NCBI GenBank assembly: GCA_002162095.1
Contig: CP021424.1
Span: 372,001-436,000, forward strand
DNA length: 64,000 nt
Reading direction: 5' to 3'
Source: Armatimonadetes bacterium Uphvl-Ar2
GTDB taxonomy: Bacteria > Armatimonadota > Fimbriimonadia > Fimbriimonadales > Fimbriimonadaceae
Shown: positions 1 through 64,000 of the stretch, piece after piece
Layout of the letters: every line of letters starts with the position of its first letter
How positions within the stretch are numbered: position 1 is the stretch's first letter
The notes under the pieces: model-generated
What the model was told of the DNA's origin: nothing
Databases searched by the model: none
The model's input: only the letters and a program-made list of their open reading frames with translations
Made by a program: the position numbers and the translations under genes

Positions 1-688
1 AGAACACCACGGCCGCGCTGATGGCGATGGTCGTTTTGAGGCCGCTACAGGCTGCCGCTACGAACAAAGTGAACTTATCGAGGTTGATCGTCACCGAGTC
101 GGTGCGGAACGGCTTGTAGCCCAGCACATCCAAAATTTGGTAGGCAACCTCCGTGCTCACTTGCTGGAGCGGCAGGGTCGCGCGGTCGATGATGCGGTCC
201 AGAATCGGGAAACCGAGGATGAGGTAGGCAATGGCTGGGGCGAGCGCCCACGCCCAGCGCCAGCCTGCGACCAGCACCACCGAAAGCCAAATCGCCGCAA
301 TACACAGCACGCTCTGGATGAACGGCTGCTCCAGGCGCATGCTCATGGCGGCGGCACCCAAGATCGGTACCAGGCCCACCAGGGCCACCCACGTGCCTTT
401 CACCGGGATGTCCTTGATCTTCGGCCACATGGTCCAAACCAAGAAGCCGGAACAAAGGGGTACCAGCAGGCCGTGGGCATAGTGGCTGTCCATGTCCATC
501 CACTGCCGCCAAACCAGCTTGAAGAACGGCAGGAACGCAAAAATCAGCGCGCCAATGGCCAGCATGACGAGTTGGAATTGGGGGTTACGTCCCCAAGCAA
601 GCACCTCATCTAGCGATAGGCGGCGCTCATCAGCGTCCACCGGTGGGGTGGTCGTCTGGACTTCGTTCAGTACGGCCTCGGTATCCAT
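1..688 (-). CDS. Exosortase (truncated by window edge)
   Basis: Multi-pass membrane transpeptidase that, in characterised systems, processes PEP-CTERM-type sorting tails and is usually encoded with exopolysaccharide genes. The reading frame starts at ATG 688 behind AAGGAGAGG and stays open to the window edge, giving 229 residues. Visible family features are SHYAHGLLVP (residues 68-77) and the catalytic-cysteine motif AACSGLK (Cys214), with several hydrophobic helices between. The conserved Arg and His that complete the active site lie beyond the edge, so activity cannot be judged. It follows the sugar transferase by 63 bp on the same strand. I recognise no PEP-CTERM substrate in the window. 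Confidence 0.88.
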   Translation of the reverse strand, partial: MDTEAVLNEVQTTTPPVDADERRLSLDEVLAWGRNPQFQLVMLAIGALIFAFLPFFKLVWRQWMDMDSHYAHGLLVPLCSGFLVWTMWPKIKDIPVKGTWVALVGLVPILGAAAMSMRLEQPFIQSVLCIAAIWLSVVLVAGWRWAWALAPAIAYLILGFPILDRIIDRATLPLQQVSTEVAYQILDVLGYKPFRTDSVTINLDKFTLFVAAACSGLKTTIAISAAVVF

Positions 689-751
689 AGTTCAGTGCCT
701 CTCCTTCAACCTTCGTGCCAAACAGAAGGTTCCCGGCAAGTGACCCAAGCC

Positions 752-1423
752 TTAGTAAGCACCCTTACGTTTGAGGATGGCCCCGAGGGTGCGGCCAATA
801 ATGCGCAGATCTTGCCGGATCGATGCCTCGTAATAATACTGGCGATCCAGCCGTACGCGCTCTTCAAACTCAAGTTCACTGCGCCCTTCGCACTGCCAGA
901 GTCCCGCGCACGAGGGCTTCATTCGCAGATAGAACTCAATGCTGTCGCCGTAGCGATCCCATTCCGGCGGCAGGATGGGGCGCGGCCCCACCAGGCTCAT
1001 TTCGCCCTTCACCACGTTCAGCAGTTGGGGCAATTCGTCAATGCTCAGGCTGCGCATCTTGTCGCCGAAGCGGATGAGGCGCGGATCGTTCTTGAGTTTG
1101 AGGTTCTTTTGGTACTCAGCGAATAGCTCAGGGTCGCGCCGCAGCACCTCGTCGGCGTTGCGCACCATCGTGCGGAACTTGAGCATCCGGAAGCGCTTGC
1201 CATTGAGGCCCACGCGCTCGGACCAATAGAAGATCGGGAAGCCATCTCCGGTGACGACGGCCAGAGAAGCCAAAAGGAAGACGGGGAAAAGGACGATCAA
1301 CCCTATAACGCCGAGGACAATGTCCAGGCCGCGCTTCATGAACCGATACGAAGGTTCTTCATACCGGGGCAGGCGTTCGGGCGGAGTCATGCCCGCTGCG
1401 CTTGCCTTGTCTATCGGAATCAC
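752..1423 (-). CDS. Undecaprenyl-phosphate sugar-1-phosphate transferase
   Basis: Bacterial sugar transferase (PF02397) that loads the first sugar phosphate on the lipid carrier for exopolysaccharide synthesis at the inner membrane. From the chosen GTG start it has 223 residues: one hydrophobic anchor (about 32-61), KFRTM (82-86), DELPQLLNVVKG (129-140) and SLVGPRP (143-149), the family's catalytic block. It is the short, single-anchor form without the N-terminal polyprenyl-transferase bundle. I chose GTG 1423 because AAGAGGG precedes it. An in-frame GTG at 1543 is less likely because it abuts a TATAAT box, so it would lie at or before the transcript start. Probably co-transcribed with the exosortase. 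Confidence 0.93.
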   Translation of the reverse strand: MIPIDKASAAGMTPPERLPRYEEPSYRFMKRGLDIVLGVIGLIVLFPVFLLASLAVVTGDGFPIFYWSERVGLNGKRFRMLKFRTMVRNADEVLRRDPELFAEYQKNLKLKNDPRLIRFGDKMRSLSIDELPQLLNVVKGEMSLVGPRPILPPEWDRYGDSIEFYLRMKPSCAGLWQCEGRSELEFEERVRLDRQYYYEASIRQDLRIIGRTLGAILKRKGAY

Positions 1424-1545
1424 GGTTTCCCTCTTCTGTTGGTGCCCTGATCTCAAATCAAATGAACCTCGAAAACCGTCCAACCTGGTTTTCGGGGAAA
1501 AGCGCCACCTTCTGTAGACGGAAATTGTTGGACGCTTGTTCACCG

Positions 1546-1551
1546 ATTATA
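1546..1551 (-). promoter_or_regulatory. Candidate -10 box for the sugar transferase/exosortase operon
   Basis: Perfect TATAAT read on the minus strand, between the divergent sugar transferase and prenyltransferase genes. No good -35 hexamer sits at 16-18 bp. Confidence 0.5.
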
Positions 1552-1600
1552 CTAGCGGGGCCTGCTTCCATTTCGTAAGGAATCGCGCTCTTAACCGCCC

Positions 1601-2506
1601 GTGAACAAAGCCTCCGCCCTGTTTCGTCTGACTCGACCGCGCCAGTGGACCAAGAACCTCCTGGTGTTCGCGGCCATTCTTTTCGCGGGTCAGACGGGAA
1701 GCGCTGCCGCCTGGCAAGCGGCGGGCCTCACTTTTGTGGCGTTCATTTTTGCCAGCGCCAGCGTGTACGCCATCAACGATGTGCGCGACCGCCACGCCGA
1801 CGCCGAGCATGAGAAGAAGCGCCACCGCCCCGTCGCCAGTGGACTGGTGAGCCCGGGCACGGCCCTGGTGCTAGCGGCAGTCTTGGTGGTGGGGGCCTTG
1901 GCGCTGGGGTTTAGTATCAATTCCGCGACGCTCGCGGCCGTGGCGAGCTACCTTCTGCTTCAGTTCGCCTATGTCTATAAGCTGAAAACGGTGGCCCTCC
2001 TCGATGTCTTTGTGGTGGCGTCGGGGTTTGTCATCCGTGCCATTGCGGGGGGCACGGCCATCTCGGCGCCGGTATCCGGATGGCTCCTGTTCTGCACGGG
2101 TGCACTCGCGCTCATGCTCGGCACGGCTAAGCGGCGTCAGGAATTCCGCAGCGAAAAGGGCCACCTCACCCGGGCGGTGCTGAAGGGGTATTCCGAGAAG
2201 GCCCTGGATTCGCTCGTCGTGTTCAGTGCCACCCTCGCCGCCCTGGCCTACGGGATTTACGCGCTGGAGAGCCCCACCGGCCAGCAGCACCCGATGCTCA
2301 TGGCCACCACCCCCTTCGTGTTGTTTGGGATTGGGCGATACCTGCTCTTGGTGTTCGGCCAAGAGGTCGGCGAAGAGCCGGAAGAAGTCCTGCTCCGGGA
2401 CCCCGCAATCATCCTCACGGTGGTCGGCTTCATCGTGTGCGCTGCCTGGGCCCTCAGCACGGGGGTCGCGCCCGGCAGTCCCTCAGGCCTTTCGGTTGGC
2501 CCATAA
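1601..2506 (+). CDS. UbiA-family prenyltransferase, decaprenyl-phosphate phosphoribosyltransferase-like
   Basis: Integral membrane prenyltransferase of 301 residues. The N-terminal RPRQWTKN (12-19) and the aspartate motif NDVRDRHAD (59-67) followed by RHRP match the UbiA branch that transfers phosphoribose to decaprenyl phosphate, rather than the quinone branch. Hydrophobic helices fill the rest. The start is GTG 1601; AAGGAA lies about 19 nt upstream, too far for a convincing ribosome site. It is divergent from the sugar transferase and followed 56 bp later by UDP-glucose dehydrogenase, which fits a role in cell-surface glycan precursor supply. The exact substrate is inferred from family resemblance only. 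Confidence 0.82.
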   Translation: MNKASALFRLTRPRQWTKNLLVFAAILFAGQTGSAAAWQAAGLTFVAFIFASASVYAINDVRDRHADAEHEKKRHRPVASGLVSPGTALVLAAVLVVGALALGFSINSATLAAVASYLLLQFAYVYKLKTVALLDVFVVASGFVIRAIAGGTAISAPVSGWLLFCTGALALMLGTAKRRQEFRSEKGHLTRAVLKGYSEKALDSLVVFSATLAALAYGIYALESPTGQQHPMLMATTPFVLFGIGRYLLLVFGQEVGEEPEEVLLRDPAIILTVVGFIVCAAWALSTGVAPGSPSGLSVGP

Positions 2507-2562
2507 CTTGCCGTTATTGGAGTCAAAGGTAGGGTAACCCCCTGCGGAGTACAGGAAGTTTT

Positions 2563-3858
2563 ATGAAAGTCACGGTCATCGGTACAGGCTACGTTGGTTT
2601 GCCCACCGCTCTCGTTTTCGCCGACCTCGGCAACGACGTGCTGTGTGTAGACAAGGATGAAGCCAAGGTAGCGATGCTCCGGGCCGGCCAGGTGCCGATT
2701 TACGAACCGGGCGTGGAAGCCCTGCTCCGCCGCTCCCTGGACGACGGCCTCTTTAAGGTCACGCCCAGCACGGATGAAGGCATGCAGCACGGCGAAGTCG
2801 TTTTCATTGCCGTGGGTACGCCGCAGGGCGATGACGGCGAAGCCGACCTGAGCGCCGTATGGGCCGTGGCGCGAGATATCGCTAAGTACATCTGCCACTA
2901 CACCATCATTGTCACCAAGTCCACCGTGCCCGTCGGCACCGGCGACCGAATTGAGCAGATCCTGGTGGATGCTGGCGTGGACCGCTCCATGTTCGATGTG
3001 GTAAGCAACCCCGAATTCTTGCGCGAAGGTACGGCCCTCCCCGACGCCCAAAACCCGGACCGCATCGTGATTGGCGCCGACAACCAAGCCGCCGCCCACA
3101 AGCTTATGGAGCTCTTTGCGCCGTTGGAAGCCCCGGTCATCATCACCGACCGCCGTAGCAGTGAGCTCATCAAGTACGCCAGCAACACCTTCCTGGCGAT
3201 CAAGATCTCCTTTATTAATGCCATCAGCCGAATGTGCGAAGAGTGCGGCGCCGATGTCTCTGCCGTCGCCCGGGGCATGGGTTCCGACCCGCGCATTGGC
3301 AACAAGTTCCTGCAGGCTGGCCTCGGCTGGGGTGGTAGCTGCCTGCCCAAGGACGTGGCCGCCCTGAACAAGATCGCCGCCGACCTGGGTTACGACTTTA
3401 AGATGCTGCAAGCCGCCGACGAAGTGAACGAGCAGCAAACCCGCCACTTTGTGCAACGTTTGTCGGACCGCATTGGCGGATTCCAAGGCAAGACCATCGG
3501 CTTGCTTGGCCTGGCGTTCAAGCCCAACACCGACGATATTCGCGATGCGAAGTCGCTGGAAATCATCGAAATGCTGAAGGCGGAAGGCGCGACGATCCGC
3601 GCCTATGATCCCGCCGCCGCTGAGAACGTGCGCGCGATCCACCCGGACATCACTTATGTAAATTCGGCGCTGGAAACCGGCCAAGACGCCGACGCGATCA
3701 TCCTGGTCACGGAGTGGAACGAGTTCAAATCTCTGGACCTCACCCGCCTCGGCCAGATCATGCGCCGCAAGCTCATTTTTGATGGTCGCCGGGTGTTCAC
3801 GCCCTACCAAATCGAGCGAGCGGGGTTTGAGTACGTCACGGTTGGCGCGAAGGGCTAA
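2563..3858 (+). CDS. ugd: UDP-glucose 6-dehydrogenase
   Basis: NAD-dependent oxidation of UDP-glucose to UDP-glucuronate in the cytoplasm, a precursor for acidic surface polysaccharides. 431 residues, the usual length. Seen are the Rossmann motif GTGYVGL (7-13), SNPEFLREGTA (148-158), ELIKYASN (201-208) with the conserved Lys204, and the thiol active site GGSCLPKD with Cys260. The C-terminal NAD/UDP-binding domain contains GLAFKPNTDDIRD. Start ATG 2563 has AGGAAG eight bases upstream. UDP-mannose/GDP-mannose dehydrogenases share this fold, so the sugar is the uncertain part. It completes the polysaccharide block at the left edge. Confidence 0.93.
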   Translation: MKVTVIGTGYVGLPTALVFADLGNDVLCVDKDEAKVAMLRAGQVPIYEPGVEALLRRSLDDGLFKVTPSTDEGMQHGEVVFIAVGTPQGDDGEADLSAVWAVARDIAKYICHYTIIVTKSTVPVGTGDRIEQILVDAGVDRSMFDVVSNPEFLREGTALPDAQNPDRIVIGADNQAAAHKLMELFAPLEAPVIITDRRSSELIKYASNTFLAIKISFINAISRMCEECGADVSAVARGMGSDPRIGNKFLQAGLGWGGSCLPKDVAALNKIAADLGYDFKMLQAADEVNEQQTRHFVQRLSDRIGGFQGKTIGLLGLAFKPNTDDIRDAKSLEIIEMLKAEGATIRAYDPAAAENVRAIHPDITYVNSALETGQDADAIILVTEWNEFKSLDLTRLGQIMRRKLIFDGRRVFTPYQIERAGFEYVTVGAKG

Positions 3859-3862
3859 CCGC

Positions 3863-3868
3863 TAGAAT
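3863..3868 (+). promoter_or_regulatory. -10 box for leaderless nrnA
   Basis: TAGAAT followed by six bases and then the nrnA ATG at 3875, with no Shine-Dalgarno sequence. The expected transcript start coincides with the start codon. Confidence 0.5.
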
Positions 3869-3874
3869 GGATCA

Positions 3875-4873
3875 ATGATCCACGAGCTGAAGAGTCTCCA
3901 CGAACTCGAGCAAGTGCAGCCGCAGTTCGTGGAGACTTTGGCTTCGGCCCGCCATGTGCTGGTGGCCAGCCACCTCAATCCCGACGGCGACGCCATCGGC
4001 TCTTCCCTCGCCCTTTCGTTCTTTTTGGACCAATTGGGGGTGAGCCACGAGGTGCTGAACCACGACCCCGTGCCGGATAACCTCCTCTTCCTCCCCGGCA
4101 CCGACCGGGTACGCCAAGCCCCGGAGAACCCCGACGCCGACCTCGCCATCGTGCTGGACCTTGATGAGCCCTCGCGCATGGGGCGCGTGGCGCCCTATCT
4201 GGAGGCGGCAGACCGGATGATTGTGGTGGACCACCACGTGCCCAAGGTGCGCCCCGGCCACATGCGCATTGTGATGGAGGAAGCCCCCGCGACGGCGGCG
4301 ATTCTGGCTGATCTCCTCATCCCCACCGGCAAAGTAAACGCCCAGGTTGCGGATAATCTATTGGCCGGAATCCTTACCGATACCGGCAACTTTCGCTTCC
4401 CTAACACCACCCCGCACTGCCTGAACCTGGCCGCGCAGCTGATTGAATTGGGCGCAAATCTGCCCAATATGGCGGAGCAAATCTACCACTGCGTGCCCCT
4501 GCCGGCCTTGCGCCTGCTCGGCTGGGCCATTACCAACCTCAAAGCCACGCCGAACGAGGACCTGGTGTATGTCAGTTTGCCGCTCTCGGTCTACCAAGAG
4601 CTCGGTGCCCGCGAGCAAGACACCGAAGGCATTGTCAACGAACTCCTCAGCACCCGCCACGCCCGCATCGCCTTTGTGCTGCGCGAACGCAAGCCCGGCG
4701 TGATTCGCGGCAGCCTCCGCTCGCGGGGCAACCTAGATGTCGCGGCTATCGCCAACCAATTCGGGGGCGGCGGCCACCGCAACGCGGCCGGCGTAACCTT
4801 CGAAGGCTCGCTCCAAGACGCCGAAGCTCAACTCGTGGAGGCCGCCCAAGCGTGCTTGGCATCCTCCTCGTAG
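3875..4873 (+). CDS. nrnA: DHH/DHHA1 phosphoesterase, nanoRNase/pAp phosphatase NrnA-like
   Basis: Degrades short oligoribonucleotides and 3'-phosphoadenosine 5'-phosphate in Gram-positive and related bacteria. 332 residues. The manganese-binding DHH domain shows NPDGDA (35-40), LDLDEPSR around 95-101 and VVDHHV (DHH at 119-121); the DHHA1 substrate domain ends in the diagnostic GGGGHRNAAG near residue 300. It starts 16 bp after ugd but seems to have its own -10 box six bases before ATG 3875. Its 3' end overlaps the truB start by 22 bp, so both are translated from one message, an arrangement seen with ribosome-maturation genes in many bacteria. Confidence 0.93.
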   Translation: MIHELKSLHELEQVQPQFVETLASARHVLVASHLNPDGDAIGSSLALSFFLDQLGVSHEVLNHDPVPDNLLFLPGTDRVRQAPENPDADLAIVLDLDEPSRMGRVAPYLEAADRMIVVDHHVPKVRPGHMRIVMEEAPATAAILADLLIPTGKVNAQVADNLLAGILTDTGNFRFPNTTPHCLNLAAQLIELGANLPNMAEQIYHCVPLPALRLLGWAITNLKATPNEDLVYVSLPLSVYQELGAREQDTEGIVNELLSTRHARIAFVLRERKPGVIRGSLRSRGNLDVAAIANQFGGGGHRNAAGVTFEGSLQDAEAQLVEAAQACLASSS

Positions 4874-5736
4874 ATAAGCCCATCGGGCTCACCAGCCACG
4901 ATGTCGTCAGCCGGGCGCGGCGGGTGTTCAGCACCAAGCGTGTCGGCCACGCGGGCACCCTGGACCCCCAGGCCACCGGTCTCCTGGTGCTGGCTGTCGG
5001 CCCCGCTACCCGGTTCTTGCAATATCTGCCGTTGGAGCCCAAGGAGTACCTCGGCACCATCACGTTCGGCGTCACCACCAACTCGTTTGATGCCGAAGGC
5101 GAAGTCACCGATACCCAGCCCGTGCCCGCAAACCTCGAGGAGCTGATCCAAGAGCATCTGCCCAAGTTCCGGGGCGAAATCAGCCAACTTCCGCCGATGT
5201 TTAGCGCAGTGAAGAAGGCAGGTAAGCCGCTTTACACCTACGCCCGCAAAGGCGAAGAAGTGGAGCGCGCCGAGCGCCGCGTGGTCATCGACACCTACGA
5301 TATCGTCAAGATTGATGGACCCCATATGGACGTAAGGATCATCTGCTCCGGCGGCACTTACGTGCGTAGCCTCGCGCACGACCTCGGCCAAGCCGTGGGA
5401 TGCGGAGCGCACCTATCGGCCCTCCGCCGCACCCGAATCGGTAAATTTAGTGTAGAAGAAGCACGCGTCATCGACGATTTCGGTCCGGAAGACTTGTGGT
5501 CGCTCGACCAAGCCCTGCCCCCGATGCCGGTGGTGAAACTCAATGAAGGACAACTCCGCCACATCCAACACGGACAGCCCGCCCGACTCAAGGAAGCTCC
5601 CACCCACACGCACGTGGCTCTGGCCGATCCTGACGGTATGGTGGTGGGCGTGGGACGTGTCCACGGGGAACTTGTCCATCCGGAAATCGTCATCCCCTTC
5701 GACGCCCTCTACGAACTCGAAACCGAGTCTCTTTGA
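4852..5736 (+). CDS. truB: tRNA pseudouridine-55 synthase
   Basis: Converts U55 of the tRNA T-loop to pseudouridine. 294 residues, typical length. The N-terminal LVDKPIGLTSHDVV and the catalytic GTLDPQATG (35-43) with Asp38 are clear; further on are KEYLGTITFGVTT, PPMFSAVKKAGKPLY and SGGTYVRSLAHDLG. A PUA-like C-terminal segment follows. The GTG start at 4852 lies inside the last codons of nrnA; translation is probably coupled. The DUF2752 gene downstream begins within or directly after the truB 3' end. Confidence 0.95.
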   Translation: MLGILLVDKPIGLTSHDVVSRARRVFSTKRVGHAGTLDPQATGLLVLAVGPATRFLQYLPLEPKEYLGTITFGVTTNSFDAEGEVTDTQPVPANLEELIQEHLPKFRGEISQLPPMFSAVKKAGKPLYTYARKGEEVERAERRVVIDTYDIVKIDGPHMDVRIICSGGTYVRSLAHDLGQAVGCGAHLSALRRTRIGKFSVEEARVIDDFGPEDLWSLDQALPPMPVVKLNEGQLRHIQHGQPARLKEAPTHTHVALADPDGMVVGVGRVHGELVHPEIVIPFDALYELETESL

Positions 5737-6178
5737 GCCCGTCGAATCCCGTAAGGAGTTAAAGGGTCACCTGGGATGGTGGCTGGCGTGGCTGGGGGTT
5801 ACCCTGCTCGCCGTTTTCGTGCTCAAACCGAGCCCCGAAGGCCACGGCACCCACACTCAGCTCGGCTTGCCGGCGTGCGGGTCGGTGGCATTCTTCGGGC
5901 GGCCTTGCCCCGGCTGCGGCCTCACCACCAGTTGGACGGCCACCCTGCATGGGCAGCTCGATACGGCGTTCCGTGCGCACGCCCTCGGCACCCTGCTTTA
6001 CCTGGTGTTCACCTTCTCGGCGTTTGCGTGCCTGGTGGGCTACCTCACTCAGCGCCGCTTCAATGACCGGTACCGGCCGGTGGCGGTGATGTTCGCGCTG
6101 TCGCTTTTCAGCCTGGTCATCTATGGCGTCATCCGGTTCTTCTTGGTGAAGTACCCGGGCCAGGGCGCCCTGCTCTAA
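5672..6178 (+). CDS. DUF2752 membrane protein (start uncertain)
   Basis: Small membrane protein of unknown function. The hallmark is GRPCPGCGLTTSW, the cysteine motif of DUF2752, between a first hydrophobic helix (WWLAWLGVTLLAVFVL) and two further helices near the C terminus. The start is unclear. TTG 5672 and GTG 5657 are in frame but lie inside truB. A strong TAAGGAG at 5750-5756, just after the truB stop, points to a start near 5765-5771, where the only in-frame candidate is CTG 5771. Product length is 168 residues from TTG 5672 or about 135 from CTG. Probably the last gene of the nrnA-truB operon. Confidence 0.82.
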   Translation: MSIRKSSSPSTPSTNSKPSLFEPVESRKELKGHLGWWLAWLGVTLLAVFVLKPSPEGHGTHTQLGLPACGSVAFFGRPCPGCGLTTSWTATLHGQLDTAFRAHALGTLLYLVFTFSAFACLVGYLTQRRFNDRYRPVAVMFALSLFSLVIYGVIRFFLVKYPGQGALL

Positions 6179-6181
6179 CCC

Positions 6182-7132
6182 TCAGTGGGCAAAGATCGAG
6201 GGCGTGCCCCCGGTGTGCCAAAAGAGCGTCCGCCCTTGGATTTCGCCCGCCGCCACCAGTGCCTCTAGTCCCGCAAAGGCTTTGGCCGAATAGATCGAAT
6301 CCAAGAGAATGGCCTCCTCGGCGGCCAAGGTGCGGCGTGCTCGTTCCCCTTCGGCGCTCGGTACCCCGTAGCCTTCCCCCGCAAACTCAAACCGGATATC
6401 CACGTCGACCAGCGGGGCCGCCACCCCAAAGGTATCCGCCAACCCCCGCGAGAGCCGCAAGACATCGACCCGATTCTCTTCCTCGGGGTCACAAGAGATG
6501 CCAATCACCCGGCAACCCGTGCCCTGCAGAGCCGTGGCCAACCCCGCCAGGGTAGACCCGCTGCTCGTCGCCGTCACCACATTGTCAAAGGACATGTCGA
6601 GTTCCTGCGCCGCTTGCCAAAACGCGTACGCCCCCTGCGGCGAACTCCCGCCAATCGCCACCTGATACACCTGCTGCCCAGCGTGGCGCAGCCTCAAAGC
6701 CCGCTCATCCGCCGCCGCAAAGAGGTCATCCCAACTGCCATCGGGCATCACATGCGACACCAGCCCAAAGAGCTCGTTCAGCACCATATTCCCGCCCCCG
6801 TGCGGCCCCGGTGAAGCGGGTTTGCCGTATTCCGGCTCGTAGGGCAGGTGCATCATCACCGCCTCGCATCGCACCCCAATCATTCGGCACGCCGCCGCCA
6901 GTTGACGCACAAAGTTGCTCTGGGTGCTGCCGCAGGTCACCACCACCTCGGCCCCGCTCGCCTGGACCTCGGGCACCAGATACTCCAGCTTCCGCCCCTT
7001 GTTGCCTCCGCCGGCAAAGCCCGTCAGGTCGTCCCGCTTGATCCATAGATCCACCCCCAGCCGCGCACTGGCCCGGGGCAACCGGTGGCAGGGCGTGGGC
7101 AGGCAACAGAGTTCAAATCGGGACGGAATCAT
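6182..7132 (-). CDS. PLP-dependent D-cysteine desulfhydrase / ACC deaminase family enzyme
   Basis: Fold-type II pyridoxal-phosphate enzyme, 316 residues. The cofactor lysine is Lys45 in GGGNKGRKLEYL; TCGSTQSNFVRQLAAACR binds the substrate carboxylate, and SGSTLAGLA holds the phosphate. The C-terminal LFWHTGGTPSIF is typical of D-cysteine desulfhydrase and 1-aminocyclopropane-1-carboxylate deaminase; sequence alone does not separate these substrates. Start ATG 7132 is preceded by AGGAAGG. It is convergent with the DUF2752 gene (3 bp between stops) and divergent from the next gene. Confidence 0.88.
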   Translation of the reverse strand: MIPSRFELCCLPTPCHRLPRASARLGVDLWIKRDDLTGFAGGGNKGRKLEYLVPEVQASGAEVVVTCGSTQSNFVRQLAAACRMIGVRCEAVMMHLPYEPEYGKPASPGPHGGGNMVLNELFGLVSHVMPDGSWDDLFAAADERALRLRHAGQQVYQVAIGGSSPQGAYAFWQAAQELDMSFDNVVTATSSGSTLAGLATALQGTGCRVIGISCDPEEENRVDVLRLSRGLADTFGVAAPLVDVDIRFEFAGEGYGVPSAEGERARRTLAAEEAILLDSIYSAKAFAGLEALVAAGEIQGRTLFWHTGGTPSIFAH

Positions 7133-7167
7133 TGCCTTCCTATTCTACGTGCGTTAGCATTAGTAGC

Positions 7168-7695
7168 ATGAAACGGAATCGCGGTCGCCTGTGGATCTTC
7201 ATTGGGGTGCCCTTGGCCGCGGCATTCTTCATTTGGGGGCTACCGATCGTGCAAACGGCGAACGACTTCCGTAAGGCCGGTTTCTTCGAGAAGACCAGCA
7301 AGACGGAATGGGACTCCGACGTGCGCGGCAACCTGGAAGCCCTACACACCGCGCTTCGCCTGTATATGGATTCGGAGAGCCAGCTCCCCGCCGGAGAGGG
7401 GTGGATTGACGCCATCGAGCCCCGCCTCCGCACCGCCGACCTCAAGGAAGGCGAGGCCGAGAAGAAGCTCCACGACCCCAGCGCGGGCGAGAGCAAGTAC
7501 GGATTTGCCTTCAATAAGGCGATCAGCGGCAAGCACTTTGAAGATCTCCCCGGTGACACGGTGGTGCTCTACCAAAGTCAGCAGAACCAACGGAACGCGG
7601 TCGGCGACCCGGCGCAAGATGCCCGGCCCGAGGGCTTAGGCATTTGTGTGGATGGGCAGGTGCGACCCGTTATCCCCACTCCAGACCAGCCATAA
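7168..7695 (+). CDS. Membrane-anchored or secreted protein, pseudopilin C-terminus-like
   Basis: 175-residue protein of unknown function. A basic N terminus (MKRNRGR) precedes one hydrophobic segment (WIFIGVPLAAAFFIWGL), then a soluble domain. The segment LEALHTALRLYMDSESQLPAG and later YGFAFNKAISGKHFEDLPGDTVVLYQS resemble the C-terminal halves of DUF1559/pseudopilin-type proteins, but the prepilin cleavage motif is absent, so it is not a normal pilin. The start at ATG 7168 follows TAGCAT by seven bases and has no Shine-Dalgarno; an upstream in-frame ATG at 7132 would overlap the divergent gene's start codon. Confidence 0.7.
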   Translation: MKRNRGRLWIFIGVPLAAAFFIWGLPIVQTANDFRKAGFFEKTSKTEWDSDVRGNLEALHTALRLYMDSESQLPAGEGWIDAIEPRLRTADLKEGEAEKKLHDPSAGESKYGFAFNKAISGKHFEDLPGDTVVLYQSQQNQRNAVGDPAQDARPEGLGICVDGQVRPVIPTPDQP

Positions 7696-7737
7696 TCACC
7701 CGCGTGGGGTCCGATGACGTACCCTACAGGTGGACCG

Positions 7738-9705
7738 ATGTCGGTAATTCCAAGCGCAGATACCAAAACCCGTCTCGATTTCCTTCGGCTGATGATGACC
7801 AGCCGCGAAGGCGACCGCCGTGAAGGCATTTTGCTCCGGCAGAGCAAAGGCTGGTTCCAAGTCAGTGGCATGGGACACGAAGCGGTGGGGGCCTTGGCGC
7901 TCCATCTCCGCGAGGACGACTGGATCTACCCCTATTACCGCGACCGCGGTCTGATGCTGGCCCGCGGGCTTAGCACCTACGATTTGGCCCTCGCCTACTT
8001 CGCCAAGCGCGATAGCAGCAGCGGCGGCCGCCAAATGCCCGGCCACTACAGCAGCGCCGAGCACAACGTGGTCAGCGTTTGCACCCCCACCGGGGGCGGC
8101 CTCATCCCCGCGGCCGGTACGGCCTGGGGTGTGCAACTCGATGGCAAGGACAGCGTGGTCATTGCGACGGTAGGCGACGCCGCCATGCGCCAGGGCGAAT
8201 TCTACGAAGCCTGGGCGTTTGCGGTGCAAGAGAACCTCCCGCTCATCCTCATCATCGAGGACAACAAGTACGGCATCAGCACCCCGACCGAGAAGTTCAT
8301 GGCGCTGAACATTGACGGCATCCTGAGCCACGACCGGGTGCGCAAGATTGACGCCCGTCACTTTGACAAGGTGTACCAAGAGGGCGGCGAAATCATCCGC
8401 CAGGTACGCAACGGCGGAGGCCCCGTCATGATTTGGGCCGACCTGGACCGCCTGAGCAGCCACACCAGCTCGGACGACCACCGCGTGTATCGCGACGCCG
8501 ACGACATCGCCGCCATGGCCGACCGCGACCCGATCAAGCTCCTCCGCGATGACCTCATCCGCGAAGGCGCCCTCACGATGGAAGCGTTCGAAGCCCTGCA
8601 GCAAGAGATCATCGAGAGCGTGGACGCGGACTACCGCCGCGCCGAAGTGGCCGAAGACCCGCGCCCCGAGGAGTACATGCTCCACATGGACGGCGACCCG
8701 GTGACCCCCACCCGCCCGCCGATGGAAATGGGTCCGCAAACCATGGTGGAAGCCATTGTTCGCACGTTCGATCAAGCCCTCAACGCCGACCAGGACATCA
8801 TCTTCTTTGGCGAAGACATCGAAGACCCCAAGGGTGGCGTGTTCGGCCTCACCAAGAGCCTGAGCGACAAGTATCCGAAGCAAGTCTTCAACTCGCCGCT
8901 GGCCGAAGCCACCATCATGGGCGTGGCCGTCGGCTTGGCCACCTACGGCAAGCGACCGGTGTTCGAGATTCAGTTCATTGACTTCATCACGCCGGCCTGG
9001 AACCAGCTGATGTCCAACGTGAGCACCCTGCGCTGGCGCACGTTTGGCAAGCAGAAGTGCCCGATGACGCTTTACGCTCCGTACGGCGCTTACCTGCCGG
9101 GCGGCTCGCTGTGGCACAGCCAGAGCATGGAGGGCGGACTCGCCCACGTGCCAGGCCTCAAGATCGCCATCCCGAGCACGCCGGAAGATGCGGCGGGCCT
9201 CTTCTGGACGGCCATCCACAACGACGAAACCAACATCATCTTGGTGCCCAAGCACATCTTCCGCAAGCGCGTGGATGTGACCAACGTGGAGCCGATCCCG
9301 TTCGGCAAGGCCAAGGTGGTACGCGAAGGCAGCGATGTCACCATCGTCACCTACGGCAACACGCTGGAACTCGCCCACGAGGCCGCGGACAAGCTAGCCA
9401 GCGAAGCGAGCATCGAGATCATCGACCTACGCACCGTGGTGCCGTGCGACTACGCTACCATTGCGCAGTCGCTCGAGAAGACCGGGCGCCTGGTGGTCAT
9501 CCAAGAGGACGTCAAGACCTGCGGCTTCGGCCAGAGCATCATCAGCGAAGTGACGGGCAACCCCGACACCTTCAACCTGCTGCTCGCCTCGCCGCAACTG
9601 GTGAGCCGCGAGGATGTGCACATCGGCTACAACCCGATCTACGAATACGCGGCGCTGCCGGATACGGACCGCGTGGTGGATGCCATCCGCCGCACCCTGA
9701 GCTAA
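7738..9705 (+). CDS. Single-chain 2-oxoacid dehydrogenase E1 (alpha and beta domains fused)
   Basis: Thiamine-diphosphate-dependent decarboxylase component of a 2-oxoacid dehydrogenase complex, most like branched-chain 2-oxoisovalerate E1. 655 residues. The alpha half (to about 320) has MPGHYSSAE and the ThDP motif beginning GDAAMRQGEF and ending EDNKYGIS; the beta half starts near MVEAIVRTFDQAL and contains FGEDIEDPKGGVFG, PLAEATIMGVAVGLA and HSQSMEGGLAHVPGLK. In many bacteria these halves are separate genes. AGGTGG precedes ATG 7738; an earlier in-frame ATG at 7714 is possible. No E2 or E3 gene is nearby, so the complex partners are elsewhere. Confidence 0.93.
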   Translation: MSVIPSADTKTRLDFLRLMMTSREGDRREGILLRQSKGWFQVSGMGHEAVGALALHLREDDWIYPYYRDRGLMLARGLSTYDLALAYFAKRDSSSGGRQMPGHYSSAEHNVVSVCTPTGGGLIPAAGTAWGVQLDGKDSVVIATVGDAAMRQGEFYEAWAFAVQENLPLILIIEDNKYGISTPTEKFMALNIDGILSHDRVRKIDARHFDKVYQEGGEIIRQVRNGGGPVMIWADLDRLSSHTSSDDHRVYRDADDIAAMADRDPIKLLRDDLIREGALTMEAFEALQQEIIESVDADYRRAEVAEDPRPEEYMLHMDGDPVTPTRPPMEMGPQTMVEAIVRTFDQALNADQDIIFFGEDIEDPKGGVFGLTKSLSDKYPKQVFNSPLAEATIMGVAVGLATYGKRPVFEIQFIDFITPAWNQLMSNVSTLRWRTFGKQKCPMTLYAPYGAYLPGGSLWHSQSMEGGLAHVPGLKIAIPSTPEDAAGLFWTAIHNDETNIILVPKHIFRKRVDVTNVEPIPFGKAKVVREGSDVTIVTYGNTLELAHEAADKLASEASIEIIDLRTVVPCDYATIAQSLEKTGRLVVIQEDVKTCGFGQSIISEVTGNPDTFNLLLASPQLVSREDVHIGYNPIYEYAALPDTDRVVDAIRRTLS

Positions 9706-9724
9706 CCTCGCAACGGGTAACAAG

Positions 9725-9761
9725 AAACCCCCGGGGCCGCAAGGCACCGGGGGTTTTTCTT
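9725..9761 (+). terminator. Rho-independent terminator between E1 and sdhC
   Basis: AAACCCCCGG (9725-9734) pairs with CCGGGGGTTT (9747-9756), followed by a T-run; the A-run on the other side also allows it to act on the convergent sdhC transcript. Confidence 0.9.
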
Positions 9762-9778
9762 TGCCCTCGAAGGCGGAC

Positions 9779-11914
<2,136 letters not shown>

Positions 11915-11928
11915 GCGGCCGCCCTCTC

Positions 11929-11971
11929 AGCTCCGGAGTTCCTTGTCGAAAGGACTCCGGAGCTTTTCTTT
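11929..11971 (+). terminator. Rho-independent terminator of eno
   Basis: AGCTCCGGAGT (11929-11939) pairs with ACTCCGGAGCT (11954-11964) and is followed by TTTCTTTT. Confidence 0.9.
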
Positions 11972-12084
11972 TGCCAGAACCACGCTTTCGCCTTGGGACC
12001 GATGCCCGAGAGTCCCTGCCTCCCTTCCCCTCCGCCCCGGAGCCCTTCGGAGGGCCTTGGGTACGCTCCCCTTAGGAACGCGAG

Positions 12085-13617
12085 ATGCCAACGACGCCCT
12101 CCGCTAAACCGCTCGACCTGAGCGCCGCTACCGTTCACTTTAACCGTCCTGTTCCCGTGCTCGTGGAAGATGCCCTGCGCCGCGAGATCGGCGTGCTGGC
12201 GCACAACGGGGCCCTGGTGGCCTACACCGGCAAGTACACCGGCCGCACCCCCAAGGACAAGCACGTGGTGCGCGATGCCAACTCCGAGCCGCACGTGTGG
12301 TGGGAGAACAACCAGGCGATGTCGCCGGAAGAGTTCGATGGCTTGGTCCAGCTCGCCCAGGAGAAGCTGGCGGGCCGCACCATTGACGTGGTGGACACCA
12401 TTGGTGGCGCCGCCGCTGAGCACCAACTGAAGGTGCGCTTCTTGGTGGAAAGCCCGTACCACGCGCTGTTCATCCGCCAGATGTTGATCCGCCCGACGGC
12501 CGAACAACTGGCCGACTTCGAGCCGGATTGGACCGTGGTGGACCTCGGCACCGTGAAGTACGAGCGCACGGTGGATGGCACCGACCGCGATGCGGTGATT
12601 GCGATTGATTTCAGCCGCCGCATGGTCATCATCATGGGCACGCTTTACGCCGGCGAAATGAAGAAGTCGGTGTTCAGCATCATGAATTACATCCTGCCGC
12701 TGAAGGGCGTGATGAGCATGCACTGCTCCGCTAATATCGGCAAGGATGGCGACACCGCCCTGTTCTTTGGCCTGAGCGGCACCGGCAAGACGACCCTCAG
12801 CGCCGACCCCGATCGATTCCTCATTGGCGACGACGAGCACGGCTGGGACGACAACGGTGTTTTCAACGTGGAAGGCGGATGCTACGCCAAGTGCATTGAC
12901 CTCAGCCGCGAAAAGGAACCGGACATCTGGGATGCCATCCGCTTTGGCGCGGTGCTGGAAAACGTCGAGATGACCGATGCCCGCGTACCGATGTACGAAA
13001 GCAAGAAGTACACCGAAAACACGCGCTGCGCCTACCCGCTGGAGCACATCAGCAATGCCGTGTTCCCGAGCGTGGGTGGCCACCCGAAGAACATCATCTT
13101 CCTGACCGCCGACGCTTTCGGCGTTCTCCCCCCGATCAGCCGCCTGAGCCCGGAAGAAGCCATGGTGCACTTCCTCAACGGCTACACGGCCAAGGTTGCG
13201 GGCACGGAAGCTGGCGTCACCGAGCCGCAGATGACGTTTAGCACCTGCTTCGGCGCGCCGTTTATGACGCTGCACCCGAAGGTGTACGCCGACCTGCTCC
13301 GCGCCAAGATTGCCGAGCACGGCAGCAAGGTGTGGCTGGTGAATACCGGCTGGACCGGCGGCCCCTACGGTGTGGGCAAGCGCATGGACCTGAAGTACAC
13401 GCGCGCCATGATCACGGCGGCCCTGGCCGGGCAACTGGACAACGTTCGGTTTGAGCGCGAGCCGGTCTTCCAACTGGAAGTGCCGACCTCCGTGCCGGGT
13501 GTGCCGAACGAAGTGCTGATGCCGCGCGAAACGTGGGCCGACAAGGACGCCTACGATCGCCAAGCCAACGACCTGCACGCCAAGTTCGTGGCCAACGCCG
13601 CGAAGTTCGGCCTCTAA
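12085..13617 (+). CDS. pckA: Phosphoenolpyruvate carboxykinase (ATP)
   Basis: Gluconeogenic decarboxylation of oxaloacetate to PEP with ATP. 510 residues. The kinase P-loop GLSGTGKTTLS (229-239) and the downstream LIGDDEHGW metal site identify the ATP-type enzyme; TGRTPKDKHVV (52-62) and NTGWTGGPYGVGKRM are further family signatures. Start ATG 12085 lies behind AGGAACGCGAG, so this gene has a normal leader. Together with the enolase just upstream it links the TCA cycle to upper glycolysis in the gluconeogenic direction. Confidence 0.97.
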   Translation: MPTTPSAKPLDLSAATVHFNRPVPVLVEDALRREIGVLAHNGALVAYTGKYTGRTPKDKHVVRDANSEPHVWWENNQAMSPEEFDGLVQLAQEKLAGRTIDVVDTIGGAAAEHQLKVRFLVESPYHALFIRQMLIRPTAEQLADFEPDWTVVDLGTVKYERTVDGTDRDAVIAIDFSRRMVIIMGTLYAGEMKKSVFSIMNYILPLKGVMSMHCSANIGKDGDTALFFGLSGTGKTTLSADPDRFLIGDDEHGWDDNGVFNVEGGCYAKCIDLSREKEPDIWDAIRFGAVLENVEMTDARVPMYESKKYTENTRCAYPLEHISNAVFPSVGGHPKNIIFLTADAFGVLPPISRLSPEEAMVHFLNGYTAKVAGTEAGVTEPQMTFSTCFGAPFMTLHPKVYADLLRAKIAEHGSKVWLVNTGWTGGPYGVGKRMDLKYTRAMITAALAGQLDNVRFEREPVFQLEVPTSVPGVPNEVLMPRETWADKDAYDRQANDLHAKFVANAAKFGL

Positions 13618-13636
13618 GCTCGCAAGGGCGACAATC

Positions 13637-14605
13637 TCACGAGATCCCGGTTTCGGCCGGGGTCTCGTTTTCTTTGGTGGGGCCGCCTTCGGACGGGGCC
13701 GGGTCATCCAGGCGCGGCGGACGGGCCAGGGCCAGCCCGGCCAGCACGCACACTAGCCCAATCCACTCCCCCGCCCCCATGCGCTCGCCCAGCACCAGCC
13801 AGCCCAAAATCGAGGCCACCGGCGGGATGAGATATTGCGTCAGTCCGGTGCGGGTCGGACCGACATCGGCGAGACCCTTGTAGTACGCCCAGAACGCGCC
13901 GAACCCTGCCACCAGGGCCAGGTAACCCAACGTCCACCAACCCGTGAAATCAATGCGTTGCCACTGGATCGCCATCATGTCGTCCCAGCCGTAGGGCACC
14001 ACCAGGAGCATGGCGGCCGGGATGCCCACCGCCAGCATGGTGAAGGGGCCAACCTCGCCCAGCACGGGCTTAGACATCACGACGCTCACGCCCCAGCTCA
14101 AGGCACTGGCCAGCAAGAGGAGAATGCCCAGGAGGCTTCCGTGGCCTTCACTGAGCGCATTCACGCCCACCAGGGCCACCCCGATGCTGGCAATCGTGAG
14201 GCCGGCCACCAGCCGAGGGGAACCCTTTTCGAGCTTCAGCCCCCACGCCAGTAAGATCGCCACCAAGGGCGAGAACGAGATGATGACCGAGGCCGGCCCC
14301 GCCCCGGCCATGCGCATCCCTTCCATGAATAGCACCATATAGATACCGCTGGCCACAAATTGGGCGAGCATGCTCTTCCACAGCATCGGGCGCGAGATGC
14401 GGAAGCGGCTCTCGTGCCATGCGGCAATCGCAAAGAGGGGCCACATGATGAGATAGCGCAGCACCGTGAGCGCGGCGGGGGCGCGGGCGGGGTCGAGCAC
14501 CGGCTCGAACGCCTCGTAAAGCAGCTTAATGACGGTGAAATTGAATCCCCACGCGAAGACCACGAACAAGAGGGCGGGATGAAGAAGAGATCGCCAAGCC
14601 CGCAT
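13637..14605 (-). CDS. EamA/DMT-family transporter
   Basis: Ten-helix drug/metabolite transporter, 322 residues, built from two EamA repeats: the first runs from LLFVVFAWGFNFTVIKLLYEA to a helix near residue 140, the second from LLGILLLLASALSWGVSVV to LVLGERMGAGEWIGLVCVLAGLALARPP. The last segment carries the usual G-E motif of the second repeat. Substrate cannot be read from the sequence. I place the start at ATG 14605 (GGAATCC upstream); a TTG at 14629 would add eight residues. Its last codons form the stem of the pckA terminator. Confidence 0.9.
   Translation of the reverse strand: MRAWRSLLHPALLFVVFAWGFNFTVIKLLYEAFEPVLDPARAPAALTVLRYLIMWPLFAIAAWHESRFRISRPMLWKSMLAQFVASGIYMVLFMEGMRMAGAGPASVIISFSPLVAILLAWGLKLEKGSPRLVAGLTIASIGVALVGVNALSEGHGSLLGILLLLASALSWGVSVVMSKPVLGEVGPFTMLAVGIPAAMLLVVPYGWDDMMAIQWQRIDFTGWWTLGYLALVAGFGAFWAYYKGLADVGPTRTGLTQYLIPPVASILGWLVLGERMGAGEWIGLVCVLAGLALARPPRLDDPAPSEGGPTKENETPAETGIS
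13640..13676 (+). terminator. Terminator of pckA, overlapping the end of the convergent transporter gene
   Basis: CGAGATCCCGG (13640-13650) and CCGGGGTCTCG (13657-13667) form the stem, followed by TTTTCTTT. The hairpin bases also encode the last residues of the minus-strand transporter. Confidence 0.85.
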
Positions 14606-14670
14606 GGATTCCAACGAGTAAACCTTCAACGGTCGTTACAGAAAGGGGTACACCTAGCGCGGAGTTCATC

Positions 14671-15216
14671 ATGAACGAAGCCATCCGCAAGCTCGAAATG
14701 GAGATTTACGAGCTGAAGCAGCAACTCTCCAAACTCCGAACGGAGGCCACGCCGGAACCCGTCGCCGACTACACCTTCCAAACCGCCACCGGCGACGTCA
14801 CCTGGGCGGACCTCTTCGGCGACAAGGAGCACCTCTTCCTCATCCACAACATGGGAGAATCGTGTGATTACTGCACCCTTTGGGCGGATGTCCTGCACGG
14901 ATACATGCCGATGCTGGAGCAAAAGGCCAGTGTGGTGCTGGTGAGTGGCGACTCCCCCGCCATGCAGCAAGCTCAGTCCGCCAAGCGTGGGTGGCGGGTG
15001 CGCTGCGTCACGGATACATCAGGCGAATTCACCAAAGCCATGGGGATGATGAAGGACGGTCACCGATGGCCCGGGATGTCGGCTTTCCATCGAGGAGCGG
15101 ATGGTGCCGTCGTGCGCACCGGGGTCACCCCGTTCGGCCCGGGCGATGACTTCTGCCCCGTGTGGCCCGCGTTCGACCTGCTCAAGGGCGGTGCCGATGG
15201 TTGGGAACCTAGTTGA
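14671..15216 (+). CDS. DUF899 thioredoxin-like protein
   Basis: 181-residue protein of the DUF899 thioredoxin-fold family, cytoplasmic, function unknown. A short N-terminal coiled coil (about 4-24) leads into the fold. The cysteine motif SCDYCTLWADVLHG is intact, as is the RWPGMSAFHRG segment. GCGGAG precedes ATG 14671. It is divergent from the EamA transporter and its stop overlaps a possible upstream start of the lipoprotein gene that follows. Confidence 0.85.
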   Translation: MNEAIRKLEMEIYELKQQLSKLRTEATPEPVADYTFQTATGDVTWADLFGDKEHLFLIHNMGESCDYCTLWADVLHGYMPMLEQKASVVLVSGDSPAMQQAQSAKRGWRVRCVTDTSGEFTKAMGMMKDGHRWPGMSAFHRGADGAVVRTGVTPFGPGDDFCPVWPAFDLLKGGADGWEPS

Positions 15217-15224
15217 ATCCCCTC

Positions 15225-15230
15225 TATAAT
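15225..15230 (+). promoter_or_regulatory. -10 box for a leaderless lipoprotein gene
   Basis: Perfect TATAAT, six bases before the ATG at 15237; no Shine-Dalgarno between them. Confidence 0.6.
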
Positions 15231-15236
15231 AGAACC

Positions 15237-15749
15237 ATGCGGCTCTGGATTCCGGCTTCGGCCTTCGCTCTCCTCGTCATCGGTTGTGGCGGCCCGTCCG
15301 TCCAGCAGGACGGCAACAAAACGACCATCAACACGCCCGAAGGCAAGGTGGAAGTCACGAACAACAACGACAAGGACAACACGTCCATGTCGGTCACCAC
15401 GGACAAAGGTACGGCGACTTTCGACACCAAAGAGCAGGTGGATATCACCAAGTACGGCCTGAAGGCGTACCCCTCAACGTTCGATAACAAGGACGATGCG
15501 GGCGGCATGGTCATCACCACGCCCGAAGGTGAGCAAGCCACGATGATCTACTGGACCAAGGATGACCCGGCCAAGGTTTTTGAGTTCTACGGTTCTCAGC
15601 TCACGGCCGACAAGTCCGAGGTGAAGGACGCCAACGGCGGCATGGTGGCCGGCAAGACCTCCACCGGGGCCAGCGCGGTCATCATGATCCAAAAGGAAGA
15701 CGCGGGCACGCGCATCGGCATCACCGCCGGCACCGAGAAGAAGGGCTAA
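15237..15749 (+). CDS. Predicted lipoprotein, unknown function
   Basis: 170 residues. A signal peptide ends in the lipobox-like VIGC, giving an acylated cysteine near residue 17. The mature part is Asn/Thr/Lys-rich at first, with repeated KVEV- and TTDKGTATF-like strands, then a compact domain (YWTKDDPAKVFEFYGSQL) that resembles small periplasmic proteins, but I recognise no family. ATG 15237 is chosen because it gives the signal peptide and lies six bases after TATAAT. Its stop overlaps tgt by 4 bp in the convergent orientation. Confidence 0.78.
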   Translation: MRLWIPASAFALLVIGCGGPSVQQDGNKTTINTPEGKVEVTNNNDKDNTSMSVTTDKGTATFDTKEQVDITKYGLKAYPSTFDNKDDAGGMVITTPEGEQATMIYWTKDDPAKVFEFYGSQLTADKSEVKDANGGMVAGKTSTGASAVIMIQKEDAGTRIGITAGTEKKG

Positions 15750-16843
15750 GCCCGCGCGTAACGTTCCATGAGCGCGGGCCACGTCCCGCGCTCGATGGCT
15801 TCTCGAATCTCTTCCATCAGGCGGGCATAGAACGCCAAATTGTGCAGAGTGGCCAGGCGCGGGCCGAGCGGCTCCTTGGCTTTAAACAGATGCCGCATGT
15901 ATGCGGCCGTGTACCGCTCGGTGGCCGGGAACACGCTCGCCGGATCAGCCGGGGCGTCTAGGCGTTCGTACTTCTTGCCGGCAATATTGATGCGCCCCTC
16001 CAGTGTATAGAGGCAGTGGTGCCGGGCCATGCGGGTGGGCAGCACGCAGTCAAACATGTCCATACCGGAGCTCACGGCATGCAGGATGTCTCCCGGGTGC
16101 CCGACGCCCATCAGGTAGCGGGGCTTATCCACCGGCAGGCGCGGCGCATTGGCCGCCACCACGGGTCGCTGCATTTCGGTGGGCTCACCCACACTCACCC
16201 CGCCAATGGCAAATCCATCGAAGGGCAATGACGTGATGGTACGCAGGCTTTCTTCGCGCAGGTCCGGGTGCACCCCGCCCTGCACAATCCCAAAAATGGA
16301 CTGGTTCGGACCCCGGGCATCCAGGTTGCGAGGTGCCCACAGGTGCGTCAGGCGCATCGCCTCCACCGCTTCCTCTCGGGTGCAGGGGTAGGGTGGGCAC
16401 ACGTCCAGCGCCATGCTGATGTCCACCCCCAAGGCAGCCTGAATCTCGATGCTCCGCTCGGGCGACATTCGCATTTCGCTGCCGTCCAGGTGCGAGCGGA
16501 ACGTCACGCCTTCGTCCGAGAGTTGCCGCTGGTGGCTGAGCGACATCACCTGGTAGCCGCCGCTATCGGTGAGGATGGCCCCGCGCCACCCCATGAACTT
16601 GCCCAGCCCGCCCAGCTCCTTCACCACCTCTTCGCCCGGCCGCAGGGCCAGGTGGTAGGTGTTGGCCAGGATGAGCGAATAACCCAGCGCTTCTACGTCC
16701 TCTGCTTGAAGCGTCTTGACCGTGCCCACCGTGCCCACGGGCATAAAGCAGGGCGTCTCCACTGTCCCGTGCGAGGTGTGCAGGCGGCCGCGCCGAGCCC
16801 CGGTGTGCGGGCATGTGGCCAAAAGTTCGTAGTGGACAGGCAT
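15746..16843 (-). CDS. tgt: tRNA-guanine transglycosylase lacking the zinc-site cysteines
   Basis: Exchanges guanine-34 of certain tRNAs for the queuosine precursor preQ1. 365 residues. The base-binding LTDSGGYQVMSL with Asp93, GIVQGG, GGVSVGE and the nucleophile region FDCVLPTR with Asp265 are all present, so catalysis looks intact. The zinc finger is not: where bacterial enzymes have C-X-C-X2-C, this protein has Ala302, Val304 and Ala307, while the partner histidine (His334, in TLHNL) remains. Start ATG 16843 fits the family N terminus; GGGAG lies upstream. Confidence 0.93.
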   Translation of the reverse strand: MPVHYELLATCPHTGARRGRLHTSHGTVETPCFMPVGTVGTVKTLQAEDVEALGYSLILANTYHLALRPGEEVVKELGGLGKFMGWRGAILTDSGGYQVMSLSHQRQLSDEGVTFRSHLDGSEMRMSPERSIEIQAALGVDISMALDVCPPYPCTREEAVEAMRLTHLWAPRNLDARGPNQSIFGIVQGGVHPDLREESLRTITSLPFDGFAIGGVSVGEPTEMQRPVVAANAPRLPVDKPRYLMGVGHPGDILHAVSSGMDMFDCVLPTRMARHHCLYTLEGRINIAGKKYERLDAPADPASVFPATERYTAAYMRHLFKAKEPLGPRLATLHNLAFYARLMEEIREAIERGTWPALMERYARA

Positions 16844-16890
16844 AGCGGGGGCCGCTCCCGAATGTACCGCGAGCCCACCAATGGGGCATG

Positions 16891-16919
16891 AAAAAGCCCC
16901 CTGCCACCGGGGCAGAGGG
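16891..16919 (-). terminator. Terminator downstream of the collapsed tlpA-like gene
   Basis: On the minus strand CCCTCTGCC (16911-16919) pairs with GGCAGGGGG (16897-16905; one G-U pair), followed by CTTTTT. Confidence 0.8.
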
Positions 16920-16944
16920 TGGGTTCGGATGATCCTCATACCGC

Positions 16945-17236
16945 TTAGGAGCCAGCGGCCGCCTTCTCGCGGGCCATCTTCAGAGCGTTATTGATCTCTT
17001 CGGTGAGTTCCGCCGGGAGGTCCATTCCCTTCAGCAGGGCCACGGAGCGTTCCAGCGCCTTGACGGCACCCGCCGCGTTATCGCACTCCATCAGGGCCAT
17101 CCCCGCAAAGTACAGGCTAAACGGGTCCGCATCGCCCGCCTCGTTGGCAATGCGCGCCGCGATCTTGCCGATCATGTCCTTGAGCCGAAGACAACGCTGC
17201 CAGGATGGCAACTGCGGATGCGATCAATGCACGCAT
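16945..17236 (-). pseudogene. Collapsed TlpA-like gene: signal peptide joined out of frame to the C-terminal tail
   Basis: Third member of the tandem array. From ATG 17236 the frame encodes a signal peptide nearly identical to its neighbour's (MRALIASAVAILAALSSAQG), but directly after the signal peptide the sequence jumps to the region matching NKAMIGQIVARIA of the neighbour, in another frame. That second frame then runs to the normal end at 16945 (KALERSVALLKGM, AREKAAAGS). The whole thioredoxin domain is missing. The break lies at a CAAGG shared by both parts in the intact gene, which suggests deletion between short repeats. A TTG at 17211 could still start the tail alone, without a signal peptide. 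Confidence 0.8.
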
Positions 17237-17321
17237 ATCCACATTACATGGGGCAAAGGTGACTTTCTATGACCTATGGCAATTGGCATATGCGAATACA
17301 CCCCGTGCCAAACGTGGAAAT

Positions 17322-17346
17322 GCCCCCTCCCATGTCGGAAGGGGGC
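17322..17346 (-). terminator. Hairpin after the middle TlpA-like gene
   Basis: GCCCCC (17322-17327) pairs with GGGGGC (17341-17346). The minus-strand tail ATTTCC is only weakly U-rich, so termination strength is doubtful. Confidence 0.5.
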
Positions 17347-17369
17347 CGTGTTTCCGAGACCTAGGGCCC

Positions 17370-18425
17370 TTATGAGCTAGCCGCCGCCCTTTCCCGAGCC
17401 ACCTTAAGGGACTCAGTGACTTCGGCCAAGAGTTCACGCGACACATTCTGCTCCTTGATCATCTTTACGCACCGCTCTAGTGCCTTCACGGCGCCCTCAG
17501 GGTTCTCACACTCCATCAAGGCGAGGCCCGCAATGTAGAGGCCGAGCGGATCGATTTCACCTGTGTCGCTGGCAATACGCGCCACGATCTGGCCGATCAT
17601 GGCCTTGTTGGCTCCTGGCGCCTGGACCGCATTGAGGCAAAAGAAAGCCAAGTTCGTGCGTCCTTCGCGGCCCAGCTCAAACAATTCGTTCACAGTGCGC
17701 CGGAATCTCAGCGGTTCAGCGTCGATGTAAAGTTCGAGAAGCGTTGACTTGCGTTGGATGTTGAGTTCGGTATCGCCTCCGCTGTCGGCACTCTCAATCT
17801 GGGATCGGCCAGCTTCACGATCACCGCTTCGATAAAGTTCTGCCCCCCGTTTCACCACGGCCATAAAGGCATCGAACTTGGCCGTCCGTGCGCGTTCCGC
17901 CGCGAAGGCAGTCTGGGCAGTAGCCAAGTCAAAGGTTCCTCTGACGATTTGCTCCAAGGGTTCATCCATGCTCATCGGATGGCCAATCCATTGAACAACT
18001 CCGTCATTGAGAATAAAGGTCGCCGGAATACCACGTTGGTCTGCGGCCTTCATCCAGGTTTCCGCCATGGTCATTCCTTCATCGAGGGCCACGTTGTAGC
18101 TCATCCGGTCGCCTTGGCCCTCCACAAACTTCTTAACCAAACCGGCAATATCATCGCCTTGTTCCCAAACGCTGACCCCAATCACCGTGACCTTGCCCTC
18201 GTACTTCTTTGCCAGTGAGGAGATGTGAGGCATGCTTTGGATACAAGGGCTGCACCAGGTCGCCCAGAACTCGATGACGAACACGCCCTTCGAAAGGTCG
18301 GTGACAGCCTTACCCTTCACAAACTCGGCCACTCTGAGCGGCGGTGCCGGTTCACCCGGACCTAGGCCTTGAGCCGAGGACAACGCTGCCATCAATGCAA
18401 GAGCGGATGCGATCACTGCACGCAT
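17370..18425 (-). CDS. Secreted TlpA-like thioredoxin with C-terminal repeat domain
   Basis: 351 residues: signal peptide (cut after about residue 18), a TlpA/AhpC-TSA redox domain with WATWCSPC (Cys58, Cys61) and a cis-proline-type IPATF, then a helical C-terminal half (about 180-351) whose DPLGLYIAGLALMECENPEGAVKAL pattern resembles TPR helices. Expected to act outside the cytoplasmic membrane as a disulfide reductase or cytochrome/cell-envelope thiol factor; no partner is encoded nearby. ATG 18425 lies six bases after TATAAT. It has the same length and layout as the gene at 18557-19612. Confidence 0.88.
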   Translation of the reverse strand: MRAVIASALALMAALSSAQGLGPGEPAPPLRVAEFVKGKAVTDLSKGVFVIEFWATWCSPCIQSMPHISSLAKKYEGKVTVIGVSVWEQGDDIAGLVKKFVEGQGDRMSYNVALDEGMTMAETWMKAADQRGIPATFILNDGVVQWIGHPMSMDEPLEQIVRGTFDLATAQTAFAAERARTAKFDAFMAVVKRGAELYRSGDREAGRSQIESADSGGDTELNIQRKSTLLELYIDAEPLRFRRTVNELFELGREGRTNLAFFCLNAVQAPGANKAMIGQIVARIASDTGEIDPLGLYIAGLALMECENPEGAVKALERCVKMIKEQNVSRELLAEVTESLKVARERAAASS

Positions 18426-18431
18426 ATCCAC

Positions 18432-18437
18432 ATTATA
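18432..18437 (-). promoter_or_regulatory. -10 box for the middle TlpA-like gene
   Basis: TATAAT on the minus strand, six bases before ATG 18425. The collapsed neighbour has TGTAAT in the same place (17243-17248), an altered copy of the same promoter. Confidence 0.6.
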
Positions 18438-18507
18438 AGGGGCAAAGGCCACCTTATTTGACCTATGGAAATTGATAAACGTGAATATAGTGCCCCTGGA
18501 ACATGAT

Positions 18508-18538
18508 AGTGCCCCGACCCAAATTGGGCCGAGGCACT
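18508..18538 (-). terminator. Hairpin after the upstream TlpA-like gene
   Basis: AGTGCC and GGCACT arms at the outer ends (18508-18513, 18533-18538) with further pairing inside; no U-tract follows, so this may be an RNA-stabilising hairpin instead. Confidence 0.4.
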
Positions 18539-18556
18539 TCTCTGACGGTCAGGCAC

Positions 18557-19612
18557 TTACCAAGCGGGCTTGACTTTGCTACGAGCGTCGTCAGCGGCTT
18601 TGTTCAAGTCCGTGACGAAGGCGGGCGGATACTCACCAGCGGCCGCATAGCCTTGAGCTCGCTCGAAAGACCGTAATGCCGCTTCGGCGTTCTCGCTCGC
18701 CACCAGCGCCATGCCCGCGTAGTACAGCGCAATCGCATTGGTCTCGCTGCTTTCTCCGGCAATGCGCTCAGCGATCTTGCCCAGCAGCGCCTTGTTGCTG
18801 TTGGCTTGGCGGGAAGTGTTGTAGCAGAAGAAGGCGAGGTTCAGGCGAGCCGAACCACCTTCGGCAAACATTTCGTTGGCCAGACGGCGGAAACGCAGCG
18901 GCTCGGAGTTCACATACAGGCCCAGCAATGTCATGTTGCGTTGCAGGTTCAGGCCCGCATCGCCGCCACTATCGGCGTCCATGATCTGCGTGCGACCAGC
19001 TTCCATGTTGCCCTCGCGGTAGGCCTTCGCCCCGGCTTGGACAGCCCCCATAAAGGCAGCCATCTTGGCTTCGGCTTCCATTTCGGCCTTAAAGGCGGCC
19101 TTGGAGGCTTCGAGATCGAACGTACCCGCCACGACTTGCGCCAGGGGCTCATCCATGGTCATCGGGTGACCGATCCACTGCACCACGCCATCCTTGATGA
19201 TGAACGCGGCGGGGATGCCGTTTTGACCGGCGGCCTGCATCCAGGTTTCAGCCATGGTCATGCCTTCATCGCGAGCCACGTTGTAGCTCATCTTGTCGCC
19301 CTGGCCGTCCACAAACTTCTTGACCATGCCCGCAATGTCGTCGCCGCGCTCCCACACGCTCACGCCCACCACGGTGACCTTGCCTTGGTGCTTCTTGGCA
19401 AGCTCGGAGATGTGCGGAATGCTGACAATACACGGTCCGCACCAGGTCGCCCAGAACTCGACCACGAACACTCCCTTCGAGAGATCCGTGACGGTCTGAC
19501 CCTTCACAAATTCAGCAACTTTGATCGGCGGAGCTTGAACGCCCGGGCCGAGGCTCTGAGCCGATGAAAACGCTGCCAACAAGGCAACTGCGGATGCAAT
19601 TACGCCACGCAT
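18557..19612 (-). CDS. Secreted TlpA-like thioredoxin with C-terminal repeat domain (paralogue)
   Basis: 351 residues, same architecture as the neighbouring copy: signal peptide ending near SSAQS, redox domain with WATWCGPC, the motif GVSVWERGDDIAGMVKKF, IPAAFIIKDG, and a helical C-terminal half with ALYYAGMALVASENAEAALRSF. CATAAT ends six bases before ATG 19612, again without a ribosome site. WCGPC here against WCSPC in the neighbour suggests different redox potentials. The first gene of the array in the direction of transcription. Confidence 0.88.
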   Translation of the reverse strand: MRGVIASAVALLAAFSSAQSLGPGVQAPPIKVAEFVKGQTVTDLSKGVFVVEFWATWCGPCIVSIPHISELAKKHQGKVTVVGVSVWERGDDIAGMVKKFVDGQGDKMSYNVARDEGMTMAETWMQAAGQNGIPAAFIIKDGVVQWIGHPMTMDEPLAQVVAGTFDLEASKAAFKAEMEAEAKMAAFMGAVQAGAKAYREGNMEAGRTQIMDADSGGDAGLNLQRNMTLLGLYVNSEPLRFRRLANEMFAEGGSARLNLAFFCYNTSRQANSNKALLGKIAERIAGESSETNAIALYYAGMALVASENAEAALRSFERAQGYAAAGEYPPAFVTDLNKAADDARSKVKPAW

Positions 19613-19688
19613 AAGCTCATTATGCGTGGCGCGGTCATTTCGTTGCCATATTCGCCAAAGTTTCCGGGGGGAACTTCAAACGACGGAC

Positions 19689-21071
19689 TTAGAGAGTGAC
19701 GAGTCGGCCCCCTTCCTTGCTGCTGGTGACGGCCGCGTAACCCACGCGGTGGCTTTCCATCGCGTCTTCGAGCTTGGTCACCAGGAACGAGGGGTCATTG
19801 CGGACCACCGCTTGCGCCCAGTCGGCCGTCATGCGTTGGTCGCCGCCGCCGTGGCCGCTCAGGTCTTGGCCCGTGGCTTCCACGTCCCAGCGGATGCGCT
19901 TCTCGTCGTTGAAGGTCGCCACGTCCAAGTAGCGCTCGTCGCCCACGATGTCGCCCTTGGTGCCCATGATGCGCGTGCGGCGGCCGCCGTAGCTCGTCAT
20001 GGCTTCCATGCTGAAGGCCGCCGTGGCTCCACTTCGGTAAAGCATGTTCACGACTTGGTGGTCGTTCACCGTGTTGTCGGCCTGGTAGACGCACTGGCCG
20101 TATTGGCCTCGGCGCAGTTTGGACCGGATCGATTCTTCGCTACGGTCCGGGGTTTCGATGTGGTGGGTGCTCCACCGTTTCTTGTTGACGTAAACATCCT
20201 CGGCGTGATAGATGCACGATTCCCGGTGCGGGCATCCATCCATGCAGAAGCGCGGCGCGCCCGCCGGGGCATTGCGCTTGTGGAACGTGCGCAGACCGCC
20301 GAAGGAGCTGACCGCCTTCACCGGCTCATCCATCCACCAGTTGATCAGGTCGAGGTCGTGGCAGCTCTTGGCCAGCAGGCTGGGCGTGGCCAGGTCTTCG
20401 CGCCGCCACGGGCCGCGCACGTAGGAGTGCGAGAAGTGCAAGTGCCAGATCGGCTCGATGTGCTGCACACTCACCACGTCGCCGATCATCCCGCTCTCAA
20501 TCACCGCCTTGATCTGCACATTGAACGGGCTGTAACGCAGGACGTGGCACACCCCTACGATGCGGCCCTTGGCCTGGGCGAGCTTGAGGATGTCGTTGCA
20601 CTCCTTCCAGCTGGGGGCAATCGGCTTCTCCAGTAAGACGTCATAACCCATTTCCAGCGCGCGCATGGTGGGTTCGTAGTGCATGCGGTCTTGGGTGGTG
20701 ACGATAACCGCATCGGCAAACTTGGGCCGATCGAACACGTGCTCCCACGTCGTAAAGGTGTTGGCCGCTTCAATCTTGTGGTTGTTCACGCAGGCCGTGC
20801 GCCGGTATTCCAGCGGCTCGGCCACGCCCACAATCTTGAGCGTGTCGGGCATCTGCCCGGCGTAGTAGCCGTAGAGTCCTCCGCGACCGCCGTGGCCCAG
20901 GATGATGGCCGTGCAGGGGCGGGGCGCCGCGCCCAGTGCGGGGCGGTTGGGGGCGGGGAGCACGCCGTTTTCTTGCAGGGCAAAGAGTTCGCGCCCCGGG
21001 AAACCTAATGCAAGTGAGCCAGCCGCAATGCCGGCCCCGGCCAAAAGTTCGCGTCGCGTTACGTCAGACAC
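19689..21071 (-). CDS. Tat-exported Gfo/Idh/MocA-family oxidoreductase
   Basis: 460-residue NAD(P)-dependent sugar-type oxidoreductase. The N terminus TRRELLAGAGIAAGSLALG is a twin-arginine signal (Arg6-Arg7), so it is exported folded, presumably with its cofactor. The Rossmann domain has LGHGGRGGLYG (58-68) and the catalytic EKP at 148-150; HDLDLINWWM continues the family pattern. An inserted cysteine cluster (CMDGCPHRESC) near residue 275 is shared with other secreted members. The start is GTG 21071, with TATAGT six bases before it. Substrate unknown. Confidence 0.9.
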   Translation of the reverse strand: MSDVTRRELLAGAGIAAGSLALGFPGRELFALQENGVLPAPNRPALGAAPRPCTAIILGHGGRGGLYGYYAGQMPDTLKIVGVAEPLEYRRTACVNNHKIEAANTFTTWEHVFDRPKFADAVIVTTQDRMHYEPTMRALEMGYDVLLEKPIAPSWKECNDILKLAQAKGRIVGVCHVLRYSPFNVQIKAVIESGMIGDVVSVQHIEPIWHLHFSHSYVRGPWRREDLATPSLLAKSCHDLDLINWWMDEPVKAVSSFGGLRTFHKRNAPAGAPRFCMDGCPHRESCIYHAEDVYVNKKRWSTHHIETPDRSEESIRSKLRRGQYGQCVYQADNTVNDHQVVNMLYRSGATAAFSMEAMTSYGGRRTRIMGTKGDIVGDERYLDVATFNDEKRIRWDVEATGQDLSGHGGGDQRMTADWAQAVVRNDPSFLVTKLEDAMESHRVGYAAVTSSKEGGRLVTL

Positions 21072-21077
21072 GGCCCT

Positions 21078-21083
21078 ACTATA
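21078..21083 (-). promoter_or_regulatory. -10 box for the Tat oxidoreductase
   Basis: TATAGT on the minus strand, six bases before GTG 21071; no Shine-Dalgarno. Confidence 0.55.
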
Positions 21084-21122
21084 GCGAGGCCAAGGTGGAG
21101 AATGAAATGTTGACGAAATTGT

Positions 21123-21782
21123 CTACATAAACTGAGCGATCTCTTCGAGCGGCTTGCGGGCGAGATCAGGCACAGTGGCGTCGGGGCTCGCGTAGCCCAC
21201 GGCCAATACCAGGAACGGCTTCTCATTAAGGGGCCGCCCGCAGATGTCGCGAAGGAAAGTCATCGGCGACGGCGTGTGCGTAAGGCAGCACAACCCCGCT
21301 CGGTGCAGGGCCTGGATGAGAAACCCCGTGGCAATCCCTACGCTTTCGGTCATGTAATAGTGCTTGTCGCGGGTGCCATCCTCGCGCACGCCGTAATCCT
21401 GGCGGAAGATGACGATCAGCCACGGCGCGTCCGTCAGGTGCGTTTTCACAAAGTCGGTGCCGAGCGGGCGCAGTGCCTCGCGCCACTCATCCGTAATGCG
21501 CGATTCGTAGAAGGTGCGCTCCTCTTCCTCCGCCGCTTCGCGGATGCGTTCTTTCATCGCCGGATCTTGGATCGCCACGAAGGTCCACGGCTGCTTGTGC
21601 GCGCCGCTGGGGGCGGTGCCGGCAATGAGAAGGGCGTGCTCGATGGCTACTCGCGGCACGGGGTCGGTAGAAAATTGGCGCACCGTGCGCCGCTGGTCGG
21701 CCACCTGGTACTGCTCGGCCAGGCTTGCCGCCACCTGCTCGGGGGTCACTCGCGCGGGCTGGTAAGGGATGAAGCCATCCAT
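21123..21782 (-). CDS. Nitroreductase-fold flavoprotein, iodotyrosine deiodinase-like
   Basis: 219-residue FMN enzyme. RRTVRQFS and PSGAHKQPWTF bind the flavin phosphate. The lid segment EEEERTFYESRITDEW followed by LGTDFVK, the HYYMTESVGIATG helix and the C-terminal VGYASPDATVPDLARKPL match the iodotyrosine deiodinase branch, including the Glu, Tyr and Lys that grip the substrate zwitterion in that group. The likely reaction is reductive removal of halogen from halotyrosines or a related reduction, which is inference. The start is ATG 21782; GAGG lies nine bases upstream. Confidence 0.85.
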   Translation of the reverse strand: MDGFIPYQPARVTPEQVAASLAEQYQVADQRRTVRQFSTDPVPRVAIEHALLIAGTAPSGAHKQPWTFVAIQDPAMKERIREAAEEEERTFYESRITDEWREALRPLGTDFVKTHLTDAPWLIVIFRQDYGVREDGTRDKHYYMTESVGIATGFLIQALHRAGLCCLTHTPSPMTFLRDICGRPLNEKPFLVLAVGYASPDATVPDLARKPLEEIAQFM

Positions 21783-21815
21783 GATGGCCTCACCCTACCT
21801 TGAATCGGCCTTGGC

Positions 21816-23216
21816 TCAGGCCTTGCCGGGGATGCCGGGTTCGGTCAGCAACGCCGGGTCCAGAACCTTGGCCAAGGTCGCCTCATCCAGCAAGCCCTGC
21901 TCACGCACCACATCCGGGATGGACTTCCCTTCCTTCAGGGCCGTCTTCACCACATCAGCGGCCGTCTTGTAGCCCACATAGGCGTTGAGCGCGGTGGCCA
22001 GCGACGGCGAAATCTCCGCGTAGTGGCGGCAGCGGTCTTCGTTGGCGGTGATGCCCACCACGCAGTTGTCCACAAACGTGTCAATCGTGTTCGTCAGGAT
22101 CTGCAGAGCGAACTGCGCGCTAAAGGCCATGCTCGGCATCATCACGTTCAGTTCCAGCTGGCCCGCCTGCACGCACATATCAATGGCGTGGCACTGGCCC
22201 AGCACCTGGAATAGCACCAGGTTCATGTTCTCGGCCATGCTGGGGTTCACCTTGCCCGGCATGATGCTGGAGCCCGGCTGCACGGCCGGCAGCACGATTT
22301 CAGCGAGGCCCGTGAGCGGCCCGCTGCACAGCAGGCGCAGGTCGTTGGTGATGCGGGTGAGTTCCAGGCACAGCAGGCGCAGACCGGCCGAGAGCGAACC
22401 CATGCAGTATTGGCTTTGCATCGCCTCGCGCAGGTCGTCGGTGCACCGGAAGTTGATGCCGGTCTTCTCGTTCAGCGACTTGACGAGTTGGAAGCGGTAG
22501 TCCGGGTGCGTGTTCAGGCCCGTACCAGCGGCGCTGCCGCCAATGCCGAGTTCTTCCAGGTCGCGGGCGGCGTTCTCCAGCGCGCCCACGCAGCGGCGCA
22601 TGCTCACCGCATAGGCCGTGAACTCCTGGCCCAAGCGGATGGGCACTGCATCTTGCAGGTGGGTGCGGGCCGACTTGAGGATGTGGTCGAACTCCTTGCC
22701 CTTGGCGGCAAAAGCGTCCGCCAGGCGGTTCACCTGCGGGATCAGCTCGCCCAGCAGCATCCGCGACATCACGCGCATGCTGGTCGGGAAGGTGTCGTTG
22801 GTGCTCTGCCCGTAGTTCACGTGGTCGTTCGGGTTCACCTTGCTGTAGGCGCCCTTGGTGCCGCCGAGAATCTCTTCCGCCCGGTTGGCCAGCACCTCGT
22901 TCACGTTCATGTTAAAGCTGGTGCCCGCACCCATGTGGAAGACGTCCACCGGGAACTGGTCTCGAAGCTGACCCGCTAAGACTTCGTCGGCGGCCTGGAT
23001 GATGGCCCGGCCGACTTCGGCATCCAGCAAGCCCAGGTCCGTGTTGGCCACCGCCGCCGCCCGCTTCACGTGCACAAAGGCCTCGATCATGCGCGGATGC
23101 TCGGTCAGTCCGCTGATGCGGAAAAGCTGGCGGCTGCGCTCGGCCTGGCTTCCCCAATACGCGTCGGAGGGGACGTGAACGTCGCCCAGACTGTCCTTTT
23201 CGATGCGGGTGCTCAT
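21816..23216 (-). CDS. aspA: Aspartate ammonia-lyase (class II fumarase/aspartase family)
   Basis: 466-residue lyase. The family signature GSSIMPGKVNP (315-325) is intact, as are GQSTNDTFPTS (136-146) and the central helices; the C-terminal part (LTEPGIPGK) resembles aspartase more than fumarase. The residues after the signature, SMAEN, differ from both textbook sequences, so argininosuccinate-like or fumarase activity cannot be fully excluded. Aspartase would deaminate aspartate to fumarate, feeding the TCA cycle. No Shine-Dalgarno is evident before ATG 23216. Confidence 0.8.
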   Translation of the reverse strand: MSTRIEKDSLGDVHVPSDAYWGSQAERSRQLFRISGLTEHPRMIEAFVHVKRAAAVANTDLGLLDAEVGRAIIQAADEVLAGQLRDQFPVDVFHMGAGTSFNMNVNEVLANRAEEILGGTKGAYSKVNPNDHVNYGQSTNDTFPTSMRVMSRMLLGELIPQVNRLADAFAAKGKEFDHILKSARTHLQDAVPIRLGQEFTAYAVSMRRCVGALENAARDLEELGIGGSAAGTGLNTHPDYRFQLVKSLNEKTGINFRCTDDLREAMQSQYCMGSLSAGLRLLCLELTRITNDLRLLCSGPLTGLAEIVLPAVQPGSSIMPGKVNPSMAENMNLVLFQVLGQCHAIDMCVQAGQLELNVMMPSMAFSAQFALQILTNTIDTFVDNCVVGITANEDRCRHYAEISPSLATALNAYVGYKTAADVVKTALKEGKSIPDVVREQGLLDEATLAKVLDPALLTEPGIPGKA

Positions 23217-23268
23217 ACAGATTCGAGTTTAGGCGAACCCTTCCCCACCGCTTGAGACAAAATGGGCC

Positions 23269-23565
23269 ATGAGCCAGTTTTCGTACCAAGCCCTCTCCCC
23301 CGAAGCCATCGCCGAGGCCCTGGCCGGCGTGCCCGGCTGGGCCGTGGAAGGCAACAAACTCGTCCGCACCTGGACGTTTGAGAGCTACCCGCAAGGGCCG
23401 GACTGGGCGGTGCGCGTGGGCGAATTCGCCGAGGCGCTGAACCACCACCCGGACATCCTCATCGGCTATTGCCGGGTGACGGTGAGCACCACCACCCATG
23501 ACGCCGGCAACCAGATCTCGGAGATGGACTTCGAGCTGGCGCGGCGTCTGAATGCGGTGGGATAA
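23269..23565 (+). CDS. Pterin-4a-carbinolamine dehydratase
   Basis: 98-residue homologue of PCD/DCoH, which recycles tetrahydropterin after aromatic hydroxylation. The active-site block NHHPDI (around 64-69), then the conserved tyrosine, VTVSTTTHDAG and the acidic EMDFELARRL are all present and the length is standard. No aromatic amino acid hydroxylase is encoded nearby, so the source of the pterin substrate is unknown. It is divergent from aspA and convergent with proS. Confidence 0.92.
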   Translation: MSQFSYQALSPEAIAEALAGVPGWAVEGNKLVRTWTFESYPQGPDWAVRVGEFAEALNHHPDILIGYCRVTVSTTTHDAGNQISEMDFELARRLNAVG

Positions 23566-23579
23566 GCCTTTGCTAAGGC

Positions 23580-25070
23580 TTAATAAGCCTTCGCGAAGAT
23601 CACGCGGCGGGCACTGGGCGCGCCCGTGAGCACGCATGTGCCCGGCGTTTCGTCGGCGGGGTCCAGCGGCACCTGCGGAATGCACCGGATCGTCGCCTTC
23701 GTCATTTCGCTGATGCGGTCTTCGGATTCCTGCGTGCCGTCCCAGTGGGCCAGCACGAATCCGCCCCCGCCTTCGCCCGAGAACTGCGCGGAGAACTCAT
23801 CCCAGGTGTCCACGCGGTGGATGTTGGCATCGCGCATGGCGCGGGCCTTATCCAGCAGGGCAACCTGCATGGCGGCCAGTTGCGCCACGATATTCGCGGC
23901 GGCGTCGCCCACGGCCACGTTCACCTTTTCGTCCTGATCGCGGCGGGCGGTGATGACGTGCCCGGCCTCGAGGTCGCGGGGACCCATTTCCACTCGCACA
24001 CAGGCGCCCTTGAGCTCCCAGTCGTTGAACTTGAAGCCCGGAGATTCCTTTTCACGGTCATCCACCTTCACGCGCACGCCCTGCGCCTTCAGGTCACCGG
24101 CCAGTTGGTCGGCGGCTTGCAGCACGGCCTCGCGCTGTTCGCCGCGACCGATGGGAATGATCACGACTTGCACGGGCGCGAGCTTGGGCGGCAACACCAG
24201 GCCCCGGTCATCGCTATGCACCATCAGCAGCGTGCCAATCAGGCGGGTGCTCACGCCCCATGAGGTGGCGTAAACGTACTCCAGCTTCCCTTCCTTGTTC
24301 TGGAAGGTCACATCGAACGCCTTGGCAAAGTTCTGGCCCAGGTGGTGGCTGGTGCCGGCCTGGATCGCGCGCAGGTCTTGCGTCATCGCCTCGATGGTGT
24401 AGGTGTGATCCGCGCCCGCGAACTTTTCGCCGTCGCTCTTGATGCCCGCAATCACCGGCACCGCCATCCAGTCTTCGGCAAAGGTGCGATAGATATCCAG
24501 AATGGTCAGGCTTTCCTGCTCAGCTTCCTCATAGGTGGCGTGCGCGGTGTGCCCTTCTTGCCACAGAAACTCGGCCGTGCGCAAGAACAACCGGGGGCGC
24601 AGTTCCCAGCGCATCACGTTCGCCCACTGGTTAATCAGCAAGGGGAGATCGCGGTAGCTCTGAATCCAGTTCTTGTAGCTGTTCCAGATGATCGTTTCGC
24701 TGGTCGGGCGGATGATGAGCTCTTCTTCCAGCCGCGCATCGGGGTCTACGATCACCCCGTTTTCCGAATCCTTCAGGCGGTGGTGGGTCACCACGGCGCA
24801 CTCCTTGGCAAAGCCATCCACGTGCTCGGCTTCGCGGCTCAGGAACGACTTCGGGATGAGCATCGGGAAGTAGGCGTTCACGTGGCCGGTCGCTTTGAAC
24901 ATATCGTCCAACGCGCGCTGCATGAGTTCCCAAATCGCGTAACCATGCGGGCGGATGACCATGCAGCCTCGCACGACGGAGTTATCCGCCAGGCCCGACC
25001 GTTTGACGAGGTCGTTGTACCACTCGCTATAGTTTTCGTCGCGGGGAGTTATCCCGAGTTCCTTGCTCAT
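23580..25070 (-). CDS. proS: Prolyl-tRNA synthetase, archaeal/eukaryote-type (ProS type 3)
   Basis: Charges tRNA-Pro. 496 residues without the editing insertion of the bacterial type. Class II motifs are clear: [33 protein letters not shown] and, in motif 3, [20 protein letters not shown]; the anticodon domain begins near APVQVVIIP. The C terminus FAKAY ends in the conserved tyrosine. The zinc cysteines of the C-terminal domain are replaced (WDG, ESE), which is also common in bacterial type 3 enzymes. The conserved N terminus [18 protein letters not shown] fixes the start at ATG 25070. Confidence 0.96.
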
Positions 25071-25083
25071 CTGAGGCGCTAGT

Positions 25084-26415
25084 TTATCCGGCGGCGGTAA
25101 CGCGGGGCCGTGACGGACCACGCTCCCCGCGGTGCCAGGCCCAGGCCAGCACGGCGGCTTCAAAGATCTGCCCCGCCAGGATGGCAACCGACGCTCCCAC
25201 CAAACCCGGCCACTGCAGCCAAATGCTGGTGACGAGGAACACCAACATTGAGGTGACCCCGGCGAAGATGGCATAGAGCCGCGACATGGTCCGCCCCACT
25301 CGCGTCAGCATGCCCCGGTAGAAGCTCATCACCCCGTTCAACAAGGGTAAGAGCGTGGCCATGAGGATGACCGGCAGCGCCCGCGCCGATTCCTCCGGCG
25401 ACGACTTGAGAATGCCTTGGAACACGGTATGCCCAATGGGCGGCACGCTGAGAATCGCCAAACCTAGCGAAAGCGACAACCCCACCGTGAGACAGAATCG
25501 CCACAGCACGGGGGCGTCTTCGGCGCGGTCACCGTGGGCGATGACGAGTTCAGGCAGCGCATGGGTGGCGGCGCGCATGAGCCAAATGAGGTTGAAGGCG
25601 AGCGTCCACGCGCTTTGGTTGGCCACCGGGTCGGCGCTGCGGCCGAGCGCCATGCTGATGGCCGGGGCCGAGAGCATGATGACCAGAGTGGTGGCGATTT
25701 GAGGGGCGTGGAACCGGGCAATCTCTCCGAAAGAGAGCGCCGGTCCCGTGGGTTCTTGCCGCATCAGTTGCGCCACGGCGGGTCGCGCCGCCCAGTGGGT
25801 ATATGCCGTTTCGGCGATGACCGAAATGAGAAGCGCCCAGGCTACGGCATGCAGCCCCGGCAAGCCCAGGCCATAGGCTCCACCCGCCCCCACCGCAATC
25901 AGCACGACAATGCGCAGCACGGTGCCCACGCCGATGGCGCGGGTAAGCCCGGACCGAATCATGAAGCCGTGGTGGCACCGCCGCCAACCGATGAAGGCGG
26001 CCCAGAACAGCATGATCTGGAACGGGGTGCGCGAGGCTTCCACCACCGCGGCCGGCTGCGAGAGCCACTGCATGGCAATGATGTCGAACAGCGGGGTGAA
26101 CCCCACCAACCCGTTCAGCACAATGGTCACCCCCATGGTGAGGAGGCAAAACTGGCGAAGCCGGACGACGTTGGCGGAATTGCGGCTGAGCGCCGTGGAC
26201 GTGCTGAGGAGATCGATGACCGGACTCTCGAAGAATAGCGCCAGCGCCATCACCAGATAGAGAGCCGCCTTCGCGAGCTCGAAATCCGGCAAACTATTGA
26301 GGATGCGGTTGAGCGCGGGCTGCTCCAAAGCCATGAACACCCACGAAAGCGCCAGGGGCGTAAACAGCCGCGCCAAGAGAGGGGTGTTTAGGTTGGTGGA
26401 AGCACCCGGCGTCAA
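25084..26415 (-). CDS. MOP-superfamily membrane protein (ANK/MATE-like)
   Basis: 443 residues with about twelve hydrophobic helices and few charged loops. The N-terminal pattern ([19 protein letters not shown], then [15 protein letters not shown]) resembles bacterial proteins of the progressive-ankylosis (ANKH) group within the MATE/MurJ flippase superfamily; the substrate is unknown. The only early start is TTG 26415, which overlaps the stop of the DUF423 gene (TTGA), so translation is probably coupled. Assignment below the superfamily level is tentative. Confidence 0.72.
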
Positions 26416-26777
26416 GCGTTAGGCTCCGCCCGGAAGGCATGCCAAGCCACTAAGGCCCAACTTGTAATCAAAAGTACACCCCCAATTGGGGTAATCGCCC
26501 CGAGCCGGCGCGGGCCACCTAGGGCCAATCCGTACACGGTTCCGGCGAAGACGATGACTCCCGTCAACATAAGCGCAGGCGCCCAACGGAGATCGAGTTT
26601 TGAACTCAAAATGCCGCAGAAAACGAGGCCCAGACCGCCCCACATCTGGTACGTCTGCGCCGTGTGCCACTGGGCGAGGGCGTTGGCAGTGAGGGTTTCT
26701 TTGAGCTCGTGGGCCCCAAAAGCACCCAAAGCGATGCCCAGAGCCACCACCACGGCACCGACACCCACCCAACGCAT
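26412..26777 (-). CDS. DUF423 membrane protein
   Basis: 121-residue four-helix membrane protein of the YgdD/DUF423 family. Diagnostic are ALGAFGAHEL near the N terminus, WHTAQTYQMWGGLGL and the C-terminal ITPIGGVLLITSWALVAW. Function unknown. I choose ATG 26777 because the family begins at this point and CAAACT lies six bases upstream; a longer in-frame start at 26849 would add a hydrophilic 24-residue extension. Coupled to the following membrane protein. Confidence 0.88.
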   Translation of the reverse strand: MRWVGVGAVVVALGIALGAFGAHELKETLTANALAQWHTAQTYQMWGGLGLVFCGILSSKLDLRWAPALMLTGVIVFAGTVYGLALGGPRRLGAITPIGGVLLITSWALVAWHAFRAEPNA

Positions 26778-26958
26778 GGAACTAGTTTGGCGACTCGCCT
26801 CGTTCTCAAAGTAGGGCGAACCATTCGCAAGGGTGGTCACGTCCTGCACGTATCGGGGTCATGACTCCGGCAATTATCAGGGTTGACAGGGTATTGTTAT
26901 CGTGGTGGCGAGCCGCTACGGTTCGATACCAGGCCAACGGAAAGGTCATAGTATCGCA

Positions 26959-28590
26959 ATGAAAAAGTTATTGATCAGCGCGCTGGCGACTCTTGGGGTC
27001 GCGAGTGCCTTCGGGATTCAAGGATCGTACGTCGCGGACGAGATTTACGTCAAGTTCGCCAACTACGCCAACGGTCGTCCGCTCAGCCCGACGATGAAGA
27101 AGTTCATCCTGAGCAAGGTAGGCGCCCAAGAAACGGCTTTCTATCCGCAGATCGGGTGGAGCCGCGTCAAGCTCAACGCCCGCGGCAACGTGGAAGCCGC
27201 CGTGGCGACTCTGGATAAGGAACGCTACGTACGCGACGCCGAGCCGGTGTTCATTCGCGAATTCAACGCGACGCCCAACGACCCGCTCTACGTGAACCAG
27301 AAGTGGCTCCGCCCCATCAACGTCGCGCCGGCTTGGGACCTGTTCAAGGGTTCTGACCAAGTGATCGTGGGCATCCTCGACTCCGGTACGGAACTGGACC
27401 ACCCGGACTTGGAAAACAAGCTCGTGCCGGGCGAAGACATGGTGGACCTGGACGGTGACCCGTCGGACACCAACGGCCACGGGACCGGTTCGGCCGGGAT
27501 GGCCGCCGCTGACACCGACAATGGTATCGGCGTTGCCGCTCCGGGTTGGAACACCCTGCTCATGCCGATCCGCGTCGGTGACTTTGGCATCACCCACTCC
27601 GTCGAGGGCATCCTTTATGCTGCCGATGCCGGCTGCGAAATCATCAACATGTCCTATGGTGGCGGTTTCCGCCAACAAGCCGAGCAAGACGCCATCAACT
27701 ATGCCTATGCACGGAATGTCATTCCCATCGCCTCGGCCGGGAACAGCAACTTAAAGGACGTACGATTCTATCCGGCCGGTCTGGATAACGTGGTCTCCGT
27801 TGGCGCCAGCGATGACTTTGACAAGCGCGCTGACTTCTCCAACTACGGTGACTGGGTGGACATTGCCGCGCCGGGCGTGAATACACTCACGACGGCCATT
27901 GGTAAGAAATACGGTGACTTCGGTGGCACTTCAGCCGCCGGCCCGGCCGCCGCCGGTGTGGCCTCGTTGGTGCGTGGCTTCGCTCCGTCGGGCACCACCA
28001 ACACCCAAGTCATTGATTGGGTGAAGCAAGGCTGCGATGACATCGGAGACTGGATCATGCATGGCCGCGTGAACGCTCTGCGCTCCCTGCAACTGGTGCC
28101 GAAGTTTGAAGATCGTGACTACGCCATCGTCGGCATGGAAATGCTGTTCGGGACCAACACGGCGGGCACGGCTTCGGACCTCACCAACCTGGATAGCAGC
28201 GTGGCCATGTTTGCCGCCGCCAAGCAGCAAACCATGCGCAGTCCGGCGACCTTCACCGCTCTCGACTTTGACGTCAGCGCGGACGCCAGCCAAATCGACG
28301 AACTCAAGGTGACGCTGAACGCGTTCGTGAACGCCAACCGCGTCACGCAGATGATCTACGTTTGGGATCCGAGCCTGAACCGATGGCGCTTCGTCCGGGC
28401 CTTCCCGGTCAGCACCCTCTCGGCCAGCGTGGACAACGAAGCCAAGATCAGCAACGCGCAGCGCTACATTGATGGCAACGGCCACATCCGCATTGGCGTG
28501 CGGGCGTTCCAGCCGTTCGGTTCGGTCAACGAGTCCTTCAACTTCGTGATCGACCGCACCATGATCAGCGCCAAGCTGCTCATCAACTAA
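26959..28590 (+). CDS. Secreted subtilisin-family serine protease, copy 1
   Basis: 543 residues: signal peptide (MKKLLISALATLGVASAFG), a propeptide-like region to about 110, the S8 catalytic domain (about 115-350) and a C-terminal beta domain (about 390-543). The triad is Asp141 (GILDSG), His174 (NGHGTG) and Ser325, with oxyanion Asn262 (SAGNSN). The serine motif reads GTSAAGP instead of the usual GTSMSSP. The start is at ATG 26959, with AAAGG upstream; a TTGACA at 26882-26887 may belong to its promoter. Copy 2 follows 164 bp downstream. Confidence 0.93.
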   Translation: MKKLLISALATLGVASAFGIQGSYVADEIYVKFANYANGRPLSPTMKKFILSKVGAQETAFYPQIGWSRVKLNARGNVEAAVATLDKERYVRDAEPVFIREFNATPNDPLYVNQKWLRPINVAPAWDLFKGSDQVIVGILDSGTELDHPDLENKLVPGEDMVDLDGDPSDTNGHGTGSAGMAAADTDNGIGVAAPGWNTLLMPIRVGDFGITHSVEGILYAADAGCEIINMSYGGGFRQQAEQDAINYAYARNVIPIASAGNSNLKDVRFYPAGLDNVVSVGASDDFDKRADFSNYGDWVDIAAPGVNTLTTAIGKKYGDFGGTSAAGPAAAGVASLVRGFAPSGTTNTQVIDWVKQGCDDIGDWIMHGRVNALRSLQLVPKFEDRDYAIVGMEMLFGTNTAGTASDLTNLDSSVAMFAAAKQQTMRSPATFTALDFDVSADASQIDELKVTLNAFVNANRVTQMIYVWDPSLNRWRFVRAFPVSTLSASVDNEAKISNAQRYIDGNGHIRIGVRAFQPFGSVNESFNFVIDRTMISAKLLIN

Positions 28591-28614
28591 ACCGACCTGC
28601 CACTTAGGCACCTT

Positions 28615-28655
28615 CCCCCGGCTTGCCGCGATACGCAAGCTGGGGGTTTTCGTTT
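28615..28655 (+). terminator. Terminator after protease copy 1
   Basis: CCCCCGGCTTG (28615-28625) pairs with CAAGCTGGGGG (28636-28646, one G-T pair), followed by TTTTCGTTT. Confidence 0.88.
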
Positions 28656-28754
28656 GCCTCCGCGCGCTGCCGTTTTGGGGCAGGTTCTTGGTATGATGGG
28701 GGCATTGGGTCCTTTGTGCGTGCACGCGGCCCATCTGGTTTAGGGATCACTCAC

Positions 28755-30389
28755 ATGAAGAATCTGCTTTTGACCGCTATGCTCACCTTGGGCGTGGCCA
28801 GCGCCTTTGGCCTGCAAGGAAGCTACGTCGAAGACGAAATCTACATCAAGTTCGCCAATTACGCGAACGGGCGACCGCTCAGCGGCACGATGAAGAAGTT
28901 CATCCTCAGCAAGGTCGGCGCCCAAGAAATGGCCATCTATCCGCAAATCGGATGGAGCCGCGTGAAGCTCAATGCGCGTGGCAAGGTGGAAGCCGCCGTG
29001 GCCACCCTGGAGAAGGAGCGCTACGTGCGCGACGCCGAGCCGGTGTTTATGCGCCAAGTCGTGGCCACGCCCAACGACCCGCTGTTCGCCCAGCAGAAGT
29101 GGCTCCGGCCCATCCAAGCTCAAGCGGCTTGGGATCTGTTTAAGGGCAACGATAGCGTGGTCGTTGGCATCCTCGATACGGGTGTGCAACTGGACCACCC
29201 GGACCTGGAGAACAAACTCGTCCCGGGTGAAGACCTCGTGACGCTGGACGGTGACCCCTCCGACGACAACGGTCACGGCACCCTGGTGGCGGGCCTTGTG
29301 GGCGCGGATACCGACAACGGTATCGGCGTGGCCGGCACGGACTGGAACGCCCTGCTCATGCCACTCAAGATCAATATGGGGGGCGGAATCTCGCACTCCG
29401 TCGAGGGCATTCTCTACGCCGCCGATAACGGTTGCCAAGTCATCAACATGTCTTATCGGGGCTTCTTCCGCAGCCAAGTGGAGCAAGACGCCATCAACTA
29501 CGCCTTTGCGCGCCAGGTCATTCCGGTGGCGGCCGCGGGTAACGATAGCCTGAAGGACACCGTGGCCTACCCGGCTGGTCTAGATAACGTGCTCTCCGTT
29601 GCCGCCAGCGACGACAACGACAACCAAGCTGGTTTCACCAACTACGGCGACTGGGTTGACGTCGCAGCTCCTGGGGTGGCGACGCTCTGCACTGCGCTTG
29701 GTTCCGGCTACGGCAGCCCCAGCGGCACCTCGATGTCCAGCCCGGTCACGGCTGGGGTCGCCAGCCTGGTGCTGGGTTACTCGCCCACGGGCACGACCAA
29801 CGCCCAGGTCATTGACTACATCAAGCGCGGCGCGGACAACATCGGCGACTTTATCAAGCATGGTCGCGTCAATGCCCTCAAGTCGCTGCAACTGGTGCCG
29901 AAGTTCCAAGATCGCAACTACGGCATTGTGGGCATGGAAACCCTGATGGGCACTCACACGGCGGGCGCCGGCCCCGACCTTTCCACATTGGATAGCAGCG
30001 TGGCGATGTTCGCGGCAACCAAGCAGCAGACCATGCGCAGCCCGGCGGCTTTCACGGCTCTCACCTACGACGTGAGCGCTGATGCCAGCCAGATCGAAGA
30101 GCTGAAGGTCACCCTGAACGCCTTCGTGAATGCCAACCGCGTGACGCAAATGATCTACGTTTGGGATCCGAGCCTGAACCGATGGCGCTTCCTCCGGGCC
30201 TTCCCGGTCAGCACCCTCTCGGCCAGCGTGGACAACGAAGCCAAGATCAGCAATGCGGCCCGCTACATTGACGGCAACGGCCACATCAAGATCGGGATTC
30301 GCGCCTTCCAGCCGTTCGGCTCGGCGAACGAAACGTTCAACTACGTGATGGACCGCGTCGGCATCTCCGCCAAGCTCCTCATCCCGTAA
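28755..30389 (+). CDS. Secreted subtilisin-family serine protease, copy 2
   Basis: 544 residues with the same layout as copy 1, including the propeptide-like segment YVEDEIYIKFANYANGRPLS. The triad is standard: Asp in GILDTG, His in NGHGTLVAG, Ser in GTSMSSPVTAG, plus AAAGND. The C-terminal domain is the best conserved part between copies, and a stretch of about 100 bp there is nearly identical at the DNA level. TGGTATGATGG at 28688-28698 looks like an extended -10 with a leader of about 60 nt; TAGGGA precedes ATG 28755. Each copy has its own terminator, so they are separate transcription units. Confidence 0.94.
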   Translation: MKNLLLTAMLTLGVASAFGLQGSYVEDEIYIKFANYANGRPLSGTMKKFILSKVGAQEMAIYPQIGWSRVKLNARGKVEAAVATLEKERYVRDAEPVFMRQVVATPNDPLFAQQKWLRPIQAQAAWDLFKGNDSVVVGILDTGVQLDHPDLENKLVPGEDLVTLDGDPSDDNGHGTLVAGLVGADTDNGIGVAGTDWNALLMPLKINMGGGISHSVEGILYAADNGCQVINMSYRGFFRSQVEQDAINYAFARQVIPVAAAGNDSLKDTVAYPAGLDNVLSVAASDDNDNQAGFTNYGDWVDVAAPGVATLCTALGSGYGSPSGTSMSSPVTAGVASLVLGYSPTGTTNAQVIDYIKRGADNIGDFIKHGRVNALKSLQLVPKFQDRNYGIVGMETLMGTHTAGAGPDLSTLDSSVAMFAATKQQTMRSPAAFTALTYDVSADASQIEELKVTLNAFVNANRVTQMIYVWDPSLNRWRFLRAFPVSTLSASVDNEAKISNAARYIDGNGHIKIGIRAFQPFGSANETFNYVMDRVGISAKLLIP

Positions 30390-30412
30390 ACCCGACCCGA
30401 TCCCTTCACCTT

Positions 30413-30456
30413 CGTCCCCGCTCTGGACCTGATTCCAGACGGGGACGATTTGTTTT
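30413..30456 (+). terminator. Terminator after protease copy 2
   Basis: CGTCCCCG (30413-30420) pairs with CGGGGACG (30440-30447), with CTGGA/TCCAG pairing inside, followed by ATTTGTTTT. Confidence 0.85.
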
Positions 30457-30460
30457 CGGA

Positions 30461-30466
30461 TACAGT
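30461..30466 (+). promoter_or_regulatory. -10 box for the methylisocitrate lyase gene
   Basis: TACAGT, six bases before ATG 30473 and directly after the preceding terminator; no Shine-Dalgarno. Confidence 0.5.
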
Positions 30467-30472
30467 GAATCC

Positions 30473-31360
30473 ATGCTTCAACCGCCGTTGCCGAATCCGG
30501 GCCGAATCCTGCGCGACCTCATGGCGTCGGGCACGGTGGTGATGCCCGGGGCCTACAATGCGTTGACCGCGCGCCTGGCCTGGCAGTGCGGGGCCAAGGC
30601 GGGCTACCTGAGCGGCGGGGCCATGGCCAATGCCTTGCTTGGTGCGCCGGATATCGCCCTGACCACGCTGGATGAAGTCAGCCGCACGGCGGCGCAGGCG
30701 TGCCAGGCCGCGCCCATCCCGCTTATCTGCGATGGGGACACGGGCTTTGGTGAGGTGTGGAACGTGCGCCGCACCATCATCGAATTTGAGCGCGCGGGGC
30801 TGGCCGGTTTGCACCTGGAGGACCAAGTTTCGCCTAAGCGATGTGGCCACCTCGGCGGCAAGCAAGTCCTCGAAACCGAGGCGATGAGCGAGAAGGTTCG
30901 GGCGGCCGTGGCGGCCCGCCGTAACCCCGATTTCGTACTCATTGCCCGGACGGATGCCTACGGCGTCGAAGGGATTGAGGGCACCATTCGCCGCGCCCAA
31001 GCCTATATCGAAGCCGGTGCGGACGCCATCTTCCCTGAAGGTTTAAGCTCTGAGGAGGATTTCAAGACGGTACGGCGCGAGCTGGGCAGCACCCCGCTCC
31101 TTGCTAATATGACCGAGTTTGGACGAACACCCCTTTTCAGTGTCCAGCAGTTCTCGGATTGGGGTTACCAGATGGTGATCTTCCCTGTCTCGGCCCTGCG
31201 GGTCACGTTGTTTGCGGTGGAGTGCTTCTACCAAGATCTGCTGGCGCAAGGCACGCAAGCCGAATGGATGGAGCGCATGATGACCCGTGCGGACCTTTAC
31301 AAGTTGGTCAACTACGAGGAGTACGAACGCTCCGACGCCGCCTGGCGCGACTTACGTTAA
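30473..31360 (+). CDS. prpB: Methylisocitrate lyase / PEP mutase family
   Basis: 295-residue TIM-barrel lyase. The metal-binding DGDTGFGE (87-94), EDQVSPKRCGHLGGK with the catalytic KRCGH (122-126, Cys124), and LIARTDA match PrpB, which splits 2-methylisocitrate into pyruvate and succinate in the propionate (methylcitrate) cycle. Related phosphonopyruvate or oxaloacetate hydrolases are alternatives. A possible cycle partner is the short citrate synthase at 46489-47634. The gene is monocistronic and convergent with ftsK; its stop codon lies in a 15-bp tandem repeat. Confidence 0.87.
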   Translation: MLQPPLPNPGRILRDLMASGTVVMPGAYNALTARLAWQCGAKAGYLSGGAMANALLGAPDIALTTLDEVSRTAAQACQAAPIPLICDGDTGFGEVWNVRRTIIEFERAGLAGLHLEDQVSPKRCGHLGGKQVLETEAMSEKVRAAVAARRNPDFVLIARTDAYGVEGIEGTIRRAQAYIEAGADAIFPEGLSSEEDFKTVRRELGSTPLLANMTEFGRTPLFSVQQFSDWGYQMVIFPVSALRVTLFAVECFYQDLLAQGTQAEWMERMMTRADLYKLVNYEEYERSDAAWRDLR

Positions 31361-31380
31361 GTCCTCTTACGTTAAGTCCT
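31351..31380. repeat. 15-bp tandem duplication over two convergent stop codons
   Basis: CTTACGTTAAGTCCT occurs twice in direct succession (31351-31365, 31366-31380). It duplicates, in frame, the last codons and the TAA stops of both prpB (plus) and ftsK (minus). Confidence 0.95.
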
Positions 31381-33646
31381 CTTCGTCGTCGCGGAACATC
31401 GCATCGTCGGGCATCGGCGTCATGTATTCGTCGTTGCCCAGCATGGCCTGCACCTGCACTTCGTCCACCAGAATCTCGCGGGGGCGCGAGCCATCCTTCG
31501 GGCCGACAATGCCGCGCTCTTCCATAGCATCCAGCAGGCGCGAGGCGCGCTGGAATCCCACCCGGAACTTACGCTGCAGCATGCTCGTGCTGGCGGCATT
31601 GCGCTCCACCACCCAGGTCACGGCTTCGGCCCACAGCGGATCGTCATCCATGCCCCCGCCGCCGCCGGCTTCGCCGCCGCGTTCGCTCCCGCCTTCGGCC
31701 ACCGCAATGGGTTCCAGCACGTAGCGCGGGCCTTCCTGCTCGCGCCAGTGGCGGCACACCGCCGAAATCTCGCTCTCGCTAACGTAGCAGCCCTGAATGC
31801 GCATCGGCTTATGGGCGCCAATGGGGCGGAACAACATGTCGCCACGCCCAATCAGGTCTTCGGCACCGCTGCTATCCAAAATCGTGCGGCTGTCAATGGC
31901 GCTGCTCACCGCAAAGGCAATGCGCGAGGGGATATTGGCCTTGATGAGGCCGGTAATCACGTCCACGCTGGGGCGCTGGGTGGCAATGACCATGTGGATG
32001 CCGGTGGCGCGGGCCAACTGGCCAAGACGGCAAATGCTGGCTTCGACTTCGTTGGCCACCTGCATCATCAGGTCGGCCAGCTCGTCAATCACCAGCACGA
32101 TGTACGGCAAGCGATCCTGATAGGTGGGGGCCTTCTCGTTCCAGCCGTCAATATTACGCACGCCGGCTTCCTTGAACTGCAGGTAGCGGCGCTCCATCTC
32201 GCGCACCAAGGCGCGCAGCACCCCGGCCGCCTCCTTCACGTCGGTCACCACCGGGCACATGAGATGCGGCAGCCCGTCAAACAGGCTCAGTTCCACCTGC
32301 TTGGGGTCAATCAGCACCAGCCGGCAATCCTTGGGCGTATTGCGCAAGATGAGCGACATGATGAGCGTGGCGAGCCCGATGGACTTCCCGCTATTGGTGG
32401 CCCCGCCCACCAGCATGTGCGGCATGCGGGTGAGGTCGGCATAGAGCGGCGCCCCGGCCACGTCCTTGCCCAGTGCCACCAAGAGCTTCTTCTCCTGGTC
32501 GTGAAACTCCAGGCTCTCGCACATCTCGCGCAGGGTCACGGGCTGGCGATTCTTGTTGGGCACCTCGATGCCGATGGCGTTCTTGCCGGGGATGGGGGCC
32601 TCCACGCGAATGCTGGGGGCGGCCAGGCTCATCGCCAGGTTGTCGCTCAGGTTCGTCACGCGATTGACGCGGATGCCGGGGCCGACGCCGAGTTCGTAGC
32701 GGGTGACCGTCGGGCCGGTGGCCACCTCCATCACCTGCGCGTCCACCCCGAATTGCTCCAGGGTGCTTTCCAGCACTTCGATGTTGCGCTGGACTTCCTT
32801 GGGGTCGCGCTTGGCCTTGGCCGAGGGCTCCGTCAGCAGGCCCATGCTGGGTAGCACGTAGCCTTCCTTGGGCATGGGGGCTTCGTCCGCCAGCTTGGGC
32901 AGCGCATCGGCGTCCTGCGGGGCGGGCACCGGGCGGCGGGCACGCGACGGGCGCGGGGCCTCTTCCTCTTCGTCCATCGCTTCGGGGATGGGGCGACGCG
33001 GGCGGGCGGTGGTTTCGATCGGCAATTCTGCCGTACGCCGGCGGCGCGGGGCTTCGATGGGTTCGTCTTCTTCGGCTTCCTCCGGCTCAGGGCGCGGTCG
33101 CATGAGCAAATCCTTCACCGGGAGGTCCACGACCAAGAGCAGACCGATAAGGCAAAGCGTAACCAATGCCACGGTGCCCCCTTGGCCGAACAAAGTGCTA
33201 AACATCCACCCGCCGATGGCGCCGACATAGCCGCCGGTGGTGGTGGTGGCTTCGGGGTCGAAGTAGTCACCCTGGATCGGGCGAGCCATCAGCCCGGTGA
33301 CGCCCACCAACAGGATGCCAAGCCCCCAGGCCAGGCGTGGGTGAGCCACATGGGTTTTGCCGAGGATGAGGCGGATACCGCCAATCACCAGCAGGGCGGG
33401 CACCACCCAAGCCACGGGGCCGAGCATCACACGCAGGCCACCCGCCAGAGTATCGCCAAGAATGCCGGAAGAACCTAAACCGAGTGCGATGCCGACGATG
33501 ACGCCGACCCCCACCATGCCGAGTCCCCAGGCATCAATCGAGCGGGGAGATGGTGCGGGTGCCGCCGGGGCCATCTTGACGGCCGCCTTTGTGGGTGTTC
33601 CCTTCCGTGTTGGACCTTTTCGCAAAACCTGCCCTTCCTTGGGCAT
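31367..33646 (-). CDS. ftsK: DNA translocase FtsK/SpoIIIE
   Basis: 759-residue ATP-driven chromosome pump acting at the division septum. Four hydrophobic helices (about 38-180) anchor it, a charged Pro/Glu/Arg-rich linker follows, and the motor shows VGGATNSGKS (P-loop near 415) and LVIDELADLMM, with IATQRPSVDVITGLIKANIPSRIAF. The winged-helix gamma domain that reads polar motifs is present near the C terminus (AASTSMLQRKFRVGFQRASRLLDAME region). It has its own -10 box, so it is separate from the rodA operon just upstream. Confidence 0.96.
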   Translation of the reverse strand: MPKEGQVLRKGPTRKGTPTKAAVKMAPAAPAPSPRSIDAWGLGMVGVGVIVGIALGLGSSGILGDTLAGGLRVMLGPVAWVVPALLVIGGIRLILGKTHVAHPRLAWGLGILLVGVTGLMARPIQGDYFDPEATTTTGGYVGAIGGWMFSTLFGQGGTVALVTLCLIGLLLVVDLPVKDLLMRPRPEPEEAEEDEPIEAPRRRRTAELPIETTARPRRPIPEAMDEEEEAPRPSRARRPVPAPQDADALPKLADEAPMPKEGYVLPSMGLLTEPSAKAKRDPKEVQRNIEVLESTLEQFGVDAQVMEVATGPTVTRYELGVGPGIRVNRVTNLSDNLAMSLAAPSIRVEAPIPGKNAIGIEVPNKNRQPVTLREMCESLEFHDQEKKLLVALGKDVAGAPLYADLTRMPHMLVGGATNSGKSIGLATLIMSLILRNTPKDCRLVLIDPKQVELSLFDGLPHLMCPVVTDVKEAAGVLRALVREMERRYLQFKEAGVRNIDGWNEKAPTYQDRLPYIVLVIDELADLMMQVANEVEASICRLGQLARATGIHMVIATQRPSVDVITGLIKANIPSRIAFAVSSAIDSRTILDSSGAEDLIGRGDMLFRPIGAHKPMRIQGCYVSESEISAVCRHWREQEGPRYVLEPIAVAEGGSERGGEAGGGGGMDDDPLWAEAVTWVVERNAASTSMLQRKFRVGFQRASRLLDAMEERGIVGPKDGSRPREILVDEVQVQAMLGNDEYMTPMPDDAMFRDDEEDLT

Positions 33647-33652
33647 ACGTTC

Positions 33653-33658
33653 ATTTTA
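33653..33658 (-). promoter_or_regulatory. -10 box for leaderless ftsK
   Basis: TAAAAT on the minus strand, six bases before ATG 33646, without a ribosome-binding site. Confidence 0.6.
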
Positions 33659-33680
33659 CCAGGTTGGTTGAGGTGAGCGT

Positions 33681-34772
33681 TTAACGAACCGCCATCACCA
33701 AGCCCAGCATAGCCATGCAGATGATGAGCGCGGTGCCCCCGTAGCTCATGAGCGGCAGCCACAAGCCGACCACGGGCGTGACGCCAATGACCATGCCAAT
33801 ATTGGCAATGGTGTGGAAGGCCAACACCCCCAAAACCCCCATGGCCACGTTCTTGGCCATCGGGCTCTGCGCCGACCGGGCGATCAGCAGCATGGTGAAG
33901 AACATGCCCAAGAAGGCGATGAGCACCAAGGCCGCCCCGAACAAGCCAAACTGCTCGCCCACCGCGCTATAGATAAAGTCCGTATCTTGGAACGGCACAT
34001 ATCCGCCCTTCGTTTGCTCTCCGCGCAGGAAGCCCTCGCCCAAGACACCCCCGTTGGCAAAGGCGATCGCGGCTTGGGTTTGTTGATACTTGTTGCCCCC
34101 TTCATCGGGGTTCACCATGGCCAGTAGGCGATCCTTTTGATAGCCCAACAGCAAGGTACTGGCCACCATTACAAGCCCCACAAAGATCAGCACAATGTGG
34201 CGCCACTTGGCCCCAGCCGCTACCGTGATGACCGCCCAGATAACCATGATGGAGGTCGCCCCGCCCAGGTGGGGTTGTAAGAAGATCAGCGCCGCCACGG
34301 GCAGGGTGTGCGCCAGGGAGCCCAGCACACTGGAGAGTTGCTTGGGGTCTCGATCCGCCCGCGCCCAGTACGCCGAGAGCGTCAAGATAAAGAGAATTTT
34401 GGCCATCTCAGATGGCTGAAATTGAAGTGGCCCAATGTCAATCCAGCGCGTGGCCCCGTTGCGTTCTTCCCCCATAAAAAAGATCGAAACGAGGTTGAGC
34501 AGGTTGATGCCGTAGAGCACCGGCACAAACTGCGGAATCGCGTCCAGCCGCAACCGCCGGCAACCCACAAAGGCCACCGTCCCCACGGCCAAGAAGAGGA
34601 GCTGTTTGCTGAAGACCTGGTCGCCACGATGATGCTGGATGGCAAACAGGCAAACCAGACCAAACAGCAGTACGACAAAAGCAAAGCCCATCACCCAGCG
34701 CCGCAACGGCCGAGGGCCATCCTCTGTTCCCAGAGTGCCTTGGCGCATGCCGGGCAGGGCGGTGGTGCTCAT
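33681..34772 (-). CDS. rodA: SEDS glycosyltransferase RodA
   Basis: 363-residue, ten-helix peptidoglycan polymerase that works with a class B PBP in cell elongation. Family motifs are GATRWIDIGPLQFQPSEMAK, GEGFLRGEQTKGGYVPFQDTDFI followed by GEQFGLFG, and the C-terminal IGMVIGVTPVVGLWLPLMSYGG. No pbp2, mreB or mreC is nearby. Its start overlaps the preceding gene's stop by four bases (ATGA), making it the last gene of a six-gene operon of envelope proteins. FtsW is the alternative, but the motif pattern favours RodA. Confidence 0.92.
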   Translation of the reverse strand: MSTTALPGMRQGTLGTEDGPRPLRRWVMGFAFVVLLFGLVCLFAIQHHRGDQVFSKQLLFLAVGTVAFVGCRRLRLDAIPQFVPVLYGINLLNLVSIFFMGEERNGATRWIDIGPLQFQPSEMAKILFILTLSAYWARADRDPKQLSSVLGSLAHTLPVAALIFLQPHLGGATSIMVIWAVITVAAGAKWRHIVLIFVGLVMVASTLLLGYQKDRLLAMVNPDEGGNKYQQTQAAIAFANGGVLGEGFLRGEQTKGGYVPFQDTDFIYSAVGEQFGLFGAALVLIAFLGMFFTMLLIARSAQSPMAKNVAMGVLGVLAFHTIANIGMVIGVTPVVGLWLPLMSYGGTALIICMAMLGLVMAVR

Positions 34773-35398
34773 GGAGACTTCTTGGCAGCGGGCTCGCGGG
34801 CCGAATCGACCCCTAGTTCACGGCGGACAATGCCGTGGTCGCGGACCAGCCAAAACTTGAGCGTACGCTCGCGGCGGTCCTGGTCGTCCACCTTCATGGT
34901 GAGCTTAATTTCGATGCGCGCGGCATCAAATTGGCCGCCCACGGTGTTAATGCGCTCGGGCGTGGCCTCAATCGTGGCCTCGCCTTCCACTTCGGTGGGG
35001 CCGGTTTTCCATTTCCCCTTCCATTCGCTGGACTTCGGCGCGGCAAACGGCAAGCTCACCAGCGGGATCGGCGGCTCGAAACTTTCGGCGCGCGTGCCCA
35101 TAAAGGCCAGCCCGTCCACGCCCACACGGTAGCGCTCTTCGTCCACTTCTTGCCCGTGCACGATGAACACGAGGCGACGAATGTCACCTTCCTTGATGAA
35201 CTTGGTTTCCACCGGGATGGGGGTGCCGGCCAGCACCAACGTGGCCTCCTTCTCCTTGAACTCTTCAAAGCCGAGCTCTCGACTATCGGTGATGGAAAAG
35301 GCCGCCGGGTCTTGGCCGCTGGCTTGGGGCTGGCACGTGCCTGCGAATGACGCTAAAAACGCCAATACGCCAAAACCAAGTGCCGCCCGTCCGTTCAT
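34769..35398 (-). CDS. Secreted protein, fifth gene of the rodA operon
   Basis: 209 residues, signal peptide with a possible lipid-attachment Cys (FAGTC, a poor lipobox). Family unknown. It shares with its three upstream neighbours a layout of beta-rich segments, a middle motif with prolines before a Leu-Pro-Phe turn and EWKGKWK, and an end segment LVRDHGIV that aligns with VKGLGMV, SPGVGMV and AKGIGLV in the others. It starts 8 bp after the stop of the preceding gene and overlaps rodA by 4 bp. Probable periplasmic or outer-surface protein. Confidence 0.8.
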   Translation of the reverse strand: MNGRAALGFGVLAFLASFAGTCQPQASGQDPAAFSITDSRELGFEEFKEKEATLVLAGTPIPVETKFIKEGDIRRLVFIVHGQEVDEERYRVGVDGLAFMGTRAESFEPPIPLVSLPFAAPKSSEWKGKWKTGPTEVEGEATIEATPERINTVGGQFDAARIEIKLTMKVDDQDRRERTLKFWLVRDHGIVRRELGVDSAREPAAKKSP

Positions 35399-35406
35399 GG
35401 TGTTCT

Positions 35407-36060
35407 TTACGTCGGGCCGGCCTTAAATGCCGTCAGTGTCCTTGATCTTCGGGTCACATCGCGTTCGGTGCGCACCGTTTCTTGCATCGAAACCAGTCCG
35501 ATTCCCTTCGCATAAACCGCCACTTGGGTCACGCGGAGGAGCAGGTCACCCTGGCCGATCTTCATATCCATGGTGATTTCGATGCCGGGATACTCGTTGC
35601 CCAGCACCTTCACCGAGGCCAATCGCTTGGCGGTGCCGTCGAGCACCAGCCGCTCGGTGGTGCCGGACATCGGCACTAAGCCGTCGTAGCCAAACTTTTC
35701 GGTGTCCCCCAGGGGCAGCACCATGATGGGATAGGGCTCGACAATCGGTTCCGAGCGCGAGAGGGCGCCCACTCGAATGTCCTTGTCGCTGACGATGTAG
35801 AACGTGCGACCCATGAAGCCCGAACGCGTGTCGTAAGTGCCGATGGTCGGCAGCATGCGCCCCGGCTCCTCGGAGCCTTCTTTCTTGACTTCGTATTCGC
35901 CCTCGGCGCGGTCTTCCACTTGCAGGTTTAGCCGCTCGGCCGTATCGGTGTACGACCAAGAGGTGCCCTTTTGGAGGGGGAAATAGTCGGTCGCCCGCTC
36001 GGCCGCCGGAGCGGAAACGAGAGCGGACGACAACGACGCAGCGAGGACGAAGGAGATCAT
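35407..36060 (-). CDS. Secreted protein, fourth gene of the rodA operon
   Basis: 217 residues with a signal peptide (MISFVLAASLSSALVSA). The mature N terminus YFPLQKGTSWSY resembles NVFPLKEGNSWTF in the lipoprotein encoded two genes upstream, and YAKGIGLVSMQE near the C terminus is the shared closing motif. Function unknown; the pattern recalls DUF3108/TapB-type beta proteins, which I cannot confirm. Start ATG 36060 overlaps the stop of the preceding gene (ATGA), so a longer in-frame start upstream is unlikely. Confidence 0.82.
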   Translation of the reverse strand: MISFVLAASLSSALVSAPAAERATDYFPLQKGTSWSYTDTAERLNLQVEDRAEGEYEVKKEGSEEPGRMLPTIGTYDTRSGFMGRTFYIVSDKDIRVGALSRSEPIVEPYPIMVLPLGDTEKFGYDGLVPMSGTTERLVLDGTAKRLASVKVLGNEYPGIEITMDMKIGQGDLLLRVTQVAVYAKGIGLVSMQETVRTERDVTRRSRTLTAFKAGPT

Positions 36061-36821
36061 GACTTCGGCAGGATGAGGTTCATCACCATGCGGGCGTTGG
36101 CCTCGTTCGGGTTCGGCATGTCCAGCTTGACCATGCCCAGTCCCTTCACAAGCCAAGACTTCGCTTCACCGGTCACGGTGGAGCCCGCGCCACTGGCCGG
36201 GGTGCTCTTCATCGTGTACTTGTTCACGATGACCAGCGCATCGTATTCCTTGCCGTCCGAAAGCTTGATCTTCTCGATGGCGAGGGCCTCCCCGTTCATT
36301 TCAGCCTTGACTACGGAGCCGTCCGGCATCTTGAGGTCGAAGCTGGAGTTCCACTTCTTGCCCGGGGCCACGTCGCTCGGCAGTTGCAGAGCCGGCTTGG
36401 AAAGCTCGCCGCGACCCACCGATTCGGTGTAGATCCCATCCTTGCGGATGACCACGGTCTCGCTGCCCAGTTGCGCCAGTTCACCGGCACGGACCACGTC
36501 CACGCGGGCTTCACCGTTCTCCACGTTGAGGATGCGGACGCGCTCGGTGCCTTCGCCCTTCTTGTCCTCGCCCCAGTTGGTTTCGAACACCGATTCTCGG
36601 CTGCCCGTCATGCCGTAATATTCGGCCGCGGCGGTCTTGAGTTCAGCCGGAAGCTCGACCGACGCTTCCAGATCCGTGGAAGTGTCCGTCGAGGTGGATG
36701 AAGATTCCTTGCTGGGTTCCTTGGTGCCGGTATCCGTCGCCGGCGCCGGCGTCGAGTTTTGGCATCCCCCGATGAGGAGGCCAAGGGCGATCAAGAGCGT
36801 CCAACTTTGAATGCGCTTCAT
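36057..36821 (-). CDS. Predicted lipoprotein, third gene of the rodA operon
   Basis: 254 residues. Signal peptide ends in lipobox IGGC (acylated Cys near 20), then a Ser/Thr/Glu-rich linker of about 30 residues and a beta-rich domain with GIYTESVGRGELSKPALQLP, then APGKKWNSSFDLKMPDG and the closing WLVKGLGMVKLDM. Together with its three relatives it forms a tandem family. Start and stop both overlap the neighbours by 4 bp. Confidence 0.83.
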   Translation of the reverse strand: MKRIQSWTLLIALGLLIGGCQNSTPAPATDTGTKEPSKESSSTSTDTSTDLEASVELPAELKTAAAEYYGMTGSRESVFETNWGEDKKGEGTERVRILNVENGEARVDVVRAGELAQLGSETVVIRKDGIYTESVGRGELSKPALQLPSDVAPGKKWNSSFDLKMPDGSVVKAEMNGEALAIEKIKLSDGKEYDALVIVNKYTMKSTPASGAGSTVTGEAKSWLVKGLGMVKLDMPNPNEANARMVMNLILPKS

Positions 36822-37876
36822 GACTTCAAATCATAGTCCTTCAGGCGCAGGGTTTGCACGATTCGGATGCCAGAAGGCTGAACGACCACCTGGCGGAATC
36901 GCACCATGCCCACGCCGGGAGACCAAAAGACCGTGCTGGTGCTGGCCACAAACGGGGGAACCGTCGGCAGGCTGGAGGAGAGCGCCGTGGCGGAGTCGCC
37001 GCTCGGGGCTTCCGTGGAGGCACTATCGTTGCTGGAAGATTCGGTCGAAGTTGCTTCTCCGGTCGTACCTTCGGTGCCGCTCGTGCCTTCGGTGCCTTCC
37101 GCTTCACCCGAACCCGAAGCGGGTTCCGTCGGCGTGCCGCTGGCCGCGCTGGTCACGTCCGTCACCCCGGCTTCGCGGAGCTTGGCGAGGGCGGCGCCCA
37201 GCGCTTCCACATCGTCACCCTGAGCCGGGTAAAGCAGAATCGTCTGCGTGCTGAAGGCCGGCAGCGTGCCGCGCTCCGTGTCCACCTGTTGCGGCCCCAG
37301 AGCCGTGTGCCGGACAATCATGCGGCGCACCGGGATGGTGTTGTTATCGGCGCTACCGGCCGGGAGCGGACCCGTGGTCACAAACTCCTGCTCTTCTCCC
37401 TGCTTGAGGGCAAACAAGAGCGAGGGCAGAGCGGGCGAGTAGTTCAGCAAATCACGCGAACCGGCGGTTTGGTAGATCCCTTCCGAGTTCACCATCCAAC
37501 CGCTGCGGTCGGCCTTTTGCTGGCTGGCGGCTTCGGTCAGTTGGCCCGTTTCAGGATCGAGATCGGCCTCGCGGATGACATGGATCTCGGCGCGGGTTTC
37601 GCCGCCGTCCGTCGCGATGCGTTCCACCCGAAGCGTGATGTCCTCGGTGTTGGTCTGGCTCTGGCCGTTGGGAAGCGTTATCGCCACCTGGCTTTCAAAG
37701 GTCCAGGAATTTCCTTCCTTCAACGGGAAAACGTTGGCCTTGTCCACGGACGCGAGGTCAACAGGCTTGACCTCCTCGGCGGGTTTCGGCGTGTATCCGG
37801 AGCTTCGGTTGCCGCATCCGACAAGTCCGAGAGCCACGACAACAAAGAGGGGAGAAGCAAGGCGTGCGATCGTCAT
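36818..37876 (-). CDS. Predicted lipoprotein with low-complexity insert, second gene of the rodA operon
   Basis: 352 residues, lipobox LVGC (Cys near 21). NVFPLKEGNSWTFESQ, then EGIYQTAGSRDLL, and the end motif VFWSPGVGMVRFRQ match the pattern of the other three secreted proteins. Between about 245 and 320 lies a Gly/Ser/Thr/Glu repeat tract (GTEGTSGTEGTTGEATSTES), probably a flexible insert and a hotspot for length change. Four-base overlaps with both neighbours. No known family recognised. Confidence 0.83.
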   Translation of the reverse strand: MTIARLASPLFVVVALGLVGCGNRSSGYTPKPAEEVKPVDLASVDKANVFPLKEGNSWTFESQVAITLPNGQSQTNTEDITLRVERIATDGGETRAEIHVIREADLDPETGQLTEAASQQKADRSGWMVNSEGIYQTAGSRDLLNYSPALPSLLFALKQGEEQEFVTTGPLPAGSADNNTIPVRRMIVRHTALGPQQVDTERGTLPAFSTQTILLYPAQGDDVEALGAALAKLREAGVTDVTSAASGTPTEPASGSGEAEGTEGTSGTEGTTGEATSTESSSNDSASTEAPSGDSATALSSSLPTVPPFVASTSTVFWSPGVGMVRFRQVVVQPSGIRIVQTLRLKDYDLKS

Positions 37877-39033
37877 TTTGATTCCGAGGGTTGTGTAGTT
37901 CGCGTTGATGTCAAACGGTTGATGTCGTCAACCGCGTCGGCGGCCAGTTGTTCCGCGCCAACGCCACGAATGGTAACGCTCTTCTCGGCAAGTTCCGTGC
38001 CAATGCGCGGAGCGGCCAGCGCCACACTGTTCACCATAAACAGCAATTGGAAGCGAGGATGTTCCCGGCTGAACTTCCACAGCCGCAAACGTCCCTCTTC
38101 GGTGAGGTTGAGCCGGATGTCGGTTACCAGCTGGTTGTTGTTGCCCTCATAGGTGGACTTGGAAGCCCCGGTGATCATTTCGTCGTTCACCACCACAAAG
38201 GCGTTTTCCAGCACCCGGTACGGCTTGGCCGTGAGTTCTTTCAGGCGAGTCTCGCTAAACCGGCTGGCCAAAGAAGTGGCCAGGTTTTCCTTTTGGGCCG
38301 GCAGGGGGTTCCCGTCCTTGTCCGTGAGTTCGCCCCGCGTGCGCTTGATCTCCTCGTTGTACGTGGCCTGCATGGCCGCATCGGTGAGGAACTTCTCCGT
38401 GAGGCGGCGCCCCGCGCGGGTGGCAAACTGGCTGTTGAAGGACTCGCGGTAGATCGCATCCACTTTGGTGACCGTGCCGCCCACGTTGTATTCCATCTGG
38501 AACGGAATCTCGATGATGATGCCGTCAATCAAGCGGTCGAGGTCGAGCGTAGGCAACGGTTGCCCATCCAACGTCATCGATAGGGCTCGCTCCAGCTTCG
38601 GCTTCAGATTCGCGTCCCCTTTGAGCGCGCGTTCGATTTGATCCTTCGTCCAGATCTCCGCCTGGGCCGGAAACTCACCTTCATTCACGTCGTTCAGGCT
38701 CATTACGAGCTTGCCCAGGGAATCTCCGTTGCCTTGCAAAGCCCCGAGAAACTCGCGGATGAGGAGCTTCTTCTTGGTGATGACATCGTCTTCGTTCATC
38801 TCCGGGGAGTCGAGGTCCGAGTCGCTGAATTCGGCCAGCTGTGCCACCTGGTTGCTGACGATGATCCCAAATCCCGAGCCCGGATTGACGGCGACGATGT
38901 TGACATGCCCCGGCTTGATGGGGTCCATGGTCAGGTTGCGAAGCTGGTACTCGCCGAAGGCGCGCCAACCCCCGTAGCCCACGCCGACAACGGCGAGAAA
39001 TCCAAGGACCAAGGCAGGCGTTTTCGCTTTCAT
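37873..39033 (-). CDS. Membrane-anchored protein with SecD P1-head-like domain, first gene of the rodA operon
   Basis: 386 residues: one N-terminal membrane helix (about 7-26), a charged central region, and a C-terminal domain (about 280-375) that follows the SecD periplasmic P1 head: a VVNDEMITGASKSTYEG strand, LNLTEEGRLRLWKFSREH, then FMVNSVALAAPRIGTEL and a final helix AEQLAADAVDDINR. The six-helix translocon-associated part of SecD is absent. The operon promoter region with a palindrome lies just upstream. It may help export or fold the four secreted proteins that follow; this is inference. Confidence 0.75.
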   Translation of the reverse strand: MKAKTPALVLGFLAVVGVGYGGWRAFGEYQLRNLTMDPIKPGHVNIVAVNPGSGFGIIVSNQVAQLAEFSDSDLDSPEMNEDDVITKKKLLIREFLGALQGNGDSLGKLVMSLNDVNEGEFPAQAEIWTKDQIERALKGDANLKPKLERALSMTLDGQPLPTLDLDRLIDGIIIEIPFQMEYNVGGTVTKVDAIYRESFNSQFATRAGRRLTEKFLTDAAMQATYNEEIKRTRGELTDKDGNPLPAQKENLATSLASRFSETRLKELTAKPYRVLENAFVVVNDEMITGASKSTYEGNNNQLVTDIRLNLTEEGRLRLWKFSREHPRFQLLFMVNSVALAAPRIGTELAEKSVTIRGVGAEQLAADAVDDINRLTSTRTTQPSESK

Positions 39034-39036
39034 ACC

Positions 39037-39060
39037 AACTCTCGAGAGTTCAACATTTTA
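39037..39060 (-). promoter_or_regulatory. Promoter and palindromic operator of the rodA operon
   Basis: TAAAAT (39055-39060, minus strand) is followed by the perfect palindrome AACTCTCGAGAGTT (39037-39050), three bases before ATG 39033. It lies where the transcript should begin, so it is either a repressor site or a 5' hairpin. Confidence 0.5.
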
Positions 39061-39137
39061 CCGGTCTGATGGGTTCCCCTCGCGGACGTTGGCAGACGCC
39101 CGGTCCGGGGCGGAGCGCAAGGTAGCATTAGGGGGCG

Positions 39138-40085
39138 ATGCGGGTCGAGGAGTTTGGCCAGAAAGTCAGGGCGGAACTCGCCAAAGCCGTGGTGGGGCAA
39201 GAGGACGCAGTCGATCTTGCTTTGGTCGCGCTTTTGGCCAATGGCCACATCCTCTTAGAAGGCCTTCCCGGCCTCGCCAAGACCTTGCTCGTCCGGTCTC
39301 TGGCCCTCACGCTCAACTTCGAGTTTGGTCGCGTGCAGTTCACGCCCGACCTGATGCCCAGCGACGTCTTGGGCGGCAACGTCTTCGATCCGCGCACAGT
39401 GGAGTTCACCCTGCGCAAGGGGCCGATCTTCTGCGGCATTCTGCTGGCCGACGAAATCAACCGCACCCCGCCGAAGACGCAATCGGCCTTGCTCGAGGCC
39501 ATGGAAGAACGTGCGGTGACGATTGACGGTGAGCGCCACCCGCTCCCCGAGCCGTTCCTCGTCTTTGCCACTCAAAACCCCATCGACTTTGAGGGCACCT
39601 ACCCCTTGCCCGAGGCCCAGCAAGATCGCTTCCTGTTCAAGGTCGTGATGGGTTACCCCGAGCAGGCGGACGAATTGGCGGTGATGCGGCGGTTCCACAC
39701 GGGCTTCCGCGCCACGCGGCTGGAAGACGCCGGGCTCACCCCCGTCATTGGCCCGAATGACCTCGCCGCCCTGCGCGACCAAGTGAACGCCGTGGTGATC
39801 GAGGACAAGATTTTCGACTACATCTACAGCATCGTCAGCGCCACGCGCGGCAGCCGGCAAGTGCAAGTGGGGGCCTCCCCGCGTGCCAGCCTGGCCCTGG
39901 TGGCCGCGAGCAAGGCGATGGCGGCCCTGCGCGGGCGCGACTTCGTGATTCCAGACGATGTAAAGACCCTGGCCATTCCTATCCTCCGGCATCGCGTGCT
40001 CCTGCGACCTGAAGCCGAAGTGGAAGGCATCGGCGTCGAGACGGTGTTGCGCTCTCTCATTGACGCCCAGCCGGTGCCGCGCTAA
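39138..40085 (+). CDS. MoxR-family AAA+ ATPase
   Basis: 315-residue chaperone-like ATPase. Walker A GLPGLAKT (43-50), Walker B GILLADEINR (about 100-109), sensor 1 FATQNPIDFEGTYPLPEAQQDRF, and the C-terminal lid with GASPRASLAL. MoxR proteins usually sit with a DUF58/VWA partner; here a glycosyltransferase follows after 11 bp, which is unusual. Divergent from the envelope operon, sharing a 104-bp intergenic region. Start ATG 39138 has GGGGG just upstream. Confidence 0.93.
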   Translation: MRVEEFGQKVRAELAKAVVGQEDAVDLALVALLANGHILLEGLPGLAKTLLVRSLALTLNFEFGRVQFTPDLMPSDVLGGNVFDPRTVEFTLRKGPIFCGILLADEINRTPPKTQSALLEAMEERAVTIDGERHPLPEPFLVFATQNPIDFEGTYPLPEAQQDRFLFKVVMGYPEQADELAVMRRFHTGFRATRLEDAGLTPVIGPNDLAALRDQVNAVVIEDKIFDYIYSIVSATRGSRQVQVGASPRASLALVAASKAMAALRGRDFVIPDDVKTLAIPILRHRVLLRPEAEVEGIGVETVLRSLIDAQPVPR

Positions 40086-40096
40086 CGCTCGAATCT

Positions 40097-41107
40097 ATGC
40101 GCGTTCTTGCCCCCTATCGCCGACACGGTGGAGCCGTCATGATGGCTCAGGCTTGGCAGGCCGCTCTGGCCACGCACGGCGTAACCCTGGACCTCCTCGA
40201 CGTTTCGGAATGGATGCCCGAAGAAACCGGCCGCAAGGTGGACAAGGCGGTGAGCAAGCAACTGAAGGAGCGCGCCAAGGGCTACGACCTGGTGCACGCG
40301 CTCTCCTATCGCGTGGCGTGGGCGTGTGCCGAGGCGTTCTACATCCGAAGCCCATGGGTGTACACCGCCTACGATGTGCCGGCCACGCTGCACAGTGAGT
40401 TTATTGACCGCCTGAACGCCGCCCGCGCGGGCATCTGCAGTAGCCGGGTGGTGCGCAAGTCGCTGGATAGCGCCGATGCGCTGAACCTCACCGTGGTCAC
40501 GCCGGGGGTGCCGGCCGCACCGGAGGATGCCCCCAAGGACCGAGCGCTGGCCCGGGCGCGCTTTGGAATACCGGAGAATGCCTTTGTCTTCACGATGGTT
40601 GGGCGATTGGCCCGCGAGCGGGGCATGGCCCGCATCATCGAATCGTGGCGCGGGGTGCGCGTGGCCGAGCCCGACAGTTACCTTTTGATTTGCGGCGAAG
40701 GGCCGGATGCCCGCTACCTTCATCGACTTGCCCCCGATTACGGTCCGCAGATCCTCATCGAAGAAGACTTTGAAGCCCGGTGGGCGGCTTACGCCGCCAG
40801 CCAGGTGCTGGTGGTGGCCAGCGAAATCCAGGGCTACAGTTGGCCGGCCGCCGAGGCCATGATGATGTCCCGGCCGGTGGCGGTACCCAACGAGAGCGGC
40901 CTGGAAGACATGGTGTTGGTGGGCGTAAACGGGTGGCGCCACGACCCCATTAGCGACTGGACCGACACCATGCTGACCATTGCCAGCCGCCCCGAGCAAG
41001 CCGATGTCTACGGCCGGGCCGCCCTACGCGAAGCCAGCCACCGCTACGAACTGAACGCCAGCGCCGAACGACTCACGCGAATCTACCGGGAAGCCCTAGG
41101 CGAATAG
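40097..41107 (+). CDS. Glycosyltransferase, GT4-like (GT-B fold)
   Basis: 336 residues with the two-domain GT-B pattern. The C-terminal donor domain shows FTMVGRLARERGMARIIESW, LLICGEGPDARYL and the loop SEIQGYSWPAAEAMMMSRPVAVPNESGLEDMV, corresponding to the GPEA-type nucleotide-sugar binding site of GT4 enzymes. Substrates are unknown; it may act on surface glycans. Eleven bases separate it from moxR, so the two are co-transcribed. Confidence 0.88.
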   Translation: MRVLAPYRRHGGAVMMAQAWQAALATHGVTLDLLDVSEWMPEETGRKVDKAVSKQLKERAKGYDLVHALSYRVAWACAEAFYIRSPWVYTAYDVPATLHSEFIDRLNAARAGICSSRVVRKSLDSADALNLTVVTPGVPAAPEDAPKDRALARARFGIPENAFVFTMVGRLARERGMARIIESWRGVRVAEPDSYLLICGEGPDARYLHRLAPDYGPQILIEEDFEARWAAYAASQVLVVASEIQGYSWPAAEAMMMSRPVAVPNESGLEDMVLVGVNGWRHDPISDWTDTMLTIASRPEQADVYGRAALREASHRYELNASAERLTRIYREALGE

Positions 41108-41160
41108 ACCCGATGCCGATTGCGGCAGGATTCTAGGGTCTATGCTGAATACGGCAGGAC

Positions 41161-41220
41161 ACCACGGCCGGTGGTAACGGAGGACGGTGCACGGACGCAC
41201 CACCTGTCATTTCTTTTCTT
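41161..41220 (+). terminator. Possible terminator with competing hairpins
   Basis: GGTGC (41186-41190) and GCACC (41197-41201) form a short stem, followed by TTTCTTTTCTT at 41210-41220. Upstream, GTGGT (41171-41175) can pair either with ACCAC at 41161-41165 or with ACCAC inside 41199-41204. Confidence 0.4.
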
Positions 41221-41286
41221 CACCTCCCCTCTCCTGGCATAGAACTTGCCCACAATCGTCTCTACACCCCGCGTGGAGAAACTGAG

Positions 41287-41766
41287 ATGAACCCTCTGTG
41301 TCTTGTGGCTTGTGCCCTTCTCGCCCCGTCGCCCACGGCTCCGAATGCCCCCAACGGCGTCTTGATTCCGCTGGAGCGCGAAACCTACGTGCGGCAGGTG
41401 CCATTCACTTCCTATCGCCTGGGTGCTTATGCCTTGGGCTATGAATTCCGCAAGGCCGACATGACCTATGTGGGCGACGCCCAAGCCCAGGGTGGCCGCC
41501 GCGCGGTGCTTCGCCTTCACTTCACCAACCCCACTGCCCGCAATTCGTTTGACATCATCCAGACGACGCGCAGCGGCGCCCTAACGACTGAGCAATCGGT
41601 GCGGCAAGTGCTGAAGCTCAAAACCTTCGAAATCCCGAACGACGGCACCATGACGATGGTCTATCGCCGCGCAAACAACGTGGAAATCGGCTTTGTGGGC
41701 AGCATCATCAGCGGGCCTTCGGCGCAGCGCGTGCTGGATGCCATGACGCCCGCCCCGCGTAACTAA
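41287..41766 (+). CDS. Secreted protein of unknown function
   Basis: 159 residues with a short hydrophobic N terminus (MNPLCLVACALLAPS) likely to be a signal peptide. The mature part is beta-rich and has no cysteines, no recognised motif and no clear family. GGAG lies eight bases before ATG 41287. The 179-bp region upstream contains the hairpins noted above and no other gene. Convergent with superoxide dismutase. Confidence 0.75.
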   Translation: MNPLCLVACALLAPSPTAPNAPNGVLIPLERETYVRQVPFTSYRLGAYALGYEFRKADMTYVGDAQAQGGRRAVLRLHFTNPTARNSFDIIQTTRSGALTTEQSVRQVLKLKTFEIPNDGTMTMVYRRANNVEIGFVGSIISGPSAQRVLDAMTPAPRN

Positions 41767-41801
41767 CGCGAGACGGGCGCCTGCTTCTGATTTCGGTCGG
41801 C

Positions 41802-42407
41802 TTACTTGGGCAGCCGGGCGTTGACGGCGTCCCAGTCAATGACCTGGACGTAGGCCTCGATGTACTTCAGGCGGGCCGTCTTGAAGTCCAGGAAGTAGGC
41901 GTGCTCATACACGTCCATCGCCAGGAGCAAGGTGTGGTTCCAGGCCGGGAACGTGTCTTGGCTGTCGCCAATGTAGGTGTGGACCCGCTCTTCATCGTGG
42001 TCGTAGCCCAAGAACACCCAACCGCGACCGGCCATGCCCGTCGCCTTCCAATCATTCAGCCAGTGATCGAAGTTGCCGTAAGCATCGTTGATCAGGTCGC
42101 CCACCGCACCGGTGGCCGGGCCGCCTTCGCCGCCGATGGTTTCGAAGTAGACGTTGTGGTTAATGTAACCGCCGTAGGCAAACGCGTAGTTCACCTTCAG
42201 GGCGCGCATTTCGCTGTAAATCTGGTTCGCGGTCGCCGGATCGATGTCCATTTCGGGAAGCTTCGTGCGAATCTCGTTCGTCTTCCGGGCGTAACCCTGC
42301 CACAGGGCCAAGTGGGCGTCGTGGGTGGCCTTACTGATCCCCACTCGTTCGGTCGAATACACCTTGGCCGCATGGGCTTCGGGCACGGTCACAAGTTTCA
42401 CTGCCAT
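41802..42407 (-). CDS. Superoxide dismutase, Fe/Mn family
   Basis: 201 residues. Metal ligands expected from the fold are a histidine in the first helix (THDAHLALWQGY), a histidine in YINHNVYFETIGG, and the pair in LLAMDVYEHAYFLDF (Asp and His). The N terminus is atypical in lacking the paired His-His of textbook SodA/SodB. No signal peptide, so cytoplasmic. TAGAAT about 18 bp upstream of ATG 42407 could be its -10, giving a short leader. Metal preference cannot be told from sequence here. Confidence 0.9.
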   Translation of the reverse strand: MAVKLVTVPEAHAAKVYSTERVGISKATHDAHLALWQGYARKTNEIRTKLPEMDIDPATANQIYSEMRALKVNYAFAYGGYINHNVYFETIGGEGGPATGAVGDLINDAYGNFDHWLNDWKATGMAGRGWVFLGYDHDEERVHTYIGDSQDTFPAWNHTLLLAMDVYEHAYFLDFKTARLKYIEAYVQVIDWDAVNARLPK

Positions 42408-42554
42408 AAGGGTTCCTACGCCGCCATTCTACGGTAATCCGCAGGAACGAGCCCTTCTTCAGGCCCTCTTCTTTCAGGGCCAGACGAATTGTGGAAAAAA
42501 CCCTAAGAATCAAGCCACATCTGGGGCATCTTGGGTGTAGCATGAAAGTAGGCC

Positions 42555-43028
42555 ATGACGGAAGATATCTTTGAGGCTCTTAGTCACTCGCCCCGCATCG
42601 TGGAACGCATGCTGCGGGTTTTCCCAACCGATCGTCTGGACGACAAGATCCCCGTGGCGGATTTCTCTCCGCGACAGGCGGTGGCCATGCTGGCGGACGC
42701 GGAACAGGTGATCCTGGATCGTATTCGTGCGGCGCACAACAAACCCGGCACCATCATGGAATGGTACGATGCCGAATCTCGCAAGGACGAGCACCACTTC
42801 GATGATAAGAACGTGTTCCACGAAGCGGAGGTCTTTGAAAGCCGCCGCCAAATGACGCTGGCTTACCTACGTGGTCTCTCCCCCGCTGACTTCGACAAAG
42901 AGATCCAGTTCACGGGTCGCGAAGCCTTCACCATTGGCGAGTACCTCTCGCTGGTGCTGGCCCACGATATCGAGTTCATCGGTCACCTTTCCACGTTCCT
43001 CGCGACGGAAGTCGCGACGGTTTCTTGA
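42555..43028 (+). CDS. DinB-superfamily four-helix protein
   Basis: 157 residues with the four-helix arrangement of DinB/YfiT-like proteins: helix 1 PRIVERMLRVFP, QAVAMLADAEQVILDRIRAA, ESRRQMTLAYLRGLS and TIGEYLSLVLAHDIEFIGHL with a histidine in the last helix that could be part of a metal site. Members include thiol transferases and hydrolases; the function here is unknown. Its stop overlaps the next start (TTGA), so it is coupled to the alkyltransferase gene. Confidence 0.8.
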   Translation: MTEDIFEALSHSPRIVERMLRVFPTDRLDDKIPVADFSPRQAVAMLADAEQVILDRIRAAHNKPGTIMEWYDAESRKDEHHFDDKNVFHEAEVFESRRQMTLAYLRGLSPADFDKEIQFTGREAFTIGEYLSLVLAHDIEFIGHLSTFLATEVATVS

Positions 43029-43537
43029 CCGGAACGTCGTCCGGAGATGCACCTCTACCCTCTGCGGGTGGGGGTGCATTTCTGTTTGCCGTACTCCCTT
43101 CTCCGCTCGGCCCGGTGCGGGTGACCTGGGGGGTGCAAGGCCTGCGGAGTCTGGCCTGGACGGATGAAGAAGTGACCCCGGTGCCTGCGGAGATGGCGGC
43201 CTTGGCCGCCCAGTGGAACGCCTATTGGGAAGGCTCCCTGCGCGACTTTGATGTCCCCCTTGAGCTGGTGGGCACCGAGTTTCAACGGCGCGTGTGGGCT
43301 TTGGTTTGTGATATCCCATACGGACAAACCCGCACGTATGGAGAGCTTGCTTTGCAATTGGGGGACCGAAACCTCAGCCGCGCGGTGGGCGCCGCCAATG
43401 GCGCCAACCCCGTGGCCGTGCTCGTGCCGTGCCACCGCGTGATTGGCAAAACGGGTGGCCTGACGGGCTACGCCTACGGCCTGGACCGCAAGGCCCGATT
43501 GCTGGCCCACGAATCCGGCGAGCGCTCGCTGTTCTAA
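43025..43537 (+). CDS. ogt: Methylated-DNA-protein-cysteine methyltransferase
   Basis: Suicide repair of O6-methylguanine. 170 residues. The acceptor motif PCHRVI with Cys136, the RAVGAANGANP arginine-finger helix and IPYGQTRTYGELA are clear; the N-terminal domain is short, as in Ogt. The start TTG 43025 overlaps the dinB-like stop. A DNA repair enzyme coupled to a DinB-like protein suggests a shared stress role, which is inference. Confidence 0.95.
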   Translation: MTGTSSGDAPLPSAGGGAFLFAVLPSPLGPVRVTWGVQGLRSLAWTDEEVTPVPAEMAALAAQWNAYWEGSLRDFDVPLELVGTEFQRRVWALVCDIPYGQTRTYGELALQLGDRNLSRAVGAANGANPVAVLVPCHRVIGKTGGLTGYAYGLDRKARLLAHESGERSLF

Positions 43538-43549
43538 ACTAGCGGCAAC

Positions 43550-44050
43550 ATGCCACCACTCGTTGGGGCCTTCTTGGCCGCCCTGCTGGCCGCCATCGGC
43601 AATGCCATTTTCACCTACGGTAACAAAACCGCCCGCGCGGAAGATTCGCCCTTCGGCTTTGTGCTCCTCACGTTCCTCATCTCAGCGGCGGCGATGGCCG
43701 CGCTGATGGCGTTCCAGCCGCCCCGCGACCCGGTGGCCTTTACCAAGGTCAACATGGGGCCGGCGCTGTGGGCGGGTATCGGCACTGCCATCACCTACGT
43801 GGGGTTCTACATCCTGTACAGCAAGTTCGGGGCGTCGTTCTACGCGCTCTACGGCATGTTGGCGATGCTGACCACGTCCATCTTTCTGGCCATTGTCATC
43901 CTGAAGGAGCGGTTCAACTGGTCCATCGGCGTCTCCATCGGCCTGGCCGGGGTGGCGCTGGGCTTCTTCCTCTACGGCCAGCTGATGAACCAAAGAGCCG
44001 CCGAGGCCCTCACGGCCCCGACGGCTCTGGCGGGTGAACCCCCGGCTTAG
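43550..44050 (+). CDS. EamA-like half transporter
   Basis: 166 residues with about five membrane helices (first [23 protein letters not shown], last [20 protein letters not shown]). The [22 protein letters not shown] segment is the EamA repeat end motif, so this is one repeat instead of two, presumably working as a dimer, like SMR proteins. Substrate unknown. It starts 12 bp after ogt and may belong to the same transcript; its end overlaps the convergent ATPase gene by 4 bp. Confidence 0.78.
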
Positions 44051-45555
44051 CGCCCCTTGAACAGGCCGCCCAGGATGCCACGCACCACTTGGCGGCCAAT
44101 CTGGCTGCCAGCGGCGCGCATCGTGCTCTTGAGCGCGGCCTGGAGCGGGTCATCAGATCGCCGGCGGGTGGTGCCGCTGGATCGCTGGCGCATCAGGCGT
44201 TCCTCTTCCTTGCGGCGCTTCTCTTCTTCCTTCATCGCGGCCATGCGCTGGGCTTCTTCTTCAGCGGCTTGGGCGGCTTCGTTGGCGCGCTTGCTCAGCA
44301 CCTCGAAAGCGGATTCGGGGTCAATCTCGCGGTCATAAGTGGCACCTACGGGGCTGGTGTTCATCACCTGCTTGCGTTCTTCCGGCGTGGCCGGTCCAAG
44401 GCGCGAATGCGGCGGCCGAATGAGCGTGCGCTGCACGATGTTCGGCGTGCCCTTGGCATCGAGCGTGGAGACCAGGGCTTCCCCCACCCCAAGCTCGGTG
44501 ATCACTTCATCGGTCTTGAAGTTCGGGTTCGGGCGGAAGGTGTCCGCCGCACTCCGCACCGCCTTCTGGTCGCGCGGGGTGAAGGCGCGCAGGGCGTGCT
44601 GCACCCGGTTGCCCAGCTGCCCCAGCACCGCATCCGGGATGTCGAGCGGGTTCTGCGTCACGAAGTACACCCCCACGCCCTTACTGCGGATTAGGCGCAC
44701 TACCTGCTCGACCTTTTCCACCAGCGCCTTGGGGGCATCGGTGAAGAGCAAGTGCGCTTCATCAAAGAAAAAGACCAACTTCGGCTTGTCGAGGTCGCCC
44801 ACTTCCGGGAGTTCTTCAAACAGCTCGCTCAGCAACCACAGCAGGAATGTGGCGTAGGTGCGCCGGTTGTTCATCAGCTTGTCGGCGGCCAGGATGTGGA
44901 TCATCCCTCGCCCATCCGGCGAGGTGCGCAGCAGGTCGCGGATGTCCAGCGCAGGTTCGCCAAAGAACATGTCCGCCCCTTCTTGTTCCAGCACCAACAA
45001 CTGCCGCTGGATCGCCCCCACGGTCGCCCCGCTGACGTTGCCGTATTCGGCTTGGATTTCCTTGGCGTTCTCGCTGAGGAACTGTAAGATCGCGCGCAAA
45101 TCCTTCAGGTCCAGCAGCAGCAGGCCGTCATCGTCCGCTACGCGGAAGGCGATGTTCAGCACGCCCTCTTGGGTTTCGTTCAGGTCCAACAGGCGGCTGA
45201 GGAGGAGCGGCCCCATCTCGCTGATGGTCGTCCGCACGCGGTGGCCTTGCTCGCCGTAGAGATCCCAAAAAATCGTGGGGGAAGCGGCGTACGTCAGCGT
45301 GCCCAGGCCGATTTGGGTGGCCCGCTCTTCCAGCTTCGGCTTGCCGCCGCCGGGCTGGCTCATGCCGCTCAGGTCGCCCTTCACATCGGCCATGAACACC
45401 GGCACGCCGATGGCGCTAAACTGCTCCGCCAGAATCTGCAGGGTCACAGTCTTCCCCGTTCCCGTGGCACCAGCAATCAAACCGTGGCGGTTGGCCAACT
45501 TGGGCAGCAACTCCACCGGGCCTTCGCCCAATCCCACAAACATGCCTTCGCTCAT
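44047..45555 (-). CDS. HerA-like ATPase, DUF853 family
   Basis: 502-residue FtsK/HerA-fold ATPase of the YjgR/DUF853 group. P-loop AGATGTGKT (28-36), Walker [45 protein letters not shown], and a Glu/Lys/Arg-rich coiled segment before a Gly-rich C terminus. Function unknown; HerA relatives process DNA ends. The start is placed at ATG 45555 ([10 protein letters not shown]), where family similarity begins; ATG 45609 would overlap the divergent gene's start. Confidence 0.9.
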
Positions 45556-45607
45556 GACTTTCCGGGAGATTACCGTGGTGCCTCCCCCGTTCTCTGCCGA
45601 CAATGTC

Positions 45608-46414
45608 ATGAGAACTACCATGTCGTACACGGTTTCTGTGATTGTTTTGGGAGGATGCCGGCCGGATGTGTTGCGCGCAGCCCGCACCCCGGTTTTGGAT
45701 CGCCTTATTGCGCAGGGCGCGTGGACCATGGAGGCTCGCACGGTGGTTCCCAGCCTCACCTTGCCCGCTCTGACCAGCCTGATGCACGGCGTGGACGTGA
45801 ACAAGCACGGCCTGCGCAGTGAGGAACCCGAAGCCCCGGTGAAGAACGGCCACAGCCTGGTGGACGCGATGGGACGCTTCCGCCGCCGCTGCGGATTCTT
45901 CATCAACGGCCCGGCCTTCCGGGATGCGTTCCAATCGCCGGGCGTGACCGAAGCCTATCTCCGCCGCGATTGCGAGAATCCCGCCAGCGATGGCCACATC
46001 ATTGCCGCCGCGAAGCGAAGCATGGAAGAAGCGCCGCTGGAACTAGCCATGATCTACCTGGGGCACATGAAGGCCATGGGGCAGATGCACGGCTGGGGCA
46101 GTCCCCAACAGATTGCCGCCCTGGAGCAAGCCGACCGCCTGATTGGCGACTGGATGGAAGACGTAGACAGCTACGGCCTGATGCACACCACCCTGGTGGT
46201 GAGTGACCACGGCGGGCACGAACGCCAGCACGGCACCGGCCTGCCCGAAGACATGACGATCCCCTGGATTCTGCACGGCCTGGGCGTGAAGCCCGGCCCG
46301 ATTCAGGGCCCGGTGCGCATCTTTGATAGTGCCCCCACCATTGCCAAGCTGCTGGACCTCCCCAACGACCGGGGATGGGAAGGCCAGGCCGTGGCGCAGG
46401 CCCTCGCCGCCTAA
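45608..46414 (+). CDS. Alkaline-phosphatase-superfamily protein with incomplete metal site
   Basis: 268 residues similar to nucleotide pyrophosphatase/phosphodiesterase proteins. The nucleophile region [23 protein letters not shown] and the late metal motif [11 protein letters not shown] are present. The first metal aspartate is missing (IVLGGCRPD instead of a D-G pair), and the middle motif reads [12 protein letters not shown] where D-x-x-G-H is expected. Either a pseudoenzyme or one working with fewer metals. ATG 45608 and ATG 45620 are both possible. No signal peptide. Confidence 0.8.
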
Positions 46415-46437
46415 TTTTCACGGCAAAAACAAAAGAA

Positions 46438-46477
46438 AAACCCCCAGTACCCGATGAGGGCCTGGGGGTTTGTTTTG
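46438..46477. terminator. Bidirectional terminator between the phosphatase-like gene and citrate synthase
   Basis: AAACCCCCAG (46438-46447) pairs with CTGGGGGTTT (46462-46471); T-rich on the plus side and A-rich on the other, so it can stop both convergent transcripts. Confidence 0.9.
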
Positions 46478-46488
46478 CCAGCCAGTGC

Positions 46489-47634
46489 TTAGCGCTGAGC
46501 GATGGGCACGTAGTTCGTCACGCCCTTGCCTTCGTAGATGCACGAAGGGCGGATGAGACGGTTGTTGTCCAGTTGCTCGATCATGTGAGCGCACCAGCCG
46601 CTGGTGCGGGCGATCACGAAGATCGGAGTGTAGAGCGGGATGGGGATGCCCAGCAGGTAGTAGGCGTAGGCGGCCGGAAAGTCCACGTTCGGGAACAGTT
46701 GCTTCTCGTCCCACATCACCTTTTCCATCGCGTCGGCAATTTCGCCCCACTTGGTGTTGCCCATGCGCACGCCAATGTCCTTGGCGATCTTGGTGAGGTA
46801 GCCCGCGCGGCTGTCGCTCTTGCGATACTCGCGGTGGCCAAAGCCCATGATCTTCTTCTTGGTGGCCAGCGCATCGCGGGTCCAAGCTTCGGCTTCTTCC
46901 GGCGAACTGAATTGCATGAGCATGTGCATGGCTTCCTCGTTGGCGCCGCCGTGGAGGGGGCCCTTGAGGGTGCCGATGCCCGTCGCGATCCCGCTGTAGA
47001 GGTCGCTGAGGGTGGCCACCGTCACGCGCGCGGCAAAGGCGCTGGCGTTAAAGGTGTGCTCGGCGTACAGGGTCAGGCTGGCGTCCATCACCTTCACGGT
47101 GTAGTCGTCGGCCTTCTCACCGTGCAGCATGTAAAGGAAGTTGGCGGCGGTGTTCAGGTTGGCATCGGGGGCCACCGGCTCCTTGCCTTGCGAGAGGCGG
47201 TAACCCGCCGTCACGGCCGTGGCGGCCTTGGCGATGATGCGGACGGCCTTGCGGACGTTGGCATCGTGGTCGGTCGGCTCGGCATCGTAGTCGGCGTCGA
47301 AGGCACCGAGGACGCTGTAGGCCACCTTGACCTGGTCCATCGGGTGCATGTTCTTGGGGCAAGCGCGGAGGGCATCAATGACGGCACCCGGGAGTTCGCG
47401 TTCGGCGGCCAGCGTGGCGCGGAAGGCGTCCAGTTGCGCTTGCGTCGGCAGGTCGCCGTGCAGCAGCAGGTAGGCCGTTTCTTCAAAGCTGCCGTGCTCG
47501 GCCAGCTCGTGGACGTTGATGCCTCGGTAGGTCAGGCTGCTCGTTTCCACGTCGATATGGGAAATCGTCGTGATGCCGGCAATGACACCCTGCAGGCCGG
47601 GGCTGTAGTTCGGGTACTCCGTCGTTGCGCTCAT
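46489..47634 (-). CDS. gltA: Citrate synthase / 2-methylcitrate synthase
   Basis: 381 residues, the short form typical of Gram-positive-like citrate and methylcitrate synthases. Catalytic His in GPLHGGANEEAM, His in GFGHREYRKSD and Asp in NVDFPAAYAYY are present. With a PrpB homologue in this window the enzyme could serve the methylcitrate cycle, but PrpD is not seen, so the TCA role is equally possible. No clear ribosome site before ATG 47634. A 143-bp gap separates it from the divergent FRG gene. Confidence 0.92.
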   Translation of the reverse strand: MSATTEYPNYSPGLQGVIAGITTISHIDVETSSLTYRGINVHELAEHGSFEETAYLLLHGDLPTQAQLDAFRATLAAERELPGAVIDALRACPKNMHPMDQVKVAYSVLGAFDADYDAEPTDHDANVRKAVRIIAKAATAVTAGYRLSQGKEPVAPDANLNTAANFLYMLHGEKADDYTVKVMDASLTLYAEHTFNASAFAARVTVATLSDLYSGIATGIGTLKGPLHGGANEEAMHMLMQFSSPEEAEAWTRDALATKKKIMGFGHREYRKSDSRAGYLTKIAKDIGVRMGNTKWGEIADAMEKVMWDEKQLFPNVDFPAAYAYYLLGIPIPLYTPIFVIARTSGWCAHMIEQLDNNRLIRPSCIYEGKGVTNYVPIAQR

Positions 47635-47777
47635 GATTCGGTTGGTGGTCCGTTCGCCAATCTGTCTACGAGGCTCGGCACGTCAGCGTCCTTGCATAGA
47701 GGGCCTCCTTGCCCTGCCGATCCGTATGTCCCCAAGTCTACACCAGCGCCCTTGAGGGACCCAGGGGATGCCCGAGT

Positions 47778-48923
47778 ATGCTGGCGGGCGTGATTTCGAA
47801 GTGGACGCAAGTCATCTCTGAACCACCAATGGTGAAGATTCCGGACGCTCTGGAGGCAGCGAGGGGAGAGATGCTGGATTCCCAGAACATAAGCGACCGA
47901 GACTTTCCGCTCAAACTTGTAAATGGAAGTCTAGTTTGCAAGACTTGCGAAGTCACCAAAGTTTCTGAGCGAGCCTTCCAAATCCACCTCGATCGCCCCG
48001 CCACTGACGTATGGATGGCCGACTGCGACAGCACCCACCTTCACTATGTGCACTCCTTAGATGAATACATGAATTGGATCCATGAGACAAAGAGCAGATC
48101 GTCTGGGTCAACACCAATATACAGAGGCCACGAACTTGCAAGTTACATTGTTGTCTCGACATTCGAGAGATTTAGAAACAGGTTCTTTAGAAATCAACTT
48201 GGGTATCCATTGTCGTTTAATGGGGACGATATTGCCGCATTAACAAACGCCGCAATTGACAGAGTGAACTCAAACTTCAGAAGACTTGCCGGAAGGATGA
48301 TTCAAGAGTTCATATCTCTTTCCAAAGAGCCAATTTCCTCCTACGATCCGATCGAATGGTTGGTGTACGCTAGACACAGCGGACTTCCGGTGCCGGTAGT
48401 TGACTTTACGATGAATCCTCTTGTTGCCTTATACTTTGCCCTTCGTTCAGTTGACCCGGCAGCCAATAGGAACGAGGATTGTGTAATCTATGCCAGCTAT
48501 TTGAGTTCGCGAAGTATCACCACACCTCAAACAGAAGAAGCCGTTGGGGACGCTATGTTCGGGCATGCTCCTGGAATGCGAATCCCATTACTAGATCACA
48601 GCTTTTCCCAGTCAAATACAACTGCGATCGTTGAAAATATCCTAGATCTTGAAGTTGGCGCGATTTTAAGCCCGAGAAGTTCTTCTTCGGCCTGGCTTCA
48701 GAAGAGTGTTCTCGTGAACCTCGGCAACAAGAGCTTCTATACACAAGACTTCGCAATGTCTCATTGCTTCATCCGCGACGAGCACCGAGCGGGTTTCCTA
48801 CGGGATTTAGCTGCAATTGGGATTGACGAAACCTCCGTTTTTGAAACTGCGGAAGCACTCGCTATTTCGATCCAGCAACGACTGGCACTCGAGTCACTTC
48901 ACGACATGCTGTATAACTCCTAA
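47778..48923 (+). CDS. FRG-domain protein, probably acquired
   Basis: 381 residues. The FRG domain is visible as YRGHE (115-119) and ARHSGLPVPVVDFTMNPLVALYFAL (about 199-222). The rest is unassigned; a CKTC pair sits near 54-57. Base composition differs from the neighbours: 48121-48180 has 25 G/C of 60, whereas 43141-43200 has 41 of 60, and AGA, AAT and TTA codons are common, which indicates recent transfer. ATG 47778 follows AGGGGA; GTG 47790 with TATGCT seven bases upstream is the alternative. FRG proteins are often found in accessory and defence-type loci, but no partner gene lies beside it. Confidence 0.85.
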   Translation: MLAGVISKWTQVISEPPMVKIPDALEAARGEMLDSQNISDRDFPLKLVNGSLVCKTCEVTKVSERAFQIHLDRPATDVWMADCDSTHLHYVHSLDEYMNWIHETKSRSSGSTPIYRGHELASYIVVSTFERFRNRFFRNQLGYPLSFNGDDIAALTNAAIDRVNSNFRRLAGRMIQEFISLSKEPISSYDPIEWLVYARHSGLPVPVVDFTMNPLVALYFALRSVDPAANRNEDCVIYASYLSSRSITTPQTEEAVGDAMFGHAPGMRIPLLDHSFSQSNTTAIVENILDLEVGAILSPRSSSSAWLQKSVLVNLGNKSFYTQDFAMSHCFIRDEHRAGFLRDLAAIGIDETSVFETAEALAISIQQRLALESLHDMLYNS

Positions 48924-48961
48924 TTGGTTCTAGCCCAATTGTTCGTGCTAAGATATGTGCT

Positions 48962-49348
48962 ATGCAACTCGAACAACGACTCGCCCGGCTGGAACGCCAG
49001 AACCGCGTGCTCACCGGCCTGGTGGTGGCCTTGGTGATGGGCGTGGCCAGCGTGGCCATGATCGGCGCGGGCGACGGCCCCAAGGACATTGAGGTCCGCA
49101 CCCTTTCCATACGCAACGACGACGGCCAACTCGTGGGCTACATGGGCGCGTGCGACAAGGGCAGCGAACTTGTCCTCTTCAACAAGAAGTCGTACACCGG
49201 CCTGCACCTGGAGGCCACCGAAGACGGCGGGATCATCACCCTGAATCACCCTAACGAGAACCCCGCCCTCACGCTCTCTGCCAACGAGGCCACCGGCAAG
49301 ATCAGCGCCGCCAGCCCCGAAAAGGTGAGCCGAGGGAACTGGCCCTAA
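48962..49348 (+). CDS. Small membrane-anchored beta-repeat protein
   Basis: 128 residues of unknown function. A short coiled coil (LEQRLARLERQNRVL) precedes one membrane helix (GLVVALVMGVASVAMI) and an outside domain with strand repeats such as GQLVGYMGA, SELVLFNKK, YTGLHLEATEDGG and NPALTLSANEATG. TAAGAT ends seven bases before ATG 48962. Its base composition returns to the high-G+C norm, so the acquired segment ends before it. Followed after 18 bp by a secreted peptidase gene. Confidence 0.72.
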   Translation: MQLEQRLARLERQNRVLTGLVVALVMGVASVAMIGAGDGPKDIEVRTLSIRNDDGQLVGYMGACDKGSELVLFNKKSYTGLHLEATEDGGIITLNHPNENPALTLSANEATGKISAASPEKVSRGNWP

Positions 49349-49366
49349 GCCCGCAGGACGAACCCC

Positions 49367-50431
49367 ATGACTGCCCTGGCCCTCGCCTCGATCCTCTTTA
49401 GCACTCCCATGGACAACCCCCTGGAAACCCCGCGCCCCGAAACCCTCCCCGGCCCCTCCTTTGCCGCCTGGACGAAGTGGGACACCCAGGGCGATGCCTA
49501 CGTGCGCACCCTGAACCCGGGCCGCCCCTGGACGGAGCTGGTGCTGAGCTGGAACGCCACCCTGGAGCCGGGCGCGCGGATTGATTGGTACGCCGAGGTG
49601 CCGGGCGCGCCGCAGCCCTACCACCTGGGCACCTGGGCCGAGAGCGCCGACCAAGGCCGGGGCAGCACCAACGGGCAGAAGGACGACTTCGGCGCGGTTT
49701 ACACCGACACCCTGGTGCTGAACCAACCCGCCACCACCGTCACTATCCGCGCCACGATCTCCGGCGGGGCAAAAATTAAGTTTTCTAGCGTAGCCCTGAC
49801 CTCGCCCAACGCCCCGCAAACCGAGCTCGAACCCAACCGCCGAGCCTGGGGCCGCATCATTGAAGCCCCGCGCTTGGCGCAGATGAACTACCCCAATGGC
49901 AACGTGATCTGCAGCCCCACCGCGCTGACGATGGTGATGAACTTTTGGGCCGACAAGCTGGGCCGCGAGGACCTGCGCAGCGACGTGCCCGCTACCTGCG
50001 AGGGGGTTTACGATCCGGGGTGGGAAGGCACCGGCAACTGGTCTTTCAATGCCGCCTTTGCGGGTTCGAAGCCCGGTTTCCGCGCTTACGTAGCCCGCCT
50101 CAGCGCTCTGCCCGAACTGGAAGATTGGATTGCCCACGGCTGGCCGGTGGTGACATCTATTAGCTACTCGCTGCTGAAGGGCGAGGAGAGACGCCGCCCC
50201 AACGACGGACACCTGGTGGTGCTGGTGGGGTTCACCCCCGAAGGTGACCCGATCTTTAACGACCCGGGCCGCAATGTGGTGCGCATGACGTACAAGCGCG
50301 CCGATTTTGAGCGGGCGTGGGCGCACAGTGCGCGCACGTGCTACCTGGTGTATCCCCGGCAGATGGTGCCGCCCCGATCTCGAACCGGCCTGTGGTTAGA
50401 CCGGTTCGATCCCGAAGCTCCCGCGCGCTAA
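49367..50431 (+). CDS. Secreted C39-like cysteine peptidase
   Basis: 354 residues. A weak hydrophobic N terminus, a beta-sandwich region (about 35-145, WTELVLSWNATLEPGARIDWY), then a papain-like C39_2 domain: Cys182 in VICSPTALTMV, His282 in NDGHLVVLVGF and Asn298/Asp299 in IFNDPG. Substrate unknown; such proteins are usually exported or envelope-bound. Convergent with the M61 peptidase with no bases between the stop codons, so transcription must run into the neighbour or stop on the short GCGCGC inverted repeat there. Confidence 0.85.
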   Translation: MTALALASILFSTPMDNPLETPRPETLPGPSFAAWTKWDTQGDAYVRTLNPGRPWTELVLSWNATLEPGARIDWYAEVPGAPQPYHLGTWAESADQGRGSTNGQKDDFGAVYTDTLVLNQPATTVTIRATISGGAKIKFSSVALTSPNAPQTELEPNRRAWGRIIEAPRLAQMNYPNGNVICSPTALTMVMNFWADKLGREDLRSDVPATCEGVYDPGWEGTGNWSFNAAFAGSKPGFRAYVARLSALPELEDWIAHGWPVVTSISYSLLKGEERRRPNDGHLVVLVGFTPEGDPIFNDPGRNVVRMTYKRADFERAWAHSARTCYLVYPRQMVPPRSRTGLWLDRFDPEAPAR

Positions 50432-52180
50432 CTACGCGCGGCCGTTGAGCCAGTTGAGGCGCATCCGCACCACGTGGTTGGCGGTGCCACGTTGGCGCCG
50501 GATTTCCACGCCCGGGGCGACCGCTTCGCCCACCGTCAGGCTCACGTTGCGGGTCTGTCCGTCCGCGCCCTTGACCACCAGGTTCAGCGTGTCACCCACT
50601 CGGATGTCTTCCATCAGGTGCTCCACCGCGTCCAATTGGTCGCGCATGGTGTCTTGGTCGAACTTGGTGCCGCCAATCTGGGTGATGACGTCATCCTGGT
50701 TGAGCTTGCCCTCGGCCAGCGGGCGCACATTGCGTACTTGCAGGCCGTCCTTATCCGGCTGCGCCAAGTAGACGAAGCCAATATCCAGGGAGCGGCGCTC
50801 GGTTTCGGTCCAGGTGAGGCCCAGCTTTTGGAGCTGTTCTTCCACCGGCAGGTAGCCCGGACCGTGGATGAGCTTGTCGTAGAACGGCGCGATGTCCGGC
50901 CCCGCCAGCTTGATCGTGATGGTGCGGATGGCGTCTTCGGCAAATCCGGGCTGGTCGTTGCGGTTCATGCGCCACAGCTCCAACATTACATCGTCCAGCG
51001 AGTACTTGTTGTCGGTGCGGTGGCGGATTTCGGCATCCAGGCAAAAGCCCGCCGCGAATCCATAGTTATAATAACTAATGCCGAAACCGTTACTATTCCC
51101 GCGCCCGTTGTTGGTTTCGCCCACGCGCCGGCTCGATTCATCCGGGCTGACCTTGCCCCAGTTCTCGTTGCGCCGCACCGCGTTGGTATTGCTGATGATG
51201 CGGTTGTACATGTCTTGGTCGTTGTGCTGGCCGCTGCGGGTGAGAAGCAAGTGGGCGTAGTAGTCGGTCACGCCTTCTAGCCACCACAGGGCCCCCGTCA
51301 CCGGGAGCTTGGTGTAATCGAACGGGCCGAGGACTGCGCTGCGGATGCGCTTTACGTTCCAGAGGTGGAAGTACTCGTGGCTGAACACGCCGACCGCACC
51401 CTTGCCCATGCCCGCGCCGTAGCTGATTTGGGTGCTACTCAGGTGTTCCAGGCCGCCTGCGCCGTCGTGGGCGTTGTTCACGTTGAAGTGCCACACGTAC
51501 TTGGTGTCCGGGTAGCCACCGAAGAAGTCGATTTGGTACTCGCTCATCTGCTTACAGGAGGCGATCAGGGCCTCGGCATCCACAAACTTGCGGCCCACCC
51601 CACGGAGGGCGATTTCGTGTTTCACTCCTCGGGCGGTGTAGGTCAGCATCTGCAGGTCGCCGGCGCTCACCGGGTTGTCGGCGAGCACGTCATAGGTGGG
51701 GGCGCGCCAGGGTTGGCCCGCCGGCACATCAGGCAGGCCGTGCGAGATGCGATCCCCCGCCGGAACATTGATCCGTAACGTACAGGGCTCTTGGGTGCGC
51801 CCTTCCACGTAAAGGTAGGTACTGGGGCCGCTCCAGTGCAGCACGCCGGTGGCGTCCTTGCTGGTCGGGACGGCGTAAGTGACGCGCACGCGCTGGCCGC
51901 GACGGGCCGGGATCGCCCAGCGATCCTTGTCATTGGTGGCCTGCACGGCTTGGCCATCCACGGTCACATTAAGGTTTTGCACGGCCGCAAAGTTGTCGCG
52001 GAGCACATAGGCGCCGGGCGCCCAATTGGGCATGCGGACGGCGGTGCCATTGGGAGAAGCCGCGAATTCGAGAGTGACAGTGAGCTTGTCGGCGGGGTTC
52101 CCGTAGGAAACGGTGTAGTCCACCTGAGCCTGGGCCACGCCGGCGGCCACCAGCGCTAAGGCAAGGAAAGATGCGCGCAT
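50432..52180 (-). CDS. Secreted M61-family glycyl aminopeptidase with PDZ domain
   Basis: 582 residues with a signal peptide (MRASFLALALVAAGVAQA). The N-terminal beta domain precedes the zinc protease core: GLEHLSS, HEYFHLWN (268-275) and Glu302 in WWLEGVTDYY. A PDZ domain closes the protein (LQVRNVRPLAEGKLNQDDVITQIGG region). M61 enzymes cleave N-terminal Gly/Ala. CGGGAG lies just before ATG 52180, and TAAAAG six bases upstream of that ATG resembles a poor -10 box. Confidence 0.93.
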   Translation of the reverse strand: MRASFLALALVAAGVAQAQVDYTVSYGNPADKLTVTLEFAASPNGTAVRMPNWAPGAYVLRDNFAAVQNLNVTVDGQAVQATNDKDRWAIPARRGQRVRVTYAVPTSKDATGVLHWSGPSTYLYVEGRTQEPCTLRINVPAGDRISHGLPDVPAGQPWRAPTYDVLADNPVSAGDLQMLTYTARGVKHEIALRGVGRKFVDAEALIASCKQMSEYQIDFFGGYPDTKYVWHFNVNNAHDGAGGLEHLSSTQISYGAGMGKGAVGVFSHEYFHLWNVKRIRSAVLGPFDYTKLPVTGALWWLEGVTDYYAHLLLTRSGQHNDQDMYNRIISNTNAVRRNENWGKVSPDESSRRVGETNNGRGNSNGFGISYYNYGFAAGFCLDAEIRHRTDNKYSLDDVMLELWRMNRNDQPGFAEDAIRTITIKLAGPDIAPFYDKLIHGPGYLPVEEQLQKLGLTWTETERRSLDIGFVYLAQPDKDGLQVRNVRPLAEGKLNQDDVITQIGGTKFDQDTMRDQLDAVEHLMEDIRVGDTLNLVVKGADGQTRNVSLTVGEAVAPGVEIRRQRGTANHVVRMRLNWLNGRA

Positions 52181-52328
52181 CTCCCGCTTTTACCGCGAAT
52201 GGTTCACGATCGTCACCGGTTTCTTGTTTTCGCCAATGGGCAAGGCTCCCCCTTGGCCGGCTTCATGGATCGAGACTTGGGCGGGATAAGGGATAGCCGC
52301 AAGATGGTCTAGCGGCCGCCACCCTGCG

Positions 52329-52348
52329 TACGTTTGTCTACGTATAAT
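52329..52348 (+). promoter_or_regulatory. uvrB promoter with overlapping inverted repeat
   Basis: TATAAT at 52343-52348 is six bases before ATG 52355. TACGT-N6-ACGTA (52329-52344) overlaps its left side, a possible SOS-type repressor site. Confidence 0.5.
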
Positions 52349-52354
52349 AGGGGT

Positions 52355-54430
52355 ATGTCGATCGTTCAGTACGATACGCCGCTGGCCCTGAGCAAGGATT
52401 TCTCGCCCAAGGGCGACCAGGCCACGGCGATCGCGACCCTGTGCGATGGACTGGACAGTGGGTACCGCTACCAAACCCTGCTGGGGGCCACCGGCACGGG
52501 GAAAACCTACACCATGGCCAGCGTGATTGCGCAGATGCAGCGCCCCGCGCTGATCATTGCCCACAACAAGACGCTGGCCGCGCAGCTGTGCCAAGAGTTC
52601 CGGGCGTTCTTCCCCGATAACGCCGTCGAGTACTTCATCAGCTACTACGATTACTACCAGCCGGAAGCCTACGTCCCCCAAAGCGACCTCTACATCGAGA
52701 AAGATAGTTCGGTTAACGAAGAGATTGAGCGCCTGCGCCACGCGGCCACCCAGAGTCTACTGGAGCGGCGCGATGTGATTGTGGTGGCGTCGGTGTCGTG
52801 CATTTACGGCTTGGGTTCGCCCGACCTCTACGCCGAGAGCGTTATCACGTTCGAGAAAGACGTGGATTTCCCCATGGATCAGGCCATCAAGCGCATGATC
52901 CAAATGCAGTTCACGCGCAACGACATGGTGCTGGAGCGCGGTACGTTCCGGGTGCGGGGGGACACGCTGGAAATCCAACCCAAGGACGAGGAGATCGTGA
53001 CGCGGGTGGAGTTCTTTGGCGACACCGTGGAGCGCATCCGGCTGGTAGATCCGCTCACCCAACAGACACTGGATGAACCCAGCAAGTGCTCGATCTTCCC
53101 CGCCACCCACTACGTCACCCCGTTCGAGAAGATCGACCAAGTGCTGGACCAGATCATCGAGGAGCGCGACCGGCAGGTGGCGTGGTTTGAGGCGCAGGGC
53201 AAGCTCCTGGAAGCCCAACGCCTGAAGCAGCGCACTGAATTCGACATCGAGATGATCCGCGAGGTCGGCTATTGCAACGGGATTGAGAACTACAGCCGCT
53301 ACTTTGATGGCCGCCAGCCCGGCGACCCGCCCTTTACGCTGATTGACTTCTTGCCCAAGGATGCGGTGGTGTTCATTGACGAAAGCCACCAAACCCTGCC
53401 GCAAATCCGGGCGATGTACAACGGCGACCGGCAGCGCAAGAGCGTGCTAGTGGACTACGGGTTCCGCCTGCCCAGCGCCCTGGACAACCGCCCGCTCAAG
53501 TTCGAAGAATTCCTGGAACGCACGCCGCAGGTGGTGTTTGTCAGCGCCACCCCTGGCCCATTTGAGATCGAAAACGAAAGCCAGCGGGCGGAGCAGATTA
53601 TTCGGCCTACTTACGTTATTGACCCCGAAGTAGATATCCGCCCCACGCAGAACCAGATTGACGACCTGATCTACGAGATTCAGGAGCGAGTGAAGCGGAG
53701 CGAGCGTGCCTTGGTGACCACCCTGACCAAGAAGATGGCCGAGGACCTGACCAACTACCTCCAGGACGCCGGGGTGAAAGTGAACTACGTGCACAGCAAC
53801 GTGCACTCGCTGGAGCGGCCTGAAATCCTGCGTGACCTGCGGCTAGGGGTCTACGACGTGATTGTGGGGGTGAACCTCCTCCGCGAGGGTCTCGACCTTC
53901 CTGAGGTCACGCTGGTGGCCATTCTGGATGCTGACAAGGAGGGCTTCCTCCGCTCCGGCACCTCGCTAATCCAGACCATCGGCCGCGCCGCCCGAAACGC
54001 CGGCGGCCGCGTGATTCTCTACGCCGACCGGGTGACCGACTCGATGCAATACGCCATTGACGAGACCAACCGACGGCGCGAGATTCAGCACGAATACAAC
54101 GTGCGCAACAACGTGCAGCCCATGACGGTGGTGAAGGAAGTGCGCGAGACGGTGCGCGTCTACGACACGGTGAAGGAACTCTCGGCGCAATACAGCACCG
54201 ACACCCGCGACGCCCTGGGCGAGGGGCAATCGCTACGGATTGAGGACATCCCCATTCTGATTGACCGGCTGGAAAAGGATATGAAGGATTTGGCCCGGGC
54301 GATGGAGTTTGAGAAAGCAGCGGCAGTGCGCGATGAGATCTCTGAGTTGCGCAAGCTGATGGGCCTGAGCGATGGCCGCATTGGGCAAGAGAAGCGCAAG
54401 CTGCCAGGCCGCGACCGCCGGTCGCGCTAA
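52355..54430 (+). CDS. uvrB: Excinuclease ABC subunit B
   Basis: Damage-verification helicase of nucleotide excision repair. 691 residues. P-loop GATGTGKT (44-51), the beta-hairpin YYDYYQPEAYVP, FIDESHQTLPQI, the helicase motif VGVNLLREGLDLPEVTLVAILDADKEGFLRS, and a C-terminal UVR motif (KDLARAMEFEKAAAVRDEI) that contacts UvrC. Start at ATG 52355 gives the usual N terminus; no Shine-Dalgarno, and the -10 box is six bases away. UvrA and UvrC are not in the window. Confidence 0.97.
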   Translation: MSIVQYDTPLALSKDFSPKGDQATAIATLCDGLDSGYRYQTLLGATGTGKTYTMASVIAQMQRPALIIAHNKTLAAQLCQEFRAFFPDNAVEYFISYYDYYQPEAYVPQSDLYIEKDSSVNEEIERLRHAATQSLLERRDVIVVASVSCIYGLGSPDLYAESVITFEKDVDFPMDQAIKRMIQMQFTRNDMVLERGTFRVRGDTLEIQPKDEEIVTRVEFFGDTVERIRLVDPLTQQTLDEPSKCSIFPATHYVTPFEKIDQVLDQIIEERDRQVAWFEAQGKLLEAQRLKQRTEFDIEMIREVGYCNGIENYSRYFDGRQPGDPPFTLIDFLPKDAVVFIDESHQTLPQIRAMYNGDRQRKSVLVDYGFRLPSALDNRPLKFEEFLERTPQVVFVSATPGPFEIENESQRAEQIIRPTYVIDPEVDIRPTQNQIDDLIYEIQERVKRSERALVTTLTKKMAEDLTNYLQDAGVKVNYVHSNVHSLERPEILRDLRLGVYDVIVGVNLLREGLDLPEVTLVAILDADKEGFLRSGTSLIQTIGRAARNAGGRVILYADRVTDSMQYAIDETNRRREIQHEYNVRNNVQPMTVVKEVRETVRVYDTVKELSAQYSTDTRDALGEGQSLRIEDIPILIDRLEKDMKDLARAMEFEKAAAVRDEISELRKLMGLSDGRIGQEKRKLPGRDRRSR

Positions 54431-54461
54431 TCCTGAGCGCATTCGGCGTAAGATGGAGCGC

Positions 54462-55433
54462 ATGCGACTCCTCGTTCTCGGCGGCACCCAGTTTGTGGGG
54501 CGACATTTGGTGGCCGAGGCGCTTCGGCGCGGCCATGAGGTTTCTCTCTTCCACCGGGGCCGCACCAATGCGGACCTGTTCCCCGAAGCCGAGCACATCT
54601 TGGGCGACCGCCTGGAAGATGTGAGCGCCCTCACCGGCACCTGGGACGCGGTGGTAGACGTGAGCGCCTATGTGCCCCGCGCGGTGGACATGATGATGAG
54701 CCAGCTGGCCGGACGGGCGAGCACCTACCAGTTTGTAAGCACGATCAGTGTTTATGAGCCCGAGTTCACCGGCCTGATGGACGAGAATGCACCCCGCGTG
54801 CCGGCCCCCGAGCCGCCCACCGAGGAGATCACACCAATGACTTACGGCGCTCTCAAGACGGCCTGCGAGGACGCGCTGGACGCCTGGAACGGCCCGGTGC
54901 AGATCGTCCGCCCGGGATTGATCATTGGGAGCCACGACGCCACGGAGCGCTACCCCTATTGGCCGTGGCGCATGCAGCGCGGTGGAGACGTACTGGTACC
55001 GGAAACCCGCCAGCCCATCCAGTGGGTGGACGCGCGCGACCTGACCGGCTGGATGCTGGACCTGCTGAGCACGGATGCCACCCGGCCGTTCAATGCCGTG
55101 GGGCCGTACGACTTTACGACCCTGCCGGACCTGGTGAAGGCCACCCGCGACGTGGTGAACCCCTCGGCGAATCTGGTCATGGTGCCCGAAGCGGACCTGA
55201 TCGCGGCGGAGTTGGGCGGGGCGGACCTGCCGTTCTGGTTTGCCGGCGCGGGCCGGGCGGGCATCATGCAAGTGAACAGCGACCGCGCCCAGGCGCACGG
55301 GCTACGTTATCGTCCCGTGGCCGAGAGCGTCCACGATACGCTCACCTGGTGGAACGAGACGCGCGGCGAAGCCAAGCCGAAGAACGGGTTAACCCCCGAA
55401 CGCGAGGCCGAACTGTTGGCGCGCTTCGCTTAG
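54462..55433 (+). CDS. NAD-dependent epimerase/dehydratase-family protein
   Basis: 323-residue extended SDR. Rossmann motif LGGTQFVGRHL (6-16), VSAYVPR and YGALKTACE holding the active-site Tyr-X3-Lys. The pattern is close to the group of putative epimerases that includes plant chloroplast RNA-binding CSP41-like proteins; the substrate is unknown. TAAGAT ends seven bases before ATG 54462. Follows uvrB by 31 bp and overlaps rmuC by 4 bp at the convergent stops. Confidence 0.88.
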   Translation: MRLLVLGGTQFVGRHLVAEALRRGHEVSLFHRGRTNADLFPEAEHILGDRLEDVSALTGTWDAVVDVSAYVPRAVDMMMSQLAGRASTYQFVSTISVYEPEFTGLMDENAPRVPAPEPPTEEITPMTYGALKTACEDALDAWNGPVQIVRPGLIIGSHDATERYPYWPWRMQRGGDVLVPETRQPIQWVDARDLTGWMLDLLSTDATRPFNAVGPYDFTTLPDLVKATRDVVNPSANLVMVPEADLIAAELGGADLPFWFAGAGRAGIMQVNSDRAQAHGLRYRPVAESVHDTLTWWNETRGEAKPKNGLTPEREAELLARFA

Positions 55434-56968
55434 GCTTCGGGTTCTCTCGGTTCCTCGCTCACCACGGCGAAGAGGCCCTCGCCCTCCGACGTGGGGGCGG
55501 GGAGCGACTTGGAGAGCACTTCGGGGAGTTGGAATGATGCCTCCACCGGGTCTTGCACGAGGGTCGGCTCGGCAATCTCCTTGGCGTGCTCAGCACCCAA
55601 CTCCGCCATCTTGCGCACCCGAGGAATCAGGCGAGTGCGCAAGTTGCCCTCCATGTTGTTGTAGGCCTTGACGGCGGTGTTGAGTCCCTTGCCCATATCC
55701 AGGTAGTGGCCAATGAGAACCTGGATCGAATCGTAAAGCTGGCTGGCGGCGTTGTGCACTTCCTTTGCTTCTTTGGCGAGGCGATCTTGCTTCCAGCCAA
55801 ATGCGACAGCCCTTAGGAAACCTAATGAGTTTTGTGGCGAGATGAGCATGATGTTGAGAGCCAGCATGTCCTCGACGAGATTGGGGCGCACATCCAGGGC
55901 CGCTCGGTAGGCGCTTTCGCTCGGCAAGAAAAGCCCGACTAGCTCTAACCCTTCCACGGACTTGCCGTAGTCTCGTTTGGCCAGGGCCTTGCCATGTCCC
56001 ATGACCTTCTCCGCGAAGGTGACGAGCAAAGCGCGGCGCTGCTGTTCGTCGTTGACTTCCATGGCCTGCAGGTAGGCGTCCAGCGGGGTTTTCGCGTCGA
56101 TGACAATGCGGCGTTCCCCGGGCAGCGTGACAATGACATCGGGACGACTATTTTTGTCTTCGCCCGGAATGTGCACCTGAGTTTCGTAGTCCACATGCTC
56201 CGCCAGCCCCGCGATCTCCAGCACTCGTTGCAGAGCCAATTCACCCCAGTTCCCCGCCGTGCCGGGGTCGCGCAGCGCGGTCACCAGGCGCGTCGTGTTT
56301 TTGTTTAGGTCACCATATAGATCGTTCATCTGACGAATCTGCTCGGTGATCTCCGTCTTGTCCTTGGTCCGGTTCTCGTCTAGGGAGCGATTGAGCTCTT
56401 CGAGTTGCTTCAAGCGAAGTTGGAAGGGCTCCAGCGTTTCCTTGATGGCCTCTTGCCGCACCTTCAGGTCGCCGTCGGCGTTGTCCTTGAAGCGCTTCAG
56501 CAATTCCTCGGCCTGGCGAACCATCTCCGTGGTGTTCTGCTTGAGGATCTCCTCGCTCAGCGCTTTGAACCGATCCTCCAGGGCCTGCTTGGCCTCCAGC
56601 AGCCCTTGCTTCTGCTCCTCAAAGCTACGCTCCCGCTCCTCTTGGGTGCTGGTCAGGCGGGCAATCTCGGTTTCCCGCTGCAATCGCATGTCGCCTTCGG
56701 CCCGCAGATCCGCCTCCAGCTGCGCAAGCTTGGCCATCATCGCGTCCGCCTGCCGGACGCGCTCTTCCAGCGCCGCGCCCTGGATCTGGACCGCCTGCAA
56801 TTCTTCAGTGCGCCGGGCCAGGTCCGTGCGGGCCGTCTCGGCCGCTTGGTTGGCCAGCCCCGTCTCGGTTTCCAGCTTGGCCAGCTTCGGGCGCAAGGTC
56901 AGGAGAATCGCGCCTGCCCCCAACAACAAACCAATCAGTACCCCCACAATCGCCGAGATCAAATCCAC
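55430..56968 (-). CDS. rmuC: RmuC-family DNA recombination protein
   Basis: 512 residues: an N-terminal membrane helix (about 5-24), a long coiled coil (about 30-200) and the RmuC nuclease-like core with GNWGELALQRVLEIAGL, RPDVIVTLPGERRIVIDAKTPLDAY and FLPSESAYRAAL. RmuC limits inverted-repeat recombination in E. coli. Starts with GTG 56968, six bases after TAAAAT, without a ribosome site. Confidence 0.94.
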   Translation of the reverse strand: MDLISAIVGVLIGLLLGAGAILLTLRPKLAKLETETGLANQAAETARTDLARRTEELQAVQIQGAALEERVRQADAMMAKLAQLEADLRAEGDMRLQRETEIARLTSTQEERERSFEEQKQGLLEAKQALEDRFKALSEEILKQNTTEMVRQAEELLKRFKDNADGDLKVRQEAIKETLEPFQLRLKQLEELNRSLDENRTKDKTEITEQIRQMNDLYGDLNKNTTRLVTALRDPGTAGNWGELALQRVLEIAGLAEHVDYETQVHIPGEDKNSRPDVIVTLPGERRIVIDAKTPLDAYLQAMEVNDEQQRRALLVTFAEKVMGHGKALAKRDYGKSVEGLELVGLFLPSESAYRAALDVRPNLVEDMLALNIMLISPQNSLGFLRAVAFGWKQDRLAKEAKEVHNAASQLYDSIQVLIGHYLDMGKGLNTAVKAYNNMEGNLRTRLIPRVRKMAELGAEHAKEIAEPTLVQDPVEASFQLPEVLSKSLPAPTSEGEGLFAVVSEEPREPEA

Positions 56969-56974
56969 GTCCTC

Positions 56975-56980
56975 ATTTTA
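56975..56980 (-). promoter_or_regulatory. -10 box for leaderless rmuC
   Basis: TAAAAT on the minus strand, six bases before GTG 56968. Confidence 0.6.
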
Positions 56981-57074
56981 ACCCCATTTTGACAATGGAT
57001 ATGTAGACATGCGTCTATTTCCGGTGGTAGCATCCGTTACATCAAGCCCTGAGGGGCTGGATGGAGAGATTGAA

Positions 57075-57830
57075 ATGAGTGACCAAATCCCGGGCCGCGC
57101 TCACGCGTGGCTCGAAATTGCAACCCGCACGCCCGATGCCGCGACCAAGTTCTACACCGACCTCTTTGGCTGGGGCACGGAAATCATGGACATGGGGCCG
57201 GAGATGGGCAACTACACCATGCTGAGCCACAACAACCACGCCTGGGCGGGCGTGATGCCGCTTCAGGGCTCGGAGGCCGAGGGGGTTCCCCCGCACTGGG
57301 CCATCTACTTCAACGTGGACGATGTGGATGCCGCCGCCGCCAAGGCCGCCAGCCTGGGCGGGCAGATTCTGGCCCCGGCCTTTGATGTCGAAGGCGTGGG
57401 ACGCACGGCACTCATCCAAGACCCCTTCGGAGCGGTCTGTTACCTCTTCAAGAGCGTCAATCCGAAGCCGGAAGAGTCGCCGGAAGATCCGGTCGCCTGG
57501 ATGGAACTCCACGCCGGCGATAAGCAGGGCGCGATCGACTTCTACACCCAAGTAATGGGCTGGGGCACCGAGCACAGCACCGAGATGGACTACACCATGC
57601 TCAGCGTGGACGGCCGCAACTTCGCGGGCGTGATGGCCATGCCGGAAGTGCCGCCGCACTGGGGCGTCTACTTCAGTTCGCCCAACGTGGACGACACGCT
57701 GGCCAAGGTGAAGGCCGCCGGCGGCGACGCCATCATGGAGCCGTTTGATGTGCCGACCGTGGGCCGCATCTGCGTGCAAAAGGACGCCGAAGGCGCCGTC
57801 TTCTACACCATCACGTTCTCAGGGATGTGA
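57075..57830 (+). CDS. VOC-family protein with two glyoxalase-like domains
   Basis: 251 residues consisting of two similar halves, each starting with W-x-E-(L/I)-type strands (AHAWLEIATRTPDAATKFY and VAWMELHAGDKQGAIDFY) and ending in a DPFGAVCYLF- or DAEGAVFYTI-like strand. The fold binds metals in glyoxalase, dioxygenase and resistance proteins; the activity here is unknown. GGAGA eight bases before ATG 57075 decides the start; an in-frame ATG at 57009 would add 22 residues. Its 3' end overlaps the convergent small gene by 12 bp. Confidence 0.88.
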   Translation: MSDQIPGRAHAWLEIATRTPDAATKFYTDLFGWGTEIMDMGPEMGNYTMLSHNNHAWAGVMPLQGSEAEGVPPHWAIYFNVDDVDAAAAKAASLGGQILAPAFDVEGVGRTALIQDPFGAVCYLFKSVNPKPEESPEDPVAWMELHAGDKQGAIDFYTQVMGWGTEHSTEMDYTMLSVDGRNFAGVMAMPEVPPHWGVYFSSPNVDDTLAKVKAAGGDAIMEPFDVPTVGRICVQKDAEGAVFYTITFSGM

Positions 57831-58076
57831 TCCGGAATCGGCGGATGACCCTTCCCCGCTCTCCGCGGTGGGAGTCTCGGAAAGGTTGTCCTCCGCGGGC
57901 AGATGGGCGCTCGCGTCCACGCGTCCATCACCCGTGGCCCCGGCGCGATTCGTGACCACATTCCAAATCACCAACAGGGCAATGAGAACGATGGTGCCCC
58001 CAATGGACATGAGCACCAGCGTCTGCTGAAAGTTGCCCATGTCTTCGGCGGTGCCGCTAATCTTGGCCCAGGTCAT
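57819..58076 (-). CDS. Small single-helix membrane protein
   Basis: 85 residues. One membrane helix (LVLMSIGGTIVLIALLVIWNVV) followed by an acidic, Ser/Glu-rich tail. No family recognised. AAGGGG before ATG 58076 supports translation. Divergent from the cyclic-nucleotide-binding-fold gene. Confidence 0.65.
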   Translation of the reverse strand: MTWAKISGTAEDMGNFQQTLVLMSIGGTIVLIALLVIWNVVTNRAGATGDGRVDASAHLPAEDNLSETPTAESGEGSSADSGSHP

Positions 58077-58136
58077 TACCCCTTAGCCTAGCGTGAGATT
58101 CTGCCGGACATCTGGACACCAGGGGCTTTCGGTCGC

Positions 58137-58142
58137 TACACT
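58137..58142 (+). promoter_or_regulatory. -10 box for the cNMP-binding-fold gene
   Basis: TACACT, six bases before ATG 58149; no Shine-Dalgarno. Confidence 0.5.
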
Positions 58143-58148
58143 GTAGAC

Positions 58149-58592
58149 ATGCGCGTGACTGCAGACCTACTCCGACAACCCATCTTCCGGGACATGACGG
58201 CCGAACAGGTGGGCATCCTGCTGGACCTGAGCGATGAGCGGATCTACCGCGACCGCGACCCGGTCATTCGCATCACCGAGACCAACCCGGACCTCTTCAT
58301 CGTGGCGGAAGGCGGTGTGGAAGTCCGCACCGCCACCGGCGACGTACTGGCCACCATGGGCCAGGGCAGCGTGTTCGGCGAGGTCTCCATCGTGGATGAA
58401 ATGCCGGCCAGCGCCACCGTGTTGAGCCAAGGCATGACGCGCCTGAACGTGATCCACCGCAAGACGCTCCACGCCCTGCTGGATGGCGACCCCAAGATGA
58501 AGGCGCAACTGATGGAAAACTTGGCCCGCATCCTGGCTGGTCGCCTGCGCGCCATGAATGCGCACATCATGGTCGGCCGCATAGACGACTGA
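58149..58592 (+). CDS. Cyclic-nucleotide-binding-domain protein without DNA-binding domain
   Basis: 147 residues made of one cNMP-binding beta roll with flanking helices. LFIVAEGGVEVRTATGDVLATMGQGSVFGE matches the core, and the phosphate cassette appears as FGEVSIVDEMPASATV. A C-terminal helix follows but there is no helix-turn-helix, so it is not a CRP-type transcription factor; it may regulate a partner protein. The ligand is unknown. Twelve bases covering its start codon (TGTAGACATGCG) also occur at 57002-57013. Confidence 0.9.
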   Translation: MRVTADLLRQPIFRDMTAEQVGILLDLSDERIYRDRDPVIRITETNPDLFIVAEGGVEVRTATGDVLATMGQGSVFGEVSIVDEMPASATVLSQGMTRLNVIHRKTLHALLDGDPKMKAQLMENLARILAGRLRAMNAHIMVGRIDD

Positions 58593-58644
58593 TTGGCCCC
58601 CTAGCAAGGGCCCATTCGTCCCCACCATCCCAATGCTCGGCTGA

Positions 58645-58666
58645 ATCTTGACATATAGTTCAAGAT
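58645..58666 (+). promoter_or_regulatory. Palindromic operator over the -10 region of the rhodanese gene
   Basis: Perfect inverted repeat ATCTTGA-N8-TCAAGAT with TATAGT inside (58654-58659), directly before the Shine-Dalgarno AGAAGGAGG. The layout fits a dimeric repressor such as an ArsR-type protein; no regulator gene lies beside it. Confidence 0.6.
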
Positions 58667-58681
58667 AGAAGGAGGTTGATG

Positions 58682-59548
58682 ATGAGTGAGTTCATTTCTC
58701 GCGGCTACGCCCACCCGCACGTGCTGGTGAGCACCGACTGGGTGGCGGAAAACGGCTCGCAACCGGGCGTGATTTTGGTGGAGAGCAATGAGGATCCGTT
58801 GCTCTACCCTTCCGGCCACATCCCGGGGGCACACGAGGTGGACTGGACCCGCGACCTGAACGACCCCATCATCCGCGACTACCTGGACCAAGACGGTTTC
58901 CAAGCGCTCATGCGCCGCCTCGGCGCCACGGCGGATAGCCACATCGTGTTCTACGGCGACCGCAACAACTGGTGGGCGTGCTACGCCTTCTGGATTTTTA
59001 CGTTGTTCGGCCACACCAAGTGCTCGGTGATGAACGGCGGACGCATCAAGTGGGTGAACGAAGATCGCCCGATTACGAAGGAAGTCCCCAACCCTACCCC
59101 GAGCGACTACGTGGCGCAGCCGCGCAACGACGCCCAGGAGCGCGCTTTCCGCGATGACGTACTGGCCCACGTCCGCGCTGGCGGCCAACTGGTGGACGTG
59201 CGCAGCCCGCAAGAATTCACCGGCGAGCGCCTGCATATGCCGGACTACCCGAACGAGGGTGCCCTGCGCGGTGGCCACATCACAGGGGCCAAGAATGTGC
59301 CCTGGGCGCGCGCCATCCGCCCGGACGACGGCACGTTCCTGAATACAGACGAGCTCAAGGCGCTTTACGAAGGGGAAATTGGCCTGAAGCCGCAAGAGCC
59401 GACCATCGCCTATTGCCGCATCGGCGAACGCAGCAGCCACACCTGGTTCGTGCTCAAGTACCTGCTGGGTCACCCGCAGGTGCGCAACTACGACGGCAGC
59501 TGGACCGAGTGGGGCAACGCCGTGGGCTTGCCCATCGAACGCCCGTAA
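58682..59548 (+). CDS. Sulfurtransferase with two rhodanese domains
   Basis: 288 residues. The inactive N-terminal rhodanese domain (about 12-125) and the catalytic C-terminal domain (about 160-285) are clear; the active loop is [10 protein letters not shown] with Cys245. It moves sulfane sulfur from thiosulfate or a similar donor to cyanide or a protein thiol. An excellent AGAAGGAGG precedes ATG 58682. It is followed 2 bp later by sufE, which supports a sulfur-trafficking role. Its promoter carries a palindromic operator. Confidence 0.95.
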
Positions 59549-59550
59549 TC

Positions 59551-59994
59551 ATGTTGCCGCCGCGCCTGCAAGAGATCCTGGACGACCTCGCGTTCTTCAC
59601 CGACCGCAGTGACCGCATCGAGGCCTTGATCTCGCTGAGTGAACAGTTCCGGCCCATTCCGCCGGAACTGGCGGAGCGGCCCTACGACGAAGCCAAGCGC
59701 GTGCCGGGATGCGAAAGCGAGGCATTTGCGTGGGCGTTCCGGCAGCCCGATGGCACCTATCGCCTGGAGTTTGATGTGCTTAGCCGCCAGGGGCTCTCGG
59801 CCATGGCGCTGGGCTACGCCCTCAAAACTGGCCTGGACGGAGAGAAAGCCGAGGCCATCCTCGCGGTGCCCGAAACGCTGATCAACGACCTCTTCGGGGC
59901 CAGCCTCAGCATGGGCAAGACCATGGGCTTGATGAATACGCTCCGCCTCATCCAAACCCAAGTCCGGCACGCGGAAGCCGCCGCAAACGTATAG
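59551..59994 (+). CDS. sufE: SufE-family sulfur acceptor
   Basis: 147 residues. The persulfide-accepting cysteine is Cys54 in RVPGCESE, on the usual loop; LEFDVLSRQGLSAMALGYALKTGL follows the fold. SufE takes sulfur from a cysteine desulfurase for Fe-S cluster assembly. SufS, SufB, SufC and SufD are not nearby; instead a rhodanese is the upstream partner, only 2 bp away, so the rhodanese may be an alternative donor, which is inference. Confidence 0.93.
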   Translation: MLPPRLQEILDDLAFFTDRSDRIEALISLSEQFRPIPPELAERPYDEAKRVPGCESEAFAWAFRQPDGTYRLEFDVLSRQGLSAMALGYALKTGLDGEKAEAILAVPETLINDLFGASLSMGKTMGLMNTLRLIQTQVRHAEAAANV

Positions 59995-59996
59995 GC

Positions 59997-60002
59997 TAAT
60001 CT
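59997..60002 (+). promoter_or_regulatory. -10 box for the GH10-like gene
   Basis: TAATCT, six bases before ATG 60009, starting two bases after the sufE stop codon. Confidence 0.45.
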
Positions 60003-60008
60003 AAGCCT

Positions 60009-61748
60009 ATGATCTCGGCGCTGCTTGCGACGGCTACTCTGCCCTCCCGCTTTCAACTCGTGGCCCCGCTGGCGCTGCCGCCCGTACGGGTGGATACGCG
60101 CATGGCCAAGTACGGCGTGGCGCAAGAGATGGCGGCGCAACAAAACTTGCAGGCCCGGATGCTGTGGATTGACGCCACTGCCAACCTGGATCGGGTGAAT
60201 TCGGCCGAGAAGATCGACACCTTGGTCAACAAGATCGCGGATGCCGGGTTCAACACCGTGGTCTACGACGTGAAGCCGATTGTCGGGCGGACCACTTATC
60301 CCAGCGCGCTCGGCGACCGCCTGACCGCCTGGCGCGAGGCCCGCATGGATCCCAACTTTGACCCCATGCCGGAGTTTGTAAAGACGGCGCGGGCGCGGGG
60401 CCTTGGGCTTTATGTAGCGCTCAACGCGTTCTCTGAGGGTCACCTGTTTGCCAAGCAACAAGCGGGGCCGAACTCGCCCTTCGGTGACCCGGGCTGGGGG
60501 TATCGCCACCCCGAACTCCAGAGCGTCATCTATGTGGCCTACCCCACCTTGGGCGGGCTGCGTCTTCACCCCTCGGTGGATCCGGCCGCCTGGGAGACCC
60601 CGCTCGCGCTTTTCGCCAAGATTCCGTCTCAAAACATTACGGGTCCGACGGCTACCGTAGACGCCAATCTTAGGGTGATTGCCACCCAAGAGGGTCTCCC
60701 GGCCACTCTCGCGGCGGGCCAGCGCCTCTTGGTGGGGCGGGCCGCCGGGCACGGTTTCATCGCGTCCCTCGCGCCCGGCGCGAACCTCAGTCTCGGTAGC
60801 GAGGCTGAATTCATGCGCACCGGGGAAGCCGATAACCAGGTGCCGCTGATGATGAATCCGCACCTGAAAGCCAACCAAGATCGCGCCATTTCCTTCCTCA
60901 AAGAACTTGCGGATAAGTACGATATTGATGGCCTGATCTATGACGATCGTCTGCGGTTCAATGGAATTGAGGGCGACTTCAGCGACGAAGCCAAAGCCCA
61001 GTTCGAAGCGCGCATCGGACAACCGGTGCGGTGGCCGCAAGACATCTACACCGTCACCTTCAATTCCGATCTCACGCGCGGCATCCAGCCCGGGCGCTAT
61101 TACGACGCCTGGCTCGCCTGGCGCGCCGAGGAGATGACGAAGTTTGTGCTGCGCGTGCGGAACGAAGTCGCCACCCCCGGCAGTGGCATCCAGTTCGCCA
61201 CCTACGTTGGCAGTTGGTACGGCGATTACCCGAAGGTCGGCGTGAATTACGGCAGCGACAAACTCCAGGCCGGCTTCCCGTTCCTTACCCGCGATTACCA
61301 GGCCACCGGCTTTGCCCGGCACCTCGATTTTCTGATTACGGGTTGCTACTACCGCGTCGGCACGATTTACGAAGCCATGATGCGCGGCCGCCCCACCGGG
61401 CACACCGTCGAGGCCGCCTCGCTCATGAGCAACCGGCTGGCCGATGGCGACACCTGGACGTATGCGGGCATCATGCTCAGCAACTTCGACGCGCGCCCGC
61501 AGGATCTCCCCGCCGCGTTGCAAGCCGCCGCCGCCACCTCCCAGGGCATCATGATCTTCGATCTCAGCCACAACATTGATAAGTTCTGGCCATACTTCGA
61601 GCAAGGATTCCGGCATCCGGCCACCGCGCCCCACACTCGGCCCGACCTGCTGCGGCAACTGCGCCAGGCGCGGGAAGCCCAGCGGAAGCGCGGCGACATG
61701 CCCGCCCCCTTCCCGATGTTTGAAGGTGCAACCGGCACCGGATGGTAA
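60009..61748 (+). CDS. Glycosyl-hydrolase family 10-like secreted protein (GHL10)
   Basis: 579 residues. The TIM-barrel start MLWIDATANLDRVNSAEKIDTLV followed by NKIADAGFNTVVYDVKPIVGRTTYPS is characteristic of the GHL10/YngK-type family, with further barrel strands at KYDIDGLIYDDRLRFNG and HLDFLITGCYYR. The N terminus is only mildly hydrophobic, so export is likely but uncertain. Substrate unknown; YngK-type proteins are linked to cell-surface glycans. Leaderless-type start. Confidence 0.85.
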   Translation: MISALLATATLPSRFQLVAPLALPPVRVDTRMAKYGVAQEMAAQQNLQARMLWIDATANLDRVNSAEKIDTLVNKIADAGFNTVVYDVKPIVGRTTYPSALGDRLTAWREARMDPNFDPMPEFVKTARARGLGLYVALNAFSEGHLFAKQQAGPNSPFGDPGWGYRHPELQSVIYVAYPTLGGLRLHPSVDPAAWETPLALFAKIPSQNITGPTATVDANLRVIATQEGLPATLAAGQRLLVGRAAGHGFIASLAPGANLSLGSEAEFMRTGEADNQVPLMMNPHLKANQDRAISFLKELADKYDIDGLIYDDRLRFNGIEGDFSDEAKAQFEARIGQPVRWPQDIYTVTFNSDLTRGIQPGRYYDAWLAWRAEEMTKFVLRVRNEVATPGSGIQFATYVGSWYGDYPKVGVNYGSDKLQAGFPFLTRDYQATGFARHLDFLITGCYYRVGTIYEAMMRGRPTGHTVEAASLMSNRLADGDTWTYAGIMLSNFDARPQDLPAALQAAAATSQGIMIFDLSHNIDKFWPYFEQGFRHPATAPHTRPDLLRQLRQAREAQRKRGDMPAPFPMFEGATGTGW

Positions 61749-61795
61749 TTCCTGCCACGAAACGTACCGACGATTCGTTTGGAATATAAGCCCAA

Positions 61796-63481
61796 GTGAG
61801 CCAAAGCCCTCCCACGACGATTGGTAAGTACCAAATCATCCGGGAAATCGCCCGCTCGAACGATATCGTTTACGAAGCGTACGACCCCGCCATGAATCGT
61901 CGTGTGGCCGTGAAGGAGCTGGCGATGGTGCCTGGCGCCACCGACACCCAGCGGCAAGAGCGGCTCCAGCGGTTTTTGCGCGAGGCCCGCGCGGCGGGTT
62001 CGTTGCAGCACCCCCACATCGTCACGGTGTACGAGGTTGGGCAAGATGCCAGCGGCCGCCACTTCATCGCGATGGAGTACCTGGAGGGGCAAACCCTCCG
62101 CAACCTCATTGATTCCAGCGGGGCGATGAAGCCGAAGGACGCCGTCCACCTGGCAGAGCAAGTGCTGGAAGGATTGGCCTTTGCTCACGGGCGCGGGGTC
62201 ATCCACCGCGACATCAAGCCGGACAACATCCAAATTCTGCCGGGCAACCGGGTGGTCATCACCGACTTCGGGATTGCGCGCCTGACCTTCGAGCCCAATA
62301 TCACCATGGACGGGCAGGTGTTCGGCACGCCCAGCTACATGTCGCCGGAGCAGATCCACGGCGGTGATTTGGACGTCTCCAGCGACCTCTTTAGCCTCGC
62401 CATCATCCTCTACGAGATGGTCAGCGGGCGCAAGCCTTTCGCCGGCGACAACGTGGTGGCGATTGCCTATGCCATTGCCAACGCGAACCCGCCCATGCCG
62501 GCCGATTGCCCGCCCGCGCTGTGGCGCGTGATCGAGAAGGCGCTGCAAAAGACCAGCGCCCTGCGCTACCGAGGGGCGGAGGAGATGCTGCGCGACCTCA
62601 AGGCCGCCGAGGGCTCTCTGAACCAGCCCGTGGTGCCGCCGCCGGTGTCGGCGTCCAGCCACATACTCGCCGGGCCGCACCAGAACCCCGCCACCGCGCA
62701 CTTGGTGCCGCCCCCGATCTCCACCGCTGGTCTCACGCCCGCACAGGCGCAGCTGATGAACCAGGTCTACGGCCAGGCCTACGGGCAGAGTGCGGCCAGC
62801 CCCGCTCCGCAGTCTGCACCCTATGGGCAAGGCTATGGCCAACCTTACGGCCAGACCCCTACCTACGTGCCGGTGCCAATTTACTATCCTCCGCCGCCGC
62901 GTCCCATCACCATTTCGCCCGAAACCCGCTCGTGCATGGGCCGGTTTGTGTGGGCCGTCGCCATCATCGGGCTGCTGTTTGCGATTGTGATTTACGGCAT
63001 CGGGGCGCTGACGGAGACGATGGACCGCAACCCCGGCGCGGCGCAATCCATCCCCACCACGCCCCAGCAAGCGCAAGCCCGATTGGAGCCCAGCCTGGAT
63101 GCCGCCCGCGAGCGTGCGGAACGGATCATTGCTCCCCCGCCCGAAGCCCGTGAAGAAGCCACTTCCGGACCCACGCTACAAGATGCCGTGGGATTGGTCG
63201 CGGCGGCGATGGATGAGCCGAACCCCGCCCGTCGCGCCCAGCTGTGGAGCCAGAGCAGCCAGGCCTTTGTGGCTGTCGGCATGAGCAACCCGGAGGGCAT
63301 GGACATCGTTTTCGCGCAGGCCGCCAGCGTTTACATGGGGGCGGCGGAAATGGGCGCCCAGGCCGGACGGTTTGATCGCGCCATCGAGGCGCTTTATCAG
63401 GCCGAGGGGTTCACCAATGGCAACCAAGACACGGCCTACGAGATTCAGCAGCGCATGAATCTTTATCGCGCCCAAATGTAA
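61796..63481 (+). CDS. Membrane Ser/Thr protein kinase with degenerate glycine loop
   Basis: 561 residues: Hanks-type kinase domain (about 10-275), Pro/Tyr/Gln-rich linker with YGQ repeats (about 320-360), one membrane helix (about 380-405) and an extracellular helical region. Lys40 (VAVKEL), HRDIKPDN (136-143), DFG (156-158) and SPE (182-184) are intact. The nucleotide loop reads EIARSNDIVYEAYD with none of the usual glycines. Start is GTG 61796, with TATAAG five bases upstream. No phosphatase or obvious target gene is adjacent. Confidence 0.92.
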   Translation: MSQSPPTTIGKYQIIREIARSNDIVYEAYDPAMNRRVAVKELAMVPGATDTQRQERLQRFLREARAAGSLQHPHIVTVYEVGQDASGRHFIAMEYLEGQTLRNLIDSSGAMKPKDAVHLAEQVLEGLAFAHGRGVIHRDIKPDNIQILPGNRVVITDFGIARLTFEPNITMDGQVFGTPSYMSPEQIHGGDLDVSSDLFSLAIILYEMVSGRKPFAGDNVVAIAYAIANANPPMPADCPPALWRVIEKALQKTSALRYRGAEEMLRDLKAAEGSLNQPVVPPPVSASSHILAGPHQNPATAHLVPPPISTAGLTPAQAQLMNQVYGQAYGQSAASPAPQSAPYGQGYGQPYGQTPTYVPVPIYYPPPPRPITISPETRSCMGRFVWAVAIIGLLFAIVIYGIGALTETMDRNPGAAQSIPTTPQQAQARLEPSLDAARERAERIIAPPPEAREEATSGPTLQDAVGLVAAAMDEPNPARRAQLWSQSSQAFVAVGMSNPEGMDIVFAQAASVYMGAAEMGAQAGRFDRAIEALYQAEGFTNGNQDTAYEIQQRMNLYRAQM

Positions 63482-63487
63482 GGCCGC

Positions 63488-64000
63488 TCAGTCAATGCTG
63501 AGGAGCGCCCCGCCATCCACCGTCAGGTTAACCCCGGTGATGTAGGACGCGGGCTGGCTGCACAAGAAGAGGCCCGCCGCCGACACTTCTTCCGGGGTTG
63601 CCAGACGGCCAATGGGGATGCTCTGCCCGGCCTTCACCAGTTCTTGCTCTTCATCCGTGCCCGCCCGCTCGGCCCGCACCTGCGCCAGGTGCCGCTGACG
63701 GTCGGTCAGGGTATGTCCGGGCAGCAGGCCGTTCACCGTCACGCCGTGGGGGGCCAGTTCTCGCGCCTGCAGGCGCACCAGCGCCCGCAATCCGGCCCGC
63801 AGGGTGCTGCTGATGGGCAAGAGCGGCTCCGGCTGTTTGGCCACCAGGCTGGTGACGTGGACAATGCGGCCCCAGCCGCGCTCCTGCATCCCCGGGGCCA
63901 CCAGCCGCACCAGGCGCACCACGTTCATCAGGGTGCTCTCCACCCCGCTTTGCCATTGCGCGTCGGTCATCTCCGTCCACGGTCCGGCGGGCGGGCCACC
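63488..64000 (-). CDS. SDR-family oxidoreductase (truncated by window edge)
   Basis: C-terminal 170 residues of a short-chain dehydrogenase; the frame is open to the window edge, reading GGPPAGPWTEM just inside it, so the real start lies outside. GRIVHVTSLVAKQ and ELAPHGVTVNGLLPGHT are SDR features, and YITGVNLTVDGGALLSID is a classic C terminus. The catalytic Tyr-X3-Lys is not present (SSTLRAGLRAL), as in one FabG-like subgroup, so normal carbonyl reduction is doubtful. Confidence 0.88.
   Translation of the reverse strand, partial: GGPPAGPWTEMTDAQWQSGVESTLMNVVRLVRLVAPGMQERGWGRIVHVTSLVAKQPEPLLPISSTLRAGLRALVRLQARELAPHGVTVNGLLPGHTLTDRQRHLAQVRAERAGTDEEQELVKAGQSIPIGRLATPEEVSAAGLFLCSQPASYITGVNLTVDGGALLSID

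Follow-up and report, generated by a model that had tools for sequence, protein, structure and literature searches.

In the group 4 capsule system of E. coli, the lipoprotein GfcB (YmcC), which has a LolA-like fold, binds the periplasmic protein GfcC and, together with it, the outer-membrane barrel GfcD, and the gfc genes overlap by 1-4 bp (PMC8592465). In the Sec machinery, binding of the chaperone SurA has been predicted for the P1 head of SecDF (PMC9987972), and RagB of Bacillus subtilis is an example of an accessory membrane protein of the polymerase RodA (PMC12457691). DUF3108-like proteins are widespread without an assigned function, none for DUF3108 having been found in the open-access literature, and no account combining SecD, a P1 domain and RodA was found there either. 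The row of genes described here offers a concrete set of partners for such proteins, since the DUF3108-like set is fixed, order-specific, and accompanied by a SecD-P1 module, to which one family adds a wall polymerase. All domains in the row belong to known kinds, and no precedent for joining them in an ancient fixed set turned up in the open-access literature; in the first-pass annotation of this DNA, no described system of such composition was known.

The row is located in a window of 64,000 nucleotides (the whole stretch of DNA that was analyzed) within a host genome, probably of the phylum Armatimonadota, that consists of a single contig of 2.63 Mb. Its genes lie head to tail on one strand, in the 5′ to 3′ order secD-P1-like, lipA, lipB, lipC, lipD and rodA, and are listed below with the gene that follows them.

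37873-39033, minus strand: secD-P1-like gene; 386 aa, with an N-terminal membrane anchor, a unique middle region and a C-terminal SecD P1-head domain
36818-37876, minus strand: lipA; 352 aa, predicted lipoprotein of a DUF3108-like/YmcC-type family
36057-36821, minus strand: lipB; 254 aa, predicted lipoprotein of the same family as lipA, modeled with AlphaFold
35407-36060, minus strand: lipC; 217 aa, paralogue predicted to be exported and non-lipidated
34769-35398, minus strand: lipD; 209 aa, paralogue, predicted lipoprotein in orthologues
33681-34772, minus strand: rodA; 363 aa, predicted SEDS peptidoglycan polymerase with a TDF motif
31367-33646, minus strand: ftsK/spoIIIE DNA translocase gene, downstream of rodA

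All six open reading frames of the row that had been annotated earlier were found at these positions, and the operon-like packing was borne out by the junctions read from the sequence, which comprise four ATGA overlaps of 4 bases (37873-37876, 36818-36821, 36057-36060 and 34769-34772) and an 8-bp gap between lipC and lipD (35399-35406). Five of the genes had been described as tightly joined; the overlaps and the gap of less than 10 bp stood, and it was the number that required correction, as all six genes are tightly packed. Because ftsK starts only 34 bp after rodA, it may represent a seventh gene of the row, and a same-strand ftsK was found in 28 of the 56 loci inspected in the window's own family (designated f1; f2, f3 and f5 are other families among the relatives). 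Promoter and terminator scans returned nothing above the shuffled expectation, and no RNA element matching Rfam was found in the stretch examined.

The four middle proteins had been proposed to form one paralogous exported family, on the basis of N-terminal motifs in two of them (FPLKEGNSW in lipA and FPLQKGTSW in lipC) and of closing motifs in all four (PGVGMV in lipA, KGLGMV in lipB, KGIGLV in lipC and RDHGIV in lipD), every one of which is present. Profile-profile comparison upheld this proposal. Profiles built strictly from orthologues at the same position in the row matched one another at 98-99.5% probability, while the control comparison of the lip profiles with the SecD-P1-like profile gave 0.2-2.5%. 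First-stage cross-matches obtained from iterated profiles were dropped, as those profiles could mix families, and the lipA-lipC match held up on repeat comparison. Since the strict orthologue profiles are significantly alike, the quoted motifs are best read as positions of a shared family, and unrelated proteins carrying chance motifs were ruled out by the same matches.

Regarding export signals, the lipobox cysteine was found to be invariant in the orthologues of lipA (25/25) and lipB (26/26) and present in at least 90% of those of lipD, the lipobox of the window's own lipD being atypical (AGTC). The orthologue alignment gave lipC a signal peptide without a lipobox. LipA, LipB and LipD are thereby predicted to be lipoproteins, and LipC to be exported by Sec without a lipid. 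It was also observed that residues ~240-315 of lipA, near the C-terminal third, form an insert rich in Ser, Thr and Glu, which the aligned orthologues of other genera do not have.

The first-pass annotation had also called the family tandemly amplified, and this claim did not survive the phylogenetic analysis. In a maximum-likelihood tree, lipB and lipD each fell into a single clade, and lipA and lipC came close to doing so, the bootstrap support being not fully settled. These clades are shared across families, and the paralogue set was therefore inherited rather than freshly amplified, the four-way split being older than the split between f1 and f5. Recent tandem amplification was ruled out on these grounds.

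Concerning the fold, PF21347 (DUF3108_like) matched 23/26 lipB orthologues at E<=0.01 (best E 4.4e-13) and 8/25 lipA orthologues (best E 9.7e-6); the window's own lipB and lipD scored 16.7 and 15.9 bits, below the cut-off of 27, and the window's lipA and lipC gave no match to this model. Searches with hmmsearch found the YmcC-fold structures 4fvs and 3fzx. The AlphaFold result covers lipB alone among the four paralogues, and its model, with a mean pLDDT of 86 and most of the barrel above 90, matched 3fzx and 4fvs in Foldseek with E 4e-7 to 1e-6, probability 1.00 and a TM-score of 0.45-0.52. The lip family resembles DUF3108/YmcC-fold lipoproteins (PF11306, PF21347), with which it shares orthologue sequence matches, the predicted 3fzx/4fvs fold, and export, often with lipidation. 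However, unlike other DUF3108 proteins, four anciently diverged paralogues are kept in the row together with a secD-P1-like gene, and the members in the window fall below the Pfam cut-off.

The earlier annotation of the first gene as SecD-P1-like was upheld; its product is a SecD P1-head protein that is anchored in the membrane and lacks the motor helices of SecD. PF22599 (P1-head) was detected in 22/26 orthologues at E<=0.01 (best E 1.2e-8), the window's own protein scoring 19.5 bits against a cut-off of 27, and its top 8 Foldseek matches were all SecDF. As in SecD, an N-terminal membrane anchor is combined with a P1-head domain. In contrast to SecD, no transmembrane helices follow the single N-terminal one, the TM2-6 motor and the SecD_SecF_C domain are lacking, the middle region is unique, and no secF partner is found at the row, the true SecD/SecF genes being placed at 2.206-2.208 Mb, away from it.

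A gene-neighborhood check was run, and the arrangement proved to be conserved in relatives. All 56 inspected f1 loci (56/56) were colinear on one strand, with the secD-P1-like gene, two to four paralogues and rodA. The complete set of lipA, lipB, lipC and lipD was found in 29 of them and the set without lipC in 19, while 8 had smaller sets; lipC was not recognized in at least 20/56. The nearest-start gap statistic calculated across these loci is biased towards small gaps and was used only qualitatively. Relatives of the SecD-P1-like protein (E<=1e-30) were present in 80/85 f1 genomes, 7/8 f5 genomes and the sole f3 genome, and none was found at this threshold among the f2 genomes listed. The aligned proteins are mostly just 25-45% identical to that of the window, and despite this the f1 arrangement is conserved beyond chance; the row is genuine and old. 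An ABC exporter pair (an ATPase and a PF16962 permease) was observed directly upstream of the secD-P1-like gene in 39/56 f1 loci and also in f3. This pair is absent from the window's genome, which rules it out as an essential partner.

Outside f1, the association with rodA loosens. The f5 loci with a complete row carried all four paralogues in 5/5 and an adjacent rodA in 0/5; moxR stood directly next to the row in four and another gene in the fifth, rodA was found three genes further on at one of the four moxR loci, and three f5 genomes that were checked had it away from the row. The only f3 genome has the row ~7 kb upstream of mreB, which is followed by two genes at the usual position of mreC/mreD, and mreB also occurs in other genomes of the order that have no full-length secD-P1-like gene.

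The earlier identification of rodA was confirmed. Its product matched PF01098 with E 1.2e-76 and scored 290.5 bits with the RodA model TIGR02210 against 239.4 with the FtsW model; it passed the cut-off of NF037961 and fell below TIGR02210's own of 336.7. The second and last SEDS gene of the genome is taken as FtsW because of its position in the dcw cluster, beside murG. The polymerase of the row can be assigned as RodA, with a normal RodA sequence; its gene is one of two SEDS genes in the genome. Its context differs from the usual one, as it sits with envelope lipoprotein genes and away from the mreB genes. A second MreB-like gene, at 1997016-1997989 of the host contig, is interrupted and reads as two overlapping frames of 99 and 244 aa, through either a frameshift or an assembly error. 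Two reduced f1 genomes of 1.5 Mb (genus g15), possibly reflecting a reduced lifestyle, have retained two SEDS genes, of which one scores as rodA, and in both no secD-P1-like gene was detectable and no match to the lipA profile was found. The set is therefore not needed for RodA to persist. Because moxR mostly replaces rodA in f5 and the reduced genomes keep rodA without a recognizable secD-P1-like gene or lipA-type proteins, the core consists of the SecD-P1-like protein and the paralogues, rodA being a family-level partner and not an obligate one. A role in cell elongation, suggested earlier for the row, is weakened by these observations and by the presence of mreB without a full-length secD-P1-like gene.

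It is tentatively proposed, by analogy, that the products of the row may act as a relay that passes envelope material through the periplasm in the manner of GfcB and LolA, a reading that we hold to be a leading candidate, possible but doubtful. The host likely has an outer membrane, since Omp85/BamA is present in the genome. In such a relay, the anchored P1-like protein would serve as an inner-membrane dock for cargo or client polypeptides, LipC, being soluble, would shuttle the cargo, and the lipidated paralogues would hold or accept it at membrane surfaces, as proposed for GfcB-GfcC-GfcD and LolA/LolB. Lipoprotein, lipid or glycan of the envelope would be what is carried, and in f1 the joining of the row to rodA would tie the supply of this material to side-wall growth. 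The relay is supported by the homology of the paralogues, by the YmcC-type fold and by the lipobox that three of them have and LipC lacks, as well as by the P1-head assignment, the colinearity of the core in f1 and f5 and the old paralogue clades. Against it, a soluble shuttle could not be essential everywhere, given the f1 loci without a recognized lipC. The comparison with the group 4 capsule proteins serves as a works-like model. Both have a YmcC-fold lipoprotein, a periplasmic partner and overlapping genes, whereas the row has four paralogues in place of one and neither an identified GfcD outer-membrane barrel gene nor a GfcC-like protein. In hhalign, a single E. coli GfcB sequence gave 30% with lipB and 0.2% with lipC; this is not significant, and the likeness is therefore one of working and not of membership. 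As for LolA/LolB and LprG, the lip set also includes soluble plus lipidated members, and the lipB model gave weak Foldseek matches to the LolA superfamily, LprG and nitrobindin. However, neither the four window proteins nor the orthologues of lipA and lipB gave a LolA sequence match, and although the structural LolA/LprG matches speak for the relay, their weakness (E 0.02-0.2, with 0.02 for a LolA-superfamily protein) counts against it. The full version of this proposal, in which a SecD-P1 dock without a motor and four specialized DUF3108-like paralogues would be linked to RodA, keeping side-wall growth in step with the supply of the outer envelope, is very improbable; if true, it would be a machine without a described counterpart. 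More generally, the row could shed light on how the outer envelope is supplied in a diderm phylum that has been little studied.

About as likely as the relay is a looser reading, in which the lip paralogues and the SecD-P1-like protein would be co-expressed structural or sensory envelope proteins, rodA would be adjacent through shared expression only, and no dedicated relay would exist. The decoupling of rodA in f5 and in the two reduced genomes favors this reading, as do the DUF3108 proteins that also occur singly in unrelated contexts, such as in Burkholderiales (PMC4364669), and one more weak paralogue match that stands alone, away from the row, in the window's genome. However, the strict order and orientation kept over 56 divergent loci, with two to four different paralogues side by side, suggest joint action.

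A role of the SecD-P1-like protein as a factor devoted to export or assembly is unlikely, though worth weighing; in this reading it would catch the four proteins on their exit from the Sec channel and aid their folding or sorting. For the P1 domain of SecDF, polypeptide binding is assumed and recruitment of a chaperone has been predicted (PMC9987972), the gene comes first in the row, and the full-length form was always found beside the paralogues in the inspected f1, f3 and f5 loci. However, the motor helices are missing and canonical SecD/SecF are present. Moreover, shorter membrane-anchored P1-head proteins occur more widely across the phylum, and no lip-family paralogue was detected beside this short form in the inspected loci, so that the original job of the P1-head protein was probably not lip export. 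In several inspected loci of other lineages, the short P1-head gene adjoins an aminotransferase-like gene, and a class-V aminotransferase gene (PF00266) directly precedes the full-length secD-P1-like gene at the single f3 locus. Some of the short-form loci are also near an enoyl-ACP-reductase-like gene.

More unlikely still is the view that the cluster encodes proteins regulating RodA or the elongation complex directly, much as RagB would in B. subtilis. The constant rodA neighbor in f1, the f3 row close to mreB and the precedent of RagB (PMC12457691) speak for it. Against it, RodA occurs without the set in the two reduced genomes, the set without an adjacent rodA in f5 and, elsewhere in the order, MreB without the full-length set, and the persistence of rodA without the set lowers RodA regulation as the main function.

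Two further pairs of genes were observed in the window. At 26959-30389, two adjacent genes have nearly identical N-termini, the second encoding a subtilase-family (S8) protease, and at 17370-19507, on the minus strand, two adjacent thioredoxin-like genes have closely similar N-termini in translation.
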